Assembly: GCA_900095875.1 (NCBI GenBank)
Contig: LT608311.1
Span: 2,450,774-2,514,773 of the forward strand
Direction: 5' to 3'
Length of the DNA: 64,000 nucleotides
Source of the DNA: Caecibacter massiliensis
GTDB lineage: Bacteria > Bacillota > Negativicutes > Veillonellales > Megasphaeraceae
Shown here: in pieces, positions 1 to 64,000 of the stretch
How positions within the stretch are numbered: position 1 is the first letter of the stretch
How the letters are laid out: each line of letters opens with the position of its first letter
Made by a program: the position numbers and the translations under genes
The notes under the pieces: model-generated
Seen by the model: the letters and a program-made list of their open reading frames with translations, nothing else
Databases searched by the model: none
Told to the model about the DNA's origin: nothing

Positions 1-285
1 CCGGCCTATACGGCAATGGATCGTCTCCGGGCCGGCCGGTTTATTGAACATATGGCCCGCGGTTCCAACTGGACGGCCATGGCTCTCCACGGCGGAGGAA
101 ACCAGGAAGCGTCTACCGTCATGGCCCGGTCGTTTACGGATTGGGATTATCTGAAGAATCTCGTCCGGGCGGCAACGGGTATGGAAAAAGACCCGGCCAG
201 GGTAGACGAAATTATCGCTGCTATCGGTAAAAGGCAGGGCCGCATCTATACCAACCGCGATCTGCCACAGTCGGATAATAAGTAG
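1..285 (+). CDS. 4-hydroxybutyryl-CoA dehydratase / 4-hydroxyphenylacetate 3-hydroxylase family, C-terminal fragment
   Basis: The window opens inside this gene; only the last 94 codons are present, read in frame from base 1 to the TAG at 283-285. The segment with an IEHMARGSNW stretch, then MALHGGGNQEA and a DWDYLKNLVRAATGM segment resembles the C-terminal helical part of the flavin/4Fe-4S dehydratase family that includes 4-hydroxybutyryl-CoA dehydratase (vinylacetyl-CoA isomerase). Such enzymes serve anaerobic CoA-thioester fermentations, fitting the rest of the window. The catalytic Cys/His ligands lie upstream and cannot be checked, so another family member is possible. Confidence 0.6.
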   Translation, partial: PAYTAMDRLRAGRFIEHMARGSNWTAMALHGGGNQEASTVMARSFTDWDYLKNLVRAATGMEKDPARVDEIIAAIGKRQGRIYTNRDLPQSDNK

Positions 286-389
286 TACCAGGATGACTAT
301 TCCTGACGCAGGAGGCAGTTGCTGACACCGCTCGTTGGAAAACCTGAGTAATTGATGCCAGCGGAAGCACGATCTGCAGTAAACGGGAA

Positions 390-437
390 GAGGCTGAGCA
401 AAATGTACGGCGTAAAAGCCCATTTTGTTGCAGCCTC
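390..437. terminator. Repeated-family hairpin, copy A (degenerate)
   Basis: The left arm GAGGCTGAGCAAAATG (390-405) pairs with CATTTTGTTGCAGCCTC (421-437), with one bulge and one mismatch, and a T-rich run follows. It probably terminates the upstream dehydratase gene. It is the least perfect of four related hairpins in the window (others near 43541, 48767 and 56653). Apart from this hairpin and the mfd promoter, nothing was recognised in 286-573. Confidence 0.6.
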
Positions 438-463
438 TTTCTTTTGAATGGGCCAAGTGTGTC

Positions 464-492
464 TTTAAAAAAAAATCGTTCTATGATATAAT
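464..492 (+). promoter_or_regulatory. Candidate mfd promoter
   Basis: An extended -10 (TG at 484-485, then TATAAT at 487-492) stands 82 bp before the mfd start, with a weak -35 (TTTAAA, 464-469) at 17 bp. The strong -10 makes it credible; no start-site data exist. Confidence 0.45.
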
Positions 493-573
493 GAAACGTC
501 ACTTGAACATTGTTTACTAAAAGGGCTTTAGGGATTTTTTACTAAGGCCCCGTTTTCTATGAGGTCGTGTAAT

Positions 574-3500
574 ATGAATACTTTTTTTCAACGCATGAAC
601 GAGGATGCCAATATACATTCCTGTGCTGACTTGTTTATCCAGCCCGGGTGCCACAGCATATACGGTGTCGGAGGATCGGTCAAAACGTCGTTTGCCGCCC
701 GGGCTGTCATGGCTGCGGGAAAACCGGCTCTGATCATTGTACCATCGAAAGAGCAGGAAACGGCCTGGCAGACGGATCTGCAGTTCTTTGCCGCGGATTT
801 ACCCGTCTATACATTTCCCTTAGGGGACCGGGCCGTATTTTCAACGACGGCAAAGAGCATGGAACGGACAGCCCGGCAGATGGAAGTATTGGCGGCACTC
901 TGCAGTCATGCTTTTTGTGCCGTCGTCGCGACGATAGAAGAAGCGGCCCAGTTCATCGCGGCGCCGGAACATGTCAATGCAGCAGCGTTTAACGTATCTG
1001 CCGGTCAGGATTACGAACGGGAAACGCTGCTCCGGCGCCTGGCAGATGACGGATATGAACGGGTCGATATGGTCGAACGGCGGGGCCATTTTTCTGTGCG
1101 CGGTGATATTATCGATGTATTTGCCGTAAACTATGAACAGCCGCTCCGTCTGGAATTTTTCGGCGATACACTGGAAAGCCTGCGCTTTTTTGATGCGTCG
1201 AGCCAGAAATCCCTCGATAAGACCGATACGGTCCGTATCCTTCCTTTTGCTATAGATGGCGATAAAGACAAAGAACATACGATCCTCGATTATCTTGACG
1301 AAGGCGTTATTATCTGGGATGAACCCAACCGCTGCCGGGAAAATTTAAAGAAATTCCTGAAAGAAAGCGCCGATTACAAAGAATGGCTCTGTTCATGGCG
1401 ATCTCTGTCCGGTGCAGGACGAAAGGGGACACAGATTGTCCTGTCTCTCATGGCCCAGTCCGTACCGGATATGATGATAGATTCGTCGGCAAGCTTTTCT
1501 GCCAAGGCCATGGCCAGTTTCCAGAAACAGTTTGACCTGCTTCATGATGAACTTTCGCATTGGCAGGAAAGCGGCGATGCGATTCTTTTTGTACTCGGCA
1601 GCCGCCAGCGGATTGCGACGCTGAAAAGCTGGTTTGCCCAGAACGGATTTTCCGTTTCTGCATACGAAGAGACGGAACCGTTTGAGGCCAGCCAGATTTA
1701 CGTGGCAGAAGGGGAAATACGAAATGGGTTCGAACTGCCTTATGCCAAGTTAGTCGTCATATCTGAACGGGATATTTACGGCATGCAGAAGCACCGCCTG
1801 CGCCATCACGTGCAGAAAGGGCAGGAAATCAACGTATTTACCGATCTCAAAGCCGGCGATTATGTCGTTCATGAAGTCCACGGCATCGGCCGCTACGCCG
1901 GCATCAAGACCATAGAAATCGACGGCGTCCATAAAGATTATCTGGAAATCCATTATGCCGGAAAAGATATCTTGTATGTCCCGACGGACCAGCTTAATCT
2001 GCTGCAGCGTTATATCGGTAATGAAGGTGATACGCCAAAACTGCACAAGATGGGTGGCAGTGACTGGCAGAAGACACGGGCAAAGGCGCAGAAATCGATT
2101 ACGGACCTGGCGGAAAAACTGGTTGCAGTCTATGCCAAGCGTGAAATCGTCCCAGGATTTGCTTTCCCGCCGGATACGCCGTTCCAGAAAGAATTTGAAG
2201 ATGCGTTCCCCTATGAAGAAACGGAAGATCAGCTGAAAGCCGTAGCAGAAATCAAAAAGAGCATGGAAAAACCATTCCCGATGGATTGTCTTGTCTGTGG
2301 CGATGTTGGTTTTGGCAAGACGGAAGTCGCCATGCGGGCCGTATTCAAAGCCGTCATGGGAGGCAAACAGGTTGCAGTCCTCGTCCCGACGACAGTCCTG
2401 GCCCAGCAGCATTTCCAGACTTTTACGGAACGGTTCCGTAATTTTGGTGTCAACTGTGATGTTCTCAACCGGTTCCGGTCACAAAAGGAAAAGAAGGACA
2501 TCCTGCGCCGGACGCTGACCGGAGAAATCGATGTCCTTATCGGGACTCACAGTCTGCTCAATAAACGTGTGAAATTTAAAGATCTGGGGTTGCTTGTCGT
2601 CGATGAAGAACAGCGTTTTGGTGTGGCCCAGAAAGAAAAATGGAAAGCCTGGGCAGCCCATATCGATGTGCTGACTCTGAGCGCGACGCCGATACCACGT
2701 ACGCTTCATATGTCCCTGGTCAATCTGCGCCAGATGTGTGTCATCGAAACGCCACCGACAGACCGTTTCCCCGTCCAGACCTATGTCACCGAATACGATG
2801 CCCGTATTGTCCGTGACGCAGTCATGCGGGAAAAGCACCGGGGCGGGCAGGTATTTTTTGTCTACAACATGGTGGATTCCATCGAAAAAATGAAAGACCA
2901 GCTTCAAGCATTACTGCCGGATTTATCTATCGGCATCGCCCACGGCCAGATGGCCGGGACACTGTTGGAACAGGTCATGTTCGACTTTTATGAAGGCCGC
3001 TATGATATTCTCCTGTGTTCCAGCCTCGTCGAAAACGGTCTGGATGTAGCCAATGCCAATACGATCATCATCTATGATGCGGACCATTTCGGCCTGTCCC
3101 AGCTGTATCAGATGCGGGGCCGTGTCGGCCGCAGTCATCGCATGGCCTATGCCTATTTCCTGTACCGCCGGGATAAAGTCCTGTCGGAAGTGGCAGAAAA
3201 ACGTCTTCAGGCAATTAAGGAATTTACCGAACTGGGCTCAGGGTTTAAAATAGCCATGCGCGATTTGGAAATCCGCGGTGCCGGCAATCTCCTGGGACGG
3301 GAACAGCATGGCAATATTGCTAGTGTCGGGTTTGCCATGTACTGCAGCATGCTGGAAAAAGCCATCGCCAAAGCCCAGAAAGGACAGAGCGATGAACTGC
3401 CGCCACCGGAAACGGTCATGGAAACGCATATTGATGCCTTTATCGATGATGCCTACATCAGCAACGGCGGACAGAAGATAGAAATGTATCAGCGTCTGGC

Positions 3501-3861
3501 CACTATTACCGACGAAAAAGAATTGAATGATTTGGAAAAAGAACTACTGGACCGCTACGGTCGTCCTACCCGTCCCGTAGAGACGCTGCTCCACGCGACG
3601 CGGATCCGTCTTACGGGACGCAGCCTGGGCCTTACACTCATCGCCCAAAAACGGGACACGCTGGAATTGAAGTGGCGCAGCCTGCAGGATATGCCACCGC
3701 TGGCAGAGCTGACAGGGCCGCTGCGGCGCCGGTTCCGTACGGTACCGGGTATGCCCCTAATGCTGCGGATCAGTCTTGCCGGGGTAGAAGATATCCTGAC
3801 CTTCTTAGATCAGATTTTTGCGTCTTTCAACACAGTGAGAAAGGGGAATTCCCTTGGCTAA
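574..3861 (+). CDS. mfd: Transcription-repair coupling factor Mfd
   Basis: This 1095-residue cytoplasmic ATPase removes RNA polymerase stalled at DNA lesions and recruits UvrA. Visible parts are the UvrB-like N-terminal region, a CarD-type polymerase-interaction domain around residue 425 ([14 protein letters not shown]), Walker [10 protein letters not shown] near 575, the DEEQRFG helicase box near 675, SATPIPRTL, an MRGRVGRS motif VI and the C-terminal TRCF domain. The ATG at 574 was chosen over one at 559 because GAGG (561-564) sits 9 bases before it. It heads a run with the flippase, mazG and HU genes, similar to the mfd-yabM-yabN order of B. subtilis. Confidence 0.97.
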
Positions 3862-5434
3862 CGTTTCTTTCCTGCGGGGAGCTATGGTGCTCACCGTTGC
3901 CGGGATTGTCGTAAAAATCCTGGGCGGCGTGAACCGCATTCTCCTGTCCCGCCTTCTGGGCGGTGAGGGAATCGGTCTCTATCAGATGGCCTATCCCATG
4001 TATATCCTGCTGCTCAGTATTGTCGGCGCCGGCATTCCTATTGCTGTCTCCATCATGGTGGCTGAGCAGGCGGCCCGGGGCAATTACAGCGGTACGCGGA
4101 GGATTTTTCACGTTACTCTGGCTTTCATGGCTGTCATTGCCGTTTTGTGCGGTCTGGGTATGGTGCTGGGAGCCCGCGCACTCATTGCTACGGGGCTTGT
4201 CAGTGATGAACGGGCCTACTGGCCTCTGGTCGTACTGGCTCCGGCTTTGTCTTTATCTGTCCTGACCTGCTGCTTTCGCGGCTATTTCCAGGGCCTGCAG
4301 CTCATGACTCCGACAGCTTTGTCCCAGATGCTGGACCAGTTCGTCCGGGTGTGTGTCATGCTTACGCTGGCCTGGGCCCTTTTGCCATATGGACTGGTAC
4401 CGGCTGCCTCCGGAGCTGCTTTTGGCGCTGTCCCCGGTGCAGCGGCTGGACTCTGTATCATCGCCGCATTGTACATCCGCCATGAAAAAAAAGAGCAGCT
4501 ACCCGATACAGGAACATTTGCACCGTTACACGTCCTGACTGTCATCAGACGCCTGGTTGTCCTTGCCGTTCCGGTCGCGGCAGCTAATATGCTGCTGCCA
4601 GCCGTAGCCAGTATTGATTTGTTCATCGTGCCGCGCCGTCTCATTGCTGCCGGATACACGGCTCATGAAGCTACGGCCCTGTTCGGCTATCTTTCTGGCA
4701 TGGCTAACGGGCTGGTGCAGCTGCCGGCTATCCTGACTATGGCTCTTGCTACCAGTCTCGTCCCGGCAGTCTCGGCAGCCCTTGCCAGTGGCAGAAGAGA
4801 TCTGGTGCTGGCGCGGACCCATACGGCCATGCGCATTGCCTGCCTGATTACTATTCCCGCTTCCCTGGGACTGGCTGTACTGGCCGTGCCTATTTCACGG
4901 CTGCTCTATGCGACACCGGCTGCAGGGCCTTCCATCTGTGTCCTGGGACTGTCAGTGTTCCTCATCGGCCTGCAGCAGGTCACGGGTGGTCTCCTGCAGG
5001 GATTGGGCCGTACGGCAATTCCTCTGTATAATATGGCCGCCGCGGCCATTGTCAAAATCGCCCTGAGCTGGTATCTGACGGCCCTGCCCTGGCTGGCTGA
5101 AGTAGGGGCCGCCTGGGCGACCAATGCCGATCTGGCTATTGCTGCCGCACTCAATTTATATTTTGCCCGGCGCTACTGCCGCTATGCCGTACAATGGCTT
5201 TATATAGGAAAACTATTTCTGGCGGCAGCGGCCATGGCCGGGACAGCCTGGTTTGTCCACAAAGGTTTGTCGGCAGTAGCTCCTGACGCGCTGGCCACGG
5301 TCGCCGCTATGGGAATGGCAGCACTGATTTACCTCATTTGTCTGTTTGCCTTCCGGGCTATCGCCACTGAGGATGTTGCTAAAATCCCCGTATTGGGGCC
5401 CCGTATATATCGCTGGGTAAAAAAACTGGAATAA
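3854..5434 (+). CDS. MurJ/SpoVB-like lipid flippase (MATE/MOP superfamily)
   Basis: The 526-residue integral membrane protein has about 14 hydrophobic segments. The N-terminal pattern with FLRGAMVLTVAGIVVKILG and NRILLSRLLGGEGIGLYQMA is typical of the SpoVB/YabM/MurJ branch that flips lipid-linked wall precursors. A TTG start at 3854 is supported by AAGGGG seven bases upstream and overlaps the mfd stop by 8 bp, implying translational coupling. Its position between mfd and mazG corresponds to B. subtilis yabM. With no sporulation genes nearby, a role in peptidoglycan or other envelope polysaccharide export is the best inference; the exact substrate is unknown. Confidence 0.85.
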   Translation: MANVSFLRGAMVLTVAGIVVKILGGVNRILLSRLLGGEGIGLYQMAYPMYILLLSIVGAGIPIAVSIMVAEQAARGNYSGTRRIFHVTLAFMAVIAVLCGLGMVLGARALIATGLVSDERAYWPLVVLAPALSLSVLTCCFRGYFQGLQLMTPTALSQMLDQFVRVCVMLTLAWALLPYGLVPAASGAAFGAVPGAAAGLCIIAALYIRHEKKEQLPDTGTFAPLHVLTVIRRLVVLAVPVAAANMLLPAVASIDLFIVPRRLIAAGYTAHEATALFGYLSGMANGLVQLPAILTMALATSLVPAVSAALASGRRDLVLARTHTAMRIACLITIPASLGLAVLAVPISRLLYATPAAGPSICVLGLSVFLIGLQQVTGGLLQGLGRTAIPLYNMAAAAIVKIALSWYLTALPWLAEVGAAWATNADLAIAAALNLYFARRYCRYAVQWLYIGKLFLAAAAMAGTAWFVHKGLSAVAPDALATVAAMGMAALIYLICLFAFRAIATEDVAKIPVLGPRIYRWVKKLE

Positions 5435-5459
5435 TGACGTTATGGAAAAGAGGCTGATT

Positions 5460-6986
5460 ATGGGAACGATACATATTGTCGGGCTGGGTCCGGGGGATGC
5501 CGGCCTGATTACACTTTCGGCTTTCCGGCTTATGCAGGAAGCGCGCTGCCTGCTGCTGCGGACGGCTGTGCATCCGTCTGTTTCTATGCTTGATGAAGCA
5601 CATATTGCCTACGAGGCACTGGACCGTTTTTATGAACAGGGGACATCTTTTGACAGCGTCTATCAGGGCATTACTGATTATGTGCTGGACCGGGCATCGG
5701 AAGGAGATGTCGTCTATGCCGTGCCGGGTAGTCCCGTCGTAGCGGAACGGACGGTACTTATGCTGGAAAAAGAGGGAGCGGGACGTCATATCCCCGTCGT
5801 AGTCCATCCGGGGATGAGTTTCCTCGAAGTCATGTACACGCGGCTCCGTTTTGACCCGGTAAACGGCGTGACCATTATCGACAGTTCCGATGCCGGACAG
5901 ATTCCGCGTGATATCCGCACGCCCCTTATCGTGACCCAGGTATACGACCGCCACGTCGCATCGGATTTGAAACTGTCTTTGATGGATATTTACGGTGACG
6001 AATATGAAGCGCAGCTGGTGTATCATGTCAGTCTTCCTGACGAATCGATACGGCCGATAAAGCTTTATGAACTGGATCGCTGTGACCAGATTGACCACCT
6101 GACCAGTCTCTTTCTTCCTGTGCCGCCGGTAGAAGGGGATGTGGTGTCAGAAGATGGAGAAACGCCGCAAGAGGGGATGCCTTTTGATCTCGATCCCCTG
6201 GTACAGGTCATGGCACGCCTGCGCGGCGAACGAGGGTGCCCCTGGGATAAACGGCAGACTCACAAGACCCTGCGACGGTTCCTCATCGAAGAAGTGTATG
6301 AAATGCTCGATGCCATAGATCAGAACGACATAGAAGGTATCCGGGAAGAATTGGGCGATATTCTGTATCAGGTCGTCATCCATGCCCGCATAGCTGAAGA
6401 AGAAGGCCTTTTTTCAGCACAGGATATTGTAAACGATGTAACAAAGAAGATGATTCGCCGCCATCCCCATGTTTTTACGGATAAACCCCTTGAAAACAGG
6501 CATATGAGTATGGTAAACTGGGATAGATTGAAACAGAGCGAACGACGCCAGCAGCACGACCATCTTCTCGATGGAGTCGTCAAAGGCCTTCCTTCACTCC
6601 TTGCCGCCTATAAACTTCAGGAAAAATCTGCAAAAAAAGGATTTGAGTGGGATACGGCTGAACAAGTGGTAGCCAAAGTCCACGAAGAATGGCAGGAATT
6701 CCTGGATGCCGTGGCTGAAGGTGACAGGGATCATATGGAGGAAGAAGCAGGCGATGTCCTGTTCGTTCTGGCCAATTTATGCCGGCGATATGACATAGAA
6801 CCGGAGTGTGCGTTACATCGGGCTAACAACAAGTTCCGCAGCAGATTTTCCTATGTAGAGGATTGTGTCCGTGCTTCGGGCAGAGACTGGTCTGAATTTT
6901 CCCTGGATGAGCTGGATGGCTTCTGGCAAAAGGCGAAGCGGGAAGAACGAAAAGATGCGGGAACTCCTGTTAGACGGAAACGATAG
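5460..6986 (+). CDS. mazG: MazG nucleoside triphosphate pyrophosphohydrolase with N-terminal tetrapyrrole-methylase domain (YabN type)
   Basis: The 508-residue protein begins with a SAM-dependent tetrapyrrole methylase-like domain (GLGPGDAGLITL near residue 8, a PGSPVVAE stretch) and continues with two MazG units. The first has RGERGCPWD and the EEVYE metal-binding region near 250-275; the second has EEWQEFLDA and EEEAGDVLFVL near 410-430. MazG hydrolyses NTPs to NMP and PPi and cleans non-canonical nucleotides; the role of the fused methylase domain is not settled. ATG 5460 is preferred over 5442 because GAGG ends six bases before it. Equivalent to B. subtilis yabN. Confidence 0.92.
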   Translation: MGTIHIVGLGPGDAGLITLSAFRLMQEARCLLLRTAVHPSVSMLDEAHIAYEALDRFYEQGTSFDSVYQGITDYVLDRASEGDVVYAVPGSPVVAERTVLMLEKEGAGRHIPVVVHPGMSFLEVMYTRLRFDPVNGVTIIDSSDAGQIPRDIRTPLIVTQVYDRHVASDLKLSLMDIYGDEYEAQLVYHVSLPDESIRPIKLYELDRCDQIDHLTSLFLPVPPVEGDVVSEDGETPQEGMPFDLDPLVQVMARLRGERGCPWDKRQTHKTLRRFLIEEVYEMLDAIDQNDIEGIREELGDILYQVVIHARIAEEEGLFSAQDIVNDVTKKMIRRHPHVFTDKPLENRHMSMVNWDRLKQSERRQQHDHLLDGVVKGLPSLLAAYKLQEKSAKKGFEWDTAEQVVAKVHEEWQEFLDAVAEGDRDHMEEEAGDVLFVLANLCRRYDIEPECALHRANNKFRSRFSYVEDCVRASGRDWSEFSLDELDGFWQKAKREERKDAGTPVRRKR

Positions 6987-7013
6987 ATGTAACAAATCAA
7001 AGGAGGATTTACA

Positions 7014-7292
7014 ATGAATAAAACCGAATTAGTAAACAGTGTAGCAGAAAAAGCTGATATCACGAAAAAAGATGCTGAAAAAGCTGTAAAAGCTGTATTT
7101 GAAGCTATCAGCGAAAGCCTTCAGAAGGATGACAAAGTTCAGATTATCGGCTTTGGTACCTTTGAAGTACGTCACCGCAAAGAACGGGAAGGCCGCAATC
7201 CGCAGACTAAAGAAACCATCAAGATTGCCGCTTCCAATACACCGGCATTCAAAGCGGGCAAACAGCTCAAAGATCTGGTTAACAATAAATAA
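7014..7292 (+). CDS. hup: HU-family histone-like DNA-binding protein
   Basis: At 92 residues this is the normal size for HU. It has the dimerising N-terminal helices (MNKTELVNSVAEKA), the FGTFEVR core strand and the GRNPQT segment leading into the DNA-clasping arm. It bends and compacts DNA. AAAGGAGG lies just before the ATG, and a strong hairpin terminator follows at 7302. It sits where B. subtilis has yabO. Confidence 0.97.
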   Translation: MNKTELVNSVAEKADITKKDAEKAVKAVFEAISESLQKDDKVQIIGFGTFEVRHRKEREGRNPQTKETIKIAASNTPAFKAGKQLKDLVNNK

Positions 7293-7301
7293 GTCAATGA
7301 G

Positions 7302-7337
7302 AAAAGGAGCCGCAGTCAGAAACGGCTCTTTTCTTTT
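7302..7337 (+). terminator. Intrinsic terminator after HU gene
   Basis: The stem AAAAGGAGCCG (7302-7312) pairs with CGGCTCTTTT (7323-7332), and TCTTTTC follows. It ends the mfd-to-HU transcription unit. Confidence 0.8.
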
Positions 7338-7338
7338 C

Positions 7339-7368
7339 TTGCATTTTGTCGTACCATGGATATATAAT
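7339..7368 (+). promoter_or_regulatory. Candidate promoter for the glycosyltransferase gene
   Basis: TTGCAT (7339-7344) and a perfect TATAAT (7363-7368) are 18 bp apart, directly downstream of the HU terminator and 35 bp before the next ATG. Confidence 0.6.
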
Positions 7369-7403
7369 TTAGTAGGACTATCCGTCTGAAAGAGGGAATC
7401 AGG

Positions 7404-8558
7404 ATGACGAAGAAAAAAGTGCTGATCATGTCAGCTTCTATTGGGAGCGGTCATACTCAGGCAGCACATGCTATAGAAGAATATCTGAAAACCCTGCCGG
7501 CAGAATGCGAAGTGGAACACTTTGATTTCATATCCAATGATGTGCTTTCTATCGACAACATTGTCAAGGAAACGTATTTGAAAATACTCGATGTATTTCC
7601 CATGCTTTATGATCTGATGTATTATTCCTCCCAGGGTTATAAAAAAGGCATGGTAGTGAAAACACTTTTTTCGTGGGGATTGAAACGCCGTATGTTGCGC
7701 GTGCTGGCGGACAAGAATCCCGACATTATCGTTTTTACTCATCCATTCCCGGCAGGGGCGGCAGTCTTATTGAAACGGCAGCACCGTCTGCAGATTCCCC
7801 TGGTTGGCGTCATTACGGACTTTACCATCCATCAGCTCTGGGTCTATCCGCAAATGGATCTGTACTGTGTAGCGACGTCCCAGTTGAAACAGCAGCTCAT
7901 GGAGCAGCATGTGGCGGCTGAAAAAATCGTCGTTTCCGGTATTCCTGTACGCAATACCTTCCAGCAGCAGCGCTGGCATTGGGATGAAGATCACGAAAGA
8001 CGGCGCAACGTCCTCATCATGGGCGGCGGCCTCGGCATGGGGTCGATTCGCCAGTCTTTATCTGTTCTGGATAAGCTTCCTGATGTAGGTGATTTTACTG
8101 TCGTAACAGGATATAATGCTGATTTGTACGATGAACTCTGCCAGATGCGGCGGGAACTGCATCACCATGTGGAAATCCTGGGTTATACCAATCACATCCC
8201 GGAATTGATGGTACGGGCCTCCCTTCTGGTTACCAAACCAGGAGCTCTGACCTGCACGGAGGCGGCTACTGTTCAGGTGCCCATCGTGCTGTACAGTCCT
8301 ATTCCCGGGCAGGAAGAAGCCAATGCCACCTATATGCAGAGCAAGGGCTGCGCCCGCTGGGTCAAAACGAAAGATGACCTGGCAGCGGTTGTTTCCGAGC
8401 TGCTCAGATCGCCGGAAACACTGCAGCAAATGTCCGCATCAAGCCTTGCCTGCCACCGCAACGGGGCACAGATCATAGGGCGGCGCGTTCTGGAGCTGCT
8501 TCATGGCAGTGCTGAGCCGGAACTGGATATAACGACAGAAGAATATTCAAAAGCCTGA
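7404..8558 (+). CDS. Processive diacylglycerol glycosyltransferase-like protein (MGDG synthase / UgtP family)
   Basis: This 384-residue GT28-type enzyme begins with VLIMSASIGSGHTQAA, the glycine-rich start of the MGDG-synthase N-terminal domain (residues ~5-20). It ends in a GT-B nucleotide-sugar domain with LIMGGGLGMGS near 207 and TKPGALTCTEA near 278. The family transfers glucose or galactose to diacylglycerol at the inner membrane. It is transcribed alone between two terminators. Sugar donor and acceptor cannot be read from sequence. Confidence 0.85.
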   Translation: MTKKKVLIMSASIGSGHTQAAHAIEEYLKTLPAECEVEHFDFISNDVLSIDNIVKETYLKILDVFPMLYDLMYYSSQGYKKGMVVKTLFSWGLKRRMLRVLADKNPDIIVFTHPFPAGAAVLLKRQHRLQIPLVGVITDFTIHQLWVYPQMDLYCVATSQLKQQLMEQHVAAEKIVVSGIPVRNTFQQQRWHWDEDHERRRNVLIMGGGLGMGSIRQSLSVLDKLPDVGDFTVVTGYNADLYDELCQMRRELHHHVEILGYTNHIPELMVRASLLVTKPGALTCTEAATVQVPIVLYSPIPGQEEANATYMQSKGCARWVKTKDDLAAVVSELLRSPETLQQMSASSLACHRNGAQIIGRRVLELLHGSAEPELDITTEEYSKA

Positions 8559-8581
8559 TTTGATTCAGAAATGAGAGAAAC

Positions 8582-8630
8582 CGGAGTGGCTGTTCATAGA
8601 TAGTTGCTATGAAAGCGGCTCCGCTTTTTA
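8582..8630 (+). terminator. Intrinsic terminator
   Basis: An imperfect stem (8582-8599 with 8607-8623, ending GGCTCCG) is followed by CTTTTTA. It separates the glycosyltransferase from the deacetylase-like gene. Confidence 0.6.
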
Positions 8631-8646
8631 CTATGGAGGAAGACAT

Positions 8647-9960
8647 ATGATAAAACGTAAACGGAGCCGGCGTTCTTCCGGAAGTTCGTCCCTGGCAAGA
8701 CCGCTTGCCGTCCTGGTGCTGCTCATCGCCCTCTGTGCCGGGGCCTGGTGGTTTCTCAACGGCAATACGGAAAAAAAGGCCGATGAAGAAATGACCCGTA
8801 TAGACAGCGTACAGGATAATGGTGTCGATGCTGATTATACCGGACCGGCCAGCGAACTGCAGGATGCCGTGGAAACATGGCTGAAGGCACAACATGCTTC
8901 AGTGACAGTCCTGAAGACAGAAAACAGGGAAGAAAACCGCCGGGCGACAGGAGGGAAAATCCGCTGGACGACGAAACAGGTCGAAGTCGTACCGGATAAA
9001 GAATTTTCGCGGACAAGTCTGGAAAGGGAACTTGCCAAGAGTGGAGGAAAAGCTGTCCTGTATCAGGTGGATACGAAAAAAGCTGGCAGCAGTACCATTA
9101 CAGAATATGACATCGCCTTATTCGACATGCTGGATAAGGAACAGGTCTATCTCGTCGTGACAAAATTGTATGTCACCGAACCGGGAGCTGCGAAAGAAAC
9201 ACAAGAGGCCGTAAAGAAAGCCGTGCTGAACGCAAAAGATAAGGACCTGGCCAGTGTGAAAGAAAAGAAGAGCACGGCCGGCCAACAGCATCCGTCAGAA
9301 GTACGGGGACGGCTGGCCATCGTCATTGATGACTGCGGAAGCAGCCTTGATATCCTGAACCAGTTCAATGCTATGCCCATTCCACTGACCTATGCCGTCA
9401 TGCCGTATAAATCTCATACAGCAGAAAGTGCCGACAGCGGCTACCGGGCAGGACGGCAGATCTTTGTTCATATGCCCATGCAGCCCCAAGGAGTTCCGTC
9501 ATCAGAATCGGTCTATATCGGAACGGATATGAGCGACAGCAAAGTAAAAGCTACGGCCAATGAAATCCTGGATCAGGTACCCCATGCCATCGGCATGAAT
9601 AATCATCAGGGGTCTTTGGCAACATCAGACAGCCGGATCATGAAAGATGTCATGCAGGTCATGAACAGCCGCGGCCTGGCATACCTGGACAGCCGCACTA
9701 ATAGTACATCTGTTGGGGAACAGACGGCCCGGGCCATGGGTGTCGTGACCAGCCGCAATAACCTGTTTATCGACAACGATGCCAGCGTCGATGCTGTCAA
9801 GAGCCGCTTGCGCCAGGCTGGACAAATTGCCCGTGAAAACGGCAGTGCCATCGTAATCGGTCATTGCCGCTGGAATACGGCACAGGCTATCAGTGAAATG
9901 ATAGACGAATTGCATAATGAAGGCATCGACCTGGTCTTTGCCACAGATTTGATGGAATAG
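8647..9960 (+). CDS. Divergent polysaccharide deacetylase family protein
   Basis: The 437-residue protein has a cationic N-terminus and one membrane anchor (residues ~18-38, LAVLVLLIALCAGAWWFL). A lysine/glutamate-rich region follows, then a catalytic-type domain from about residue 220 beginning RLAIVIDDCG, with HMPMQPQG and GIDLVFAT further on. This is the Polysacc_deac_2 (YibQ-like) family, with a NodB-like barrel but divergent metal ligands. It should face the periplasm. GGAGG precedes the ATG. The substrate is unknown. Confidence 0.88.
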   Translation: MIKRKRSRRSSGSSSLARPLAVLVLLIALCAGAWWFLNGNTEKKADEEMTRIDSVQDNGVDADYTGPASELQDAVETWLKAQHASVTVLKTENREENRRATGGKIRWTTKQVEVVPDKEFSRTSLERELAKSGGKAVLYQVDTKKAGSSTITEYDIALFDMLDKEQVYLVVTKLYVTEPGAAKETQEAVKKAVLNAKDKDLASVKEKKSTAGQQHPSEVRGRLAIVIDDCGSSLDILNQFNAMPIPLTYAVMPYKSHTAESADSGYRAGRQIFVHMPMQPQGVPSSESVYIGTDMSDSKVKATANEILDQVPHAIGMNNHQGSLATSDSRIMKDVMQVMNSRGLAYLDSRTNSTSVGEQTARAMGVVTSRNNLFIDNDASVDAVKSRLRQAGQIARENGSAIVIGHCRWNTAQAISEMIDELHNEGIDLVFATDLME

Positions 9961-9973
9961 GAGTCGTTTGAAT

Positions 9974-10750
9974 ATGGATTTTCTTTCCCTTTCCTGGGAG
10001 TATTTGCTGATTACATTGTGCGGAGGCTTTTTGTCGGGATTCATCGACTCCATTGCCGGCGGAGGGGGACTCATCTCCCTGCCTGTTTTTCTGGCCATGG
10101 GGATGCCGCCCCATTATGCCATCGGTACCAATAAATTTGCTGCCACCTTTGGCAGCGGTATCAGTACCGTCCAGTTCATGAGGGCTGGAAAAGTAGATAC
10201 GGGTCTCATGAAGAAACTCGTGCCATTTACGTTCATCGGGGCTGTCCTGGGATGCCTGCTCATGCTTCATATGTCGGCAGCCGTGCTCCAGCCCCTGGTT
10301 ATTGCCGCACTCGTGGCCGTAGCTATTTTTGTCTTTAGCCGCAGGGACCTTGGGGCGGCCAGTACCTATACGGGAGAAACGAAGAAAAAGCTGATCCAGG
10401 CTGTGGCTTTTGCCTTTGCCATCGGTATCTACGATGGTTTTATCGGGCCGGGCACGGGAACATTCCTGATCATCGCTTTTGCCATGATCGGATTTGATTT
10501 CGTCGTTGCTGCCGGCAATGCCAAAGTGCTGAATTTTGTGAGCAATGTTACGGCGTTCTGCCTGTTCATCTATTCGGGAAAAGTCCTGTATGCTTATGGA
10601 CTGACTATGGCTCTGGGCATTTTCATCGGCGCCTTTTTTGGATCCCGTATGGCTATCCGCAGGGGCAGCGGCTTCGTCCGCGTCGTCATGATGACTGTGA
10701 CGACGCTGCTCATAGGCAAACTGATTCTGCAGTATTTAGGACTATTCTGA
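9974..10750 (+). CDS. TSUP-family sulfite/sulfonate exporter-like permease (TauE/SafE)
   Basis: A 258-residue inner-membrane protein with about eight hydrophobic segments. It carries GGFLSGFIDSIAGGGGLISL near the start and DGFIGPGTGTFLII at the half-way point, the two repeated motifs of the TauE/SafE (DUF81) family. Members move sulfite, sulfoacetate or related anions, but substrate cannot be predicted here. The ATG at 9974 is used; a TTG at 9968 is an alternative closer to the AGGAG at 9959-9963. Confidence 0.88.
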   Translation: MDFLSLSWEYLLITLCGGFLSGFIDSIAGGGGLISLPVFLAMGMPPHYAIGTNKFAATFGSGISTVQFMRAGKVDTGLMKKLVPFTFIGAVLGCLLMLHMSAAVLQPLVIAALVAVAIFVFSRRDLGAASTYTGETKKKLIQAVAFAFAIGIYDGFIGPGTGTFLIIAFAMIGFDFVVAAGNAKVLNFVSNVTAFCLFIYSGKVLYAYGLTMALGIFIGAFFGSRMAIRRGSGFVRVVMMTVTTLLIGKLILQYLGLF

Positions 10751-10761
10751 GGTGTATGCGT

Positions 10762-11514
10762 ATGGACTGGAAAGATAAAGTCATTCTCATCAGCGGTGGT
10801 ACGTCCGGTATTGGTCTGGCAACGGCCCGGATCCTCCTGGGAAAAGGGGCCGGTGTCGTCATCAATGGACGGGATGTCGCAAAGGGCCGGGCAGCTCTTT
10901 CACATCTTCAGTCTCTTCCCGGTTCCTGCCAGTTTGTGCCGGGAGATGTAAGCGACGAGAGAGCGTGCTGCCGTATCGTTCAGGAGACACTGCATCATTT
11001 TGGCAGGCTGGACGGGCTGGTAACATCGGCCGGGTATTATGAAGAACAGCTGCTGGAAAATGTTGCGGCCAGGGACGTAGAGAGCCTGTTTGCCACCAAT
11101 GTCTACGGTACGATATATCTCTGCCGGGAAGCACTGAAACCATTGAAAAAAAATCAGGGAAGCATTGTTATGGTCAGCAGTGATGCCGGCCTGCAGGGGA
11201 ATATCGGCTGTTCAGTCTACAGTGCGACTAAAGGGGCTGTTGTGTCTTTTTGCAAATCGCTTGCCCTGGAACTGGCCCCTCATGATGTACGGGTCAACTG
11301 TGTCTGCCCCGGCGATGTAAAGACTCCGCTTCTGTCCCGCCAGATGGAAGCGAATCCTGACGAAACGGAAGAGTCTCTGCGCCAGCAGTACCCGCTATAC
11401 CGGCTGGCCGAGGCTTCCGAGGTAGGGCAGGTCATCGTATTCCTTCTCAGCCGGGAAGCGTCGTATATGACGGCTACAGCAGTTCCTGTCGATGGCGGTT
11501 TGACAAGCTGGTGA
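10762..11514 (+). CDS. Short-chain dehydrogenase/reductase (FabG-like)
   Basis: The 250-residue cytoplasmic oxidoreductase has the NAD(P)-binding GGTSGIG near residue 11, a central SAG, a catalytic serine in VMVSSDAG, the YSATK (Tyr-x3-Lys) pair and the C-terminal PVDGG motif. The ATG at 10762 lies nine bases after GAGG and is preferred to 10756, which is only three bases away. It follows the TSUP gene by 11 bp. Fatty-acid and sugar/alcohol dehydrogenases look alike at this level, so the substrate is unassigned. Confidence 0.9.
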   Translation: MDWKDKVILISGGTSGIGLATARILLGKGAGVVINGRDVAKGRAALSHLQSLPGSCQFVPGDVSDERACCRIVQETLHHFGRLDGLVTSAGYYEEQLLENVAARDVESLFATNVYGTIYLCREALKPLKKNQGSIVMVSSDAGLQGNIGCSVYSATKGAVVSFCKSLALELAPHDVRVNCVCPGDVKTPLLSRQMEANPDETEESLRQQYPLYRLAEASEVGQVIVFLLSREASYMTATAVPVDGGLTSW

Positions 11515-11563
11515 AAACATGGGAAAATAAAGAAAAATGTATTTTGAAAATGGGGGGATTCCT

Positions 11564-12433
11564 ATGTCAGATGAAATGGATAAAGTACAGGCATTACAAG
11601 AAGAAATCGATGCCCTGAAAAAAGAATTGGCAGCTATGAAAGCTGAAAAAGAAGCCCATGCGCCTGTAGCGCCGACCGCTTCTCTGGAAGTAATCCAGTC
11701 TATCGAAAATTCTGCTGCCGATGCTGATCTCAAGGTTGAAACCTATTGCCGCTGGGCGGCTGCCCGTGCTGGAGCCATTGTCATTGCTCCCCTCGTTGGC
11801 ACAATCGCCCTCATGGCAAATGAAGTGTATCTCGTCAGCCGCATTGCCAAAGTCTACAATGTCAAGCTGTCTGAACGGGCTGTCATTGCCTTCCTCGGTG
11901 CCATGGGCAGCCGTATGGCGGGAAATCTCCTGACGACGCTTATTCCGTTCAGTGCGGTGCAGGTCCCTGTCGCCGTCGGTATTACGTACAGCCTGGGCCG
12001 GGTAACACAGCGCTGGATGAAAGACGGCATGCCTACCGATATGGGCCCGTACATCGAAATGATGGCCCAGTGGAAGGACAAGGCCCGTGAACAAGTAGAT
12101 AAATTGCGTGATAATCCACTGAAAAATGTGCCGCTCGGAGATGAAACAGTAGATTTCATGAAACGCTGGGGCAGTGTTGCCAAAGACGCTGCTATTGATG
12201 CTTTTGACGATGTCAAGGAAAAGGGCCAGGTAGTTATTGATTCTGTACGGCGCCGCAGCGTCCTCGATGATGTGGAAGAAGCCAGAGAAGACAGTGCTGA
12301 TGTAAAAGAAACGACACAGGAAGAAGCGGCACCGGCAGGGGAAAAGCCAGCTGCCGATACGGCGGAACCGTCTGTCGATGAAAAAGTACAGGCAGCTGTA
12401 GAAGACGCCAAGATTCCTCTTGATGAAAAATAA
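11564..12433 (+). CDS. DUF697-like membrane protein
   Basis: The 289-residue protein starts with a coiled-coil segment (residues 1-30, heptads of Leu/Ala with Lys/Glu). A hydrophobic region at ~57-155 carries WAAARAGAIVIAPLVGTIAL and MANEVYLVSRIAKVYNVKL, which resembles the DUF697 (YcjF-type) domain. The tail is Glu/Ala-rich and probably disordered. GGGGGG sits before the ATG at 11564, which is preferred to an upstream start. DUF697 proteins usually work with dynamin-like or Era-like GTPases, but none is encoded beside it; a DUF1232 protein follows 14 bp downstream. Function unknown. Confidence 0.6.
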   Translation: MSDEMDKVQALQEEIDALKKELAAMKAEKEAHAPVAPTASLEVIQSIENSAADADLKVETYCRWAAARAGAIVIAPLVGTIALMANEVYLVSRIAKVYNVKLSERAVIAFLGAMGSRMAGNLLTTLIPFSAVQVPVAVGITYSLGRVTQRWMKDGMPTDMGPYIEMMAQWKDKAREQVDKLRDNPLKNVPLGDETVDFMKRWGSVAKDAAIDAFDDVKEKGQVVIDSVRRRSVLDDVEEAREDSADVKETTQEEAAPAGEKPAADTAEPSVDEKVQAAVEDAKIPLDEK

Positions 12434-12447
12434 ATGAAGGTGTGCCT

Positions 12448-12792
12448 ATGTGGAAATTGCTGTTGTTTTTTACCCGTTTCTATTCGCCAGGCCGTTTTCT
12501 GCGGTTTCTGAGTAAAACGAAGGGAAAACTACATTTCCTCCCGAAGCTCCTGGCCATCTTCTATTGCATCCAGGATAAGGATACGCCCAAACTGGTCCGG
12601 CTCGTACTTATGGGTGCTATCGGATATGTCATCCTGCCTATTGATGTTGTTCCCGATTTTCTGCCTGTTGCCGGCTGGGTCGATGACGCTGCTGTCGTAG
12701 CGGCGGCTCTGAAGTTTGCAGCGGCTTACATCAAACCGGAGCATAAAGAAAAAGTACGGCGTATCCTTCCGTTTGCTCACTGCGACTGGTAA
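12448..12792 (+). CDS. YkvA-family DUF1232 membrane protein
   Basis: This 114-residue protein contains the DUF1232 signature: GAIGYVILPIDVVPDFLPV followed by GWVDDAAVVAAAL (residues ~53-90), two closely packed hydrophobic stretches around an invariant Pro-Asp-Pro-type turn. The ATG at 12448 is seven bases after GAAGG. It is probably co-transcribed with the DUF697-like gene. The biochemical role of the family is unknown. Confidence 0.85.
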   Translation: MWKLLLFFTRFYSPGRFLRFLSKTKGKLHFLPKLLAIFYCIQDKDTPKLVRLVLMGAIGYVILPIDVVPDFLPVAGWVDDAAVVAAALKFAAAYIKPEHKEKVRRILPFAHCDW

Positions 12793-12851
12793 TTTTCTCT
12801 GTGGAAGGAAGGTCTGCATCAATTGCAGATCCGCCGGGGATAGTGTTTCAG

Positions 12852-12878
12852 GCTGCCGCATCTGCGGCAGCTTTTTTA
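12852..12878 (+). terminator. Intrinsic terminator
   Basis: GCTGCCGCA (12852-12860) and TGCGGCAGC (12863-12871) form a tight GC stem followed by TTTTTT. It ends the unit containing the DUF697-like and DUF1232 genes. Confidence 0.8.
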
Positions 12879-12911
12879 CAGTATAAAGCGCCAGGTTTTG
12901 TCTGGTAAGTT

Positions 12912-12940
12912 TTGACAAATGCTCCTATACAGCGTAAAAT
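12912..12940 (+). promoter_or_regulatory. Near-consensus promoter for thioesterase gene
   Basis: A perfect TTGACA (12912-12917) and TAAAAT (12935-12940) are separated by exactly 17 bp, 38 bp before the ATG of the thioesterase. Confidence 0.75.
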
Positions 12941-12977
12941 AATAGGGCATGTTTAAGTGAAGACAGGAGTGGAAAAA

Positions 12978-13400
12978 ATGGTCAGCGTAACAGAACGGGT
13001 CCGCTTCAGCGAGACAGATATGATGGGAAACGCCCATCATGCCAATCATATCCGTTGGTTTGAATGTGCGCGCTGCGAGTATATGCGTGTTGCCGGTGTC
13101 GATTTATTTGAACTCATGGATGAAGGCATTCTTTTTCCTATTAAAAACGTAAACTGTGAATACATCGATAATATCTATTACGATGATGAAATCGTCATCG
13201 AAGCCCGCCTGGTCAAGTTATCGCGGGCTCAGATGGTATATGCCTACCGTATTCTGCGGAAACGGGACGGCCGCCTCATGGCCGAAGGAACGACGCAGAA
13301 TGTTTTTACCCATAAGGATACGGGAAAGGTAGCCCGCATTGGCGATGGTCCATACCTCAGGCTGAAAGCCATGTATGAAACAGATCAGCAGGAAATGTGA
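12978..13400 (+). CDS. YbgC-like acyl-CoA thioesterase (hotdog fold)
   Basis: The 140-residue protein fits the 4-hydroxybenzoyl-CoA thioesterase/YbgC branch: the N-terminal RFSETDMMGNAHHANHIRW stretch contains the catalytic Asp and the conserved Asn-His pair. Family members hydrolyse acyl-CoA thioesters in the cytoplasm. ATG 12978 is chosen because AGGAG ends eight bases upstream. It has its own near-consensus promoter. Substrate chain length cannot be inferred. Confidence 0.88.
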   Translation: MVSVTERVRFSETDMMGNAHHANHIRWFECARCEYMRVAGVDLFELMDEGILFPIKNVNCEYIDNIYYDDEIVIEARLVKLSRAQMVYAYRILRKRDGRLMAEGTTQNVFTHKDTGKVARIGDGPYLRLKAMYETDQQEM

Positions 13401-13461
13401 TCTGTTTCTGCAGCCGTTGTTCTAGTTCTACTTCATATTTTACCTAAAGGAGTCTTGTGTC

Positions 13462-14004
13462 GTGATTGTCTACCAGTTGCTGAACATCATTATCTTTATC
13501 GTCGGCCTCATTGCCGTACTGTATCTGTTATTCCGCCTCTTTGCCTGGCACCAGGGGGATGCCCGGTTTGTCATCGAAGCGCGGAGACGCCAGCCTTTTG
13601 CCTTAAAAAGCCTGACTGCCGGTACAGCTGTATTTGAAACAGAAGTTCCCTTTAAGAATATAGGGAAACAACTAGGAACGATTATGGATTTTTATCCCCG
13701 GACCCTGTTGCCTTATGAACAGTATGACAAGGTCATTGTCCACTCCCAGCTGGCAAATAAAGCAGCTGAACGGAACGATGGATATTGGGAATCGGTCATC
13801 ATCAATCCCGGTGAATCGGGCCGCATCCGCGTTACGATTGAACTGGTGAGCAAGGAAGGAACCATCCGTGAAGATTTAAAGACCTTCCCCGATATGCCCA
13901 TTGACCTGGTATATCAGGTCGTTTCCCGCAGTGAATGGTATATTCACAAGGCCCGTATTACACTCAAAGCTTCAGAAGTAAAACGGGCTATGGAACAAGC
14001 ATAG
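13462..14004 (+). CDS. Hypothetical membrane-anchored protein
   Basis: A 180-residue protein of unrecognised family. Residues ~1-28 form a single hydrophobic anchor (NIIIFIVGLIAVLYLLFRLF). The remainder is soluble, beta-rich in appearance, and contains two negatively charged helices near the C-terminus. A GTG start at 13462 has AAAGGAG nine bases upstream. It lies 13 bp before the F420-ligase-like gene, so both are probably co-expressed. Function unknown. Confidence 0.75.
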   Translation: MIVYQLLNIIIFIVGLIAVLYLLFRLFAWHQGDARFVIEARRRQPFALKSLTAGTAVFETEVPFKNIGKQLGTIMDFYPRTLLPYEQYDKVIVHSQLANKAAERNDGYWESVIINPGESGRIRVTIELVSKEGTIREDLKTFPDMPIDLVYQVVSRSEWYIHKARITLKASEVKRAMEQA

Positions 14005-14017
14005 GAGGAAAATAGAC

Positions 14018-14701
14018 ATGGCAGAATTAGAATTAGTACCGGTAAAGACCAGAATTCTTACTGATAAAGATGACATCGTCGATGTCATAGAAGAATATGC
14101 AAAAGATATCGTCGGACCTGATGATATTGTATGCTCGGCAGAAAGCGTTGTCGCCATCACCCAGCACCGCTATACCCGCCCGGAAGAACTGACACCAACC
14201 TGGCAGTGCCGTCTCATGCGCCGCTTCGTCCCCGGTGAAGGGAGCATGGCCAGTCTCTATGGCATGCAGGCGGCGATGAACCTTGAAGGGGAATGGAAGA
14301 TGCTCTTCTGGTTCATCATCGGTTTTTTGGCAAAACTGGTTGGCAAAAATGGCGTGTGGTATGCCAAATGCCGCCAGGCATCGCTGACTGATGACGTGAC
14401 GGGCACGATGCCGCCTTTTGATAAATGCATCGTCTATGGCCCGGATAAGCCTGATGAAGTGGCTGAAGCAATCAAAAAACGCATGGGCTGTTATGGCGCC
14501 TGCGTGGCCGACGTCAATGACCTTAAGCGTTCAGCTGTACTGGGCCATTCCCGCGGCCTGAATCCAAAGGAAATCGCCCGTATCCTGATTAATAACCCCT
14601 TTGGCAATGCATCGCAGAAGACGCCTATTGTCGTCATCAAGAATTATGCCCAGGCCGTGCGGGAACAAAAAAGTGAAACCGCTGCCAAAGAAAATAACTA
14701 A
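14018..14701 (+). CDS. Coenzyme F420-0:L-glutamate ligase-family protein
   Basis: The 227-residue protein begins LELVPVKTRILTDKDD and contains SAESVVAITQ and a conserved C-terminal GRSAVLGH-like segment, as in the F420 ligase (CofE/FbiB) superfamily that adds glutamate to a carboxylate or phospho-lactate. Negativicutes are not known F420 producers, so it probably ligates an amino acid to another acceptor. AGGAGG precedes the ATG. It follows an anchored hypothetical protein and precedes rdgB with a 20-bp gap. Confidence 0.7.
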   Translation: MAELELVPVKTRILTDKDDIVDVIEEYAKDIVGPDDIVCSAESVVAITQHRYTRPEELTPTWQCRLMRRFVPGEGSMASLYGMQAAMNLEGEWKMLFWFIIGFLAKLVGKNGVWYAKCRQASLTDDVTGTMPPFDKCIVYGPDKPDEVAEAIKKRMGCYGACVADVNDLKRSAVLGHSRGLNPKEIARILINNPFGNASQKTPIVVIKNYAQAVREQKSETAAKENN

Positions 14702-14721
14702 CGATGGAGAAGGAACCTGCT

Positions 14722-15312
14722 ATGAAAGAAACGATTATCCTGGCGACGCATAATGCTGGAAAAATCAGAGAATTCAAAGGCGCTCTTGAACCATTGGGAT
14801 ATGACGTCGTGTCTGTGCATGACGTCATTTCTGATATCAAGGAGCCGGAAGAAACGGGTACGACCTTTGTGGAAAATGCCCGCCTGAAAGCCCGGTATTA
14901 TATGAAGGCTACAGGCCGTCCCTGCCTGGCTGACGATTCGGGAATCATTGCCGATGTACTTGATGGTCGTCCTGGTGTCTATTCGGCACGCTATGCCGGA
15001 CCGGAATGTGACGACGGACAGAATAACCAGAAACTCATTGAAGAATTACGGCCTTTCCCGCCGGAAAAGCGGACGGCCCATTATGTATGCGATCTGGTCC
15101 TCATCTGGCCAGATGGCCGTGAAATCCATGCTGAAGGGACCTGTTCCGGCCTTATCCGTGATTTCTATGCTGGTACAGGCGGATTCGGATACGATCCATT
15201 ATTCTATGTTCCGTCCTATGGAAGGACTATGGCGGAATTATCACTGGATGAGAAGAACAAGATCAGCCACCGTGGCCGGGCTCTGAAAAAACTGTTGGAG
15301 CTGTTGCCATGA
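14722..15312 (+). CDS. rdgB: XTP/dITP diphosphatase (RdgB/HAM1 family)
   Basis: The 196-residue enzyme hydrolyses (d)ITP and XTP to monophosphates, keeping deaminated purines out of nucleic acids. It shows the N-terminal ATHNAGKIREFK substrate motif, the LADDSGI metal-binding motif near residue 70, GGFGYDPLF near 150 and the C-terminal SHRGRA. The ATG at 14722 is seven bases after AAGGA and better placed than an upstream ATG at 14704. The next gene overlaps its stop by 4 bp. Confidence 0.95.
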   Translation: MKETIILATHNAGKIREFKGALEPLGYDVVSVHDVISDIKEPEETGTTFVENARLKARYYMKATGRPCLADDSGIIADVLDGRPGVYSARYAGPECDDGQNNQKLIEELRPFPPEKRTAHYVCDLVLIWPDGREIHAEGTCSGLIRDFYAGTGGFGYDPLFYVPSYGRTMAELSLDEKNKISHRGRALKKLLELLP

Positions 15313-15806
15313 GTGTGGTACGCATCGGATTAGTCAGTGACAGCCATGGCCGCTTTTCCTGCCTGGAACAGATGGTAGATCAGGCTCCTGACGTCTGCTG
15401 CTGGATACATGGAGGAGATTATTGTGAAGATGCGGAAGATTTAGGAGCCTATGCTGCCGTTCCCGTGTATGCCGTCCTCGGCAACAATGATTACCTGACA
15501 GACCTGAATGTGCCGGAACGACGCCTTGTAAAAGTGGCGGGCCTTACCATTGCGGTCATCCATGGCAGCCAGTGGTATGGAGAAAAGAGACTCCAGAAAT
15601 TAGAAGAATGGGGTCATCATGCCGGGGCCGACCTGGTTGTGTTTGGCCATACACACCGCCAGTATCTGCTTGAACAGGAAGACCTTGTCATCGTCAATCC
15701 CGGCAGTATCAGCCGGCCCAGAGACGGGCGGAAGGGGACGTATGCCATCGTTACGGCAGAAGATGGCCGGCTGGCCGATATCCAATTTTACCATCTTCAA
15801 AATTAA
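15309..15806 (+). CDS. YfcE/MJ0936-type metallophosphoesterase
   Basis: This 165-residue enzyme has the calcineurin-type metal motifs: VSDSHGR near residue 9, HGGDY near 35, GNND near 58, VIHGSQW near 81, and GHTHR with NPGSISRPR in the C-terminal third. Its start overlaps the rdgB stop in an ATGA, a common rdgB-yfcE pairing suggesting coupled nucleotide housekeeping. Family members are broad phosphodiesterases; the physiological substrate is not known. Confidence 0.9.
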   Translation: MSVVRIGLVSDSHGRFSCLEQMVDQAPDVCCWIHGGDYCEDAEDLGAYAAVPVYAVLGNNDYLTDLNVPERRLVKVAGLTIAVIHGSQWYGEKRLQKLEEWGHHAGADLVVFGHTHRQYLLEQEDLVIVNPGSISRPRDGRKGTYAIVTAEDGRLADIQFYHLQN

Positions 15807-15819
15807 TGTATATTCATGT

Positions 15820-15848
15820 TTGACAAATGATGGGATAACGTGTATAAT
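15820..15848 (+). promoter_or_regulatory. Consensus promoter of the tRNA cluster
   Basis: TTGACA (15820-15825) and TATAAT (15843-15848) are both perfect and 17 bp apart, with the first tRNA 13 bp downstream of the -10, as expected for a stable-RNA promoter. Confidence 0.9.
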
Positions 15849-15860
15849 ATTTTACGTTGA

Positions 15861-15937
15861 CGGGGCATAGCGCAGTTTGGTAGCGCACCTGGCTTGGGAC
15901 CAGGGGGTCGCAGGTTCGAATCCTGCTGCTCCGACCA
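15861..15937 (+). tRNA. tRNA-Pro (anticodon TGG)
   Basis: A cloverleaf of 77 nt with acceptor CGGGGCA paired to TGCTCCG (one G-T pair), anticodon TGG at 15895-15897, the GGTTCGAATCC T-arm and an encoded CCA end. Confidence 0.95.
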
Positions 15938-15944
15938 TCTGCAC

Positions 15945-16018
15945 GCGGGTGTAGCTCAATGGTAGAGCGTCAGCCTTCCAAGCTGGTTACGTGGGTTCGA
16001 TTCCCATCACCCGCTCCA
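15945..16018 (+). tRNA. tRNA-Gly (anticodon TCC)
   Basis: A 74-nt cloverleaf with acceptor GCGGGTG paired to the CACCCGC arm, anticodon TCC at 15977-15979, T-arm GGGTTCGATTCCC and encoded CCA. Confidence 0.95.
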
Positions 16019-16027
16019 TTTTTTTAT

Positions 16028-16104
16028 GACTCAGTAGCTCAGCTGGATAGAGCAACAGCCTTCTAAGCTGTGGGTCTAGGGTTCGAATCCCTACTGGGTC
16101 ACCA
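16028..16104 (+). tRNA. tRNA-Arg (anticodon TCT)
   Basis: A 77-nt cloverleaf with acceptor GACTCAG paired to CTGGGTC, anticodon TCT at 16062-16064, T-arm GGGTTCGAATCCC and encoded CCA. Last of a three-tRNA transcript. Confidence 0.95.
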
Positions 16105-16114
16105 AGAAGAAGTT

Positions 16115-16147
16115 AAAGCATTCAGAGATTATCTGAGTGCTTTTTTT
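16115..16147 (+). terminator. Terminator of the tRNA cluster
   Basis: AAAGCATTCAGA and TCTGAGTGCTTT pair across a short loop, followed by a T-run. It lies directly after the tRNA-Arg gene. Confidence 0.85.
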
Positions 16148-16197
16148 GTATTTCAAAGCAAAAATAAAGATATATATACTTAAAAATTGATTGAATA

Positions 16198-16207
16198 TTG
16201 TATACAA
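16198..16207. promoter_or_regulatory. GntR-type palindrome upstream of the symporter
   Basis: TTGTATACAA is a perfect 10-bp palindrome of the form bound by several GntR-family regulators. It lies 243 bp before the symporter start in an otherwise A/T-rich, gene-free stretch (16148-16449). That stretch also has an inverted repeat (GGATTCTCG at 16362-16370 against CGAGAATTCC at 16413-16422). No known riboswitch was recognised there. Confidence 0.35.
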
Positions 16208-16449
16208 AATGCCAAAAAGAAGTATTTTACCAGAAAAAAATAGAAATATTCAGCTAAATTGTCCTAGTATGCTAAAAATATATTTATAAAGAGCTTGATA
16301 ATGTGCTATAGTAAGTGTGTTGTTTCACATTCTTAAAGGAACGTCATATCGTATCTCTGGAGGATTCTCGGCCGGTATCGTTCCGCTTTTACAGATATCA
16401 TCATTACTTTATTCGAGAATTCCAATAATTGCATGAGGGGGCAATGTGT

Positions 16450-17913
16450 ATGGAATTTTTTGGTTTGATTGCAAAAGGGATGATGGCTTTTGCTGATTTT
16501 ATCTGGGGATGGCCGCTGCTCATCGGCACGTCCTTTGTAGCCGTCTTCTTATCCATCCGTCTTGGCTTTTTCCAGTTTGCATTTTTTGGTCATGTCATGA
16601 AGAATACCTTTGGCAAAATCTTTGACAAAGGGTCTGGTGACGGCAATATCAAGCCATTTAAGGCGGCCTGTACGGCTTTGGCATCGACACTGGGTGTTGG
16701 CAACATCGCCGGCGTTTCCGTCGCTATCGCAACGGGCGGTCCCGGTGCCGTCTTCTGGATGTGGTTCATCGCCATGCTGGGCCTGATCGTCAAGTTCTCA
16801 GAAGTTACCCTGGGCCTGGCCTATCGTGAAAAAGATCCCGTAAGCGGTGTCTGGCACGGCGGTTTCCCCTGGTATGTCAAGAACGGTCTCGGCAAAAACT
16901 GGCGCTGGCTGTCGGCTATCTGGGCTATCGTTATGGCAGCGGGCATGATGTTTGCCCCGTCTATCCAGGCAGCAGAAATCTCCAATGCCATTAATACAGC
17001 CTTTGCTGTCAATCCGTATATCGTCGGCATCACCGTTGCTGTCCTAATGGCAGCAGTTCTCCTGGGCGGTCTCAAGAGTATTTCCAATTTCGCTAATCTC
17101 GTCGTCCCGTTTATGGCTGTCATTTACATCGTCGGTGCTATCTTCGTTATCATCGTCAATGCCAGCATGATTCCTTCGGCCTTTGCTATGATTTTTGAAG
17201 ATGCTTTCACCGGTACGGCTGCAACGGGCGGCTTTGCTGGCAGCACGGTCATGCTGGCCGTCCGCTGGGGCCTGGCCCGTGGTATTTATTCCAACGAAGC
17301 CGGTACGGGTACAGCTCCGCTGGCTCATTCGTCGGCATCGGTCAACCATCCGGTCAAACAGGGCCTGTGGGGGATTTTTGAAGTCTTCTTCGATACTATT
17401 GTCGTCTGCACGATGACGGCTATGGTCGTTATGACCTCGGGCCTGTGGAATACGGGTATTTCCGGTGCTGCTCTTACGACAGCCGGCTTTTCCTCTGCCT
17501 TTGGCAGTGTGGCTGTCGGTGCTGTATTTATTTCAGTCATCATTACTTTCTTTGCTTTTACGACCTGTGTTGTCAACGTATATTATGGCGGTATCTGCCT
17601 CAACTCCCTGGGCCTTGAAGGCGCATGGATCAAAATTTACTATGCCATCGGTTGTGCCTGGGCTATTGTCGGTGCTATCGGAGCAGCCAAGACACTGTGG
17701 TCTTCCTTCGATTTCTTCTATGGCACATGTGTCGTCTGCAACCTCATTGTCGTTTTCCTTCTGAGCGGCAAAGTCAAGATTCTCGTAGACGATTACAAAC
17801 AGCGCCTTAAAGATGGAAAGTGGGACGCATCGGCTGCTGACTGTGTGGCCCGACTCGGTATCTGGCGTGATGAAGTTACCCTGAATATGGAAAAAGAAGT
17901 CGAACATAAATAA
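16450..17913 (+). CDS. Sodium:alanine symporter family protein (AgcS)
   Basis: A 487-residue inner-membrane transporter with about 11 hydrophobic segments. It carries ACTALASTLGVGNIAGVSVA and GGPGAVFWMWFIAMLG early on, and the glycine/alanine-rich RGIYSNEAGTGTAPLAHSSA signature near residues 275-295, as in the AGCS family that imports alanine or glycine with sodium. The start at 16450 is nine bases after GAGGGG; ATG 16444 is an alternative. Its long 5' region suggests regulation but no known riboswitch is visible. Confidence 0.93.
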   Translation: MEFFGLIAKGMMAFADFIWGWPLLIGTSFVAVFLSIRLGFFQFAFFGHVMKNTFGKIFDKGSGDGNIKPFKAACTALASTLGVGNIAGVSVAIATGGPGAVFWMWFIAMLGLIVKFSEVTLGLAYREKDPVSGVWHGGFPWYVKNGLGKNWRWLSAIWAIVMAAGMMFAPSIQAAEISNAINTAFAVNPYIVGITVAVLMAAVLLGGLKSISNFANLVVPFMAVIYIVGAIFVIIVNASMIPSAFAMIFEDAFTGTAATGGFAGSTVMLAVRWGLARGIYSNEAGTGTAPLAHSSASVNHPVKQGLWGIFEVFFDTIVVCTMTAMVVMTSGLWNTGISGAALTTAGFSSAFGSVAVGAVFISVIITFFAFTTCVVNVYYGGICLNSLGLEGAWIKIYYAIGCAWAIVGAIGAAKTLWSSFDFFYGTCVVCNLIVVFLLSGKVKILVDDYKQRLKDGKWDASAADCVARLGIWRDEVTLNMEKEVEHK

Positions 17914-17924
17914 CAGGTATAGGA

Positions 17925-17965
17925 TACGCCCTGTGTGAACACAATATTCATGCAGGGCGTTTTTA
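17925..17965 (+). terminator. Intrinsic terminator after symporter
   Basis: ACGCCCTG (17925-17932) pairs with CAGGGCGT (17953-17960), followed by TTTTA. Confidence 0.75.
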
Positions 17966-18035
17966 CTTTCTTTCTATCTATGGTAGAATAGGAAAAGGAG
18001 AAATCCGGGGAAACTTTTTATAGGAGGCATTGCTT

Positions 18036-18791
18036 ATGAAATATGTGGAGCAAGCTGAAATACTAAAAAACGAAGCGATTATTCCTGCCGTATGGCAGAT
18101 GAAATTCCATGCGCCGCAGATTGCCCGGACAGCACGGCCGGGGCAGTTTGTCAACGTACACTATGATGGCGGTACGACCTTTTTGCGCCGTCCCTTTGGC
18201 ATCGTCGATACGTCAACAGAGGGTACGGTCACGATTATCTACCGTATCGTCGGTACGGGAACGGAAGAATTATCGCGGCTGCATCCCGGTGATGTGCTGA
18301 ATGTGGAAGGTCCTCTGGGAGATGGCGTCTTTACAACTTCTCCCGGCAAGGCCCTGCTGGCTGGTGGCGGCGTCGGGCTGGCACCACTCATTTTCCTGGC
18401 AAAAAGGCTGGATCACCCGGTGGTCCTCGTGGCTGGCAAGACGGCGGCAGAAACGTTCTGGACACGTTTTTTTGAACCCTATGCGGAAGATATCTACGTG
18501 ACGACTGATGACGGATCTCAGGGAATAAAAGGATTTGCCGTACAGGCATTGCCTGCGATTTTCCAGGAACATGCCATAGACCGCATTTCCGTCTGCGGCC
18601 CGACGGTGATGATGAAGACCATTGCAGAAGCTGCGGCCGAAGCAGATGTGTATTGTGAAGTATCCATGGAAAAACGCATGGCCTGCGGCATCGGCGTCTG
18701 TCTCGGCTGTACCTTTGCCAGTAAAATCGATGGCAGACGGCATAAGGTATGTGCAGATGGACCGGTATTTCCGGCGAAGGAGGTATTTTAA
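18036..18791 (+). CDS. pyrK: Dihydroorotate dehydrogenase B, electron transfer subunit
   Basis: The 251-residue subunit binds FAD and a 2Fe-2S cluster and passes electrons from PyrD to NAD+ in pyrimidine synthesis. It shows the FAD-contact RRPFGI near residue 50, GGGVGLAPL near 108 in the NAD domain and the Cys cluster [10 protein letters not shown] ... KVCADGP in the last 35 residues. AGGAGG lies eight bases before the ATG. Its TAA shares a base with the pyrD ATG. Confidence 0.95.
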
Positions 18792-19705
18792 TGAATACAG
18801 ATCGGTTAAACGTTACATTCGCCGGTATTCCTATGAAGACTCCCGTCATGGGAGCTTCGGGTACATTCGGATTTGGCGTGGAATATAGTGATTTCCTCGA
18901 CCTCAGTGAAATCGGCGCTGTCATTTCCAAGGGGATTACGCCCCTGCCGAGGGCGGGTAATCCCGGTGTACGGGTGGCGGAAACGCCGTCGGGCATGCTC
19001 AATTGCATCGGTCTGGAAAATCCCGGTCTCGATGCGTTCAAACGGGACATCCTGCCGCGGACAAAACAGATGGGGACTCCCATTATTGTCAATATTTCAG
19101 CCGGTTCGGCTGAAGAATACGGCCAGCTGGCGGAAGCCCTCGATGTCGATGGCGTAGCCGGCCTGGAAGTCAATATTTCCTGCCCTAATGTCAAAGAAGG
19201 CGGCATCGTATTCGGGACCGACCCTAAAGCGGCCGCTGCCGTAACCGGACAGGTCAAATCTCATACGAAAAAGCCGGTCATTGTAAAATTATCACCGAAC
19301 GTGACAGATATCACGGTCATGGCGAAAGCCGTGGAAGCGGCCGGTGCCGATGCCGTGTCCCTCATCAATACATTGACGGGGATGGCCATTGATATCCGGT
19401 CGCGGCGCCCTCTTTTGGGTAATATCACCGGAGGCCTGTCTGGTCCTGCCGTCAAACCGATTGCTCTGCGCATGGTATGGCAGACAGCAAAGGCCGTGCA
19501 GATTCCCATTCTCGGCCTGGGTGGCATTGCCTGCTGGCAGGATGCAATTGAATTCATGCTGGCCGGAGCCAGTGCCGTCGCCGTAGGGGCTTATAACTTT
19601 GTCAATCCCCGGGCGGTACAGGAAATTGCTGAGGGGATGGCCCAGTATTGCGAAGAAGAAGGCATCACACATATTACCGATATCGTAGGAGCCCTTGTGG
19701 TCTGA
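18791..19705 (+). CDS. pyrD: Dihydroorotate dehydrogenase, class 1B catalytic subunit
   Basis: The 304-residue FMN enzyme oxidises dihydroorotate to orotate. Its segments include [10 protein letters not shown] near residue 22, KGITPLPR near 50, the active-site cysteine in [12 protein letters not shown] near 130, [10 protein letters not shown] and the phosphate-binding [17 protein letters not shown] (18779-18784) supports the ATG at 18791, overlapping pyrK by one base. Class 1B type is shown by the adjacent pyrK. Other pyr genes are not in this window. Confidence 0.96.
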
Positions 19706-19750
19706 ACCATGAGTGAAAATCTGTGATAAACGGAAAGGGAGAAGATAATC

Positions 19751-21298
19751 ATGAGTATGGAATCATCCAATCAGGAAGTATGGATTGGCGTCGACGTAGG
19801 AACGACAGGCGTGCGGGCCATTGCCTATACGGAAGACGGTACGAATGTGTGCTCGTCCGAAGCGTTTTACCCGCTCCTGACGCCCCACCCGGACTGGGCC
19901 GAAGAAAGTCCGCTTCAGATATACGAATCGGTAGAAGAAGTCATCAGCAAGACGGCGGCCCAGCTGCGGTATAAAAACAAAGAACTGGCAGGGATTGCCC
20001 TGAGCACGGTCATGCACAGTTTTGCCGGTCTTGACGAACACTTGGAACCTCTCATGGATATGCAGACCTGGGCCGACAGCCGCAGTGCCGATGTAGTCCG
20101 TGATATGAAAAAAGATCCGGTCCTGTGCCATTCTTTTTACGAACGGACGGGCTGCCCCATCCATGCCTGTTATCCCCTGGCCAAGGTTCTCTGGCTCAAA
20201 CGCCATCAGCCGGACCTGTTCCGCCAGATGAAATACGTCGGATCCATCAAAGACTATCTTTTTTATCATCTGACGGGTCAGTGGGTCATCGATAAATCGA
20301 CGGCCAGTACCAGCGGCATGTACAATGAACGGACACTCCAGTGGGACGATGAAATCCTTTCCTATGCTGGGATAGACAAGTCGTATATGCCGCCTGTCGT
20401 TTCCACGACGTACATGCACACGCTGGCACCCAAAGCCGCCGGGGCCATGCATCTGCCGGAAGGACTTCCCGTGGTCATCGGCGCTACTGATGGCGTATTG
20501 GTCAACGTCGGCATCGGTGCCGTCCAGCCGGGCCAGCTCAGCGCGACCATCGGTACCAGCGGAGCTCTGCGCATGCTGACCAGACAGCCGAAGACGGATC
20601 CGCAGATGCGCACCTGGTGCTATAATCTGACCGATGACATGTGGGTTGCCGGCGGCGCCATCAATAACGGCGGCATGATCCTGCGCTGGGTACGCGACAA
20701 AATCTGCCATTACGGCGGCAGCAAGCTGGAAGACCTGGACATCGACCCCTATGACCTCATGACCATGAAGGCTGAACACGTCGATGCCGGTGCCGACGGC
20801 CTCATCTGCCTGCCCTGCTTTACAGGGGAACGGGCGCCCTACTGGAATTCGGAACTGCGGGGCATGTTCTTCGGGTTTTCCCTCAATCACAGCCGGTCCC
20901 ACATCATCCGGGCCGTCATGGAAGGAATCTGCTACAGCCTGAACAGCGTCATGCTGGCCCTCCGGGAATTCGGTGATATCCGCGATATCCGCGTCAGTGG
21001 CAGCTTTACCAAATCACGCCTCTGGCTGCAGATCCTGTCGGACGTACTAAACGAAAAACTGACTCTCCCCGACAACAGCGAGGGAGCAGCCTTCGGCGCG
21101 GCGACACTGGGATTCATTGCCAGCGGCAGACTAAAGGGCATTGCCGACACGGCCCATCTGGTCCATGCAAAGAAAGTATATACACCGATAGCCGAAAACG
21201 TGGCGACATACCGGGAGCTGTACAGTATTTTTGCCCGGCTGTATCTGAAACTGCAGGACGAATTTGCAGAAATTACAGAATACCAGAAAAAAATCTGA
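19751..21298 (+). CDS. gntK: Gluconokinase (FGGY carbohydrate kinase family)
   Basis: The 515-residue kinase has the N-terminal GVDVGTTGVRAIAY phosphate motif, AGIALSTVMHSF, the ATIGTSGALRM motif near residue 267 and GASFGAATLGF-like (EGAAFGAATLGF) glycine motif near 445. FGGY kinases phosphorylate sugars; the adjacent 6-phosphogluconate dehydrogenase makes gluconate the likely substrate. It follows pyrD by 45 bp without a clear terminator, so read-through is possible. Confidence 0.9.
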   Translation: MSMESSNQEVWIGVDVGTTGVRAIAYTEDGTNVCSSEAFYPLLTPHPDWAEESPLQIYESVEEVISKTAAQLRYKNKELAGIALSTVMHSFAGLDEHLEPLMDMQTWADSRSADVVRDMKKDPVLCHSFYERTGCPIHACYPLAKVLWLKRHQPDLFRQMKYVGSIKDYLFYHLTGQWVIDKSTASTSGMYNERTLQWDDEILSYAGIDKSYMPPVVSTTYMHTLAPKAAGAMHLPEGLPVVIGATDGVLVNVGIGAVQPGQLSATIGTSGALRMLTRQPKTDPQMRTWCYNLTDDMWVAGGAINNGGMILRWVRDKICHYGGSKLEDLDIDPYDLMTMKAEHVDAGADGLICLPCFTGERAPYWNSELRGMFFGFSLNHSRSHIIRAVMEGICYSLNSVMLALREFGDIRDIRVSGSFTKSRLWLQILSDVLNEKLTLPDNSEGAAFGAATLGFIASGRLKGIADTAHLVHAKKVYTPIAENVATYRELYSIFARLYLKLQDEFAEITEYQKKI

Positions 21299-21333
21299 CC
21301 GGACGAAGTCCGTGATAAAGGAGCGAATACACA

Positions 21334-22746
21334 ATGGATTTACATGATATCGGCGTTGTCGGCATGGCCGTCATGGGCAGCAACCTGGCTCTCAATATGG
21401 CAGACCATGGATTTACGGTCAGCGTCTATAACTACACACCGGATCTGACGGAAAAATTTGTCAAAGAACGGCCCCATGATCATATTACCGCCTATTACGG
21501 CCTGCAGGATTTCGTATCGTCTCTCAAACGGCCACGGAAAATCATGTTCATGATTATGGCGGGAAAGCCCGTAGACAGCATGATTGACCAGCTCATCCCT
21601 CTTCTCGACCAGGGGGATATCCTCATCGACGGCGGCAATTCTTATTTCGGTGATACGCGCCGCCGCTATGAATACTGCCGCAAGCAGGGCATCCATTTTT
21701 ATGGCATGGGTATATCGGGCGGGGAAACCGGCGCCCGCCGCGGCCCGTCCATCATGCCCGGCGGCAATAAAGACACGTATCCCGAAATCCAGCCCATTTA
21801 TGAAGCCATTGCAGCCAAAGCCAGTGATGGCAAACCCTGCTGCACCTATATCGGCAGTGATGGCGCCGGCCATTATGTCAAGATGGTCCATAACGGCATC
21901 GAATATGCGGATATGCAGCTCATTGCCGAATCGTATCTGCTGCTGAAAACCGTCGGCGGCTATACGAATAGTGAAATCGCCGATATTTTCCACCAGTGGA
22001 ATCAGGGGGAACTGCACAGCTTCCTTATCGGCATCGCCGCCGATATTTTTGCCGAAGATGACGAAACAGGCGGACAGGTCATTGACAAAATCGTCGATGC
22101 GGCAGGGCAGAAGGGGACCGGCCGCTGGACCAGCATCGAAGCATTGAAACAGGGCGTCGACATTTCTATGATCACCGCTGCCTGCAACGCCCGCGTCATG
22201 TCCAACCTGTCTCAGCGGCACATGGCTGAAACGGTTATTTCCGGGCCGGAACATAAGCTTGTAAAAGGAGAAAAATTCATCGAAGCCGTGCGGCGCAGTC
22301 TGTATACGGGGAAAATCGTGGCCTACGCCCAGGGATTTTCTCTCTACCGCAGTGCCTCGGAAACGTACCACTGGGATCTCGACTACGGCCGTATTGCCTC
22401 TATCTTCCGGGCCGGCTGCATCATCCAGGCGGAGTTCCTCAATAAGATTACCAAAGCCTATGAAAAGAATCCGGATCTGGAAAACCTGATATTCGACCAA
22501 TTCTTCCTGGATAAAATCAATGCCAACGAAGAAAGCCTGCGCCAGATTGTCTGCCTGGCCGTACAGGAAGGCATTCCCATCCCGGCTTTTGCCAATGCCA
22601 TGGAATATCTCGACGCCTACCGCAGTCCCCGCGTCGGAGCCAATCTGATACAGGCTCTGCGGGATTACTTCGGGGCCCACACCTATCAGCGCACCGACCA
22701 GGAAGGCACGTTCCACCATCAGTGGCACGAACATTACGAAAAATAA
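21334..22746 (+). CDS. gnd: 6-phosphogluconate dehydrogenase, decarboxylating
   Basis: The 470-residue enzyme converts 6-phosphogluconate to ribulose 5-phosphate and CO2 with NADP+. Visible motifs are the Rossmann VVGMAVMGSNLALN near residue 6, IDGGNSYFGDT near 95, the catalytic GISGGETGARRGPSIMPGG (residues 128-146) and VKMVHNGIEYADMQ near 183. Length is typical. With the gluconokinase upstream it forms a two-step gluconate-to-pentose-phosphate path. Confidence 0.97.
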   Translation: MDLHDIGVVGMAVMGSNLALNMADHGFTVSVYNYTPDLTEKFVKERPHDHITAYYGLQDFVSSLKRPRKIMFMIMAGKPVDSMIDQLIPLLDQGDILIDGGNSYFGDTRRRYEYCRKQGIHFYGMGISGGETGARRGPSIMPGGNKDTYPEIQPIYEAIAAKASDGKPCCTYIGSDGAGHYVKMVHNGIEYADMQLIAESYLLLKTVGGYTNSEIADIFHQWNQGELHSFLIGIAADIFAEDDETGGQVIDKIVDAAGQKGTGRWTSIEALKQGVDISMITAACNARVMSNLSQRHMAETVISGPEHKLVKGEKFIEAVRRSLYTGKIVAYAQGFSLYRSASETYHWDLDYGRIASIFRAGCIIQAEFLNKITKAYEKNPDLENLIFDQFFLDKINANEESLRQIVCLAVQEGIPIPAFANAMEYLDAYRSPRVGANLIQALRDYFGAHTYQRTDQEGTFHHQWHEHYEK

Positions 22747-22760
22747 CAGCCTTAGTGAAA

Positions 22761-22796
22761 TCCCTCAGGAGCACCGTATATCCTGAGGGATTTTTG
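22761..22796 (+). terminator. Intrinsic terminator after gnd
   Basis: TCCCTCAGGA (22761-22770) and TCCTGAGGGA (22781-22790) form a perfect 10-bp stem followed by TTTTTG. Confidence 0.9.
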
Positions 22797-22824
22797 CATG
22801 CAAATCCCCATTTTATGTTATAAT
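22794..22824 (+). promoter_or_regulatory. Candidate promoter of the WYL/AAA+ cassette
   Basis: TTGCAT (22794-22799) and an extended -10 TGTTATAAT (22816-22824) lie 19 bp apart, immediately after the gnd terminator. Confidence 0.5.
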
Positions 22825-22850
22825 ATGTTACAAATTGTTTATGAATACAG

Positions 22851-22865
22851 CGACAATATGTGTCG
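22851..22865. promoter_or_regulatory. Palindromic operator-like site
   Basis: CGACA-ATATG-TGTCG is an inverted repeat between the candidate promoter and the WYL gene start, a position suiting autoregulation by that protein. Confidence 0.4.
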
Positions 22866-22901
22866 TAATTTTATGATACTATAGGGATGAAAGGAGAGAG
22901 T

Positions 22902-23879
22902 ATGGATAAAGCTGAGCGGATACTTCTCGTATTCTGCCGTTTATTGAAACACGAATGGCTGAATAAGACGAATCTGGCACTGGAATTTAATACGACAGAA
23001 CGAACCATCGAACGGGATATGCAGTCCATCCGCGCCGTCCTTTCCGAAGCCCGCAGCCCGGCCGTACTTCTCTGGGACCGGCAGAAGGGGTCCTATATCC
23101 TGAACCACTATCAGCACCGGCCACTGCAGAGCATGGAGGCACTGACCATCCTGAAAATCCTGCTGGGCAGCCGGGCACTGCGTCTCGATGAGATGGAAGG
23201 GCTGGTACAGGCCCTGTGCGGATTATTGTCGCCCCGGGATGAAATGGAATTTTCACGGCTGCTGGAAGAAGAGCTTGACGGCTATCGTGAACCGTCTCAT
23301 CATCAGGCCATCATCAAGACCCAATGGGACCTGCAGCAGTGCATACGGGACCACAGAAAAATCTGCCTTCATTACAGCCGCGGCGATGACATGCGGACGG
23401 CGCATATCGTGTTTCCCCTCTCAGTCGTCGTTTCCGATGGATATTTTTATCTCATCGCCACCGTGGAAGGGACGATTCACAAGGAACCGGCATTTTTCCG
23501 CCTCGACCGCATCCGTTCCTTCGATGTCCTTCCCGGGAACGGATGCTCCCCGGAAGACAATGACTTTTCTCTCCGCCGCCTGCGTTCGACGACGCCCTTT
23601 ATGTTCGGTGGAAATCCTGTCCGTCTGACCCTGCGCTGTCAGCACCGGGCGGCCGAAGCCCTGTTCGATAAAATCCCCGCTCACACGGTACTTTCTTGGG
23701 AAGCGGAGACCGTACTGGTGGAAGTGACCGTAAGCATTCCCGGTTTTTTCCGCTGGCTCCTCATGCAGGGCGATGCCATCGTCATTATCGGGCCGGACCA
23801 GTTCCAGCAGGCCTTTATCCAGACATTGCAGAAAATACAAAACGCTTATACTGATAGTAAGGAGGATTGCCCGACATGA
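22902..23879 (+). CDS. WYL-domain transcriptional regulator with N-terminal winged helix
   Basis: The 325-residue protein has a DeoR/HTH_11-type winged helix at the N-terminus (LEFNTTERTIERDMQSIR near residues 26-44) and a WYL domain in the middle (HYSRGDDMRTAHIVFPLS and DGYFYLIA near 160-185) plus a WCX-like C-terminus. WYL regulators often sense nucleic-acid or nucleotide ligands and control defence or DNA-damage genes. AAGGAGAG precedes ATG 22902. Its stop overlaps the AAA+ ATPase start by 4 bp, so the two proteins are coupled and it probably regulates this operon. Confidence 0.88.
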   Translation: MDKAERILLVFCRLLKHEWLNKTNLALEFNTTERTIERDMQSIRAVLSEARSPAVLLWDRQKGSYILNHYQHRPLQSMEALTILKILLGSRALRLDEMEGLVQALCGLLSPRDEMEFSRLLEEELDGYREPSHHQAIIKTQWDLQQCIRDHRKICLHYSRGDDMRTAHIVFPLSVVVSDGYFYLIATVEGTIHKEPAFFRLDRIRSFDVLPGNGCSPEDNDFSLRRLRSTTPFMFGGNPVRLTLRCQHRAAEALFDKIPAHTVLSWEAETVLVEVTVSIPGFFRWLLMQGDAIVIIGPDQFQQAFIQTLQKIQNAYTDSKEDCPT

Positions 23880-25363
23880 AGCATATAAAAGAACAATTCA
23901 TCCGCTATATGGATGCAGGATTTCCCATTATTTACCTCGATACGTATGAAGAAGATAAAGCCGATGACCTTATCCGGTCCGTCGCCGGCGGCCGGAAAAT
24001 AGAGGAATGGAATGTGCGCGGCTATTTTGAAAACCAGGTACTCATGCAGGCCGAAGCGCCGCTGGAAGATATCCTGCGGACACTTATCGATGACCCCCTG
24101 TCCCTGCAGCGGTCCGTTCTGGTCCTCAAAGACGTACCCCTTTTCAAAGATCAGATGGCCGTCATCGAACTGCTGAAATACCTGGCCCGGCGGATTGGCA
24201 ATGGCTCCCTGCCCGATTTTAATATTGTCATCGTGTCTTCTGAGGTCTACATTCCCGGAGAACTCGATCCCTTCCTGACCATTCTCCACGACGATTACCT
24301 GACTGTATCGGATATCCGCGGCGTCATCGAACAATTCTGCCACGATCAGGAAGTGGACATGCTGCCGGAATTCATCCGCGAACTGTCCCAGATGTTCAAG
24401 GGCCTGTCGGAATATGAAATCAATACCATCCTGGCACTGGCTCTGTCCGACGACGGGGAAATCACCCGGTCTGATTTATCGCTCATATTGGAACAGAAAA
24501 AACAGGTCGTACAGAAATCGGGCATACTGGAAATGATTCCCCTCAAAGAAGGCATGGACGATATTGGCGGACTGGAAAGCCTGAAACAATGGCTCCAGAG
24601 AAAGGAAAAGATTTTCCGCAATATGGAGGCCGCGGCGGCCTTTGGTGTAGATATGCCCAAAGGCGTTCTCATTGCCGGCATGCCCGGCTGTGGCAAATCC
24701 TTAAATGCCAAGGCGGCGGCCAAGCTCTTCGGTGTTCCCCTGCTGCGCCTCGATATGGGACGCCTCATGGGAAAATACGTCGGTGAATCGGAAGCCAATA
24801 TGCGCAAGGCCATCGGCCTGGCCGAAGCCATTGCGCCATGTGTGCTCTGGATCGATGAACTGGAAAAAGCCTTTGCCGGAGTCGGTGGCAGCGGCGGCGC
24901 AGCAGACGTGACAACCCGTCTGTTCGGAACGTTCCTTACGTGGCTGCAGGAAAAAGACAGTCAGGCCTTTGTCGTGGCCACGGCCAATAACATCGCCAAT
25001 ATGCCGCCGGAACTGCTGCGGAAAGGCCGTTTCGATGAAATCTTCTATGTGGCATTGCCCAATAAGGAAGAACGGAAAAAAATCTTTTCCATCCACATCG
25101 GGAAACGGCGGCCCGACGATCTGGAAGGTATCGACCTGGACCGGCTGGCAGCCCGTACGGACGGCTACAGCGGCGCCGATATCGAAGGCGTCGTCAAGGA
25201 CAGCATCGAAGCAGCTTTTGCCAAAGGAGAAGATGCGATTACGACCGACGGCATCCTGGAGGCAGTCAGCCAGACGCATTCTCTGAAGGAAATCATGAAA
25301 GATTCCCTGCAAAAGATGGAATCTCTCTATAAACAACGGAAGTTCAAAAATGCTTCGGCATAG
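23876..25363 (+). CDS. Ycf46-like AAA+ ATPase
   Basis: A 495-residue single-module AAA+ ATPase. The N-terminal ~240 residues (AGFPIIYLDTYEEDKAD near 15-30) resemble the Ycf46-type domain. The C-terminal ATPase has Walker A GMPGCGKS (~267-274), Walker B VLWIDELE (~322), sensor-1 VVATANN (~365) and a LRKGRFDE arginine-finger region (~380), all intact. Such ATPases remodel protein substrates. GGAGG is ten bases before ATG 23876. It sits directly upstream of a putative membrane-active effector, which may be its client. Function is inferred from context only. Confidence 0.88.
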   Translation: MKHIKEQFIRYMDAGFPIIYLDTYEEDKADDLIRSVAGGRKIEEWNVRGYFENQVLMQAEAPLEDILRTLIDDPLSLQRSVLVLKDVPLFKDQMAVIELLKYLARRIGNGSLPDFNIVIVSSEVYIPGELDPFLTILHDDYLTVSDIRGVIEQFCHDQEVDMLPEFIRELSQMFKGLSEYEINTILALALSDDGEITRSDLSLILEQKKQVVQKSGILEMIPLKEGMDDIGGLESLKQWLQRKEKIFRNMEAAAAFGVDMPKGVLIAGMPGCGKSLNAKAAAKLFGVPLLRLDMGRLMGKYVGESEANMRKAIGLAEAIAPCVLWIDELEKAFAGVGGSGGAADVTTRLFGTFLTWLQEKDSQAFVVATANNIANMPPELLRKGRFDEIFYVALPNKEERKKIFSIHIGKRRPDDLEGIDLDRLAARTDGYSGADIEGVVKDSIEAAFAKGEDAITTDGILEAVSQTHSLKEIMKDSLQKMESLYKQRKFKNASA

Positions 25364-25377
25364 AAAGGAGCAAGATC

Positions 25378-26922
25378 ATGGAAGAAAAAGAACAGCCCCG
25401 TCAGACGAGCGGCGAAGACATGGTACGGCAAATGCGGCCCGTCATGGAACGGTTTTTCCGTTCTTACGGGGCAAAGGACCCGGCCGTGAGCACCGAGGAG
25501 TGGTTGACGGAAACACTGGGCAAAGAGCTTCCATCGTACAGTAAGGACGACATAGCCGCTATGAGCCGGGACATCGTGCGCGAAATAGAACAGGCTGAAG
25601 CGCGCAAGACGTCACTGGACAAGGCCTGTGCGGCGGGGCAGACAAAGGAATCGTGGCTTGCTGATGAAGTGCAGCAGGCATCTGTCGGCGTCGGCGTGAC
25701 GGCCATGGGCCAGTATCTGCAGCGCATAGACGACGTGCTGGCTGATAACAATCAGGCCATGCTCAAGGTAATCATGAAACAGAATGGTTCGGTCAATATG
25801 AACCCCAATCTCGATGGATTCATTGCCGAACAGCAACAGGTCAATTCCTTCAATCGGGCGGCGGCACTGGAAAACTCCCCGTACCGTGCGGATGTACTCC
25901 AGCCTGACGGCACAACTTATGGAAAAAATTCCGTCGATGTCGTCATCCGTGATACCCGTCTGAAGGTGCAGACACCGGTACGGCGCTATCAGCTGAAATT
26001 TGGCCGCAATGCCGATGCCACGGCTTCCTATCTGGAGCACGGCGACTACCGGGGCCAGCGCGCCCTGGTGCCGAAAGGGCAGGTAAGTGAAGTCCGTCAG
26101 CGCGTCTCTCCGGGGAAACACGTGTCCGATACGATAGAAAGCCCTGATGGCGTCCAGTCCCGGCCACTGGGCAAAGAACAGGCCAAGGCCATGCAGGAAC
26201 GCGTCCAGCGTGGACGCCGGCTGGCTCAGGACAACTGGAATTCCTTCAATACCCGTTCCCTGGCCCTGCATATCGGCAAACAGGCGGCTCTGGCCGGTAT
26301 TTCCGGCGCAGCTCTGGCCACGGGATTCCATCTGGCGGGAAAAGCTCTGAAGGGAGAAAAAATCGATGGCGAAGAAGTGGTCCGCACGGCCATTACGACC
26401 GGCGCCGATACGGGAATCAAGGCGGCTGCCGCCGGGGCTCTCAAAGTCAGTGTGGAAAAAAATCTCATTCCCTTACTGGCCAGAGGGACGCCGGTTGCGG
26501 TACTGACGCCCCTGGCCTGGGCCGGTATCGAACAGGTCAAAATCTGCTATCGTGCCGCCAAGGGAGAACTGACGGCTATGGAGGCTATCGACGCCATGGG
26601 CCGCGTCACCGTATCGACCGTTGGCGGATACATCGCCGGCAGTATCGGTATGGTTGAAGGCGCCATTACAGGAGCCGCCATGCTTTCGTGGATCCCCGTC
26701 ATCGGGACCGGTGTCGGTGCCATCGTAGGTGGCATCGTAGGCGGCCTGACCGGCTGTCTGGCCGGTTCTACTGTGGGAAAAGCCGTGTACAGCGGCGTCA
26801 AAACCGTTGCCAAAACGGCTGTCCGCGTCGCCAAAAGCGTGGGCCATGCTCTGTATTCCGGTGCAAAGGCGGTTGCCAGAGGAATCAAGAACGGCCTTAA
26901 GAGCATTTTTAGTTTTTTCTGA
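25378..26922 (+). CDS. Two-part protein: nuclease-like central region and glycine-zipper membrane tail (putative effector)
   Basis: The 514-residue protein is of no family I recognise. The middle (~145-225) holds FIAEQQQVNSFNRAA, then SVDVVIRD (~183) and RRYQLKFG (~202), a spacing like the Glu, Asp and Gln-x-Lys of some PD-(D/E)xK nucleases. Residues ~295-345 and ~375-470 are hydrophobic and Gly/Ala-rich, with a glycine-zipper stretch IGTGVGAIVGGIVGGLTG near 445. The last ~45 residues are cationic and amphipathic (KTVAKTAVRVAKS). It could be a membrane-active or nucleic-acid-degrading effector. The nuclease call is weak inference; the zipper and tail are visible. AAAGGAG precedes its ATG, 14 bp after the ATPase gene. 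Confidence 0.6.
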   Translation: MEEKEQPRQTSGEDMVRQMRPVMERFFRSYGAKDPAVSTEEWLTETLGKELPSYSKDDIAAMSRDIVREIEQAEARKTSLDKACAAGQTKESWLADEVQQASVGVGVTAMGQYLQRIDDVLADNNQAMLKVIMKQNGSVNMNPNLDGFIAEQQQVNSFNRAAALENSPYRADVLQPDGTTYGKNSVDVVIRDTRLKVQTPVRRYQLKFGRNADATASYLEHGDYRGQRALVPKGQVSEVRQRVSPGKHVSDTIESPDGVQSRPLGKEQAKAMQERVQRGRRLAQDNWNSFNTRSLALHIGKQAALAGISGAALATGFHLAGKALKGEKIDGEEVVRTAITTGADTGIKAAAAGALKVSVEKNLIPLLARGTPVAVLTPLAWAGIEQVKICYRAAKGELTAMEAIDAMGRVTVSTVGGYIAGSIGMVEGAITGAAMLSWIPVIGTGVGAIVGGIVGGLTGCLAGSTVGKAVYSGVKTVAKTAVRVAKSVGHALYSGAKAVARGIKNGLKSIFSFF

Positions 26923-26937
26923 TGCAGGAGCGTACCT

Positions 26938-27951
26938 ATGGTAAAAAAAATAAAATATGCCCTCACCATGGCCGACGGGGCCAAAGTGCGGACATTGGAA
27001 GATTTGCGGGACCATTTCGACTGGCCCCATGTACTGGGATATTTTCTCGACGGCAAACTGGCAGAATGGCTGCGGGACCGGTATTTTGATGAACTGGCCG
27101 CGTCCGTAGAGTCTCTGCCGGCGGAAAGTCCGGATCTGGAACAGCAGCTGTGCCATCTCCTGGGTGTCGCCTGGGAAGCGAAGGAAACGACTGTAGATGT
27201 GACACGGATGCAGCGGCGGCAGGAAAAAGAAGCGTTGCTGCGGCAGATGACAGCCGACGAATCCATCTGGCAGCACGGCGAAACGACGGCTTTCACCCAG
27301 GGAGATCTGGATGAGCTCATCGGTGACGGCGTACCGGTCATATACCTATGCGGTGAGGAATTTACCGTGCCGGCTGATGTGGTGCAGCGGACCTATATCG
27401 GCATTCTCGGCAGACCCCGCATCCAGATCAATGCCGCATCGCCCGACGAACTGGAAGAAAAGGGAATTGTCTTTGAACAGGCTGACCTGCCGGAACAGCT
27501 GAGAATACCGGAAGAACCACCGGAACCGGTACGGCAGAACAATAAACAGGATAAGCCGTACGTCGTGTCCGAGGCCTTTCAAAGCCAGCTGAATGACGAA
27601 CAGCAGCAAAAAGCAGCGGTCCTGTACGAAGAAGCCCAGCATATACTGGGAGCAGCCGTGTTCGATATCGACGTAGCGACGAGGCAGCTGCTGGACACAG
27701 CCCAGGCAGAACTGGGACATGCGACCTTCGATATTGACGTCTCGACACACCGCCTGCTGGATGCAGCCCGGGAAGAACTGGGACATGCGACCTTCGATAT
27801 CGACGTCTCGACACACCGCCTGCTGGATACGGCCCAGGAAGAACTGGGACGGGCGACCTTTGATATTGACGTCTCGACGCGCTCTCTCATATTGGCAGCC
27901 CGGTCCTGCAGAAAAGAAGGAGCCTTCCAGCGTTTCCTCGACCGGCTATAA
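26938..27951 (+). CDS. Hypothetical protein with C-terminal 22-residue tandem repeats
   Basis: A 337-residue soluble protein. Its N-terminal ~185 residues, including LEDLRDHFDWPHVLGYFLDG and a VIYLCGEEFTVPADV segment near 135, resemble uncharacterised Firmicutes proteins seen beside regulators. A Pro/Glu-rich linker follows. Residues ~237-318 contain three full and one partial copy of a 22-residue unit (ATFDIDVSTHRLLD core). Each unit pairs a short beta-like FDIDVS with a Leu/Ala helix. CAGGAG precedes the ATG. Repeats suggest a binding or scaffold role, inferred only. Confidence 0.7.
   Translation: MVKKIKYALTMADGAKVRTLEDLRDHFDWPHVLGYFLDGKLAEWLRDRYFDELAASVESLPAESPDLEQQLCHLLGVAWEAKETTVDVTRMQRRQEKEALLRQMTADESIWQHGETTAFTQGDLDELIGDGVPVIYLCGEEFTVPADVVQRTYIGILGRPRIQINAASPDELEEKGIVFEQADLPEQLRIPEEPPEPVRQNNKQDKPYVVSEAFQSQLNDEQQQKAAVLYEEAQHILGAAVFDIDVATRQLLDTAQAELGHATFDIDVSTHRLLDAAREELGHATFDIDVSTHRLLDTAQEELGRATFDIDVSTRSLILAARSCRKEGAFQRFLDRL
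27646..27891 (+). repeat. 66-bp tandem repeat inside the repeat protein
   Basis: Three complete 66-bp units (27646-27711, 27712-27777, 27778-27843) and a partial fourth (27844-27891) are in frame. The second and third differ by only a few bases while the first is more diverged, suggesting recent unit duplication. Confidence 0.9.
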
Positions 27952-28042
27952 GGAGTGCATAACAGAAAATACAGGAAATCAGCTATCCTGGCTATGAGAC
28001 AAAATAGACATACGTACAGACAGAATAAAGGAGAGAATACCC

Positions 28043-28588
28043 ATGGCAGATAACGAACAGAACGCAGAAGTAACGCAAATGAAGATTGTAAAATTTAAAA
28101 CAACCGTCGAACGACTGCAAAAATATTTATGGCCTTATAGGTCTTCTTCAAGTATTCCTTGTGTTCCTGTAGGTCCTGAATGGCTTTCTTCATACGTCGA
28201 TAATCCCTATATCAACATGTTAGTAGCAGAATCTATTTTTTCCCGGTGTGAGATGGGAAATAATGTATATGGTTATGTTCAAAACAATAGTTTCTCTATT
28301 TCTAAGCCCAATGCTACTGGCAGCAGCTATTATGATATCCGTGTTCCCGAGTCTGCTCCCTACGATACAGTTTTTTGGTTCTTTATGCTTGCCGCCATCG
28401 ATGACCGCATTTATAATGATCAGCTGGATTATATTGTGGACGTGGCCTACCTCCTGCACTTCACCGAAGCGATGATCCGTGACTGGTGCCGTGCCGTCGT
28501 CTACATCCTCGATGGTCATATCCTGTCTCCCGACTGCGACCTTACGTGTGAAACAGAAGAAGGAAAAACCTTCTTCCTCCATCAGTAG
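28043..28588 (+). CDS. Hypothetical protein with possible TerB-like helical domain
   Basis: A 181-residue protein I do not firmly recognise. The C-terminal part (~112-175), with FFMLAAIDDRIYNDQLDYI then LLHFTEAMIRDWCRAVVYIL, is helical with acidic residues at turns and recalls TerB-type domains of tellurite/stress systems. The first ~110 residues are rich in Ser, Asn and Tyr and their DNA (about 28080-28400) is visibly more A/T-rich than the second half or the neighbours. AAAGGAG precedes the ATG. It closes the WYL/AAA+ cassette. The TerB assignment is a guess. Confidence 0.55.
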   Translation: MADNEQNAEVTQMKIVKFKTTVERLQKYLWPYRSSSSIPCVPVGPEWLSSYVDNPYINMLVAESIFSRCEMGNNVYGYVQNNSFSISKPNATGSSYYDIRVPESAPYDTVFWFFMLAAIDDRIYNDQLDYIVDVAYLLHFTEAMIRDWCRAVVYILDGHILSPDCDLTCETEEGKTFFLHQ

Positions 28589-28681
28589 GAAGAGATTATT
28601 TGCAGGGGAAGCTGTCAGCTATGCTGACTGAAGGGGCTTCGTTTATATTCAGAGTTTCTATATATGTTGCGTCCGTTTTCT

Positions 28682-28727
28682 GCCGCAGCAGCTGGCATTG
28701 TATGCCAGCTGCCGCGGCATTTTGTTT
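28682..28727 (+). terminator. Intrinsic terminator closing the WYL/AAA+ cassette
   Basis: A 16-bp stem with one mismatch (28682-28697 against 28703-28718, ends GCTGGCA/TGCCAGC) is followed by ATTTTGTTT. Downstream, 28728-28876 is A/T-rich with two TATAAT boxes (28789-28794, 28839-28844) that may serve mmdA; no good -35 was found. Confidence 0.8.
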
Positions 28728-28876
28728 CCTTATGATGATACGGTGTACGTATTTACAAATTTTTGTGGAATGATGAGTAAAATAGTATTATAATAAATAG
28801 AGAATAACTGTAGTAAAAACATGGGAAATATGATAAAATATAATAACTATGCGATAAAGTGTATTGGAGGTGCATT

Positions 28877-30406
28877 ATGGCAACAGTTCAGGAAAAGATT
28901 GAGCTCCTGCATCAGAAGCTTGATACGATAGAAATGGGCGGCGGCCAGCAGAAAATTGATAAACAGCATGAAAAAGGGAAGATGACAGCCCGGGAACGGC
29001 TGCATATGCTTTTTGACGAAGGCAGTTTTACCGAAATCAGCCAGTTTATCCATCACCGCTGCACCAATTTTGGCATGGAAAAGAAGGAAATCCCCGGCGA
29101 CGGCGTCGTCACGGGATACGGCAATGTCAATGGCCGCCTCGTCTTTGCCTATGCAGAAGATTTTACCGTCGAAGGCGGGTCTCTCGGTGAAATGCATGCC
29201 CACAAGATCTGCCAGGTACAGGAAATGGCACTCAAAATGGGAGCTCCCATTGTCGGTATCAATGATTCCGGCGGTGCCCGCATCCAGGAAGGTGTCGATG
29301 CCCTTTCCGGATTTGGCCGCATCTTTATGAATAATACCAAGGCGTCCGGAGTCATTCCCCAGATTTCTGTCATCATGGGACCCTGTGCCGGCGGTGCCGT
29401 CTACAGTCCGGCCCTGACCGATTTCATCTACATGGTAAAGAACACGAGCAACATGTTCATTACGGGACCGAAGGTCATCAAATCGGTCACTATGGAAGAA
29501 GTGACGGCAGAAGACCTGGGCGGTGCCGTAGCGCACAATACCATTTCCGGCGTGGCGCATTTTGCCTGTGAAAACGAAACGGACTGCATCGAGCAGATTA
29601 AATACCTGCTCGATTTCCTGCCCAGCAATAACATGGAAGAAGCTCCCGTATACGATTCGTCCGATGATTCCGGACGGATGGATGAATCCCTCGATTCCAT
29701 CATTCCCGACAGCGACAACGTAGCTTACGATATGGTTGATGTCATCAAATCCTGCGTCGATAACGGGGAAATCTATCAGGTGCTGGAAAACTATGCCATG
29801 AACATGATTACCTGCTTTGCCCGTTTCGACGGCCAGAGCGTGGGTATCATTGCCAATCAGCCTAAATTCCTAGCCGGCTGCCTCGACATCAATGCTTCCG
29901 ACAAGGCTGCCCGCTTCATCCGCTTCTGCGATGCCTTCAATATCCCTGTCGTCACCTTCGTGGACGTACCAGGATTCCTGCCGGGCATCAATCAGGAACA
30001 CGGCGGCATCATCCGCCACGGTGCCAAACTGCTCTACGCATACTGCGAAGCGACAGTTCCCAAAGTGACGGTCGTCACGCGCAAAGCCTACGGCGGCGCC
30101 TATATCGGCATGTGCTGCCGCCAGCTCGGCGCCGACATGGTATTTGCCTGGCCGACAGCGGAAATCGCCGTCATGGGACCTGATGGAGCAGCTGACATCA
30201 TTTTCAAACGCGATTCTGACAAGGAAGCCAAGAAACAGGAATATATCAAGGAATTCCTGACACCGTACAAAGCGGCGGAACACGGCTACGTCGATTGCGT
30301 CATCGATCCGAAAGAAACGCGTCCGCGCATCATCAATGCCCTGGCTATGCTCTACAGCAAGCGGGAAGACCGGCCGCAGAAGAAACACGGTAATATTCCG
30401 TTATAA
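28877..30406 (+). CDS. mmdA: Methylmalonyl-CoA decarboxylase alpha subunit (carboxyltransferase)
   Basis: The 509-residue carboxyltransferase moves CO2 from methylmalonyl-CoA to biotin in the sodium-pump decarboxylase or in a carboxylase. Length and motifs match MmdA/PccB: KMTARERL near residue 40, NDSGGARIQEGV near 125, GPCAGGAVYSPALTDF near 165 and a C-terminal KKHGNIPL. The ATG at 28877 is six bases after GGAGG. The downstream OadG-like and biotin carrier genes favour the sodium-pump form over propionyl-CoA carboxylase; glutaconyl-CoA decarboxylase alpha is longer. Confidence 0.9.
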   Translation: MATVQEKIELLHQKLDTIEMGGGQQKIDKQHEKGKMTARERLHMLFDEGSFTEISQFIHHRCTNFGMEKKEIPGDGVVTGYGNVNGRLVFAYAEDFTVEGGSLGEMHAHKICQVQEMALKMGAPIVGINDSGGARIQEGVDALSGFGRIFMNNTKASGVIPQISVIMGPCAGGAVYSPALTDFIYMVKNTSNMFITGPKVIKSVTMEEVTAEDLGGAVAHNTISGVAHFACENETDCIEQIKYLLDFLPSNNMEEAPVYDSSDDSGRMDESLDSIIPDSDNVAYDMVDVIKSCVDNGEIYQVLENYAMNMITCFARFDGQSVGIIANQPKFLAGCLDINASDKAARFIRFCDAFNIPVVTFVDVPGFLPGINQEHGGIIRHGAKLLYAYCEATVPKVTVVTRKAYGGAYIGMCCRQLGADMVFAWPTAEIAVMGPDGAADIIFKRDSDKEAKKQEYIKEFLTPYKAAEHGYVDCVIDPKETRPRIINALAMLYSKREDRPQKKHGNIPL

Positions 30407-30420
30407 GGGGGAATCAGGTC

Positions 30421-30918
30421 ATGGAAGAAACATCAGCCATTTCGATGGAACTCGTATTAGCGGCCCTGATTGCCCTGGCTGTGCTGCTCCTGCTCGGCTG
30501 GTATATTTTAAACAGCAAGATTCAATCGCTGGCTGCGGATGTAAAAGCCCTGCAGAAAGAACGGGATGGCCTTCTGGCACGCCTGAACGCGGCAGAAGAA
30601 AAACTGGCTGCGGCTCCGGCCTCTCCGGCAGCAGCTTCGTCTCCTGTAGAACCGGCAGAACCGGCTGTGCAGGAAGTGGCGGAAACTGTGGCAGAAGAAC
30701 CGGTGCAGACTGCCTCTGTGGAAGAGCCGGAAACAGATGCTATAGAAGACGTCCCATCGGATAGTGAAATACCGCCTGAAGTCGTAGCCGTCATCATGGC
30801 TGCCGTTGCCGCCTGCGGTTACAGCCCTGCAGCCATCCGGTCGATACGGCGGGATACAACCCGGCCGCATCAGAGCCGTGGCTGGGTCATGGCAGGCCGT
30901 CTGGCTGGTATGAGATAA
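30421..30918 (+). CDS. mmdD: Methylmalonyl-CoA decarboxylase delta subunit (OadG-like)
   Basis: A 165-residue protein with one N-terminal membrane span (MELVLAALIALAVLLLLGWY), a coiled coil, a long Ala/Pro/Glu linker, and a C-terminal EIPPEVVAVIMAAVAACGY ... SIRRD segment ending in WVMAGRLAGM. That arrangement is typical of MmdD/OadG, which ties the carboxyltransferase to the membrane beta subunit. The linker is longer than in the ~115-residue Veillonella protein. It lies 14 bp after mmdA. Confidence 0.88.
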   Translation: MEETSAISMELVLAALIALAVLLLLGWYILNSKIQSLAADVKALQKERDGLLARLNAAEEKLAAAPASPAAASSPVEPAEPAVQEVAETVAEEPVQTASVEEPETDAIEDVPSDSEIPPEVVAVIMAAVAACGYSPAAIRSIRRDTTRPHQSRGWVMAGRLAGMR

Positions 30919-30949
30919 GAGAAATTGGACTCCAGGAGGAATTAGTATA

Positions 30950-31369
30950 ATGAAAAAATTTAACGTAACTGTCAATGGCAAGACCTATGAAGTAGAAGTA
31001 GAAGAAGTTGGCGCCCCTCAGAAGGCAGCTGCGCCGGCTGCTCCTGCTGCAGCTCCGGCACCGTCTCCAGCCGCGCAGCCTGTACAGAAAGCACCGGCAG
31101 CCCAGCCGGCTCCGGCAGCGCCGGTTGTTCCCAAAGGCCCGGTTCCGGAAGGAGCCATCACGGTAAAAGCTCCTATGCCGGGCAAGATTTCCGCAGTCAA
31201 GGCAGAAAGTGGTGCGTCAGTCAAGAGAGGTGATGTACTGGTCGTACTGGAAGCGATGAAGATGCAGAACGATATTACTGCCACAGCTGATGGAACCCTT
31301 CATGAAATCCGTGTCCAGGTCGGTGATAACGTTAAGACAGGAGATATCTTAGCCGTTATTACCCAATAG
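30950..31369 (+). CDS. mmdC: Biotin carboxyl carrier protein, methylmalonyl-CoA decarboxylase gamma subunit
   Basis: The 139-residue carrier has an N-terminal ~25-residue strand region, a ~45-residue Ala/Pro linker and a biotinyl domain whose VLEAMKMQNDI contains the biotinylated lysine near residue 104. It shuttles carboxybiotin between MmdA and the membrane beta subunit. AGGAGG sits well upstream of the ATG. It is the third gene of the mmd operon; no mmdB follows. Confidence 0.93.
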   Translation: MKKFNVTVNGKTYEVEVEEVGAPQKAAAPAAPAAAPAPSPAAQPVQKAPAAQPAPAAPVVPKGPVPEGAITVKAPMPGKISAVKAESGASVKRGDVLVVLEAMKMQNDITATADGTLHEIRVQVGDNVKTGDILAVITQ

Positions 31370-31387
31370 TGAGAAGAGGTAATCTCC

Positions 31388-31810
31388 ATGAAAATATCTA
31401 CCCGTGGTCGTTATGCATTGCGTCTGATGCTGGAACTGGCTATGCACGAACAGGAGCCCCGCTATATTTCCATCAAGGGGATAGCGGATCACCAGCATCT
31501 TTCCGAGAAGTATCTGGAACAGATTGTCACACGTTTGGGACGGGGCGGCATGGTATTCAGTGCCCGCGGTCCGGCTGGCGGCTACCGGTTGGCACGGCCG
31601 CCTGAAGAGTTTACCATAGGTGAAATACTGCGTCTGATGGAAGGTGATTTGTCACCTGTCCCGGAAATCAACCCTGATCTGCCGCCGTGCGCTGTAGAGT
31701 ATGTGTGGAAGAAACTGGCTACGGCTATCAACGATGTCGTCGATCACATTACGCTGCAGGATCTGGTGCGTCTGCAGCATGAAATGGATAAAGACAAAAA
31801 AGGTAGATAA
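31388..31810 (+). CDS. Rrf2-family transcriptional regulator
   Basis: The 140-residue regulator begins MKISTRGRYALRLMLELA, the Rrf2 signature, with LSEKYLEQIVTRL and the GPAGGYRLARPP wing near residues 60-71. IscR-type members bind a 2Fe-2S cluster through three cysteines, but only one cysteine (near residue 98, PPCAVE) is present where the cluster loop should be. It may sense something else, or be the metal-free CymR-like type. It lies 18 bp after mmdC and may be co-transcribed. Confidence 0.92.
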   Translation: MKISTRGRYALRLMLELAMHEQEPRYISIKGIADHQHLSEKYLEQIVTRLGRGGMVFSARGPAGGYRLARPPEEFTIGEILRLMEGDLSPVPEINPDLPPCAVEYVWKKLATAINDVVDHITLQDLVRLQHEMDKDKKGR

Positions 31811-31832
31811 GCAGGAGATGCAGAAATAGAAG

Positions 31833-31866
31833 AACCCCGCAGGAGGATGATTCCTTCCTGTGGGGT
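31833..31866. terminator. Terminator between convergent genes
   Basis: AACCCCGCAGGAGGA pairs with TCCTTCCTGTGGGGTT around a short loop, with T-rich sequence on the plus side; it can act in both directions for the Rrf2 gene and the thioesterase. Confidence 0.8.
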
Positions 31867-31879
31867 TTTGCTTACGAAG

Positions 31880-32278
31880 TTATTTTTTCAGTTTGCTTTC
31901 CGCCTTGGCGACAAACGGTGCCGATTCGATGATGAACCGTTCGTGAACGGCTTCCCCAACGAGTCCGGCATCATCCCAGGCCTGGATGGTAAAGGTCAGT
32001 TTTCGTCTGTCCTGTTCTGTCAGGACGGCTTTGGCACGGACTGTAAGGCCAATAGGAGTGGCCGACAGGTGCTTGACGTTCATGGAGATGCCGACGGTGC
32101 TATAGCCTTCCGGCAGCTGGGAATCACCGGCCAGAACGGCGGCGTGTTCCATAAGGCCTACCAGTGCCGGTGTGGCGTAGACGGGGGCCGTGCCGCTGGC
32201 GTAGCGGATAGCTGTATTCTGTTCGGTAACTTTTTCTGTTGTTTCTGCAGAAGACTGCAGAGTAAGTGTGAAATCCAT
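31880..32278 (-). CDS. Thioesterase family protein (FlK-like hotdog)
   Basis: The 132-residue protein resembles the fluoroacetyl-CoA thioesterase-like group: a TPALVGLMEHAAVLA segment near residue 37 with the conserved Glu-His, then GYSTVGISMNVKHLSATP, which carries the conserved His near 69. It should hydrolyse a short acyl-CoA in the cytoplasm. It runs opposite to its neighbours and shares a terminator with the Rrf2 gene. Substrate unknown. Confidence 0.8.
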   Translation of the reverse strand: MDFTLTLQSSAETTEKVTEQNTAIRYASGTAPVYATPALVGLMEHAAVLAGDSQLPEGYSTVGISMNVKHLSATPIGLTVRAKAVLTEQDRRKLTFTIQAWDDAGLVGEAVHERFIIESAPFVAKAESKLKK

Positions 32279-32356
32279 TATTTCATCCCTCGCTATTCAT
32301 TTTTTTATTTTATTGTACCATATTGTGCGCAGAATGAATAGGACGGGTCCGGCCAG

Positions 32357-32385
32357 TGGACTTTATAAAAGAAATACGGTACAAT
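32357..32385 (+). promoter_or_regulatory. Weak candidate promoter
   Basis: TGGACT (32357-32362) and TACAAT (32380-32385) are 17 bp apart, 40 bp before the GTG of the exported hypothetical protein. Confidence 0.35.
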
Positions 32386-32425
32386 GAATTATACTTGTAA
32401 GCAATAGGAGAAGGAAGGGTAGCTC

Positions 32426-33100
32426 GTGAAGGGTAAATGGTGTCTTCTGGCTCTGGCTCTTATCTGCCTGAGCCTGCCTGTAATGGCGAAAGATAAAGAT
32501 AAAGGCGTGGAAACGCGGTTTGACAACTGGGGAATCGTGACAGTGCCTCCGGATATCACGATGGAAGAAGGGACGCAGCCATTTCTGACAGCCCGGTCTT
32601 ATGGCAATGATGTCGTACGTATGCTGGAAGAAATATATCCGGCCGAACCGGTATGCTGGCAGATTGTAGAAAAGGATGATGCCAGTTTTCAATACGGATA
32701 CATGTTGCGCTACAGTCTTGACATCTGGCAGGTGGAAGCGGCCGTAGAAGGAAAACAGCAGGAGAATGCCTATCTCCGCGATATTGGCAGCCGCCCGTCG
32801 GTGCAGACGCTGGCCAGCCATGCCAATAACCGGCTCCGTATTTCTCTCCCATCAGAATTTGAACTGGTTCAGCCATTCACGGCACGGAAAGTGCGGGGGA
32901 CGACGTTCTATGAAAGCCGGCTGCGTCACGTACTGCTCATCAACCAGTCTTATTTTACCGAGTCCATTTATGTTCTGGCCTGGCAGCATGGCGATTTCGT
33001 TGAAATAGCCGTTATCTTCGGTCACAACGAAGAAGATCAGCATCTTCCCGATACACTGCTGTCTGCGCTGGAAAATGCAAAAAAAATGCCGCGTTCATAG
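32426..33100 (+). CDS. Hypothetical exported protein
   Basis: A 224-residue protein with a signal peptide at residues ~1-21 (CLLALALICLSLPVMA) and a mature domain of unrecognised family, rich in beta-like strands (WGIVTVPPDITMEEG). No catalytic motif is visible. A GTG start at 32426 follows GGAAGGG. It is a single-gene unit ending in a bidirectional terminator that contains its stop codon. Confidence 0.7.
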   Translation: MKGKWCLLALALICLSLPVMAKDKDKGVETRFDNWGIVTVPPDITMEEGTQPFLTARSYGNDVVRMLEEIYPAEPVCWQIVEKDDASFQYGYMLRYSLDIWQVEAAVEGKQQENAYLRDIGSRPSVQTLASHANNRLRISLPSEFELVQPFTARKVRGTTFYESRLRHVLLINQSYFTESIYVLAWQHGDFVEIAVIFGHNEEDQHLPDTLLSALENAKKMPRS

Positions 33101-33110
33101 CGGCATTTTT
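33082..33110. terminator. Bidirectional terminator overlapping a stop codon
   Basis: AAAATGCCG and CGGCATTTT pair around CGTTCATAG, with A- and T-runs on both sides. The loop contains the TAG of the exported hypothetical gene. It serves this gene and the convergent acetolactate synthase. Confidence 0.85.
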
Positions 33111-33127
33111 TCGTAAGATCACCTTTC

Positions 33128-34780
33128 TCAAAGTTCCTTCATCAGTTCTTCCAGATGATGGGTCAGTTTCATATTTTCACTGTAATCGATGGGGCAGTCG
33201 ATGATGACTGGTTTATCCTGCTTGAAGGCTTTGATGAGCGTCGGCAGCAGGTCTTCCGCCTTTTCGATGCGGTAGCCGATGGCCCCCATGCTTTCGGCAA
33301 ATTTCACGAAATCAGGATTGGTGAAATCGACGTATTCGTGATGGCCGTACTGCATGTCCTGCTTCCATTTGATCAGGCCGTAGCTGCGGTCATTGAAGAT
33401 GAGGGTGACGAAATTCGTTCCCAGCCGGTGAGCCGTTTCGAATTCCTGGCAGTTCATCATGAAGCCGGCATCACCAGTGATGGCCAGCACTTTTCTGTCA
33501 GGATGGACCAGTTTTGCGGCAATAGCGCCGGGGACGGCCAGACCCATGGTGGCGAATCCGTTGGAGATGATGCATGTATTGGGCTTATAGCAGTTATAAT
33601 GGCGGGCAACCCAGACCTTATTGGCCCCTACGTCGGAGATGACGATATCATCCTTGTCCATGACGCGCCGGCAGTCGATGAGTGCTTTCTGCGGCTTGAC
33701 AGGATAGGAAAGGTCCTGGGCATAGCTTTCATGTTCTTCGACCATCTGTTTCCGCAGATTGAGGAAGGGGACCGGTTCCTGCAGGCGGGCTGCTTTATTC
33801 ATGATCCGTTCCAGCGCATCGGGAATATTGCCGACGACTTCCACTTCGGGCTGGTAATTTTTGTTGATGTCGGCCGGCATCGTATCGATATGGATGATAT
33901 CGGCGTTGGACATGTGCCATTTAGCCGGGGCATATTCGATGATATCGTAGCCGATGGCGATGACCAGGCTGGCTTTTTCCAACATCTTCGTCTGATAATC
34001 GTCCATGGGGATGCCGACAGTCCACATCGAATAGGGATTGTCAAAGGGAATAGCCCCTTTGGCCATCATCGTATTGATAACCGGCAGTTTCAGCTTTTCT
34101 GCAAATTTGGTGAGCATTTCCGTGGCATGGCTGCGGATAACGCTGCTTCCGGCGAGGATGACCGGATTCTTGGCATAGGAAATCATGGATGCAGCGGCTT
34201 CAATCTGCGCTTCCAGGGCCGTTTCCGGCTGGATGGTCTTGCGCTGCAGTGGCCTTTCGTCGTCATCGACGGGCATTTTACTGATATTGACCGGCAGGTC
34301 GATGAAGGTAGCACCTGGTTTTTCCCGTTCGGCATATTTAAAGGCGAGCCGTGTGATTTCTGCCATCGTATCAGGCCGGACGACCGTATAGGCGCGGCGG
34401 GTGATCGGTTCAAACATAGAGCGCAGGTCCAGATACTGATGGGCCGTAATGTGCATCTTGTCTGTGCCTACCTGACCGGAAATAGCAACCAGCGGCGCCC
34501 CGTCGCAGTCGGCATCGGCAACGCCGGTGATGAGGTTTGTCGCCCCCGGCCCGAGAGTTGCCATGCAGACGCCGGCCTTGCCGGTCAGTCTGCCATAGAC
34601 GTCAGCCATAAAGGCAGCGCCCTGTTCGTGACGGACAGTGATGAATTCTATTTTAGATCTTTTCAGCGCTTCCATGATGGCGAGGTTTTCTTCGCCGGGA
34701 ATGCCAAAAATATAATGAACGCCTTCTTCTTCCAGACATTCGACTAAAAGATCGGCTGTATTGCGCTGTTTTGTTTTCAT
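33128..34780 (-). CDS. alsS: Acetolactate synthase, catabolic type (thiamine diphosphate enzyme)
   Basis: The 550-residue enzyme condenses two pyruvates to 2-acetolactate. It has FGIPGEENL near residue 23, RHEQGAAFMADVYGR with the catalytic Glu near 48, GPGATNL, and the TPP-binding GDAGFMMNCQEFET near 435. No small regulatory subunit gene lies beside it, and the sequence pattern resembles the FAD-independent catabolic AlsS used in acetoin formation or pH homeostasis. ATG at 34780 follows GAGGGG; an upstream start at 34831 is less likely. Confidence 0.85.
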   Translation of the reverse strand: MKTKQRNTADLLVECLEEEGVHYIFGIPGEENLAIMEALKRSKIEFITVRHEQGAAFMADVYGRLTGKAGVCMATLGPGATNLITGVADADCDGAPLVAISGQVGTDKMHITAHQYLDLRSMFEPITRRAYTVVRPDTMAEITRLAFKYAEREKPGATFIDLPVNISKMPVDDDERPLQRKTIQPETALEAQIEAAASMISYAKNPVILAGSSVIRSHATEMLTKFAEKLKLPVINTMMAKGAIPFDNPYSMWTVGIPMDDYQTKMLEKASLVIAIGYDIIEYAPAKWHMSNADIIHIDTMPADINKNYQPEVEVVGNIPDALERIMNKAARLQEPVPFLNLRKQMVEEHESYAQDLSYPVKPQKALIDCRRVMDKDDIVISDVGANKVWVARHYNCYKPNTCIISNGFATMGLAVPGAIAAKLVHPDRKVLAITGDAGFMMNCQEFETAHRLGTNFVTLIFNDRSYGLIKWKQDMQYGHHEYVDFTNPDFVKFAESMGAIGYRIEKAEDLLPTLIKAFKQDKPVIIDCPIDYSENMKLTHHLEELMKEL

Positions 34781-34858
34781 TGGATGATCCCCTCTCTTAA
34801 TAACACAGATACTTTTCTGTTGCGGCTCCAATTATAGTATCTGGAAATGACTTTTTCA

Positions 34859-34875
34859 ATTTCACAATATGAAAT
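34859..34875. promoter_or_regulatory. Palindromic TTTC-N7-GAAA site 1
   Basis: ATTTCA-CAATA-TGAAAT is a perfect inverted repeat 79 bp upstream of the acetolactate synthase start, in the A/T-rich divergent region 34781-35070. A related site lies at 35042. No other feature was seen in this gap. Confidence 0.45.
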
Positions 34876-35041
34876 TTAATCTAGTTTTAATAATTCTTTC
34901 CTTTGCGAAAATGAATGAATGGAGAAATAAAATACTGTAAATACAAGGGTTTATCCAATGTTTATGATAAATTACCTGTCAAATATTATGCCGCTATGTA
35001 GAATTATATTCTGCATCATAAAATTTAACATACAAATTTTT

Positions 35042-35058
35042 CTTTCGTAATGTGAAAG
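35042..35058. promoter_or_regulatory. Palindromic TTTC-N7-GAAA site 2
   Basis: CTTTC-GTAATGT-GAAAG overlaps the ribosome binding region of the DUF523 gene, so a protein bound here could block it. It shares the TTTCnnAATnTGAAA core with site 1. Confidence 0.4.
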
Positions 35059-35070
35059 GAGATGTGATTT

Positions 35071-35517
35071 ATGCAGTTTATTATCATCAGTGCCTGTCTC
35101 TTAGGGCAATCCTGCCGTTATGACGGGCAATGCCGGGAGTATCCGGAGATTACCCCATTGTGCAGCCGGAAAGACATCGTGCTCATTCCCGTCTGTCCGG
35201 AACAGGCCGGAGGCCTGGCTACGCCGAGACCAGCAGCGGAACGATCAAAAAACGGCGTGTTTACCCGGGAAGGGCGCAATGTGACCGCTGAGTATGAACG
35301 GGGAGCACGTGAGGCACTGCGCCTGGCCAGGCTATATGGCTGCCGCTGGGCCGTCCTCAAGGAGAAAAGCCCGTCCTGTGGCAGCTTCTGCATTTACGAC
35401 GGCACGTTTACGCGCACTCTTACAGAAGGTGATGGCGTGACAGCGGCCCTGTTCAGGAAAGAGGGCATTTCCGTTGTTGGCGAAAGCCGTATTCCCTGGC
35501 TCCTGGAACAGTTGTAA
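35071..35517 (+). CDS. DUF523 family protein
   Basis: The 148-residue protein has the DUF523 (YbbK) pattern: ISACLLGQSCRYDGQ at the N-terminus, VCPEQAGGLATPR near residue 50 and KEKSPSCGS near 101, with conserved cysteines that may bind metal. Function of the family is unknown. It is divergent from the acetolactate synthase. Confidence 0.88.
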   Translation: MQFIIISACLLGQSCRYDGQCREYPEITPLCSRKDIVLIPVCPEQAGGLATPRPAAERSKNGVFTREGRNVTAEYERGAREALRLARLYGCRWAVLKEKSPSCGSFCIYDGTFTRTLTEGDGVTAALFRKEGISVVGESRIPWLLEQL

Positions 35518-35553
35518 GACGCCTGTTCTTACCGGCCGCCGTGGAAATATTGC

Positions 35554-35582
35554 TTGCTTTATAGGGGCCTCTTTGCTACAAT
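35554..35582 (+). promoter_or_regulatory. Candidate lepB promoter
   Basis: TTGCTT (35554-35559) and TACAAT (35577-35582) are exactly 17 bp apart, 28 bp before the lepB start. Confidence 0.6.
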
Positions 35583-35609
35583 ATATAAGTACGCGAGGAG
35601 GAACATATA

Positions 35610-36170
35610 GTGAATACGGTATTACATGAAATATTGGAATGGCTCTATGCCATTGTCATTGCGCTGGCCATTGCCATGGTTATCCATATATTCTTTTTGC
35701 AGCCGACACGGGTTTCAGGTGAATCCATGGTGCCGACCCTGCATAACGGTGAATATCTGATTATTTCAAAAATGGGACATATTATGGGAGATGTACCCAA
35801 TTACGGTGACATCGTCATCATCGACAGCCGCGTCGGCTATCCCCGGACGTGGAAAGATGACGTAGCCGAACCAATGGACAATTATCTGGCCCTGTTCAGC
35901 TCCCGCTTCCAGACGAAGAATGTCTGGGTAAAACGGGTCATTGGCCGCCCGGGCGACACGCTGGCTTTCCATGACGGCAAAGTATGGCGCAACGGTGAGG
36001 CTCTGGATGAACCGTATATCAATGAACCCATGACTTATAGCCGCAAAGGGGAGGTCCAGGTGCCGGAAGGATATGTCTTCTGCATGGGTGATAACCGTAA
36101 CCACAGCAGTGACAGCCGCTTCATCGGGCCGGTCCCGGTTGATCACGTCCTGGGGAAAGTCATTTGGTAA
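35610..36170 (+). CDS. lepB: Signal peptidase I
   Basis: The 186-residue inner-membrane serine protease cleaves signal peptides of exported proteins. One N-terminal span (residues ~10-30) precedes the catalytic serine in SGESMVPTL (~35-43), the lysine in VKRVIGRPGD (~108) and GDNRNHSSDSR near the end. The GTG start follows GAGGAGG by eight bases and it has its own promoter. Confidence 0.96.
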   Translation: MNTVLHEILEWLYAIVIALAIAMVIHIFFLQPTRVSGESMVPTLHNGEYLIISKMGHIMGDVPNYGDIVIIDSRVGYPRTWKDDVAEPMDNYLALFSSRFQTKNVWVKRVIGRPGDTLAFHDGKVWRNGEALDEPYINEPMTYSRKGEVQVPEGYVFCMGDNRNHSSDSRFIGPVPVDHVLGKVIW

Positions 36171-36179
36171 ATAGGGTGT

Positions 36180-36233
36180 AAGAGCCGGTGCGCGTACCGC
36201 TTGTATACGTGCCGTACTCTTGCACTTTTTTTG
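36180..36233 (+). terminator. Candidate terminator between lepB and queF
   Basis: AGAGCCGGTGCGCGTAC pairs with GTATACGTGCCGTACTCT using several G-T pairs, followed by TTGCACTTTTTTT. It does not match the preQ1 riboswitch consensus. Confidence 0.5.
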
Positions 36234-36251
36234 TAGGAAAGGAGTTTTTTT

Positions 36252-36746
36252 ATGAGCCGCACAAAGGAAGAATTACAGGGAGTTACGTCTTTGGGAAATC
36301 AGCATACAGCCTATACGTTCGATTATGATCCATCACTGTTGGAAACGTTTATTAATAAACATCCCGGCCGGGATTATTTCGTCAAGTTCAACTGTCCCGA
36401 ATTTACCAGTCTCTGCCCCAAGACGGGACAGCCCGATTACGCTACTTTGTATATTTCGTATGTACCGGACCAGCGGATGGTAGAAAGCAAATCGCTGAAG
36501 CTCTATCTGTTTAGTTTCCGCAATCACGGGGACTTCCACGAAGACTGTGTCAACATCATCATGGACGACCTGATCCATGCCATGGACCCGAAATACATTG
36601 AGGTGTGGGGGAAATTCCTGCCCCGTGGCGGCATCAGCATCGACCCGTACTGCAATTACGGCCGTGCCGGGACTCCCTGGGAGCAGGTAGCCTGGCAGCG
36701 CCTGTCTCAGCACGATCTCTATCCGGAAACCATCGACAACCGTTGA
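36252..36746 (+). CDS. queF: NADPH-dependent 7-cyano-7-deazaguanine reductase QueF
   Basis: The 164-residue enzyme reduces preQ0 to preQ1 for queuosine in tRNA. It shows [11 protein letters not shown] near residue 40, with the covalent cysteine that attacks the nitrile, and the [20 protein letters not shown] motif near 78. AAAGGAG precedes its ATG. It is separate from other queuosine genes here. Queuosine bears on tRNA modification only; no riboswitch was recognised upstream. Confidence 0.96.
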
Positions 36747-36788
36747 CAGATACTTTCAGGTTACGGTTTTGTCTCAGTTTTTCTGCCA

Positions 36789-36819
36789 TTGACAGAAATT
36801 GGAAAAGATATGGTATAAT
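36789..36819 (+). promoter_or_regulatory. Strong candidate promoter
   Basis: Perfect TTGACA (36789-36794) and TATAAT (36814-36819) with an extended TGG before the -10; the 19-bp spacer is long but the extended -10 compensates. Confidence 0.65.
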
Positions 36820-36863
36820 AGAACAAACGATAGTTCATAGTAAACATAAAGGCGGTGTTCTTC

Positions 36864-37247
36864 TTGAAAATGAAAAAAATACTGGCTGCCCTGGTTTTGT
36901 CCCTGGCTGTATCCGTTACGGCTTTTGCCAAGGAAGAAGTGTGGCAGTACAATCAGTTTACGACTATTGATATGAGCTCAGCGAAGATTTCCTATCCGGC
37001 AGGCATGCAGACTCTTACCTTCCATACGGTAGAAAAAGCTGGTGATTCGACGGATTACTGCACCTATGTCTACAACGTGGATGAACAGACCATCCAGCTC
37101 AAGGAAATGGTAACAAAGACGAAAAAGAGCAAGTATAAAAGCAGTTTTTATCCCGAATCCATCAAGAACGGCAATAATGTCATCAAGGCACGGGCCCGCA
37201 TGGCCGATGAAGTACTGCAGAAAGTACTGGAAAAACTCAATAAATAA
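36864..37247 (+). CDS. Hypothetical exported protein
   Basis: A 127-residue protein with a signal peptide (KKILAALVLSLAVSVTAFA, cleaved near residue 21) and a small mature domain without recognised motifs; one cysteine is present. A TTG start at 36864 fits the AAAGGCGG spacing (8 bases) better than the ATG at 36870. It has its own strong promoter and terminator, implying a well-expressed periplasmic protein. Confidence 0.7.
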   Translation: MKMKKILAALVLSLAVSVTAFAKEEVWQYNQFTTIDMSSAKISYPAGMQTLTFHTVEKAGDSTDYCTYVYNVDEQTIQLKEMVTKTKKSKYKSSFYPESIKNGNNVIKARARMADEVLQKVLEKLNK

Positions 37248-37254
37248 CAAAATG

Positions 37255-37299
37255 GAAGCGGCCGCATTACGTGTTTATGCTTAATGCGGCCGCTTCTTT
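37255..37299. terminator. Perfect 15-bp bidirectional terminator
   Basis: GAAGCGGCCGCATTA (37255-37269) and TAATGCGGCCGCTTC (37282-37296) form a perfect stem between convergent genes, with TTTT after it on the plus side. Confidence 0.9.
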
Positions 37300-37320
37300 T
37301 CTGCGTCTATATGTATGTGG

Positions 37321-38427
37321 TTATTTTCCTTTGATGCAGATGCGCAGCCACCGCGGCAGTGTAGCTTTGGTGACGACGATGGAAAAGGCGATGGCCAGGA
37401 GAGTTACGATGCAGTAGATGGCCATGATGTACAGACTGCGCAGGAAAATATGAAAGTGAGATGCCAGATGGGTGAGCAGTGCCAGAAACAGGGGATGGAC
37501 CAGATAGATGGGATAGGAGTAATCGCCCAGGAGAGAAAACACTTTATCCACCGCACGCGGCACGGGACGGCATTGCCACCAGTACAGGCAGAACAGCATC
37601 GTAGACAAAGTATAAACCATTCCTACCGGACTGAGCTGGTGGATGGTAAACACGGCAGACAGGGCATCATAGCCCTTATAGTACATGATGCCGTAATAAG
37701 CGGCCAGCATGCCTGCTGTGGAAAGCCCCTGGAAGAGATTGACCAGAAGTCCGTGATTTTTAAGCCAGTCGCAGACGGCGGAAAAGTGTTCTGCCGTAAA
37801 AGCGCCGAACAGGAAGATGAACAGATAATGAAGGACGACGTAATTGAGGCGGTAATTGAAGGCATCCTGCAGAATCGGGCTGGCAAAATGAAAATTCCAG
37901 ATATAACTGGAATAGAAGTTAAATATCATGTTGGCGAAAAAGAGAATGGTAAAGGACAGGGCCGGTTTCTTATCCATCCAGCGCAAAAGGGGCCGCCAGA
38001 GGGGCATGAGGAAATAGAACCACAGGAGAATGACGAGAAAATAGATGTGATACATGGCCAGGCCGTACCAGAGTGTACGGATGAACTGTCCGGGATGGAA
38101 CAGAGTAAAATTATGGCCGATGACGGAAACGTACAACATGTAAAATAAGGACCAAGAGAGGTAAGGGATTAGGACCGTGCGCAGGCGGCGCTTCAGGTAC
38201 TCTTTGTATACAAAGGGCTGATTGAGAGGCTGGCTGAGGAACATGCCGAAAGCGGACAGGAAAAAAAAGGCCGGAACGGAAAAGCGGGAGAGAATTTCCA
38301 GCACGGCGACCAGTCCCAGATTGGGAGAGGGGCTGAGAAGGGCTACGGAGCCGACGTGGATCCCGATGACTCCCAGCATACAAAGGCCACGCATATAATT
38401 AATAGACTGTATAAAACGTTTTGACAT
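37321..38427 (-). CDS. Acyltransferase 3 family membrane protein
   Basis: The 368-residue integral membrane protein has about ten spans and the Acyl_transf_3 pattern: an INYMRGLCMLGVIGIHVG segment near residue 8 with the conserved Arg and His, PAFFFLSAFGMFL, then YLVHPLF near the C-terminus. Such enzymes O-acetylate or acylate surface sugars. The start at 38427 follows GAGG by six bases. The acceptor is unknown. Confidence 0.85.
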   Translation of the reverse strand: MSKRFIQSINYMRGLCMLGVIGIHVGSVALLSPSPNLGLVAVLEILSRFSVPAFFFLSAFGMFLSQPLNQPFVYKEYLKRRLRTVLIPYLSWSLFYMLYVSVIGHNFTLFHPGQFIRTLWYGLAMYHIYFLVILLWFYFLMPLWRPLLRWMDKKPALSFTILFFANMIFNFYSSYIWNFHFASPILQDAFNYRLNYVVLHYLFIFLFGAFTAEHFSAVCDWLKNHGLLVNLFQGLSTAGMLAAYYGIMYYKGYDALSAVFTIHQLSPVGMVYTLSTMLFCLYWWQCRPVPRAVDKVFSLLGDYSYPIYLVHPLFLALLTHLASHFHIFLRSLYIMAIYCIVTLLAIAFSIVVTKATLPRWLRICIKGK

Positions 38428-38550
38428 CTCGCACCTCATTCATATAAGTTTGCACTAGATACTTTCAGCTTTTTATTGTATCATATTTTAAGACACATGT
38501 AGAGATAGTTAAGAGAGGGTTTCCATCCTCTTAGAAGGAGACATGGCGCA

Positions 38551-38949
38551 ATGAGCATTTTCTATTATGTACCAGCTGTCCTTGGCGTGCTGTTCATCGG
38601 TATCGGCACCTGGCATGGCTGGCGGCTGCGTGCCCTGACGAGACATTGTACGGTTCCGGCAACGGGTACGGTGGTGCAGTTTGACGTACAGAAAAATAAA
38701 AGCGGCGATATGTATTACCCCGTCATCCGCTTTCAGGCGGGAGCAGAGCAGTATACGGCCCGCTATACCTTCGGCAACAGTGAGTGGAGCTTTGAAGCTG
38801 GCGATACCGTCGATATCCGCTACAATCCGCAAAAACCGGAAGAAATCTATTTGTATCACGAACAGACGACGCTGCAGCAGTATGCCAGTCCGTTCATGAT
38901 CATTGTCGGCGGCTTGATATTTATTGCAACTTATTATATTACAATATAA
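38551..38949 (+). CDS. DUF3592 membrane protein
   Basis: The 132-residue protein has two membrane spans (residues ~5-23 and ~112-130) flanking a soluble DUF3592 domain with YYPVIRFQAGAEQYTAR and GDTVDIRYNP. Function unknown. AAGGAG precedes its ATG. It is 12 bp ahead of folE, so it may share the folate transcript. Confidence 0.8.
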   Translation: MSIFYYVPAVLGVLFIGIGTWHGWRLRALTRHCTVPATGTVVQFDVQKNKSGDMYYPVIRFQAGAEQYTARYTFGNSEWSFEAGDTVDIRYNPQKPEEIYLYHEQTTLQQYASPFMIIVGGLIFIATYYITI

Positions 38950-38961
38950 GGAAGTATAGTC

Positions 38962-39570
38962 ATGACTGATTTTTCAAAACATATGACGGAGCAGACTGAA
39001 GTGAACGAAAAGGCCGTACAGGCCGCGGGAGATTTTCTGCAGGCTCTGGGACTGGACCTCAAACAACTCGGCATGGAAAAAACACCGTACAGGGTAGCTA
39101 TGGCCTTTTCCCATTTCTTTTCTGGTTTGAAAGAAAATCCGGAAAACTGCTGGGGTGAATTAATCCCTACCCAGTCGGACGGGCTGGTTGCCGTACGCAA
39201 CATCCGGTTTTATTCCATGTGTGAACATCACCTGCTGCCTTTTTTTGGCATCGTTCACATCGCGTATTATCCGGCAGAAGGCAAAATAGCCGGGTTTGGC
39301 CACTTTGCCGAAGTGGTAGACGTACTGGCCCGCAGACCGCAGCTTCAGGAACGGTTTACCTATGAAATATGTAAAGCCGTTCAGGATGGACTGGGGGCCA
39401 GAGGTGCCCTGGTCATCGTCCGGGGGACTCATTTGTGCCTTTCCATGCGCAATCATCTGGGCGGCGATTCAGATATTATTACCCAGGCCGGGCTGGGATG
39501 TCTGGCCGACGGTACCGATGCAGGGCATCAGGCATGGAAACTGCTTATGGAAGGGGATGCACAGGAATGA
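38962..39570 (+). CDS. folE: GTP cyclohydrolase I
   Basis: The 202-residue enzyme opens GTP to dihydroneopterin triphosphate, the first step of folate synthesis. Zinc ligands are in SMCEHHLLPFFG near residue 83 and a downstream cysteine in GTHLCLSMR near 157. The ATG overlaps nothing; the stop overlaps the folP ATG. First of four consecutive folate genes. Confidence 0.95.
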   Translation: MTDFSKHMTEQTEVNEKAVQAAGDFLQALGLDLKQLGMEKTPYRVAMAFSHFFSGLKENPENCWGELIPTQSDGLVAVRNIRFYSMCEHHLLPFFGIVHIAYYPAEGKIAGFGHFAEVVDVLARRPQLQERFTYEICKAVQDGLGARGALVIVRGTHLCLSMRNHLGGDSDIITQAGLGCLADGTDAGHQAWKLLMEGDAQE

Positions 39571-40406
39571 CAAGACAACATCGCACGTATCACTGGAAAG
39601 ATGGCAAGACTCTTACTGTCGGGGATAAGACATTGATTATGGGCATATTGAATTATACGCCCGATTCCTTTTCGGACGGCGGGAGCTGGAATGACGTGGA
39701 TAAGGCTCTTCACCATATGGAAGATATGGTAGCGGCCGGTGCCGATATCATCGACATTGGCGTCGAATCATCACGGCCGGGATTTACCCCTATTTCGGCA
39801 GAGGAAGAGATCAGCCGACTGGAACCCATCCTGCGCCGCCTCGTATCAGACTGCCCGGTTCCCGTATCGGTCGATACCTACAAGGCCAAGACGGCACATT
39901 ATGCCATGTCCTGCGGTGCCCACATCATGAATGATATATGGGGACTGCAATACGCCCCGGAACCGGGAGAAATGGCTGCCGTCGCCGCTGAATTCGACGT
40001 GCCGGTCATCGTCATGCACAATCAGGATGGGACGGAATACGGCGATATCATAGGCGATATGAAGGCTTTTTTTGCCCGCTCCGTAGCTATTGCCGACGCT
40101 GCCGGTGTCAGCCGTGATAACATTATTACTGATCCGGGAATCGGGTTTGGCAAGACGTTTGAACAGAATGTGTACGTCATAAAACATCTCCGTGAACTGA
40201 CGGACCTGCCTTATCCGCTGCTTCTCGGTACGAGCCGTAAAGGGTTCATCGGACGCATCCTGGATCTTCCTGTGACAGAACGCATGGAAGGAACAGGTGC
40301 AACCTGTGTAGCCGGTGTACTCGACGGGGCGGCTATCGTCCGTGTCCATGACGTCGGACCTATAGCACGCATGTGTAAAATGGCCGATGCATTACGGCCG
40401 GAATAG
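39567..40406 (+). CDS. folP: Dihydropteroate synthase
   Basis: The 279-residue TIM-barrel enzyme joins the pterin pyrophosphate to p-aminobenzoate; it is the sulfonamide target. It has MGILNYTPDSFSDGG near residue 22, IDIGVESSRPG near 67, DPGIGFGKT near 188 and LLGTSRKGFIG near 216. The ATG at 39567 overlaps the folE TGA by 4 bases (ATGA) and is preferred over the longer upstream reading frame. Confidence 0.95.
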   Translation: MTRQHRTYHWKDGKTLTVGDKTLIMGILNYTPDSFSDGGSWNDVDKALHHMEDMVAAGADIIDIGVESSRPGFTPISAEEEISRLEPILRRLVSDCPVPVSVDTYKAKTAHYAMSCGAHIMNDIWGLQYAPEPGEMAAVAAEFDVPVIVMHNQDGTEYGDIIGDMKAFFARSVAIADAAGVSRDNIITDPGIGFGKTFEQNVYVIKHLRELTDLPYPLLLGTSRKGFIGRILDLPVTERMEGTGATCVAGVLDGAAIVRVHDVGPIARMCKMADALRPE

Positions 40407-40424
40407 ATGGATAAGGAGATTCCT

Positions 40425-40787
40425 ATGGATAAAATAGTATTAAAAGGATTGCATTTTTATGGATATCACGGCGTATTTCCGGAAGAAACGAGAAAGGGGC
40501 AGCCTTTTTCCGTCGATCTGGTCATGGAACTGGATACAAGCGATGCCGTACAAAGTGACAGTATTAAAGATACGGTAGATTATAGTGCCGTCTATACGAC
40601 AGTACAGGAAATCGTCGAAGGCAGGCCATACAAACTGATCGAAAAAGTAGCTGCCGTTATTGCCGATACGGTACTTGATACGTATCACAGGATACAGGCG
40701 GTGGAAGTGACACTCCACAAGCCGCAGGCGCCCATTGACGGTCATTTTGATGATGTGACCTTTGTCATCAGGCGGAGCCGGTCGTGA
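40425..40787 (+). CDS. folB: Dihydroneopterin aldolase
   Basis: The 120-residue enzyme cleaves dihydroneopterin to 6-hydroxymethyl-dihydropterin and glycolaldehyde. It shows the YGYHGVFPEE motif near residue 9 and a conserved Lys in KLIEKVAA near 72. The ATG at 40425 follows AAGGAG. Its stop overlaps the folK GTG. Confidence 0.94.
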   Translation: MDKIVLKGLHFYGYHGVFPEETRKGQPFSVDLVMELDTSDAVQSDSIKDTVDYSAVYTTVQEIVEGRPYKLIEKVAAVIADTVLDTYHRIQAVEVTLHKPQAPIDGHFDDVTFVIRRSRS

Positions 40788-41263
40788 TCAGGGTCTATCT
40801 GAGCCTGGGTGCCAATCTGGGCAGACGGAAGGAAACGCTGCAGCAGGCGGTCCGTGCCATATCGGCTCTTGACGGGGTGCGTCTGGCTGCTGTATCATCC
40901 TTTTATGAAACTCCGCCCTGGGGAAAAGAGAATCAGCCGCCGTTCATCAATGCGGCAGCACTGGCAGAGACATCGCTCCCTGTCGTGGAATTTCTCCGGA
41001 AGTGTCAGGCTGTGGAAACGGCATTGGGCCGGGTACGGCACGAAAAATGGGGAGCCCGCACGATCGATATAGACCTCGTGTACAGTCCTGACGTGACCTG
41101 CCGGACCGCAGAGCTGACACTGCCCCATCCATATCTGACACAGCGGGCTTTTGTCCTCGTGCCATTGCAGGAAATTGCCCCTCATCTGACGATAGGGGGA
41201 ACTGATATCGGACAACTGCTGATAAAGCTGCCCGAACGCAGGCAGATTATTAAAATAGAATAG
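40784..41263 (+). CDS. folK: 2-amino-4-hydroxy-6-hydroxymethyldihydropteridine pyrophosphokinase
   Basis: The 159-residue enzyme pyrophosphorylates 6-hydroxymethyl-dihydropterin using ATP. Motifs are LSLGANLGRR near residue 5, YETPPWG near 43 and WGARTIDIDLV near 88. It starts with GTG overlapping the folB stop (GTGA). It completes the folE-P-B-K operon. Confidence 0.95.
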   Translation: MIRVYLSLGANLGRRKETLQQAVRAISALDGVRLAAVSSFYETPPWGKENQPPFINAAALAETSLPVVEFLRKCQAVETALGRVRHEKWGARTIDIDLVYSPDVTCRTAELTLPHPYLTQRAFVLVPLQEIAPHLTIGGTDIGQLLIKLPERRQIIKIE

Positions 41264-41272
41264 GAGAAGATT

Positions 41273-41941
41273 ATGGAAAAGATACTGATTGCCGATGATG
41301 AACAATTGATGAGGCAGCTGGTCATTGATTTTTTAAAACCAGAAGGCTATGAAATCGTAGAAGCTGCTGATGGAAAAGAAGCATTGGAAAAATACCGGTC
41401 AGAACATCCGGATCTGATTCTTCTCGATGTCATGATGCCTGGATACGACGGGTGGACGGTCTGCCGGGAAATCCGCCGGGAATCGACTGTACCTATTATG
41501 ATGCTGACGGCGAAAGGTGAAGAAATAGACCAGCTCTTTGCCTACGATCTGGGTGTCGATGAATATATAACCAAACCTTTCAGCCCCAAAATTCTCGTAG
41601 CCAAAATAAAAGCGCTGCTGCGCCGCGTACAGGCTGAAGAAGAACAACCCCAGGCGGCTGAAGGTGTATCTATTGACCGAGATGCCCGTCAGGTCGTCAT
41701 CGATGGCAAAAACGTTGATCTCAGTCCGACAGAATATAAACTGCTCAACTATCTCATGACCAATGCCGGCAAAGCGCTGAGCCGCCGCCAGATTCTCAAT
41801 AAAGTCTGGAATTATGAATATTACGGCGATCTTCGCACGGTTGATACGCATATTAACAGACTGCGCATTAAACTCGGTGACAAAGGATATGTCATTAAAA
41901 CCGTACGTGGTTACGGGTACCGTTACGAAGCGTCGAAATGA
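41273..41941 (+). CDS. OmpR-family response regulator
   Basis: The 222-residue regulator has a receiver domain (residues 1-118) with acidic ADDEQ, the phosphorylated Asp in LILLDVMMPG (~51), Thr/Ala in MLTAKG (~79) and Lys in YITKPF (~101), then an OmpR-type winged helix (~130-220, ending VRGYGYR). The histidine kinase start overlaps its stop. It lies 9 bp after folK, so it may be read with the folate genes. The stimulus is unknown. Confidence 0.93.
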   Translation: MEKILIADDEQLMRQLVIDFLKPEGYEIVEAADGKEALEKYRSEHPDLILLDVMMPGYDGWTVCREIRRESTVPIMMLTAKGEEIDQLFAYDLGVDEYITKPFSPKILVAKIKALLRRVQAEEEQPQAAEGVSIDRDARQVVIDGKNVDLSPTEYKLLNYLMTNAGKALSRRQILNKVWNYEYYGDLRTVDTHINRLRIKLGDKGYVIKTVRGYGYRYEASK

Positions 41942-43491
41942 TGAAGATATCACTGCGCAAAAAAACATGCTTTTTCCTTGCTGCCTTTACGATTTTGTCG
42001 GCGCTGCTGCTCATGCTGGCTATTGGGATAGGTTTTAAGACTTTTTATCTGGAATACAGGAAGGACACACTTATATCTATGTCCAAGGATATCGGCCGCA
42101 TGTACCACGAAGCCGGGACCGATAATACAGAACAGTTCGACCGCCTTAGCCAGCAGAACAGTTCTGTCATTTATATCGTGGACAATCAGCATCTTGTGTA
42201 TTCATCCATGCCGAACCGGAAAGCTGTACTGGGAAGACCGTCATTCAAGGGACAGCAGGAATTTACTGCCCCAGGACTGAAAAGGCTCAATCCCGATGGG
42301 GAAGAGCAGCCGATGAAAGAGCCACGGCATGTCACCATCATGCGCAAACTGTTCAATGGCGAAGCCTTAAGCCAGGATGAAACTAATGAAATTTACATTG
42401 ACGGCCGGGACGATCACATGCGATTCATCAGTTATGTCTATCCTGTAGACGAAGACCGTAATAGTTACGTTATTGTTTCCCAACCGCTGGAACCACTGGA
42501 AGCGACCGTTGTCGTCGTGCAGAATTTCGTTGCATTGTGCGGTATCATATGGCTGTTTGTTGCCATCATCGGTTCCATTCTGTTTACCAATGCCCTGACG
42601 AAACCGTTGATTCATCTGAAAAAGCTGTCTGTTGCTATGGCCCATCTCGACTTTTCCCATAAATGGATGAATACGCGCAATGATGAAATCGGGGAACTGG
42701 GCCAGAGCCTGAATAATTTGTCTAATCAGCTGAATACGGCCCTTACAGAGCTCAAACAGGCAAATAGCGAACTGGAAGTACAGCTAAAAAAAGCCAATGA
42801 AGTGGAAAAGATGCGTAAAGAATTTATTTCTGCTGTGTCTCATGAGCTGAAGACGCCACTGGCCCTTATCCAGGGATATGCCGAAGGGCTGGACAGCCTC
42901 GATGTGGATGAATCGACGAGGCAGCATTACTGCAAGGTCATACACAGTGAGACGATGAAGATGGATCATCTGGTGAAGGACCTGCTCAACCTGTCACGGC
43001 TGGAAACGGGAACGTTCCGCATTGATATGACGGAGTTTGATTTCCGGGCTCTCGTAGAAGAAGCGCATTGTCGTTTCGAAGGGGTCCTGAGGGAAAAAGA
43101 AATTCAGTTTTCGTGCTGCCTGCCTGAAGAAATGGTTGTCTACGCTGATCCGGAACGCATTGATACAGTCCTTAGCAATTTCCTTTCCAATGCTATCGAC
43201 TATACGGAAAACGGACGACGTATTATTCTTTCTGCCGTCCGTTCGGGAGACCGTTATACCATAAGCATCTACAATCAGGGAATCCAGATACCGGAGCAGG
43301 ACCTGAGCCGCGTCTGGGAACCGTTCTATAAAGTAGATGCCGCCAGGACCCGCAAATCCCAGCGTATTTTTGGCGGTCATGGTCTGGGCTTGGGAATCGT
43401 GGCAGCCTTATTGAAACTGCACCATGAAACGTATGGCGTGTACAATGAACCGGACGGCGTGACATTCTGGTTTACCTTGAAAGCCTGCTGA
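41938..43491 (+). CDS. Sensor histidine kinase (HAMP, HisKA, HATPase)
   Basis: The 517-residue inner-membrane kinase has two spans (~12-30 and ~192-215) enclosing a ~160-residue periplasmic sensor domain, a HAMP linker (~216-270), a coiled coil, the phosphoacceptor in FISAVSHELKTPLAL (His ~302), the N box LSNFLSNAIDYTENG, and a C-terminal GHGLGLGIV. All catalytic boxes are present. Its ATG overlaps the response regulator stop (ATGATGA). It is followed by hairpin copy B. What it senses cannot be read from sequence. Confidence 0.93.
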   Translation: MMKISLRKKTCFFLAAFTILSALLLMLAIGIGFKTFYLEYRKDTLISMSKDIGRMYHEAGTDNTEQFDRLSQQNSSVIYIVDNQHLVYSSMPNRKAVLGRPSFKGQQEFTAPGLKRLNPDGEEQPMKEPRHVTIMRKLFNGEALSQDETNEIYIDGRDDHMRFISYVYPVDEDRNSYVIVSQPLEPLEATVVVVQNFVALCGIIWLFVAIIGSILFTNALTKPLIHLKKLSVAMAHLDFSHKWMNTRNDEIGELGQSLNNLSNQLNTALTELKQANSELEVQLKKANEVEKMRKEFISAVSHELKTPLALIQGYAEGLDSLDVDESTRQHYCKVIHSETMKMDHLVKDLLNLSRLETGTFRIDMTEFDFRALVEEAHCRFEGVLREKEIQFSCCLPEEMVVYADPERIDTVLSNFLSNAIDYTENGRRIILSAVRSGDRYTISIYNQGIQIPEQDLSRVWEPFYKVDAARTRKSQRIFGGHGLGLGIVAALLKLHHETYGVYNEPDGVTFWFTLKAC

Positions 43492-43540
43492 TTCGTTTCA
43501 TTCGGATGACTGTCGAAAAATTGCTATGAACGGCAAATAA

Positions 43541-43594
43541 AGGAGGCCGCAGCAAAATGAATGGTTCATGTCATTATGCTGCGGTCTCCTTTTG
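43541..43594. terminator. Repeated-family hairpin, copy B
   Basis: AGGAGGCCGCAGCAAAATGA (43541-43560) faces TCATTATGCTGCGGTCTCCT (43571-43590), 18 of 20 positions paired, followed by TTTT. It lies between the convergent kinase gene and the small minus-strand gene. Confidence 0.85.
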
Positions 43595-43596
43595 CA

Positions 43597-43827
43597 TTAA
43601 AACGATTTTTTTCCAAGTGTAGGATGACTGCACGGCTTCAGTGTCAGATGGCCGACGAGATAGCCTGCTTCTTCCAGGGGAATATCTTCCCGGGAACCAT
43701 CGTGTTCATACACGCAGAGTGGATGTTCCGTGCCGACTTCGCCACCGGGCAGATAGATGTATTCGTTATTTTCTTTATCGCCGAAGATGAACCCGGCTAA
43801 TAGATGTTTCTGGGCAATCTGGCTCAT
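43597..43827 (-). CDS. Small hypothetical protein
   Basis: A 76-residue protein of unrecognised family with LAGFIFGDKENNEYIYLPGG near residue 11 and two His/Cys-type residues near the C-terminus. It is supported as a gene by GGAG seven bases before its ATG and by a 4-bp overlap with the upstream metallophosphoesterase. It ends at hairpin copy B. Function unknown. Confidence 0.6.
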   Translation of the reverse strand: MSQIAQKHLLAGFIFGDKENNEYIYLPGGEVGTEHPLCVYEHDGSREDIPLEEAGYLVGHLTLKPCSHPTLGKKSF

Positions 43828-44552
43828 GGTTCTTCTCCTTTATCATCAAATGTAATTTCCAGCAGCTGGCAGTCCCGGTAATCGGCAGAGACGAGCTGCA
43901 GCAATGTCCCGTTATATCTGCGGGGGAACATGGTGTTGGGCTGCATGCCGTGGAGATGGCCGAACACGCACAGAGGAACGTGATACTTTTCCAGAAGCTC
44001 TGTAAAACCGCTGGGTCTTGTCAGATCACAGACCGGCGGGTAGTGGAGAAGCAGAATCGTGTGCTCACAATTCAGTGCTGCCGCTTCCTGCAGGCACCGT
44101 TCGACGCGGAGCAGTTCCCGGCGGTAAGGTTTGGCGTCTTTTTCTTCATGATAGTGGATGTCGCCGGGGCAGACCCAGCCATGAGTACCGCAGACAGCGA
44201 TGCGGCCTTCGTCGAGAGTGACGGTGCTGCCGTATAAGTAGTGCATGCCCTTTCCTTCATCGAGGCGGTTTAACTTGCCGGCACTTTCCCACCAGTAATC
44301 GTGATTGCCGCGGATGATATATTTCGTGCCGGGAAGTTCCCGGATTTCGTCGAGATCTTCCTGAGCTTCTTTAAGATGCATGGCCCACGATGTATCACCG
44401 GCGATGAGGACGGCGTCGTCTTCATGGACACGGCTGAGCCAGTCTTCCCGGATCCGCTGCCAGTGATTGATCCAGCGGGGACCAAAGACCTCCATGGGCT
44501 TTTTAGGCGGGTTGCCGGACAGATGTAAATCACCGATTGCAAATAAACGCAT
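43824..44552 (-). CDS. Metallophosphoesterase
   Basis: The 242-residue calcineurin-type phosphoesterase has the metal motifs AIGDLHLSG near residue 5, LIAGDTSWA near 49, RGNHDYWW near 80, LLLHYPP near 168 and VFGHLHGM near 196. Family members hydrolyse phosphodiesters or phosphomonoesters; its substrate is unknown. It is the middle gene of a three-gene minus-strand unit. Confidence 0.9.
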   Translation of the reverse strand: MRLFAIGDLHLSGNPPKKPMEVFGPRWINHWQRIREDWLSRVHEDDAVLIAGDTSWAMHLKEAQEDLDEIRELPGTKYIIRGNHDYWWESAGKLNRLDEGKGMHYLYGSTVTLDEGRIAVCGTHGWVCPGDIHYHEEKDAKPYRRELLRVERCLQEAAALNCEHTILLLHYPPVCDLTRPSGFTELLEKYHVPLCVFGHLHGMQPNTMFPRRYNGTLLQLVSADYRDCQLLEITFDDKGEEP

Positions 44553-44555
44553 ATA

Positions 44556-45347
44556 TTATTTCCTTTCCGATAAAATGGTACGCAGTTTTTCTATAACCCG
44601 CTGCTGATGTCCCTTGTTGGCGACCTGGGCAATCATATATCCTACGTACAGCGGATTGGTAAGAAAACGTGGGACTATTTTGACAAAGAGCCGGCTGTCA
44701 CCGGGAAAATCGTAGAAAAAGATGTTATAGCTTTCGTTGCGCCACACGAAATCGTGGATGAAGTAGTGGGCGACGAGCTGCATATAGCGAACGAACTCTG
44801 GCAGTTTTTCCTTGTTTTCAAGAATCAGGTTGACTTCATAAAAGCCGATGATGGGACGGGTTGAAAGATTGATTTCCAGACCGTCTTCTTCGATGATGGG
44901 CGTCCCCAGGAGATGGTAGAGCTTGATGTCGTCATGATAATCATAGTTTTCAAATCCGACTATCTGGGAATGGGGATGATGAATAGTTCCACCGGACATG
45001 TAACCGTGATTCCTGTAAAAAACGACGGAACGGAAGCGCCCCATTTCTTTGACCTGCTGCCACTTTTCCAGACCGAAATCGATGAGCTTTGTGGCATAAT
45101 CCGGCGTATATTCACAAAATTCACCGTCGCAGTCGTCACTTTCGATGATTAGTGTCTGCCAGGAATCCTTGAGGACCGGATAGGCATTTTCCAGCCATAT
45201 CATGTGTCCCCGCGTTTCCATGATGTTTTTTAAATGTGCCACATCGCAGAACGGGCAGTACGACGCGTCGCGGTGCACCGTATCCGGCTTTGTCCTGCCC
45301 AGGTCCAGATTGTATATCAATGTATGTAATGACGGATTGTGTTCCAT
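44556..45347 (-). CDS. DUF4931 / galactose-1-phosphate uridylyltransferase-like protein
   Basis: The 263-residue protein looks like a HIT-superfamily nucleotidyltransferase: CPFC near residue 31 as a zinc motif and the HHPHSQIVGF motif near 133, matching the His-x-His-x-Gln of GalT. DUF4931 proteins have been annotated this way in Firmicutes. Whether it transfers UMP to a sugar phosphate is untested. It is the first gene of a minus-strand trio; no galactose genes are nearby. Confidence 0.75.
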   Translation of the reverse strand: MEHNPSLHTLIYNLDLGRTKPDTVHRDASYCPFCDVAHLKNIMETRGHMIWLENAYPVLKDSWQTLIIESDDCDGEFCEYTPDYATKLIDFGLEKWQQVKEMGRFRSVVFYRNHGYMSGGTIHHPHSQIVGFENYDYHDDIKLYHLLGTPIIEEDGLEINLSTRPIIGFYEVNLILENKEKLPEFVRYMQLVAHYFIHDFVWRNESYNIFFYDFPGDSRLFVKIVPRFLTNPLYVGYMIAQVANKGHQQRVIEKLRTILSERK

Positions 45348-45507
45348 TATGACGGACTCCTTTACTAATACCTACCGTATATTGTAGCATAGAGATACGC
45401 TTTTTCAAATACGATATATGGCAGGGGATGTGGTATAATATAAAGCACCGGAGCCAGACTGGCATTCCGATGTGATTACATTGAAAAAACAGAGGTATGA
45501 ACCGTTT

Positions 45508-46572
45508 ATGACGATACACAACGAAACAGCCCATGACTGGCCGCAGCTGCTGCTCGGCTGGTTCCGGACTCACCGCCGTGACCTGCCCTGGCGCACTTCG
45601 CCGCGTGATCCGTATAAAGTATGGGTTTCAGAAATTATGCTGCAGCAGACGAAAGTCGAAGCCGTCCGGCCGTACTATGAAAACTGGCTGGATCATTTTC
45701 CTACGGTGGCGTCCCTGGCCAGTGCCACCCAGGAAGAAGTGCTGCGCCAATGGCAGGGGCTGGGGTATTATTCGCGGGCACGCAATCTCCATCAGGCCGT
45801 TTGTGAAGTGCAGGCCCGGTACGGCGGGAAGGTACCGGATAGGGAAAAGGATATGCTGTCACTCAAAGGAGTCGGTGCCTATACGGCCGGGGCAGTCCTC
45901 AGTATTGCCTATGGCCGGCCGGTCCCGGCTGTCGATGGCAACGTGCTCCGCATCTTTTCCCGCCTGTACCTCATAGAGGATAATATTTTATCGGCGAAAG
46001 TAAAAAAAGAAGTTACCCGCCTGGCACAGGATGTCATCCCCGACGATGCGCCGGGCGATTTCAATGAAGCGCTCATGGACCTGGGAGCTTCGATCTGCAT
46101 TCCCCGTCATCCGCGCTGTCAGGAATGTCCTCTTGTTTCCTGCTGCCTTGCCCATGAAAAAGGGCGGGAGACGGAACTTCCGGTCCGCATTGTCAAAAAA
46201 GACAAGCCTGCGGTGGATATAACCGTTCTGGTCGTTTCCGACCGGCAGTCCTGGCTCATCCATCGCCGTCCGGCAAAGGGACTGCTCGCTTCTATGTGGG
46301 AATTTCCCAATGCCGTGGGAAAGGGAAATGCCGGGCTGGATGCAGCCAGAGAAGTTCTGAAAAAAGCAGGAATCCGCGCCGGCAGTGCCAGCGGGCCAGT
46401 CGGTACACTGCGTCATGTATTTTCCCACAAAGTCTGGCAGATGACGATATATACAGCCCCGTATGCAAATGGGACGCTATTGGATAAGGAGGATTGGCAG
46501 TGGCTGCCACAGGCTGGCTACACGCAGGTTCCCTGGGCCGGGCCCCATGGAAAAATCACTGCCATAGTTTAG
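45508..46572 (+). CDS. mutY: A/G-specific adenine glycosylase
   Basis: The 354-residue enzyme excises adenine opposite 8-oxoguanine. It shows LPWR, the catalytic SEIMLQQTKVEAVRPYY near residue 38, the helix-hairpin-helix LKGVGAYTAGAV near 122, the 4Fe-4S cysteines C-x6-C-x2-C-x5-C in CIPRHPRCQECPLVSCC near 195, and a NUDIX-like C-terminal MutY domain. ATG 45508 is used; GTG 45472 upstream lacks a better ribosome site. An extended -10 (TGGTATAAT, 45431-45439) precedes it. Confidence 0.95.
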   Translation: MTIHNETAHDWPQLLLGWFRTHRRDLPWRTSPRDPYKVWVSEIMLQQTKVEAVRPYYENWLDHFPTVASLASATQEEVLRQWQGLGYYSRARNLHQAVCEVQARYGGKVPDREKDMLSLKGVGAYTAGAVLSIAYGRPVPAVDGNVLRIFSRLYLIEDNILSAKVKKEVTRLAQDVIPDDAPGDFNEALMDLGASICIPRHPRCQECPLVSCCLAHEKGRETELPVRIVKKDKPAVDITVLVVSDRQSWLIHRRPAKGLLASMWEFPNAVGKGNAGLDAAREVLKKAGIRAGSASGPVGTLRHVFSHKVWQMTIYTAPYANGTLLDKEDWQWLPQAGYTQVPWAGPHGKITAIV

Positions 46573-47832
46573 ATGAAAGGTCCTTTTTTTATTAATTTTA
46601 TGGTAATCCTGTCCTGTTTTTCCGTAGCAGCAGGCGTACTATATAACTACATCGTACAAGGCGGACAGGGAAAGAAAATTGCTTTGCTCACGGCATGCTG
46701 CTCGGCGCTGGGGGCAGGGGAGTTGTATTGGTACAGCCACTGGTTCCCCGGTCTGACGGGGGGCATCCGCCTGATGGGGCTCCATATAGGAGCTTTGGCG
46801 TCAGTGAGCTGGTTCCTCACCTTTCTCCTGGCATTTCCTGTCCTGGCAGTGCTGGCGGCTGGCATCTTTTTTTACCGGCTGAAGCGGCGCGGCCGACCGG
46901 TTACACCGGCAGAAAATATGACTGCCGGGGAACATCAGGGGCCATCCATGAGCCGGCGGACATTCCTGAAAGGGATGGCCGCTGCCGTTCCCGTAGCGGC
47001 AGCAGCGACGAGCGGACTGGGAAATGTCGTGGGCGAAAGTTATCTGGCTGTGACCAAACTTCCCCTTTCCTTTCCGGACTTACCTGATTATCTGGAAGGG
47101 TACCGCATCGGACAGATTTCTGATAGCCATATTGGGCTGTTTTTCAGCCCGGAGGACTTAAAAACAGCGATGGAGCGCCTGGCAGCGGAAAAAGTCAACC
47201 GCCTGGAAATTACGGGGGATCTCATCGATGAGCTGAGCCGGCTTCCTCAGTGCCGGCAGGTCCTTATGGAGGGAGCCGCTTTGTTTCCCGATGGCATTGA
47301 TTTCTGCTACGGCAACCATGAATATTACCGGGGACTGGCGGATATTACAGACATGCTGGAATCGACACCCATACGTATCGTACGCAACAGCCATTTCTGT
47401 GCCAGTCCCGGAGGGGGACGGAATCTTTCCGGCCGTTCCGGAAAGGATAACAGGCCCTTTTATATTGCCGGCACAGATTTCAGTTTTGCCCCCAGCGGCC
47501 GTCTCCACGATGAACAGCGCCGGGACTATACGCAGACAGCCTTGCAGGGAATACCAGAAGGTGCATTTACGATTCTGCTGGCACACAATTCGGCCTTCAT
47601 CGATGAAGGATTCGCTCATCATATTCCTCTTACGATGTGTGGTCATACCCATGGTGCCCAGTTTGCACCTATCGGGCCTTTAGTCCAGGCCGTAGGATTT
47701 AAATATCTCCGCGGCCTGTTCCAAAAAGACGGCTGCTATGGGTATGTCAATCGCGGTACGGGCCACTGGCTGCCTTTCCGGGTCTTGTGCTCCCGGGAAG
47801 TTACCGTATATGAATTACAGAAAAAGCGGTGA
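46573..47832 (+). CDS. Membrane-anchored metallophosphoesterase with internal twin-arginine motif
   Basis: The 419-residue protein has four hydrophobic spans (~5-28, 33-50, 68-92 region) and then SRRTFLKG at ~127-134, a Tat-type motif followed by an Ala-rich segment. A calcineurin-type domain follows: ISDSHIG near 182, EITGDLID, CYGNHEYY and MCGHTHGAQ near 357. It resembles YkuE/YaeI lipid-A or UDP-sugar phosphoesterases. The ATG touches the mutY stop; a second start at ATG 46948 with AGGGG upstream would give a Tat-targeted form. Confidence 0.82.
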   Translation: MKGPFFINFMVILSCFSVAAGVLYNYIVQGGQGKKIALLTACCSALGAGELYWYSHWFPGLTGGIRLMGLHIGALASVSWFLTFLLAFPVLAVLAAGIFFYRLKRRGRPVTPAENMTAGEHQGPSMSRRTFLKGMAAAVPVAAAATSGLGNVVGESYLAVTKLPLSFPDLPDYLEGYRIGQISDSHIGLFFSPEDLKTAMERLAAEKVNRLEITGDLIDELSRLPQCRQVLMEGAALFPDGIDFCYGNHEYYRGLADITDMLESTPIRIVRNSHFCASPGGGRNLSGRSGKDNRPFYIAGTDFSFAPSGRLHDEQRRDYTQTALQGIPEGAFTILLAHNSAFIDEGFAHHIPLTMCGHTHGAQFAPIGPLVQAVGFKYLRGLFQKDGCYGYVNRGTGHWLPFRVLCSREVTVYELQKKR

Positions 47833-47836
47833 TTGT

Positions 47837-48733
47837 ATGAATATAGAAAAATACAAAGTCTTTCTCACGGCAGCCCGCAAGGGAAGCTTCATCCAGGCTG
47901 CGCGGGAACTGGGATATACGCCGTCGGCGGTGACCCAGATGATGAATTCCCTGGAAAATGAATGTGGTTTCAGCCTGCTCCAGCGGAGCAACAAAGGTGT
48001 TGTTCTGACCAAAGAAGGACACGCCATCCTGCCCTATGCCCGGCAGCTCGTAGAAGTGGAAGAACGGCTGGAAGAGCAGTGTGAAAATATCAAGGGCATT
48101 CATTTGGGCCGCCTGCGCATTGCCGGATTCACCAGCACGGCCTGTGCCATCATACTGCCTGTCGTCGAGCGCTTTCAGGAACGATACCCCAATATTGATG
48201 TGGACATTCTGGAAGAGAACAGTCCTAAAACGCTAGCCGAATGGGTGCGCAGCGGCGTTGCCGATATTACGATTACGACGAAACAGCCAGATTATGAAAA
48301 TGAATGGATTATCCTCAATGTCAATCCTTATGTGGCTGTCCTGTCCAAACAGAACCCTTTGTCCCGGAACGAATGCATTACGGCAGAAGAAATGCAGCAG
48401 TCCCGGGTACTCATGTTCCGTTCACGCCATGGTCTGGAATCGAATGTAGCCGAGTACATGAAAAAGTATAATCTGCAGCCTCTTTCGACGTTTACGTCCA
48501 ACTGCAATTATGTCATGCTGAAAAAACTGGAACAGACACCTTGTGTCAGTCTGCTTCCCGTTTATATGTGGGATTTTTATGCTCCTATGCATCCGGGACT
48601 TACAGCACGGCCGATTTCACCGTCCCTGACTTGTGATATTATCCTGACAGTGGCTTCCTTTAGTGAATGTTCTGTCCCGGCCAGGGCATTCATTGAATGT
48701 ACGAAAGAGTTCATTAAAGATAGTCTTACATGA
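47837..48733 (+). CDS. LysR-family transcriptional regulator
   Basis: The 298-residue regulator has an N-terminal winged helix (YKVFLTAARKGSFIQAARELG then TPSAVTQMMNSLENECGF) and a C-terminal periplasmic-binding-like domain. The ATG at 47837 is 4 bp after the phosphoesterase stop. LysR regulators usually control divergent or nearby genes, but no divergent target is adjacent, so the regulated gene is unknown. Confidence 0.9.
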   Translation: MNIEKYKVFLTAARKGSFIQAARELGYTPSAVTQMMNSLENECGFSLLQRSNKGVVLTKEGHAILPYARQLVEVEERLEEQCENIKGIHLGRLRIAGFTSTACAIILPVVERFQERYPNIDVDILEENSPKTLAEWVRSGVADITITTKQPDYENEWIILNVNPYVAVLSKQNPLSRNECITAEEMQQSRVLMFRSRHGLESNVAEYMKKYNLQPLSTFTSNCNYVMLKKLEQTPCVSLLPVYMWDFYAPMHPGLTARPISPSLTCDIILTVASFSECSVPARAFIECTKEFIKDSLT

Positions 48734-48766
48734 ATGGATATTTCCATTAAAGAAAATCTGTGCGTG

Positions 48767-48825
48767 GAAAAAGGGGCTGCAGCAAGGTGAATGCTTCTGG
48801 TTCACTTTGCTGCAGCCCCTTTTTC
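48767..48825. terminator. Repeated-family hairpin, copy C
   Basis: A near-perfect 25-bp inverted repeat (48767-48791 against 48801-48825) built on GGGGCTGCAGCAAGGTGAA, with A- and T-runs outside, lies between the convergent LysR and NifX-like genes. 48826-49034 shows nothing else recognisable. Confidence 0.9.
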
Positions 48826-49034
48826 AGGGAGTCTCGATATAAATATATTCCTGCTAAAATCAGCATACAAGAATCCTAAAAGGGACATGTAAGAGGATTT
48901 TCGTATCCAGCTGCAGACGGCGCAGGAACAGACAAAAGCTGTGCTGCAGAACACGTGCTCTTTTGTTACTTTTTATTATAAACACGAGCCGGAAAAAGGG
49001 GAAAACAGTAATTCTGTTAACGCAGTAAGAAAAC

Positions 49035-49073
49035 GTAAAAAGAGTACAGCTGATGTGATTTCCGCTGTACTCT
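49035..49073 (-). terminator. Terminator of the NifX-like gene
   Basis: AGAGTACAGC (49041-49050) and GCTGTACTCT (49064-49073) pair; on the minus strand TTTTTACG follows the stem. Confidence 0.75.
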
Positions 49074-49085
49074 TGTCCGGCATGA

Positions 49086-49478
49086 CTACTGATGATTGCA
49101 TGTATGACCATGACCGGCGTGGTGCTGATGATGACCGCCGCTGCAGGTGGCATCCGGATTATACTGCAGCCGGTCTTCCAAGAATGCCTGTACGGCTTCG
49201 TCACAGGATCCCTGAACGCCACAGTAGAAGGGGATACCAGCCTGCTGCAGGGCATTACGTGCTCCCGGTCCCATATTGCCACAGAGGAGTACGTCAGCAC
49301 CGTGATCTTTGAGCCACTGGGCCAGCGGTTCGTGGCCGACACCGTTGGTGGAAATGATTTCGCTCCCCGTTACGATTTTGTCTTCTACTGTATAAAACTT
49401 GAATGCTTCTGTCCGTCCAAAATGCTGGAATACGCTGCCGTTGTCATAGGTTACGGCAATTTTGCCATTTGTCATCAT
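49086..49478 (-). CDS. NifX/NafY-like (dinitrogenase iron-molybdenum cofactor family) protein with His-rich tail
   Basis: The 130-residue protein has the Nitro_FeMo-Co fold: KIAVTYDNGSVFQHFGRTE at the start and LLCGNMGPGARNALQQAGI near residue 67. Such proteins bind metal clusters or cofactors; most bacteria carrying one outside nif clusters do not fix nitrogen. The last 17 residues contain seven His and one Cys (GGHHQHHAGHGHTCNH), a likely metal-binding tail. GGAGG precedes its ATG. Confidence 0.85.
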   Translation of the reverse strand: MMTNGKIAVTYDNGSVFQHFGRTEAFKFYTVEDKIVTGSEIISTNGVGHEPLAQWLKDHGADVLLCGNMGPGARNALQQAGIPFYCGVQGSCDEAVQAFLEDRLQYNPDATCSGGHHQHHAGHGHTCNHQ

Positions 49479-49586
49479 ATGAATTCCTCCTTAATATAAC
49501 CTGACTATACTGAATCTTTCTTCTATTAAAGAGTATACATCATATAACGACATATGTCAATAATATAAACAACAAAAGTCAATAAT

Positions 49587-51113
49587 TTAATTATCGAATG
49601 CTTTCAGCGCATCTGATGCGATATGGAGCGTGCGCAGCTGGGGTGCTTTTTTATACTGATGGCCTTCCATACGCTTAACAATATCCGCCAGGCTGGAAAC
49701 GGCTTTTACGATGTACGGTCCTTTATTGAGCATGACGCATTCGGCCCGTTCACTCATGGCGGCATCGGTGATTTCAGCCCGGGACGGAATGCCTGTCTTG
49801 ACGAGGTTTTCCAGAACCTGTGTAGCCCAGATGACGGGAATATGGGCAGCTTCACAAATCCAGAGTATTTCTTCCTGCAGCTCTGCCAGACGATGATATC
49901 CCGCTTCAACGGCCAGATCGCCCCGGGCAATCATAATGCCAAAGGGATTCCGGGAAGCGGCCTAGATGATGATTTCTGGCAGATTATGCACACTGTCTCT
50001 GGTCTCTATTTTTGCGATGATAGCCATGTTCCGTGCTTTATTTCCCATCCGTTTGTACAGTTCATCCTGCAACAGAAGAATATCGGCGCGGCTGCGGACG
50101 AACGAATAGCCGATTGCGTCGGCATGATGGATAATGAAATCGAGATCGGTCAGATCCTTTTTCGTCAGGGGCGTAATGTCCAGTGGTGTTTTAGGGAAAT
50201 TCAAGCTTTTTTTATTTTTCAGACGGAATCCCTTGACTTTTGTCGAAATGACGCGCAGATAGGCTCCCTGAGGCATAAGCCTGGTGACGACACAATTCAG
50301 TTTGCCATCATCGATGACGACGGAATCGCCTTCCTGAAGATGATCGAATACTTGGGGGATACTACAGGTAATGATGACATTTCCTGTATAATCGGCAGGG
50401 TAATCAGAAATTTTTCCACGGGCGAGGAAAAAGAAATCATCTGTAAAGACACGGTCGTCATCACCGGGAACTAATACCTGGGAAATGCGGACTTTCGGAC
50501 CGGCCAGATCCATGTAGATTTTACAGCGTTTCTTTGTTTCTTTTTCGGCTTTATGGATATGGTGCAGCATGGCCTGCCATATATCCCGTGTGTCATGAGC
50601 GCAGTTGATGCGGGCCATGTCCATGCCTGCTTCGAGAAGATTGCGGACCAGTTTGTAGTCCGTAGCCGCTTCCGGAGGCATAGTCACCATAATATTCGTA
50701 TAGGATGCATCGGGGTGACTGCCAAAAATCAGATTGGAATTATGAGCCAGCAGGCGGCTGCCGTGAAAAAACCATTTTGGTGCAGGGTAGGCGATGAGTT
50801 CATGTTCCTGCTTGTGGCAGATCCGCCCCAATGAAGCGATGACGGCATCGAGATTCGCCATCGTACGGGCTTCGCTGCGCCCAAGTGAAGATAATCCCAA
50901 TAACAGCAGCTTTTCCTGCAGGGGCCGCAGGTCGTGGCAGCGTATGGCAAGATAAAAAGCCAGATTCAGGGCACTGAAGCGGAAGGAGCTGCGCCGGATA
51001 GATGGAGAAACAGCTTGATACATTTTCATACCCTGCTCTAAAACGTTCTGGCGAAGTTCGAACAAGGTTTGATATAGGTCATTCATTTCTTTTAGAGAAG
51101 GGGTTGATTTCAT
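49587..51113 (-). pseudogene. Pyruvate-kinase family protein broken by an in-frame amber codon
   Basis: Read from ATG 51113 (GGAGG seven bases before it) the frame is open for 383 codons, then TAG at 49964-49962, then open in the same frame for another 125 codons to 49587. The two halves are both pyruvate-kinase-like: the first has MDMARINCAHDT, MDLAGPKVRI and DFIIHHADAIGYSFVRS; the second has [12 protein letters not shown] and [11 protein letters not shown], including the catalytic-site region. An N-terminal extension (~110 residues) has LLGLSSLGRSEAR. The stop precedes the MIARGDL motif, so the upstream product lacks part of the active site. Sequencing error or strain mutation cannot be told apart here. 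Confidence 0.85.
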
Positions 51114-51142
51114 CGTATTGCCTCCTGTATACCAGAATACAT

Positions 51143-51163
51143 GTTGTATGCAACCATAGTATA
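51143..51163 (-). promoter_or_regulatory. Candidate promoter and operator of the pyruvate-kinase-like gene
   Basis: On the minus strand TATACT (51163-51158) acts as a -10; just downstream lies GTTGCATACAAC (51154-51143), a near palindrome that resembles the GntR-type TTGTATACAA at 16198. The -35 is weak. Confidence 0.35.
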
Positions 51164-51258
51164 CCATCGTTGCGGAGAAAGAAAGTGTTTTTACTGTAAT
51201 TTTACATTGGACAGCATCATTTTATGTGACAAAAGATGCTATGGAATAAACATTAATA

Positions 51259-51267
51259 TGATATAAT
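51259..51267 (+). promoter_or_regulatory. Extended -10 promoter
   Basis: TGATATAAT (51259-51267) is a consensus extended -10 located 33 bp before the ATG of the next hypothetical gene. Confidence 0.45.
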
Positions 51268-51299
51268 AGAAAATATTTTTAATGAAGGAGACACTAATC

Positions 51300-51692
51300 A
51301 TGATAGTATACGTCAACAATGAAGAACGGGAACTCCACGTTTACGACCGCAGCAGCGGCGTCGATTACGCAAAAAGTGTCATTTGTTCCCAGGAGCGGCT
51401 CGATACGGGCGTGATGGGGGAATTCATCCTCTCTGAACAGGAATACGACAATTGGAAGGAAATCCTCCATATCGTGCAGGAATCGGAAGACATCCGTTAT
51501 GCCATAAGAGGCATCGTAGATCCTGAAGAATTAAAAGAATACATTTTCGAAGATACACAGTACCTCGTTCACGTGCGGGAAACAGCGGAAACGGAAAATG
51601 TCTGCTTGAAAGACCTGCAGCAGGCATTAGAACAAAAAGACAAGAACTGGCTCCGGGAAAATGGGTTTATCAAAACAATAAATCATATTTAG
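51300..51692 (+). CDS. Hypothetical protein
   Basis: A 130-residue soluble, acidic protein without recognised motifs. It is rich in Glu and Tyr, with predicted mixed strands (IVYVNNEERELHVY) then helices. AAGGAG eight bases before the ATG and an extended -10 support it as a gene. No neighbour hints at function. Confidence 0.6.
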   Translation: MIVYVNNEERELHVYDRSSGVDYAKSVICSQERLDTGVMGEFILSEQEYDNWKEILHIVQESEDIRYAIRGIVDPEELKEYIFEDTQYLVHVRETAETENVCLKDLQQALEQKDKNWLRENGFIKTINHI

Positions 51693-51779
51693 TGCGAAAA
51701 AATCCTTGTCAGTACACACATGTTGTGATATCCTTAAACAGATATGAATTGCTTAGAGTCAGGACAAGGGAGTTTTAAT

Positions 51780-52631
51780 GTGAAAAAATTTTTTTCCTGG
51801 TTTTTAGGTATTCTTTTTACAGTCATCGTTCTTGTAGCCGGTATCTTTGCGTATTGGTATTTTGGATCGACCAATTATCATCTGACGGGGGTTCCCGTCC
51901 TCAATTATCATCAGGTCAACAACCGCTATGAGACATGTCTCACTATGAAGCCTGAAAACTTTGAAGCACAGATGAAATATCTGCACGACAACGATTATCA
52001 TTCTATTACTCAGGAACAGTTTGATGCCTATATGCGCGGGGAAGGGTCATTGCCGGACCGTCCGGTTCTGATTACCTTTGATGATGGATATGTCGATAAT
52101 TACGAGTTCGCCTATCCTATCATGAAAAAATATGGATTCCGTGGCACCATTTTTCTCATCATGAATCTCATGGAAAAGCCAGGATATCTGACCTGGAATA
52201 TGGTCAAGGAAATGAGCGACGACGGGATGGAATTCGGATCCCATACGATCAGCCACAAGCCTCTGACTAGTTTTGACCGCGATGGCGTACGAAAAGAATT
52301 GCAGGAATCGAAAGCCATGATTGAAGCCCGGACGGGCAAGGTTTGTAATTTCATCGCTTTCCCGGAAGGAAAGTTCAATGCTATGGTCATGGAAGAAACG
52401 AAAAATGCCGGGTATGATTATGGATTTACTGTAGAAACAGGCCGTGATTTCCCCTGGGATGACCACTACGATCTGGACCGGGTCCCCTTCTTTGAAGGTC
52501 CGGTCAGTTTCAAACATTTCCGTTTCCGTCTGACCTTTAGTGCATTCAGTGCCCTTTTGTGGAAGACCCATGCTTACTTTGCTAATATGGAAATGACAAA
52601 ACCACTGGCGGAACATATCCCCCAGCCGTAA
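51780..52631 (+). CDS. Polysaccharide deacetylase (NodB domain), membrane-anchored
   Basis: The 283-residue protein has one N-terminal anchor (residues ~5-24) and a NodB homology domain: LNYHQV near residue 43, LITFDDGYVDNYE near 95 with the catalytic Asp and metal Asp, and FGSHTISHKPL near 150 with the His pair. It would remove acetyl groups from peptidoglycan or surface polymers in the periplasm. A GTG start at 51780 follows AAGGGAG; an upstream ATG is less likely. Confidence 0.9.
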   Translation: MKKFFSWFLGILFTVIVLVAGIFAYWYFGSTNYHLTGVPVLNYHQVNNRYETCLTMKPENFEAQMKYLHDNDYHSITQEQFDAYMRGEGSLPDRPVLITFDDGYVDNYEFAYPIMKKYGFRGTIFLIMNLMEKPGYLTWNMVKEMSDDGMEFGSHTISHKPLTSFDRDGVRKELQESKAMIEARTGKVCNFIAFPEGKFNAMVMEETKNAGYDYGFTVETGRDFPWDDHYDLDRVPFFEGPVSFKHFRFRLTFSAFSALLWKTHAYFANMEMTKPLAEHIPQP

Positions 52632-52652
52632 CAAGGAAAATAGAAAAGACAG

Positions 52653-52690
52653 CTGCCCCAGGAGTATTACATTTCCTGGGGCAGTCACTT
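52653..52690 (+). terminator. Intrinsic terminator
   Basis: CTGCCCCAGGA (52653-52663) pairs with TCCTGGGGCAG (52674-52684), followed by a short T-rich stretch. Confidence 0.7.
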
Positions 52691-52711
52691 TTGGCGTAAG
52701 GAGGTAACAAG

Positions 52712-53566
52712 ATGAAATCCTTTATGAAATTTGTATTCGTATTGACGGCTGCAGTGGCCGTATCTGCCTTCAGTCTGCCATCCGTCAGTGCCAGTGAACA
52801 GGCGGAAGCCGTTCAGTCTCCCAATCAGACGGCAGCCGTACAGAATGCGTCATCAAAAGAGCAGGTAAAAAAGGTAAAACAGAAAAAGACAAAGAAGTCG
52901 AAAAAAAAGGCGGCTCAGGTAAGACCGGCCAGTACGGAAAAAGCCGATACGTATCAGAAAGGACAGGCAGCACACGATGACGGCCTTTCTGTCTACAATC
53001 CTGAAAAGGATGCAGCACCATCGGAAGGACTGGTCATTGAGGAAACGAATTTTCATTTTACTGAACCACTCCTTGTACGGCCTAAGACGGATATGATTGT
53101 CATCCATCATGTAGGAATCCCCGATGGTGATACACCGGCATCGGCTATCCACCGGGCTCATCTGGCCAATGGATGGGCTGGCATCGGCTATCATTATGTC
53201 ATCCGCAAAAATGGCGTTATCGAACGGGGCCGGCCTCTGGCCGTTGTGGGAGCTCATGCCTACGGGGAAAATTATCATACCGTCGGCATTAACGTGACTG
53301 GAAATTTTGACAAAGAAGTCCCCACTGATGCCCAGATGAAATCCCTTACAGAATTGGTGACGGCGCTTTGCCGTATTTATCATATCGATCCCGGCCCGGC
53401 AACGATTGTCGGTCACCGCGATGTAAACAGTACGGACTGCCCGGGCAAGAATCTCTATCGCCTTTTGCCACAGCTTCGCGATGATGTTGAACTGAACCTC
53501 TATGCTGAAAAACTGAAGGGAATCCATCTGCTGAAGCTGAAAAAATATGAAACAGAAAAACCGTAA
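52712..53566 (+). CDS. N-acetylmuramoyl-L-alanine amidase (Amidase_2 / PGRP type)
   Basis: The 284-residue exported protein has a signal peptide (~1-27), a Lys-rich linker, and an amidase domain with zinc ligands in IVIHHVG near residue 130 and VGHRDVNSTDCPGKN near 232, plus the GYHYVIRKNG segment. It cleaves the bond between muramic acid and the peptide stem. GGAGG lies before its ATG. The 44-bp gap before the convergent gene holds no clear terminator. Confidence 0.92.
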   Translation: MKSFMKFVFVLTAAVAVSAFSLPSVSASEQAEAVQSPNQTAAVQNASSKEQVKKVKQKKTKKSKKKAAQVRPASTEKADTYQKGQAAHDDGLSVYNPEKDAAPSEGLVIEETNFHFTEPLLVRPKTDMIVIHHVGIPDGDTPASAIHRAHLANGWAGIGYHYVIRKNGVIERGRPLAVVGAHAYGENYHTVGINVTGNFDKEVPTDAQMKSLTELVTALCRIYHIDPGPATIVGHRDVNSTDCPGKNLYRLLPQLRDDVELNLYAEKLKGIHLLKLKKYETEKP

Positions 53567-53610
53567 GTACATGTAAAAACTAAATGCACATCACCTAAAT
53601 ACCGGAAGTA

Positions 53611-55017
53611 TTACGACTTTGAAAGGACTGCCTGACAGAGTCGTTCGATAGCTTCTGGTATTTTTTTGCTTTCCAGACTGGAATAATTGATCAGATACGT
53701 ATGGGCTGCATCAGGACGTGGTTCATGATAATACTCGGAAAGCCCGGTCAGGTACAGTCCCTGCTCCTGAAAGCGGTCCTTCAGACAGGCGTCGTCAAGA
53801 ATCGTGTGAAGGCGCAGCAGGAAATGGAGCCCTGCACTCTGTTCAATGATATCCGATTTTCCGGCGAGGGCACTGTTTTTCAGGGTACGGATAAGCAGGT
53901 CACGTTTTTTCCGGTAATACGTCCGCATGCGGTTCAGGTGTTTTTCAAAATACCCCTGGCTGATGAAGCGGGCCAGTGTATACTGTTCAAAATTCGATAC
54001 CGTGCAGGAAAGAAATCCCAGAGATTCCTGGAAGGGTTGGACCAGTTCAGGAGGCAGAACCATATAACTGATACGGATGGTTGGCGTCAGCGTTTTGGAA
54101 AAAGTATTCATGTAAATGACCTTTCCTCCTGCGTCAATGCTGAACAGTGTCGGGACGGGTTTTCCTGTAAAACGGAACTCACTGTCATAATCATCTTCGA
54201 TGATATAACGCCCTTCGGTTTCATTGGCCCAGCCCAGAAGCTCATAGCGCCGGGCGATGGGCATGACTCTGCCTGTAGGAAAATGGTGGGATGGACTGAT
54301 ATGGGCAATCGATCCGTGAAGTTTTCGCAGGGCATCGATGGAAATTCCGTTTTCGTCGAGCGGGGCGTAGCGGCATGACATGCCATTACTTTCATAAATG
54401 CGTCGTACCTTGGCATAGCCCGGATCTTCCAGACAGACAATGTGCTTTGTGCCTAGAAATCGCACAATCAGGCTGTACAGGTATTCTGTACCGGCGCCGA
54501 TGACAATCTGTGCTGGCGACGCATACATGCCACGGAAATGCTGCAAATGAGTGGACACGGCCTGTCGCAAGGCAAGGCAGCCCCAGACTGGTACTGGTTC
54601 CATCAGGTGGGATTGTTCATCTGCCAGAGTGTCCCGAAGCACTTTAGTCCAGGTAGCAAAGGGAAACATATCGGCCTGAATCTGATTTGATGTAAAATCA
54701 GCAAACCAGGCAGGTGTTTTTTCTGTTTCCCGGACCGTTTTCCGCACAGACCGGGGCCGTGGGAAGGCACGGGTCGTAATATCAGATACGTAATATCCCC
54801 GTTTGGGACGGGAGTAAATATAGCCTTCTGTCAGTAACTGGCCATAAGCCTTTTCTACGGTGATGGTGCTGATTCCCAGGTGAGTGGCAAAGGTCCGTTT
54901 GGACGGCAGTCGTTCGCCAGACCGTAATTTACCGCACTGAATGTCTTCACGGAGACAATGATACAAATGTTCATAGAGAAATTCTGACCTTATATTTTCA
55001 AAAGAATAGGTTAGCAT
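53611..55017 (-). CDS. pdxR: MocR/PdxR-type GntR regulator with aminotransferase domain
   Basis: The 468-residue regulator has an N-terminal GntR winged helix (GERLPSKRTFATHLGIS near residue 37) and a class I aminotransferase-like domain with the PLP lysine in YMNTFSKTLTP near 305. It sits divergent to pdxST and is expected to activate it when PLP is low. ATG 55017 is used; a TTG at 55035 with AAAAGG upstream is possible. Confidence 0.88.
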   Translation of the reverse strand: MLTYSFENIRSEFLYEHLYHCLREDIQCGKLRSGERLPSKRTFATHLGISTITVEKAYGQLLTEGYIYSRPKRGYYVSDITTRAFPRPRSVRKTVRETEKTPAWFADFTSNQIQADMFPFATWTKVLRDTLADEQSHLMEPVPVWGCLALRQAVSTHLQHFRGMYASPAQIVIGAGTEYLYSLIVRFLGTKHIVCLEDPGYAKVRRIYESNGMSCRYAPLDENGISIDALRKLHGSIAHISPSHHFPTGRVMPIARRYELLGWANETEGRYIIEDDYDSEFRFTGKPVPTLFSIDAGGKVIYMNTFSKTLTPTIRISYMVLPPELVQPFQESLGFLSCTVSNFEQYTLARFISQGYFEKHLNRMRTYYRKKRDLLIRTLKNSALAGKSDIIEQSAGLHFLLRLHTILDDACLKDRFQEQGLYLTGLSEYYHEPRPDAAHTYLINYSSLESKKIPEAIERLCQAVLSKS

Positions 55018-55037
55018 AACAGGCGTCTCATCCAATC

Positions 55038-55081
55038 TGACCTTTTAAAATATATAAAAATTGAGTCTTTTAATAAGGTCA
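55038..55081. promoter_or_regulatory. Inverted PdxR-type operator in the pdxR-pdxS gap
   Basis: TGACCTTTTAAAA (55038-55050) and the inverse TTTTAATAAGGTCA (55068-55081) are facing copies of TGACCTT(n)TTAAAA; pdxS has a -10 TATACT (55090-55095) and no good -35, fitting an activator-dependent promoter. Confidence 0.55.
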
Positions 55082-55138
55082 ATTTAGATTATACTAATAC
55101 CCGTAAGAAATATCAAGTTACATACGGAGGAGATAGTT

Positions 55139-56023
55139 ATGACCAGAAAAACAAACGAACGCTATGAATTAAACAAACAGTTGGCACAAATGCTGAAAGG
55201 AGGTGTCATTATGGATGTTACAACATCGGAGCAAGCTAAAATCGCTGAAGAAGCCGGTGCCTGTGCGGTCATGGCACTGGAACGCATTCCGGCTGATATA
55301 CGGGCTGCCGGTGGCGTGTCCCGCATGAGTGATCCATATATGATTAAAGGAATTCAGGATGCCGTTTCAATACCGGTCATGGCAAAATGCCGCATCGGCC
55401 ATTTCGTAGAAGCCCAGATTCTGGAAGCTATAGAAATTGATTACATCGACGAAAGTGAAGTTTTGTCGCCAGCAGATAATATATATCATATCGATAAAAC
55501 TAAATTTAATGTACCCTTTGTCTGCGGTGCCCGTAATCTCGGCGAAGCTTTGCGCCGCATAGCGGAAGGGGCATCTATGATCCGCACGAAAGGTGAACCG
55601 GGTACAGGCGATGTCGTGCAGGCAGTCAGCCATATGCGGCTCATCAATTCAGAAATCGCGGCCCTTACGGCTAAACGGGATGATGAACTGTATGAAGCAG
55701 CCAAATCGTTGCAGGTACCTTACCATTTAGTTAAATACGTTCACAATGAAGGCAGACTGCCTGTCGTTAATTTTGCAGCCGGCGGGATAGCGACTCCTGC
55801 TGATGCGGCACTCATGATGCAGCTCGGTGCGGAAGGTGTCTTTGTAGGGTCGGGTATATTTAAATCGGGCAATCCGGCCAAACGGGCCCGGGCTATCGTT
55901 CAGGCCGTGACAAACTATCAGAATCCGGAAATATTGGCAAAATTATCCGAAAATCTTGGAGAAGCCATGGTCGGCATCAATGAAGAAGAAATAAAAATTC
56001 TCATGGCAGAACGGGGGCAGTGA
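55139..56023 (+). CDS. pdxS: Pyridoxal 5'-phosphate synthase, synthase subunit
   Basis: The 294-residue TIM-barrel subunit makes PLP from ribose 5-phosphate, glyceraldehyde 3-phosphate and ammonia. It shows [20 protein letters not shown] near residue 20, the LERIPADIR segment near 48 and [19 protein letters not shown] near 213. Its stop overlaps the pdxT start region, so the two are coupled. It works with PdxT as a 12+12 complex. Confidence 0.97.
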
Positions 56024-56610
56024 TGATGAAACCCGTGACGATTGGCATACTGGCCGTGCAGGGGGCCTTTATCGAACACCGGTATATGCTGGAATCTCTG
56101 GGTGCCCGGTGTGTTGAATTGCGAAATAAAGAGAATCTGGCCATTCCACTGGATGGACTAGTCCTGCCAGGTGGGGAAAGTACCGTTCAGGGGCGTATTC
56201 TCAGGGATGAAGGCATGTTCGGAATATTACAGCAGAAAATCCGGGACGGACTGCCGGTCCTTGCCACCTGTGCCGGCCTGATTCTTCTGGCAGATCATTT
56301 GAGCAATGACCGGGCGTCTTATTTCCAGACGTTGCCGGTTACGGTGCGGCGCAATGCGTACGGACGGCAGCTCGGCAGTTTTATAACGACGGCACCGGTA
56401 AAAGGTATCGGGGACGTACGGATGAATTTTATCCGTGCCCCCTATATTGAGTCCGTTGAATCAGGAGTGGATGTGTTATCTGTTGTCGATGACCATATCG
56501 TGGCCGTAGTTTACAAAAATCAGCTGGCACTATCTTTTCATCCTGAAGTCGGTCAGGATACGCGGATCCATGAATTTTTTCTCGACAGGGTCCGGAAGAA
56601 AAAAGGATGA
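56023..56610 (+). CDS. pdxT: Pyridoxal 5'-phosphate synthase, glutaminase subunit
   Basis: The 195-residue subunit supplies ammonia to PdxS from glutamine. It shows GVLAVQGAFIEH-like (LAVQGAFIEH) near residue 9, the LPGGEST oxyanion stretch near 48, the nucleophile in PVLATCAGLILLA near 80, and the His-Glu pair in LSFHPEVGQD near 173. Start choices are GTG 56020, ATG 56023 and ATG 56026, behind GGGGG; 56023 is used. Confidence 0.95.
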   Translation: MMKPVTIGILAVQGAFIEHRYMLESLGARCVELRNKENLAIPLDGLVLPGGESTVQGRILRDEGMFGILQQKIRDGLPVLATCAGLILLADHLSNDRASYFQTLPVTVRRNAYGRQLGSFITTAPVKGIGDVRMNFIRAPYIESVESGVDVLSVVDDHIVAVVYKNQLALSFHPEVGQDTRIHEFFLDRVRKKKG

Positions 56611-56652
56611 TTATTGTTTTACCGGAAGCGGTATGATATACGACATAACAAA

Positions 56653-56710
56653 AAAAGGGCCGCAGCAAAATGACCAGGATAGTTCATTTTGCTGCGGCCC
56701 CTCTTTTGTA
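56653..56710. terminator. Repeated-family hairpin, copy D
   Basis: GGGCCGCAGCAAAATGA (56657-56673) and TCATTTTGCTGCGGCCC (56684-56700) pair perfectly over 17 bp, with an A-run before and TCTTTT after, between convergent pdxT and the reductase. Confidence 0.9.
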
Positions 56711-56717
56711 TTCAAAA

Positions 56718-58280
56718 TTATTCAAACTGCTGTACCAGGTCCCGGAAGGTATCTTTATGAGACGGATACCAGTCAGTAAAGGCCTGGGAATCGGCGAGGA
56801 GACGGTCATTCAGTGCCAGAAAGAATGCCGGCAGATTCTTCGTTGTAATAGTGCCAATCTGTGTGCCTATGACACCCTGACCGATGGCATAACTGCCGCC
56901 AGCGTAGATGTCGAACGCTTCTTCCATGGCAGTGCCTGTTTTTTTGCCAGATCCGCGCAATCCCAGTATGGCCAGCTGCTGGACTGTGCAATTAGACGGG
57001 CAGCCGGAAAAATGGCATTTAGGCAAAAGGGTCGTGTCTTTGCCGCTTTCACGCAGTACGGTGGCAATACGGACGAATGTACCGTGAGAATCGCGCAATC
57101 CCTGCTGGCATACCGTTGCGCCGATGCAACTGACCGACTGTTCAAACGCTGTCCGTGCCGTATCACTTACGGTAATATCCGCTATCGCCCGGGCTTCCGG
57201 GGCAGTCAGATTGATTATATATGCTGTTTCATCAGCGTTGAGCCGGATTTCGACATCATCCATAGCTGAAAGTGCCGTAAGAAGACGGGTGAATACAGTC
57301 ATATCCGGCGTACCTCCCAGGGGCTTGTAGGCTACATAGTACAGGCCGGGCTGTTTTTGCTTTCCTATGCGCGGGTCAGACAATATGCGATCGTCATCAC
57401 TGCCTTTTGTCGACGGTGTCTGCGGTTCAATCGTCAGTCTGTAATCTCCTTCAGAGCGGACTTTCCTGACGGCGTCCTGCACAGCCTTACGGAACGCATC
57501 TTCTCCCATGGCTTCCAGAATAAAGCGGGAACGATTGCGGCCGCGGTGTTCATAATCACCGTATTTCATGTAAATATCACGGGCATAGGCAAAAATGTAG
57601 TAAGAAATATCTAGGGGATCGATACCGTGGTCGATGAGAATGCCAAAGCGGGAGCCATTGACGCCAAAACCTCCGCCGGCAAAGACATCGAATGTGTGAT
57701 CCGGACGGGCTACGAATCCCAGGTCTTTGAACGTTGCATGTCCTTCATTGTCGAGGCCGTTTGAAAAGCTGATTTTAAATTTGCGGGGAAGGTTCAGCCT
57801 GGGCATGAGATTGATGACGAAGTGGGAAGCCGCTTCAATATAAGGGGTCATATCAAAGTATTCACCCTGTTCGACGCCGTGGAGGGGACTGGCCGTTATA
57901 TTACGCGGATTGTCGCTTCCAGCGCCATAACAGTATATGCCGGCATCGAAGCATTCCTGGTACAAAGCCAGCAGATTTTCTTCAGACAAATGGTGAATCT
58001 GGAGAGCTTCACCTGTCGTGAAATGAATCAGGTCTAAGGGATACCGCCCGAGTATATCTTTTAAAAAGAGAATATGCTTTTTCCGGACGGCACCGCCGGA
58101 AAAGCGCAGACGCAGCATAGAACTCTGTCCGCCCCGTTCACCATAACTTCCAAACTTGCCGGACGTGCCTTTGTATTTTGCAGGTGGAAGCTCTTTAGCA
58201 TAAAAAGCATGGCAGGCTTCTTTAAACAGAGGGAAGCGGCCCTGTATTTCTGATTTCGTTTCCTGAGAAATATCGGTCAT
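56718..58280 (-). CDS. Siroheme nitrite/sulfite reductase family protein
   Basis: The 520-residue enzyme has two ferredoxin-like and two siroheme domains. The 4Fe-4S/siroheme cysteines are in CIGATVC (~390) and CHFSGCPSNC (~430), the Cys-x5-Cys and Cys-x3-Cys pattern of sulfite and nitrite reductases. It reduces sulfite or nitrite with a six-electron donor such as ferredoxin. ATG 58280 follows AAAGGAG. No partner gene is adjacent, so substrate is not fixed. Confidence 0.88.
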   Translation of the reverse strand: MTDISQETKSEIQGRFPLFKEACHAFYAKELPPAKYKGTSGKFGSYGERGGQSSMLRLRFSGGAVRKKHILFLKDILGRYPLDLIHFTTGEALQIHHLSEENLLALYQECFDAGIYCYGAGSDNPRNITASPLHGVEQGEYFDMTPYIEAASHFVINLMPRLNLPRKFKISFSNGLDNEGHATFKDLGFVARPDHTFDVFAGGGFGVNGSRFGILIDHGIDPLDISYYIFAYARDIYMKYGDYEHRGRNRSRFILEAMGEDAFRKAVQDAVRKVRSEGDYRLTIEPQTPSTKGSDDDRILSDPRIGKQKQPGLYYVAYKPLGGTPDMTVFTRLLTALSAMDDVEIRLNADETAYIINLTAPEARAIADITVSDTARTAFEQSVSCIGATVCQQGLRDSHGTFVRIATVLRESGKDTTLLPKCHFSGCPSNCTVQQLAILGLRGSGKKTGTAMEEAFDIYAGGSYAIGQGVIGTQIGTITTKNLPAFFLALNDRLLADSQAFTDWYPSHKDTFRDLVQQFE

Positions 58281-58363
58281 GGAAAGGCTCCTTTCGAAAA
58301 AGAAAGTGTAATACTGAACATAGTATACCAGAATCCCCGATGTGTGGATATACCATAATTTCC

Positions 58364-58391
58364 CATAGAAGTAGAAAGTTTTACATAGAAG
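58364..58391. repeat. Two CATAGAAG direct repeats
   Basis: CATAGAAG occurs at 58364-58371 and 58384-58391, 20 bp apart (about two helical turns), in the divergent gap 58281-58462; possible binding sites for an unknown regulator. Confidence 0.3.
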
Positions 58392-58462
58392 CAACGGGAT
58401 ATATAGGAAATCTTTACAAAGGCGATTCACAATAGATGTGTTCGTGCAGAAGGAGGGGTTAT

Positions 58463-59293
58463 ATGAAGCAAGTTTTTTTCTCTTCCACGCTGATGTGGAG
58501 TGCACCTTTGCAGGATATGGCACAGGTCGTCCGGGACCATCAGCTGGCAGGGATAGAAGTATGGGCACAGCATTTTTTCTATCATCAGTACGACCGGAAT
58601 GTTTATAGAGAATATGCCAGGAAATTCCAGATGAAAACTTTTGTGCACAGCTGCAGCTGGGATTTGAACCTGGCTTCACTCAATGAGGGAATACGGCAGG
58701 CTTCTGTTCAGGAAGTCATAGCTTCGCTGCATCTGGCCAGAGACCTGGAAGCTTCTGAAGTGACGGTTCATCCTGGACATATGACTATGCCATTCTGGCC
58801 CAGAACCAGCGTGGCCCTGTTTCATCAATCGCTGGAACAGATTGCCGAAGCATCTCATGTTTTAGCAATCCCCGTATCACTGGAAATTATGGAGAAGATT
58901 CCGAAAGAGTTCGTCACATCTGTTGAGGCTATGGAGAACGCAGCAGGAGATTTATTTGATGCATTTTATTATACATTGGATACGGCCCACTGTGACAGTA
59001 CAGCGGAAATCCGTCGCATATTGAATGAGATGCCACGGCTGTCTAAGATACATATCAGCAACCGTCAGGGTCCCGTATATCATACGCCCCTTAGGGAAGG
59101 AGATTATGACTTCATGAAACTGCTGCCCGTTTTATACAGCCGGCAGCTGCCATTGGTCGTAGAAGGGTTTGATGCCGGTACCGGCTACACGATATTACAC
59201 AAAAATCTTGATTTCTTACATGAGGAGGAACAACATGAATACATGGATAAAAAAAACCTGCGGTCTCTTACTGACCGGTGTTACGCTGTTTAG
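58463..59293 (+). CDS. Sugar phosphate isomerase/epimerase-like TIM-barrel protein
   Basis: The 276-residue protein has the xylose-isomerase/AP-endonuclease-2 barrel pattern: an AGIEVWAQHF strand near residue 33, TVHPGHM near 103, SLEIMEKIP near 140, and YTLDTAHCD near 171, whose Glu/His/Asp are likely metal ligands. It opens an operon with an ABC importer. The last 59 bp overlap the start of the substrate-binding protein in another frame. GGAGGGG precedes ATG 58463. Substrate unknown. Confidence 0.85.
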   Translation: MKQVFFSSTLMWSAPLQDMAQVVRDHQLAGIEVWAQHFFYHQYDRNVYREYARKFQMKTFVHSCSWDLNLASLNEGIRQASVQEVIASLHLARDLEASEVTVHPGHMTMPFWPRTSVALFHQSLEQIAEASHVLAIPVSLEIMEKIPKEFVTSVEAMENAAGDLFDAFYYTLDTAHCDSTAEIRRILNEMPRLSKIHISNRQGPVYHTPLREGDYDFMKLLPVLYSRQLPLVVEGFDAGTGYTILHKNLDFLHEEEQHEYMDKKNLRSLTDRCYAV

Positions 59294-60260
59294 TCTTGCT
59301 GGCTGCGGAGGAAGTGGGGAACAGTCATCGGCTGCCAAAGACGACCTTAAAGGGGAAGTCGTCCTCTATACGTCCCAGCCGGAAAAAAATGCCCAGAAGC
59401 TGATAGAAGCGTTTAACAAGGAACATCCTGACGTCAAAGTCAGTGTATTCCGGTCTGGTACGGAAGAAGTCATCAGCAAAGTCATGGCAGAACAATCGGC
59501 CGGCGATATCAAAGCGGATGTGCTGCTGGTCGCCGATAATGTGACCTTTGAATCTCTGAAAAATAAAGATATGCTGGAAGCTTATGAATCGCCGGAACTG
59601 TCCGGTATTCCCAGTCAGTTCATCGATAAGGACCACATGTATACGGGAACGAAAGTCATCACGACGGGCATTATGGTCAATACGGATAAAGCCAAAGAAC
59701 AGCCGGCTGCTTTTGCCGATTTGACAAAAACGGCGATGAAAGACGAAGTATCCATGCCGAGCCCGCTATATTCCGGCGCGGCTGCCTATAACCTGAGCCT
59801 GCTTACCCGGACAAACGGCCTTGGCTGGGACTGGTATAATGCCATGAAAGCCAATGGCGTTAAAGTCGATAAGGGAAATGGTTCCGTTCAGAAAGCTGTC
59901 GTTTCTGGTGAAAAAGCTTACGGTATCGTTGCCGATTTCATGGCTAACCGGTCCCGGAAAGACGGAGCGCCTGTCACCTTCATTTATCCGTCGGAAGGAT
60001 CTCCTGCCGTAACCGAACCAATCGGCCTGATAAAGAATGCCAAACATAAAAAAGCAGCCCAGGCTTTTATCGATTTCGTACTGTCCCAAAAGGGACAGGA
60101 ACTGGCTGCCAGCATCGGATATACGCCGATTAAAGAAGGAGTCGCTGCTCCAGAAGGTTTGAAATCGATTACGGATATCCATGTACTGTCTGGCGACGTG
60201 ACGACACTCTTTACCAACCGTGAAGCCGATAAAAAACAGTTCAGCAGCATCTTCTCATAA
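59235..60260 (+). CDS. ABC transporter substrate-binding lipoprotein (Fe3+/AfuA type)
   Basis: The 341-residue exported lipoprotein has a lipobox (FSLAGCGG near residue 18), then a two-lobe binding fold: VVLYTSQPEKNAQKLIEAF near 41, VLLVADNVTFESL near 97, TGIMVNTDK and YTPIKEG near the C-terminus. The family covers ferric iron, aminoethylphosphonate and, for AfuA, hexose phosphates. GAGGAGG precedes its ATG at 59235. Neighbouring barrel and PHP enzymes favour an organophosphate, not iron (inferred). Confidence 0.88.
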   Translation: MNTWIKKTCGLLLTGVTLFSLAGCGGSGEQSSAAKDDLKGEVVLYTSQPEKNAQKLIEAFNKEHPDVKVSVFRSGTEEVISKVMAEQSAGDIKADVLLVADNVTFESLKNKDMLEAYESPELSGIPSQFIDKDHMYTGTKVITTGIMVNTDKAKEQPAAFADLTKTAMKDEVSMPSPLYSGAAAYNLSLLTRTNGLGWDWYNAMKANGVKVDKGNGSVQKAVVSGEKAYGIVADFMANRSRKDGAPVTFIYPSEGSPAVTEPIGLIKNAKHKKAAQAFIDFVLSQKGQELAASIGYTPIKEGVAAPEGLKSITDIHVLSGDVTTLFTNREADKKQFSSIFS

Positions 60261-60273
60261 AGGGGGACTTCCA

Positions 60274-62001
60274 TTGTTATCCTCAAAGATACAGCGGCCG
60301 ATAGTACGCCTGGTGTTCTACAGCCTTCTGTGTTTTGTCTTTGTGGCTCCGGTCCTGCGCCTCTGCGTCATGAGTTTTCATGGCGCAGAGGGCTATAGTC
60401 TGGCCAATTTCATTACCTTGTTCCATGACCAGCGGACGTGGGAAGCCATAAAAAATACATTGATCATTTCCATTGCGTCGACGATTATGGCTGCCTTTGT
60501 GGGCAGTTTCCTTGCTTTTGTGTCAGCCTATACCAATATTCGTCACAAAAAGCTGCTGGAACTGCTCGTTCTCATGCCGTTTATCATCCCGTCTTATATT
60601 GTGACACTGTCCTGGTCAGGCCTTTTGCTGAAGCAAGGCCATATTAATACGTTTGTGACATCACTGGGGCTTGCCCCGCTCGATTTATACAGTCTGACCG
60701 GCATATGGGTTGTCCTGGGGTTCATCAATATTCCCGTTGTCTATCTCAGCGTCGTCCACATGCTGCGCAAGATACCTGCAGAGATGGAATGGGCCTCCCG
60801 GGCCTGCGGCTTTACTATCTGGCAGACTATATGGCGCATTGACCTGCGGGAAGTCTGGCCAGCTATCGCCAGTGGCAGCCTGTTGGCATTCCTGGCTGCT
60901 ATTGATAACTTTTCCGTGCCGGCCTTTCTGGGCATTTCATCGGGGATTCCCGTACTCAGTACGTACATCTACGAAAAGGCCATCAGTTTCGGACCCGATG
61001 CATTTCCCATGGCAGCCGCGTTGTCTGTCCTGTTGTCGTGTATCGCCATTGGCTGGACACTGTTGGAAAGCTGCTTTGTCCATAGCCGCAGCGCCATGGA
61101 ATCCATCAAAGAAGATTTCCAGCCCCGCATCATCCTGAACGGCAGCAGACGAAAGATTTTGGAGTGGGGTGTCACGGGTCTGCTCAGCCTTCTCAACTTC
61201 GTTCCATTAGCTGATATGATTCTCAACGCGTTCTTGAAAAATTATGGTCTTGCCGTGACCTATAGTAATATATCGTTGCGTAATTTTTCCTTTGTCTTTA
61301 CCAATACGGGCGTTCTTACGGCTGTCCGCAACAGCCTAATTCTGGCACTGGTCACCTGTCTGGTATGCATCGTGATCGGTACGGTCCTGGCATTCCGTCA
61401 AGTGCGTTGCCATAGTCTGGCCGCTGCAATTGCTGAAAAATGCGCAGCCCTGACCTATGCACTGCCGGGCATTGTCCTGGCTCTGGCCATGATTTTCCAG
61501 TGGACGGAACCGCTCCCCGGGGTCCGGCCCCAGCTCTATGGGACAATCTACATCCTGCTGTTTGCGTACATCACGCGTTACCTGATTCTTCAGATAAAGA
61601 GCAGTAAGACTGCACTGAATGCCATTAATCCCGAACTGGAGGATGCTGTCCGTGCCAGCGGCGGTTCTATGCTGTCAGTCTGGCGCTATGTGCTGGTGCT
61701 CCTGCTGATGCGGCCTGTCCTTTCCGGTTCGTTTCTCATATTCGGCCTGTCCCTGACCGAACTAACCTTATCGTCTATTCTGGCCAGTGCCGGTACAAAG
61801 ACCATCGGCCTTACGATTTTCAGTTTTCAGCAGGCCGGCGATTACAGCCTGTCGGCGGCCATGTCCACCGTCGTCGTATTACTGCTCCTTGGCGGATATA
61901 TGCTGGCCTGGGCTACATCTTTAAAAAAGAAGGAGAAAAACGTGTATGAGCTTGCATCTCGAACACATAAAACAGAAATTCGGCAGCACGCCAGTGCTTA
62001 A
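60274..62001 (+). CDS. ABC transporter permease (duplicated, FbpB/AfuB type)
   Basis: The 575-residue permease carries about 12 spans in two similar halves, each with an EAA loop: EMEWASRACGFTIWQTIWRI near residue 170 and ELEDAVRASGGSMLSVWRYV near 453. This fused form typically works as a monomer for ferric iron or sugar-phosphate importers. A TTG start at 60274 follows AAGGGGG by eight bases and avoids overlapping the upstream gene. The next gene starts 56 bp before its stop. Confidence 0.9.
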   Translation: MLSSKIQRPIVRLVFYSLLCFVFVAPVLRLCVMSFHGAEGYSLANFITLFHDQRTWEAIKNTLIISIASTIMAAFVGSFLAFVSAYTNIRHKKLLELLVLMPFIIPSYIVTLSWSGLLLKQGHINTFVTSLGLAPLDLYSLTGIWVVLGFINIPVVYLSVVHMLRKIPAEMEWASRACGFTIWQTIWRIDLREVWPAIASGSLLAFLAAIDNFSVPAFLGISSGIPVLSTYIYEKAISFGPDAFPMAAALSVLLSCIAIGWTLLESCFVHSRSAMESIKEDFQPRIILNGSRRKILEWGVTGLLSLLNFVPLADMILNAFLKNYGLAVTYSNISLRNFSFVFTNTGVLTAVRNSLILALVTCLVCIVIGTVLAFRQVRCHSLAAAIAEKCAALTYALPGIVLALAMIFQWTEPLPGVRPQLYGTIYILLFAYITRYLILQIKSSKTALNAINPELEDAVRASGGSMLSVWRYVLVLLLMRPVLSGSFLIFGLSLTELTLSSILASAGTKTIGLTIFSFQQAGDYSLSAAMSTVVVLLLLGGYMLAWATSLKKKEKNVYELASRTHKTEIRQHASA

Positions 62002-62974
62002 TGATATTAATCTGGTTATCAGACCGTCAGAATTCCTTGCTATCCTCGGCCCGTCCGGTTGTGGCAAGACGACATTGCTGCGGATTATCGGCGGCTTCCT
62101 GAAACCTACCTCTGGCACAGTACGCCTCGATGGCACGGTCTATTCTGATTCATCAGTCATGGTTCCCATTGAAAACAGAGACCTTGGCATGGTGTTCCAG
62201 TCCTTTGCCCTGTGGCCACATATGACTGTGCGGGAACATGTGGAATTTCCCCTGAAGAGCCGTAAAAAAGCAGGCTGGCCGGCAGAGAAAAAAGAAGCCG
62301 CTGTCGCCCAGGCCATCCATGATATGGGACTCGATGCATTGGCCGACCGCTATCCCGGGGAACTGTCCGGCGGCCAGCGCCAGCGCGTATCCCTGGCCCG
62401 GGCTATCGTCAGCAAGCCGTCCATCCTGCTTATGGATGAACCTCTGAGTGCTCTCGATGCCGAACTTAAAATCAATATGCGCAAAGAAATCCAGGACATA
62501 CACCGCCGTACGGGCGCCATTATCATATACGTCACGCACGATCAGAGCGAAGCCCTGGCCATGGCAGACCGCATTCTGGTCATGCGTTACGGCGTCATCG
62601 AACAACTGGGAACACCGGAAGAAATTTATACTCACCCGGAAAGCGAATTCGTCGCTACCTTCGTCAGCAAATGTAATCTCCTTCATGGCACCTGGCAGGG
62701 GAGTGATTTTCATGTGGCGGGACATCCTTTCGTATATCCTGATACGGGTATTGCCTATCCGCTAAAAGAAAAAGGCCTCTATCCCGTCCGGCCGGAACAA
62801 TTCCATATCACCTATGATGGGCCGGGACTGGAAGCGACCATAACGAACCGGCAGTTTCACGGAAGGGAAATACACTACGCCGTCACCTGTGGTAAAGAAG
62901 AATTCCAAGTTTTTGCCCGGTCAGGAGAAGTATTTTTCCCCGGCGAATCGGTACGGCTCGTATTTACAGCGTGA
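61946..62974 (+). CDS. ABC transporter ATP-binding protein
   Basis: The 342-residue ATPase has Walker A GPSGCGKTT near residue 32, the Q loop FQSFALWP near 82, signature LSGGQRQRVSLAR near 140, Walker B ILLMDEPLSALD near 157, the switch His in YVTHDQSEA near 192 and a TOBE-like C-terminus. It powers the adjacent permease. It overlaps the permease by 56 bp, with AAGGAG before its ATG inside that gene. Confidence 0.93.
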   Translation: MSLHLEHIKQKFGSTPVLNDINLVIRPSEFLAILGPSGCGKTTLLRIIGGFLKPTSGTVRLDGTVYSDSSVMVPIENRDLGMVFQSFALWPHMTVREHVEFPLKSRKKAGWPAEKKEAAVAQAIHDMGLDALADRYPGELSGGQRQRVSLARAIVSKPSILLMDEPLSALDAELKINMRKEIQDIHRRTGAIIIYVTHDQSEALAMADRILVMRYGVIEQLGTPEEIYTHPESEFVATFVSKCNLLHGTWQGSDFHVAGHPFVYPDTGIAYPLKEKGLYPVRPEQFHITYDGPGLEATITNRQFHGREIHYAVTCGKEEFQVFARSGEVFFPGESVRLVFTA

Positions 62975-62988
62975 AAAGAGGAAAGCAT

Positions 62989-63738
62989 ATGAATTATTTA
63001 TTTGATCTGCATACCCATACGCTGGCCAGTGGCCACGCCTATGGTTCCTTTACGGATAATATTGCTGCGGCCAGGAAACGGGGCCTCTGGGGTCTGGGGG
63101 TATCAGAACATTCCAGTTCCATGCCCGGTGCGCCGCAGCCTATCTTTTTTACCAATTTTAAAGTAATCCCTGACATCATCGATGGACTGCACGTTTTTAC
63201 AGGGATGGAACTCAATATCATAGATTATGAAGGCCATGTCGATATGGAAGAACGCATATTGCAGAAAGTCGATTACATCATTGCCAGTCTCCATAAAGAC
63301 TGCATCCAGTCCGAATCGGTAGAGGAGAACACATCGGCACTTATCGAGGCTATGAAAAATCCCTATGTTAAAATTCTTGGGCATCCTGACGATGACCGCT
63401 TTCCTGTCGATTATGAAAGACTCGTAGAGGCGGCTTCCCACGAACATATTGCCATGGAAATCAATAATAGTTCTGCTTCGCCACGTAACGGGCGTACCGG
63501 TGCAGAAAAAAATATTCCTGTGCTGCTGAAATATTGTCAGCAGTATCAGGTTCCTGTCATTGCCGGCAGTGACGCGCATATATGGCTCGATGTCGGAGAT
63601 TTGCAGCGGTCGGACGCCTTTTTGCAAGACGCCTGTTTTCCTGAATCTCTCGTTCTGAATGCGACGAAAGAAGGCTTATTATACGTCCTCAACGATACGC
63701 CGAGACGGAAGCGGCTTGCTGCCAGCCTGTCTGAATAG
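62989..63738 (+). CDS. PHP-domain phosphoesterase (YcdX-like)
   Basis: The 249-residue protein has a PHP metal site: FDLHTHTLASGHAYG near residue 4, GVSEHSSSMPG near 35, GMELNI near 69, ILGHPDDDRF near 129 and GSDAHI near 195, with five His and Asp/Glu residues for three metals. Such domains release phosphate from organophosphates. ATG 62989 follows AGAGG. As the last gene of the importer operon it may dephosphorylate the incoming substrate. Confidence 0.9.
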   Translation: MNYLFDLHTHTLASGHAYGSFTDNIAAARKRGLWGLGVSEHSSSMPGAPQPIFFTNFKVIPDIIDGLHVFTGMELNIIDYEGHVDMEERILQKVDYIIASLHKDCIQSESVEENTSALIEAMKNPYVKILGHPDDDRFPVDYERLVEAASHEHIAMEINNSSASPRNGRTGAEKNIPVLLKYCQQYQVPVIAGSDAHIWLDVGDLQRSDAFLQDACFPESLVLNATKEGLLYVLNDTPRRKRLAASLSE

Positions 63739-63907
63739 ATGGTGTAGTGAACACCGGGAATATAAAAAAACAAAAGAATGGGATGGAAAAGTGTAGCACC
63801 TTTTTATATTGCAACGCTTATCGAGCGGGTATATAATAAGATTTGCTTTGATGGTTTGATGTATCATTTCATTTAAAAGCAGTAATGTATGAAGAGGAGG
63901 CTTTTCT

Positions 63908-64000
63908 ATGTCATCTAAATTAGGCACAATCTATATTGTGCTGACAGCAATTGCCTTCGGGACCATGGAAATCTCGTTGAAAATCGCTGGCACTGTTTTT
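63908..64000 (+). CDS. DMT/EamA-family transporter, N-terminal fragment
   Basis: Only the first 31 codons are present, cut by the window end. The start GTIYIVLTAIAFGTMEISLK is a membrane span of the drug/metabolite transporter (EamA) pattern. GAGGAGG is well placed before ATG 63908. 63739-63907 between it and the PHP gene holds no gene; it is A/T-rich and no terminator was clear. Confidence 0.6.
   Translation, partial: MSSKLGTIYIVLTAIAFGTMEISLKIAGTVF

Follow-up and report, generated by a model that had tools for sequence, protein, structure and literature searches.

An in-frame TAG interrupts an accessory pyruvate-kinase-family gene of Caecibacter massiliensis

A pyruvate-kinase-family gene of Caecibacter massiliensis is interrupted by a single in-frame TAG, and the likely explanation, in our assessment, is that a paralogue which the organism can spare was inactivated very recently by a nonsense mutation. 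The main rival of this reading is an error in the sequence, and decoding of the TAG is unlikely. The gene is situated on the minus strand of the window, by which we mean the whole stretch of 64,000 nucleotides that was analysed, and is made up of the following features.

49965 to 51113, minus strand: 5′ part of the gene, 383 codons from ATG to TAG, encoding the N-terminal region (residues ~1–130) and about three quarters of the kinase barrel
49962 to 49964, minus strand: in-frame TAG, at a position that encodes Gln (10) or Lys (1) in 11 orthologues
49587 to 49961, minus strand: 3′ part in the same frame after the TAG, 124 codons and TAA, holding the metal-site Asp of the ARGDL motif and the Thr of the ATQ motif

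Retranslation of 51113-49587 (minus strand) yields 383 residues, the TAG at 49964-49962, a further 124 residues and TAA, in agreement with the coordinates and flanking peptides of the original prediction. The TAG is the sole interruption of this frame, which contains no indel, and an AGGAGG ribosome-binding site is found just 5′ of the start ATG. Read through, the protein matches the Pfam PK domain (PF00224) in a single stretch, covering positions 4–315 of 328 with 175.9 bits at a cut-off of 30. Scored separately, the halves reach 114.8 bits before the TAG and 48.6 bits after it and cover adjoining parts of the model, up to position 237 and from position 244, respectively; the gathering score is exceeded by the read-through protein and also by the pre-TAG part alone. 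Judged from its sequence, the frame is not a chance ORF. The orthologues align across the TAG, and over the 116 aligned codons that follow it there is no gap relative to the intact relatives, which upholds the earlier view of a point nonsense event and led us to reject a frameshift at this site. For annotation, this means that two ORFs become one disrupted pyruvate-kinase-family gene.

The best NCBIfam model is the pyruvate kinase model PRK14725 (NF011314), matched with 571.7 bits, which is under the equivalog cut-off of 642 bits. The protein has in common with this model a long N-terminal region and the lack of a C-terminal domain past the barrel, and its C-terminal half aligns up to model position 611 of 614, but it differs in its score below 642 bits, in a match that falls into two stretches and in the TAG interruption. 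On the basis of this match, the protein is classified as a member of a two-part pyruvate-kinase family without the usual C-terminal domain, whose architecture consists of a long N-terminal region that has no Pfam name and a barrel soon after which the protein ends. With canonical pyruvate kinases (TIGR01064; PF00224 plus C-terminal domain) it shares barrel homology across 325 residues and, in the read-through protein, the positions of the catalytic Arg, Asn, Asp, Lys, Glu, Asp and Thr residues. In contrast to these enzymes, the TAG gene lacks the C-terminal allosteric domain and encodes an additional N-terminal region of ~130 residues, the Ser and Thr of the K+ site are replaced by Ala and Leu, and a Lys is present at the position of rabbit Glu117. 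This position is a Lys in 77 of 80 wider relatives, and the Lys117 pyruvate kinases characterised so far are K+-independent (PMC5501398), and for that reason the two-part family is probably K+-independent too.

The catalytic positions were assigned by alignment to solved pyruvate kinases, and Arg168, Asn170, Asp202, Lys368, Glu370, Asp399 and Thr431 (read-through numbering) are invariant in all 80 wider relatives, which come from cyanobacteria, Chloroflexi, Proteobacteria and Firmicutes. Asp399 and Thr431, the ARGDL Asp and the ATQ Thr, lie 3′ of the TAG, as does the rest of ARGD, which is likewise invariant in 80 of 80, and hence the complete catalytic set is absent from any one translated product. 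This bears out the claim of the original prediction that family members need the region after the stop. Deprived of these two residues by the TAG, the 383-residue product is expected to lack activity.

The N-terminal ~130 residues (window 50700-51113, minus strand; loci L094-L173) have no Pfam match, and the motif LNLAFYLALRCHDLR...GLSSLGRSEAR...NLDAVIASLGRI in this region shows good conservation across the genus and the sister genus. Members of the two-part family are scattered among cyanobacteria, Chloroflexi, rhizobia and Firmicutes. The scattered distribution together with the N-terminal region suggests horizontal transfer and an uncharacterised domain.

The position of the TAG is a sense codon in every relative compared. 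The near relatives matched by an alignment-based search are Megasphaera species or MAGs, and among the 11 orthologues, nine of the same genus and two of another genus of the same family (59–70% identity), the position is Gln in ten (CAG or CAA) and Lys (AAA) in one. In the 80 wider relatives the same column holds Gln in 31 and otherwise Arg, His, Ala and further residues. A stop is conserved in 0/11 of the former and 0/80 of the latter. A separate lesion is present in the orthologue L015 (contig 30 of G002), whose frame is shifted near the C-terminus and contains an in-frame TGA; either the gene was disrupted independently or the fragmented assembly has a sequencing error here. This stop was rejected as support for recoding, as it is not the same event as the TAG and lies close to the C-terminus, in a shifted frame.

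The same genome contains two canonical pyruvate kinase genes, both of full length (449 and 445 bits) and free of internal stops; the search for a second pyruvate kinase gene that had been proposed as a check thus returned two intact ones. Among the 14 congeners searched, the accessory gene is absent from three genomes that are 99% complete (G005, G006 and G010), which gave matches to canonical pyruvate kinases only. It is likewise unmatched in G007 and G008, less complete genomes that provide weaker evidence. Because both canonical pyruvate kinases are unbroken and the gene is missing from some congeners, the accessory gene is, as far as gene content indicates, one that the genus can do without. 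Directly downstream lies a gene for a Nitro_FeMo-Co family protein (49478-49086), which has a promoter-like sequence of its own (11 of 12 matches, a consensus match only), and therefore polar effects need not follow.

The part of the gene that follows the TAG shows no visible decay, and its conservation is on par with that of intact orthologues. Its mean distance to four outgroup orthologues is 17.7% (0.177), compared with 18.3–19.2% for three intact orthologues, and the pre-TAG distance to the same outgroups is 43.1%, compared with 43.1–44.1%. Relative to the intact orthologues, there is thus no excess of change after the TAG that would indicate relaxed selection. Synonymous sites are saturated between the species, so that dN/dS is unable to date the event. 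As the post-TAG part is gap-free and shows no decay, three options are left: a very young lesion, one that is not real, or one that is suppressed. The absence of relaxed selection is expected if the lesion is very recent, and it dates rather than decides, since a sequencing error or an efficiently read-through stop predicts the lack of decay equally well.

Decoding of the TAG, whether by a suppressor tRNA, a reassigned codon, pyrrolysine or programmed readthrough, would yield the full-length enzyme and could explain why the downstream part looks as much under selection as it does in intact orthologues, but such decoding is improbable. A profile search of the genome identified RF1 (525.6 bits) and gave no match to PylS, and at the loci covering the 57 tRNA genes found with a tRNA model, ARAGORN called normal anticodons and none with the sequence CTA. 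TAG is an ordinary stop elsewhere, terminating 12 of the 52 long ORFs that tile the window, and at 46570-46572 it ends an ORF directly after which the ATG of the next gene follows. The RNA downstream of the interrupting TAG is not unusually stable (fold z = −0.68), and the stop is not kept in any relative. Recoding is unlikely because all of these lines are negative, and it was rejected. A suppressor and a programmed readthrough event, two of the three causes that the original prediction had left open, are therefore unsupported: the first by the release factor, the missing PylS and the lack of a tRNA reading TAG, the second by the sense codon in every orthologue and the ordinary RNA fold. The third, a recent mutation, fits best. 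To our knowledge, basal readthrough of a single UAG is never excludable from sequence; it is nevertheless very improbable that, with no dedicated tRNA, ribosomes read past the TAG often enough to be useful, supplying small and regulated quantities of an accessory enzyme and keeping the downstream part under selection. It is barely credible that two cooperating proteins are made from the gene, one of 383 residues and the other starting at an internal ATG (49934-49932). This codon lies in frame nine codons past the TAG, but its Met simply belongs to MIARGDL, a conserved motif; the sequence 5′ of the ATG shows no clear ribosome-binding site, and none of the 11 orthologues is split there. Where stop-codon recoding is claimed, the TAG gene can serve as a clean negative case.

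An assembly or base-calling error, in which case the organism would have a sense codon and an intact gene, is unlikely, though it has more in its favour. There is no decay past the TAG, the inferred ancestral context ATC-CAG-GCC contains CCAGG, and genes for C5-cytosine methylases as well as a Vsr homologue occur in the genome. CCAGG/CCTGG sites carrying 5-methylcytosine are documented positions of consensus errors in nanopore assemblies (PMC6591954). However, the chromosome is one contig, 100% complete and 0.07% contaminated, long ORFs tile 94% of the window, where no series of broken genes is seen, the best solved match of the C5-methylase is HhaI, and a CCWGG target is not assignable. Within the window, CTAGG is not in excess (7 found, 6.4 expected) and CCAGG is not clearly depleted, and systematic C-to-T miscalling is thus not indicated. 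The CTAGG count and the ORF tiling argue against such systematic miscalls but not against one single error.

We infer that the TAG is real in the organism, as it is in the given sequence, and that a CAG (Gln) to TAG mutation in the accessory gene would be its simplest origin. Translation would then end after 383 residues, short of the barrel strand and loop that hold the metal-binding Asp and the catalytic Thr; no active enzyme would be made, and glycolysis would be carried on by the two intact canonical pyruvate kinases. The lesion may be a strain-level variant. As in bacterial nonsense pseudogenes, a premature stop removes essential residues and orthologues are intact elsewhere, and the single point nonsense mutation, the dispensable paralogue and the intact orthologues in sister species are shared features. 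The gene shows no difference from such pseudogenes, except that with its one lesion it appears unusually fresh. The TAG is ordinary in kind and does not look like a new decoding trick, and on its own it is of little significance, whether it marks a recent loss-of-function allele of an accessory glycolytic gene or a mistake in the sequence.

In Enterobacteriaceae, Dcm methylates the second C of CCAGG, and in E. coli lacI methylated CCAGG sites are mutation hotspots that yield amber codons. The context of the TAG fits deamination of a methylated CCAGG as the cause of the mutation, but the fit hinges on nothing more than the C preceding the codon, as the G after it opens a conserved Ala codon, and the methylase is not assignable to CCWGG, so that this cause stays a guess.

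Several methylase loci were observed in the genome. A defence-like cluster (L182:3703-11013; G000 C2, ~225.7–233.0 kb) encodes a C5-cytosine methylase, an SNF2-type helicase with a ZorD/DrmD-like match and a Vsr endonuclease, together with one weak match to a restriction-enzyme model and two unmatched or weakly matched proteins. Two similar paired modules, in which a ParB/N6-type methylase is followed by a C5-methylase (L183:2456-5375 and L184:2350-5098), are probably prophage or mobile elements. Across the whole window, CTAG is strongly depleted (28 found, 106 expected, both strands) and GATC is depleted about two-fold (292 found, 610 expected).
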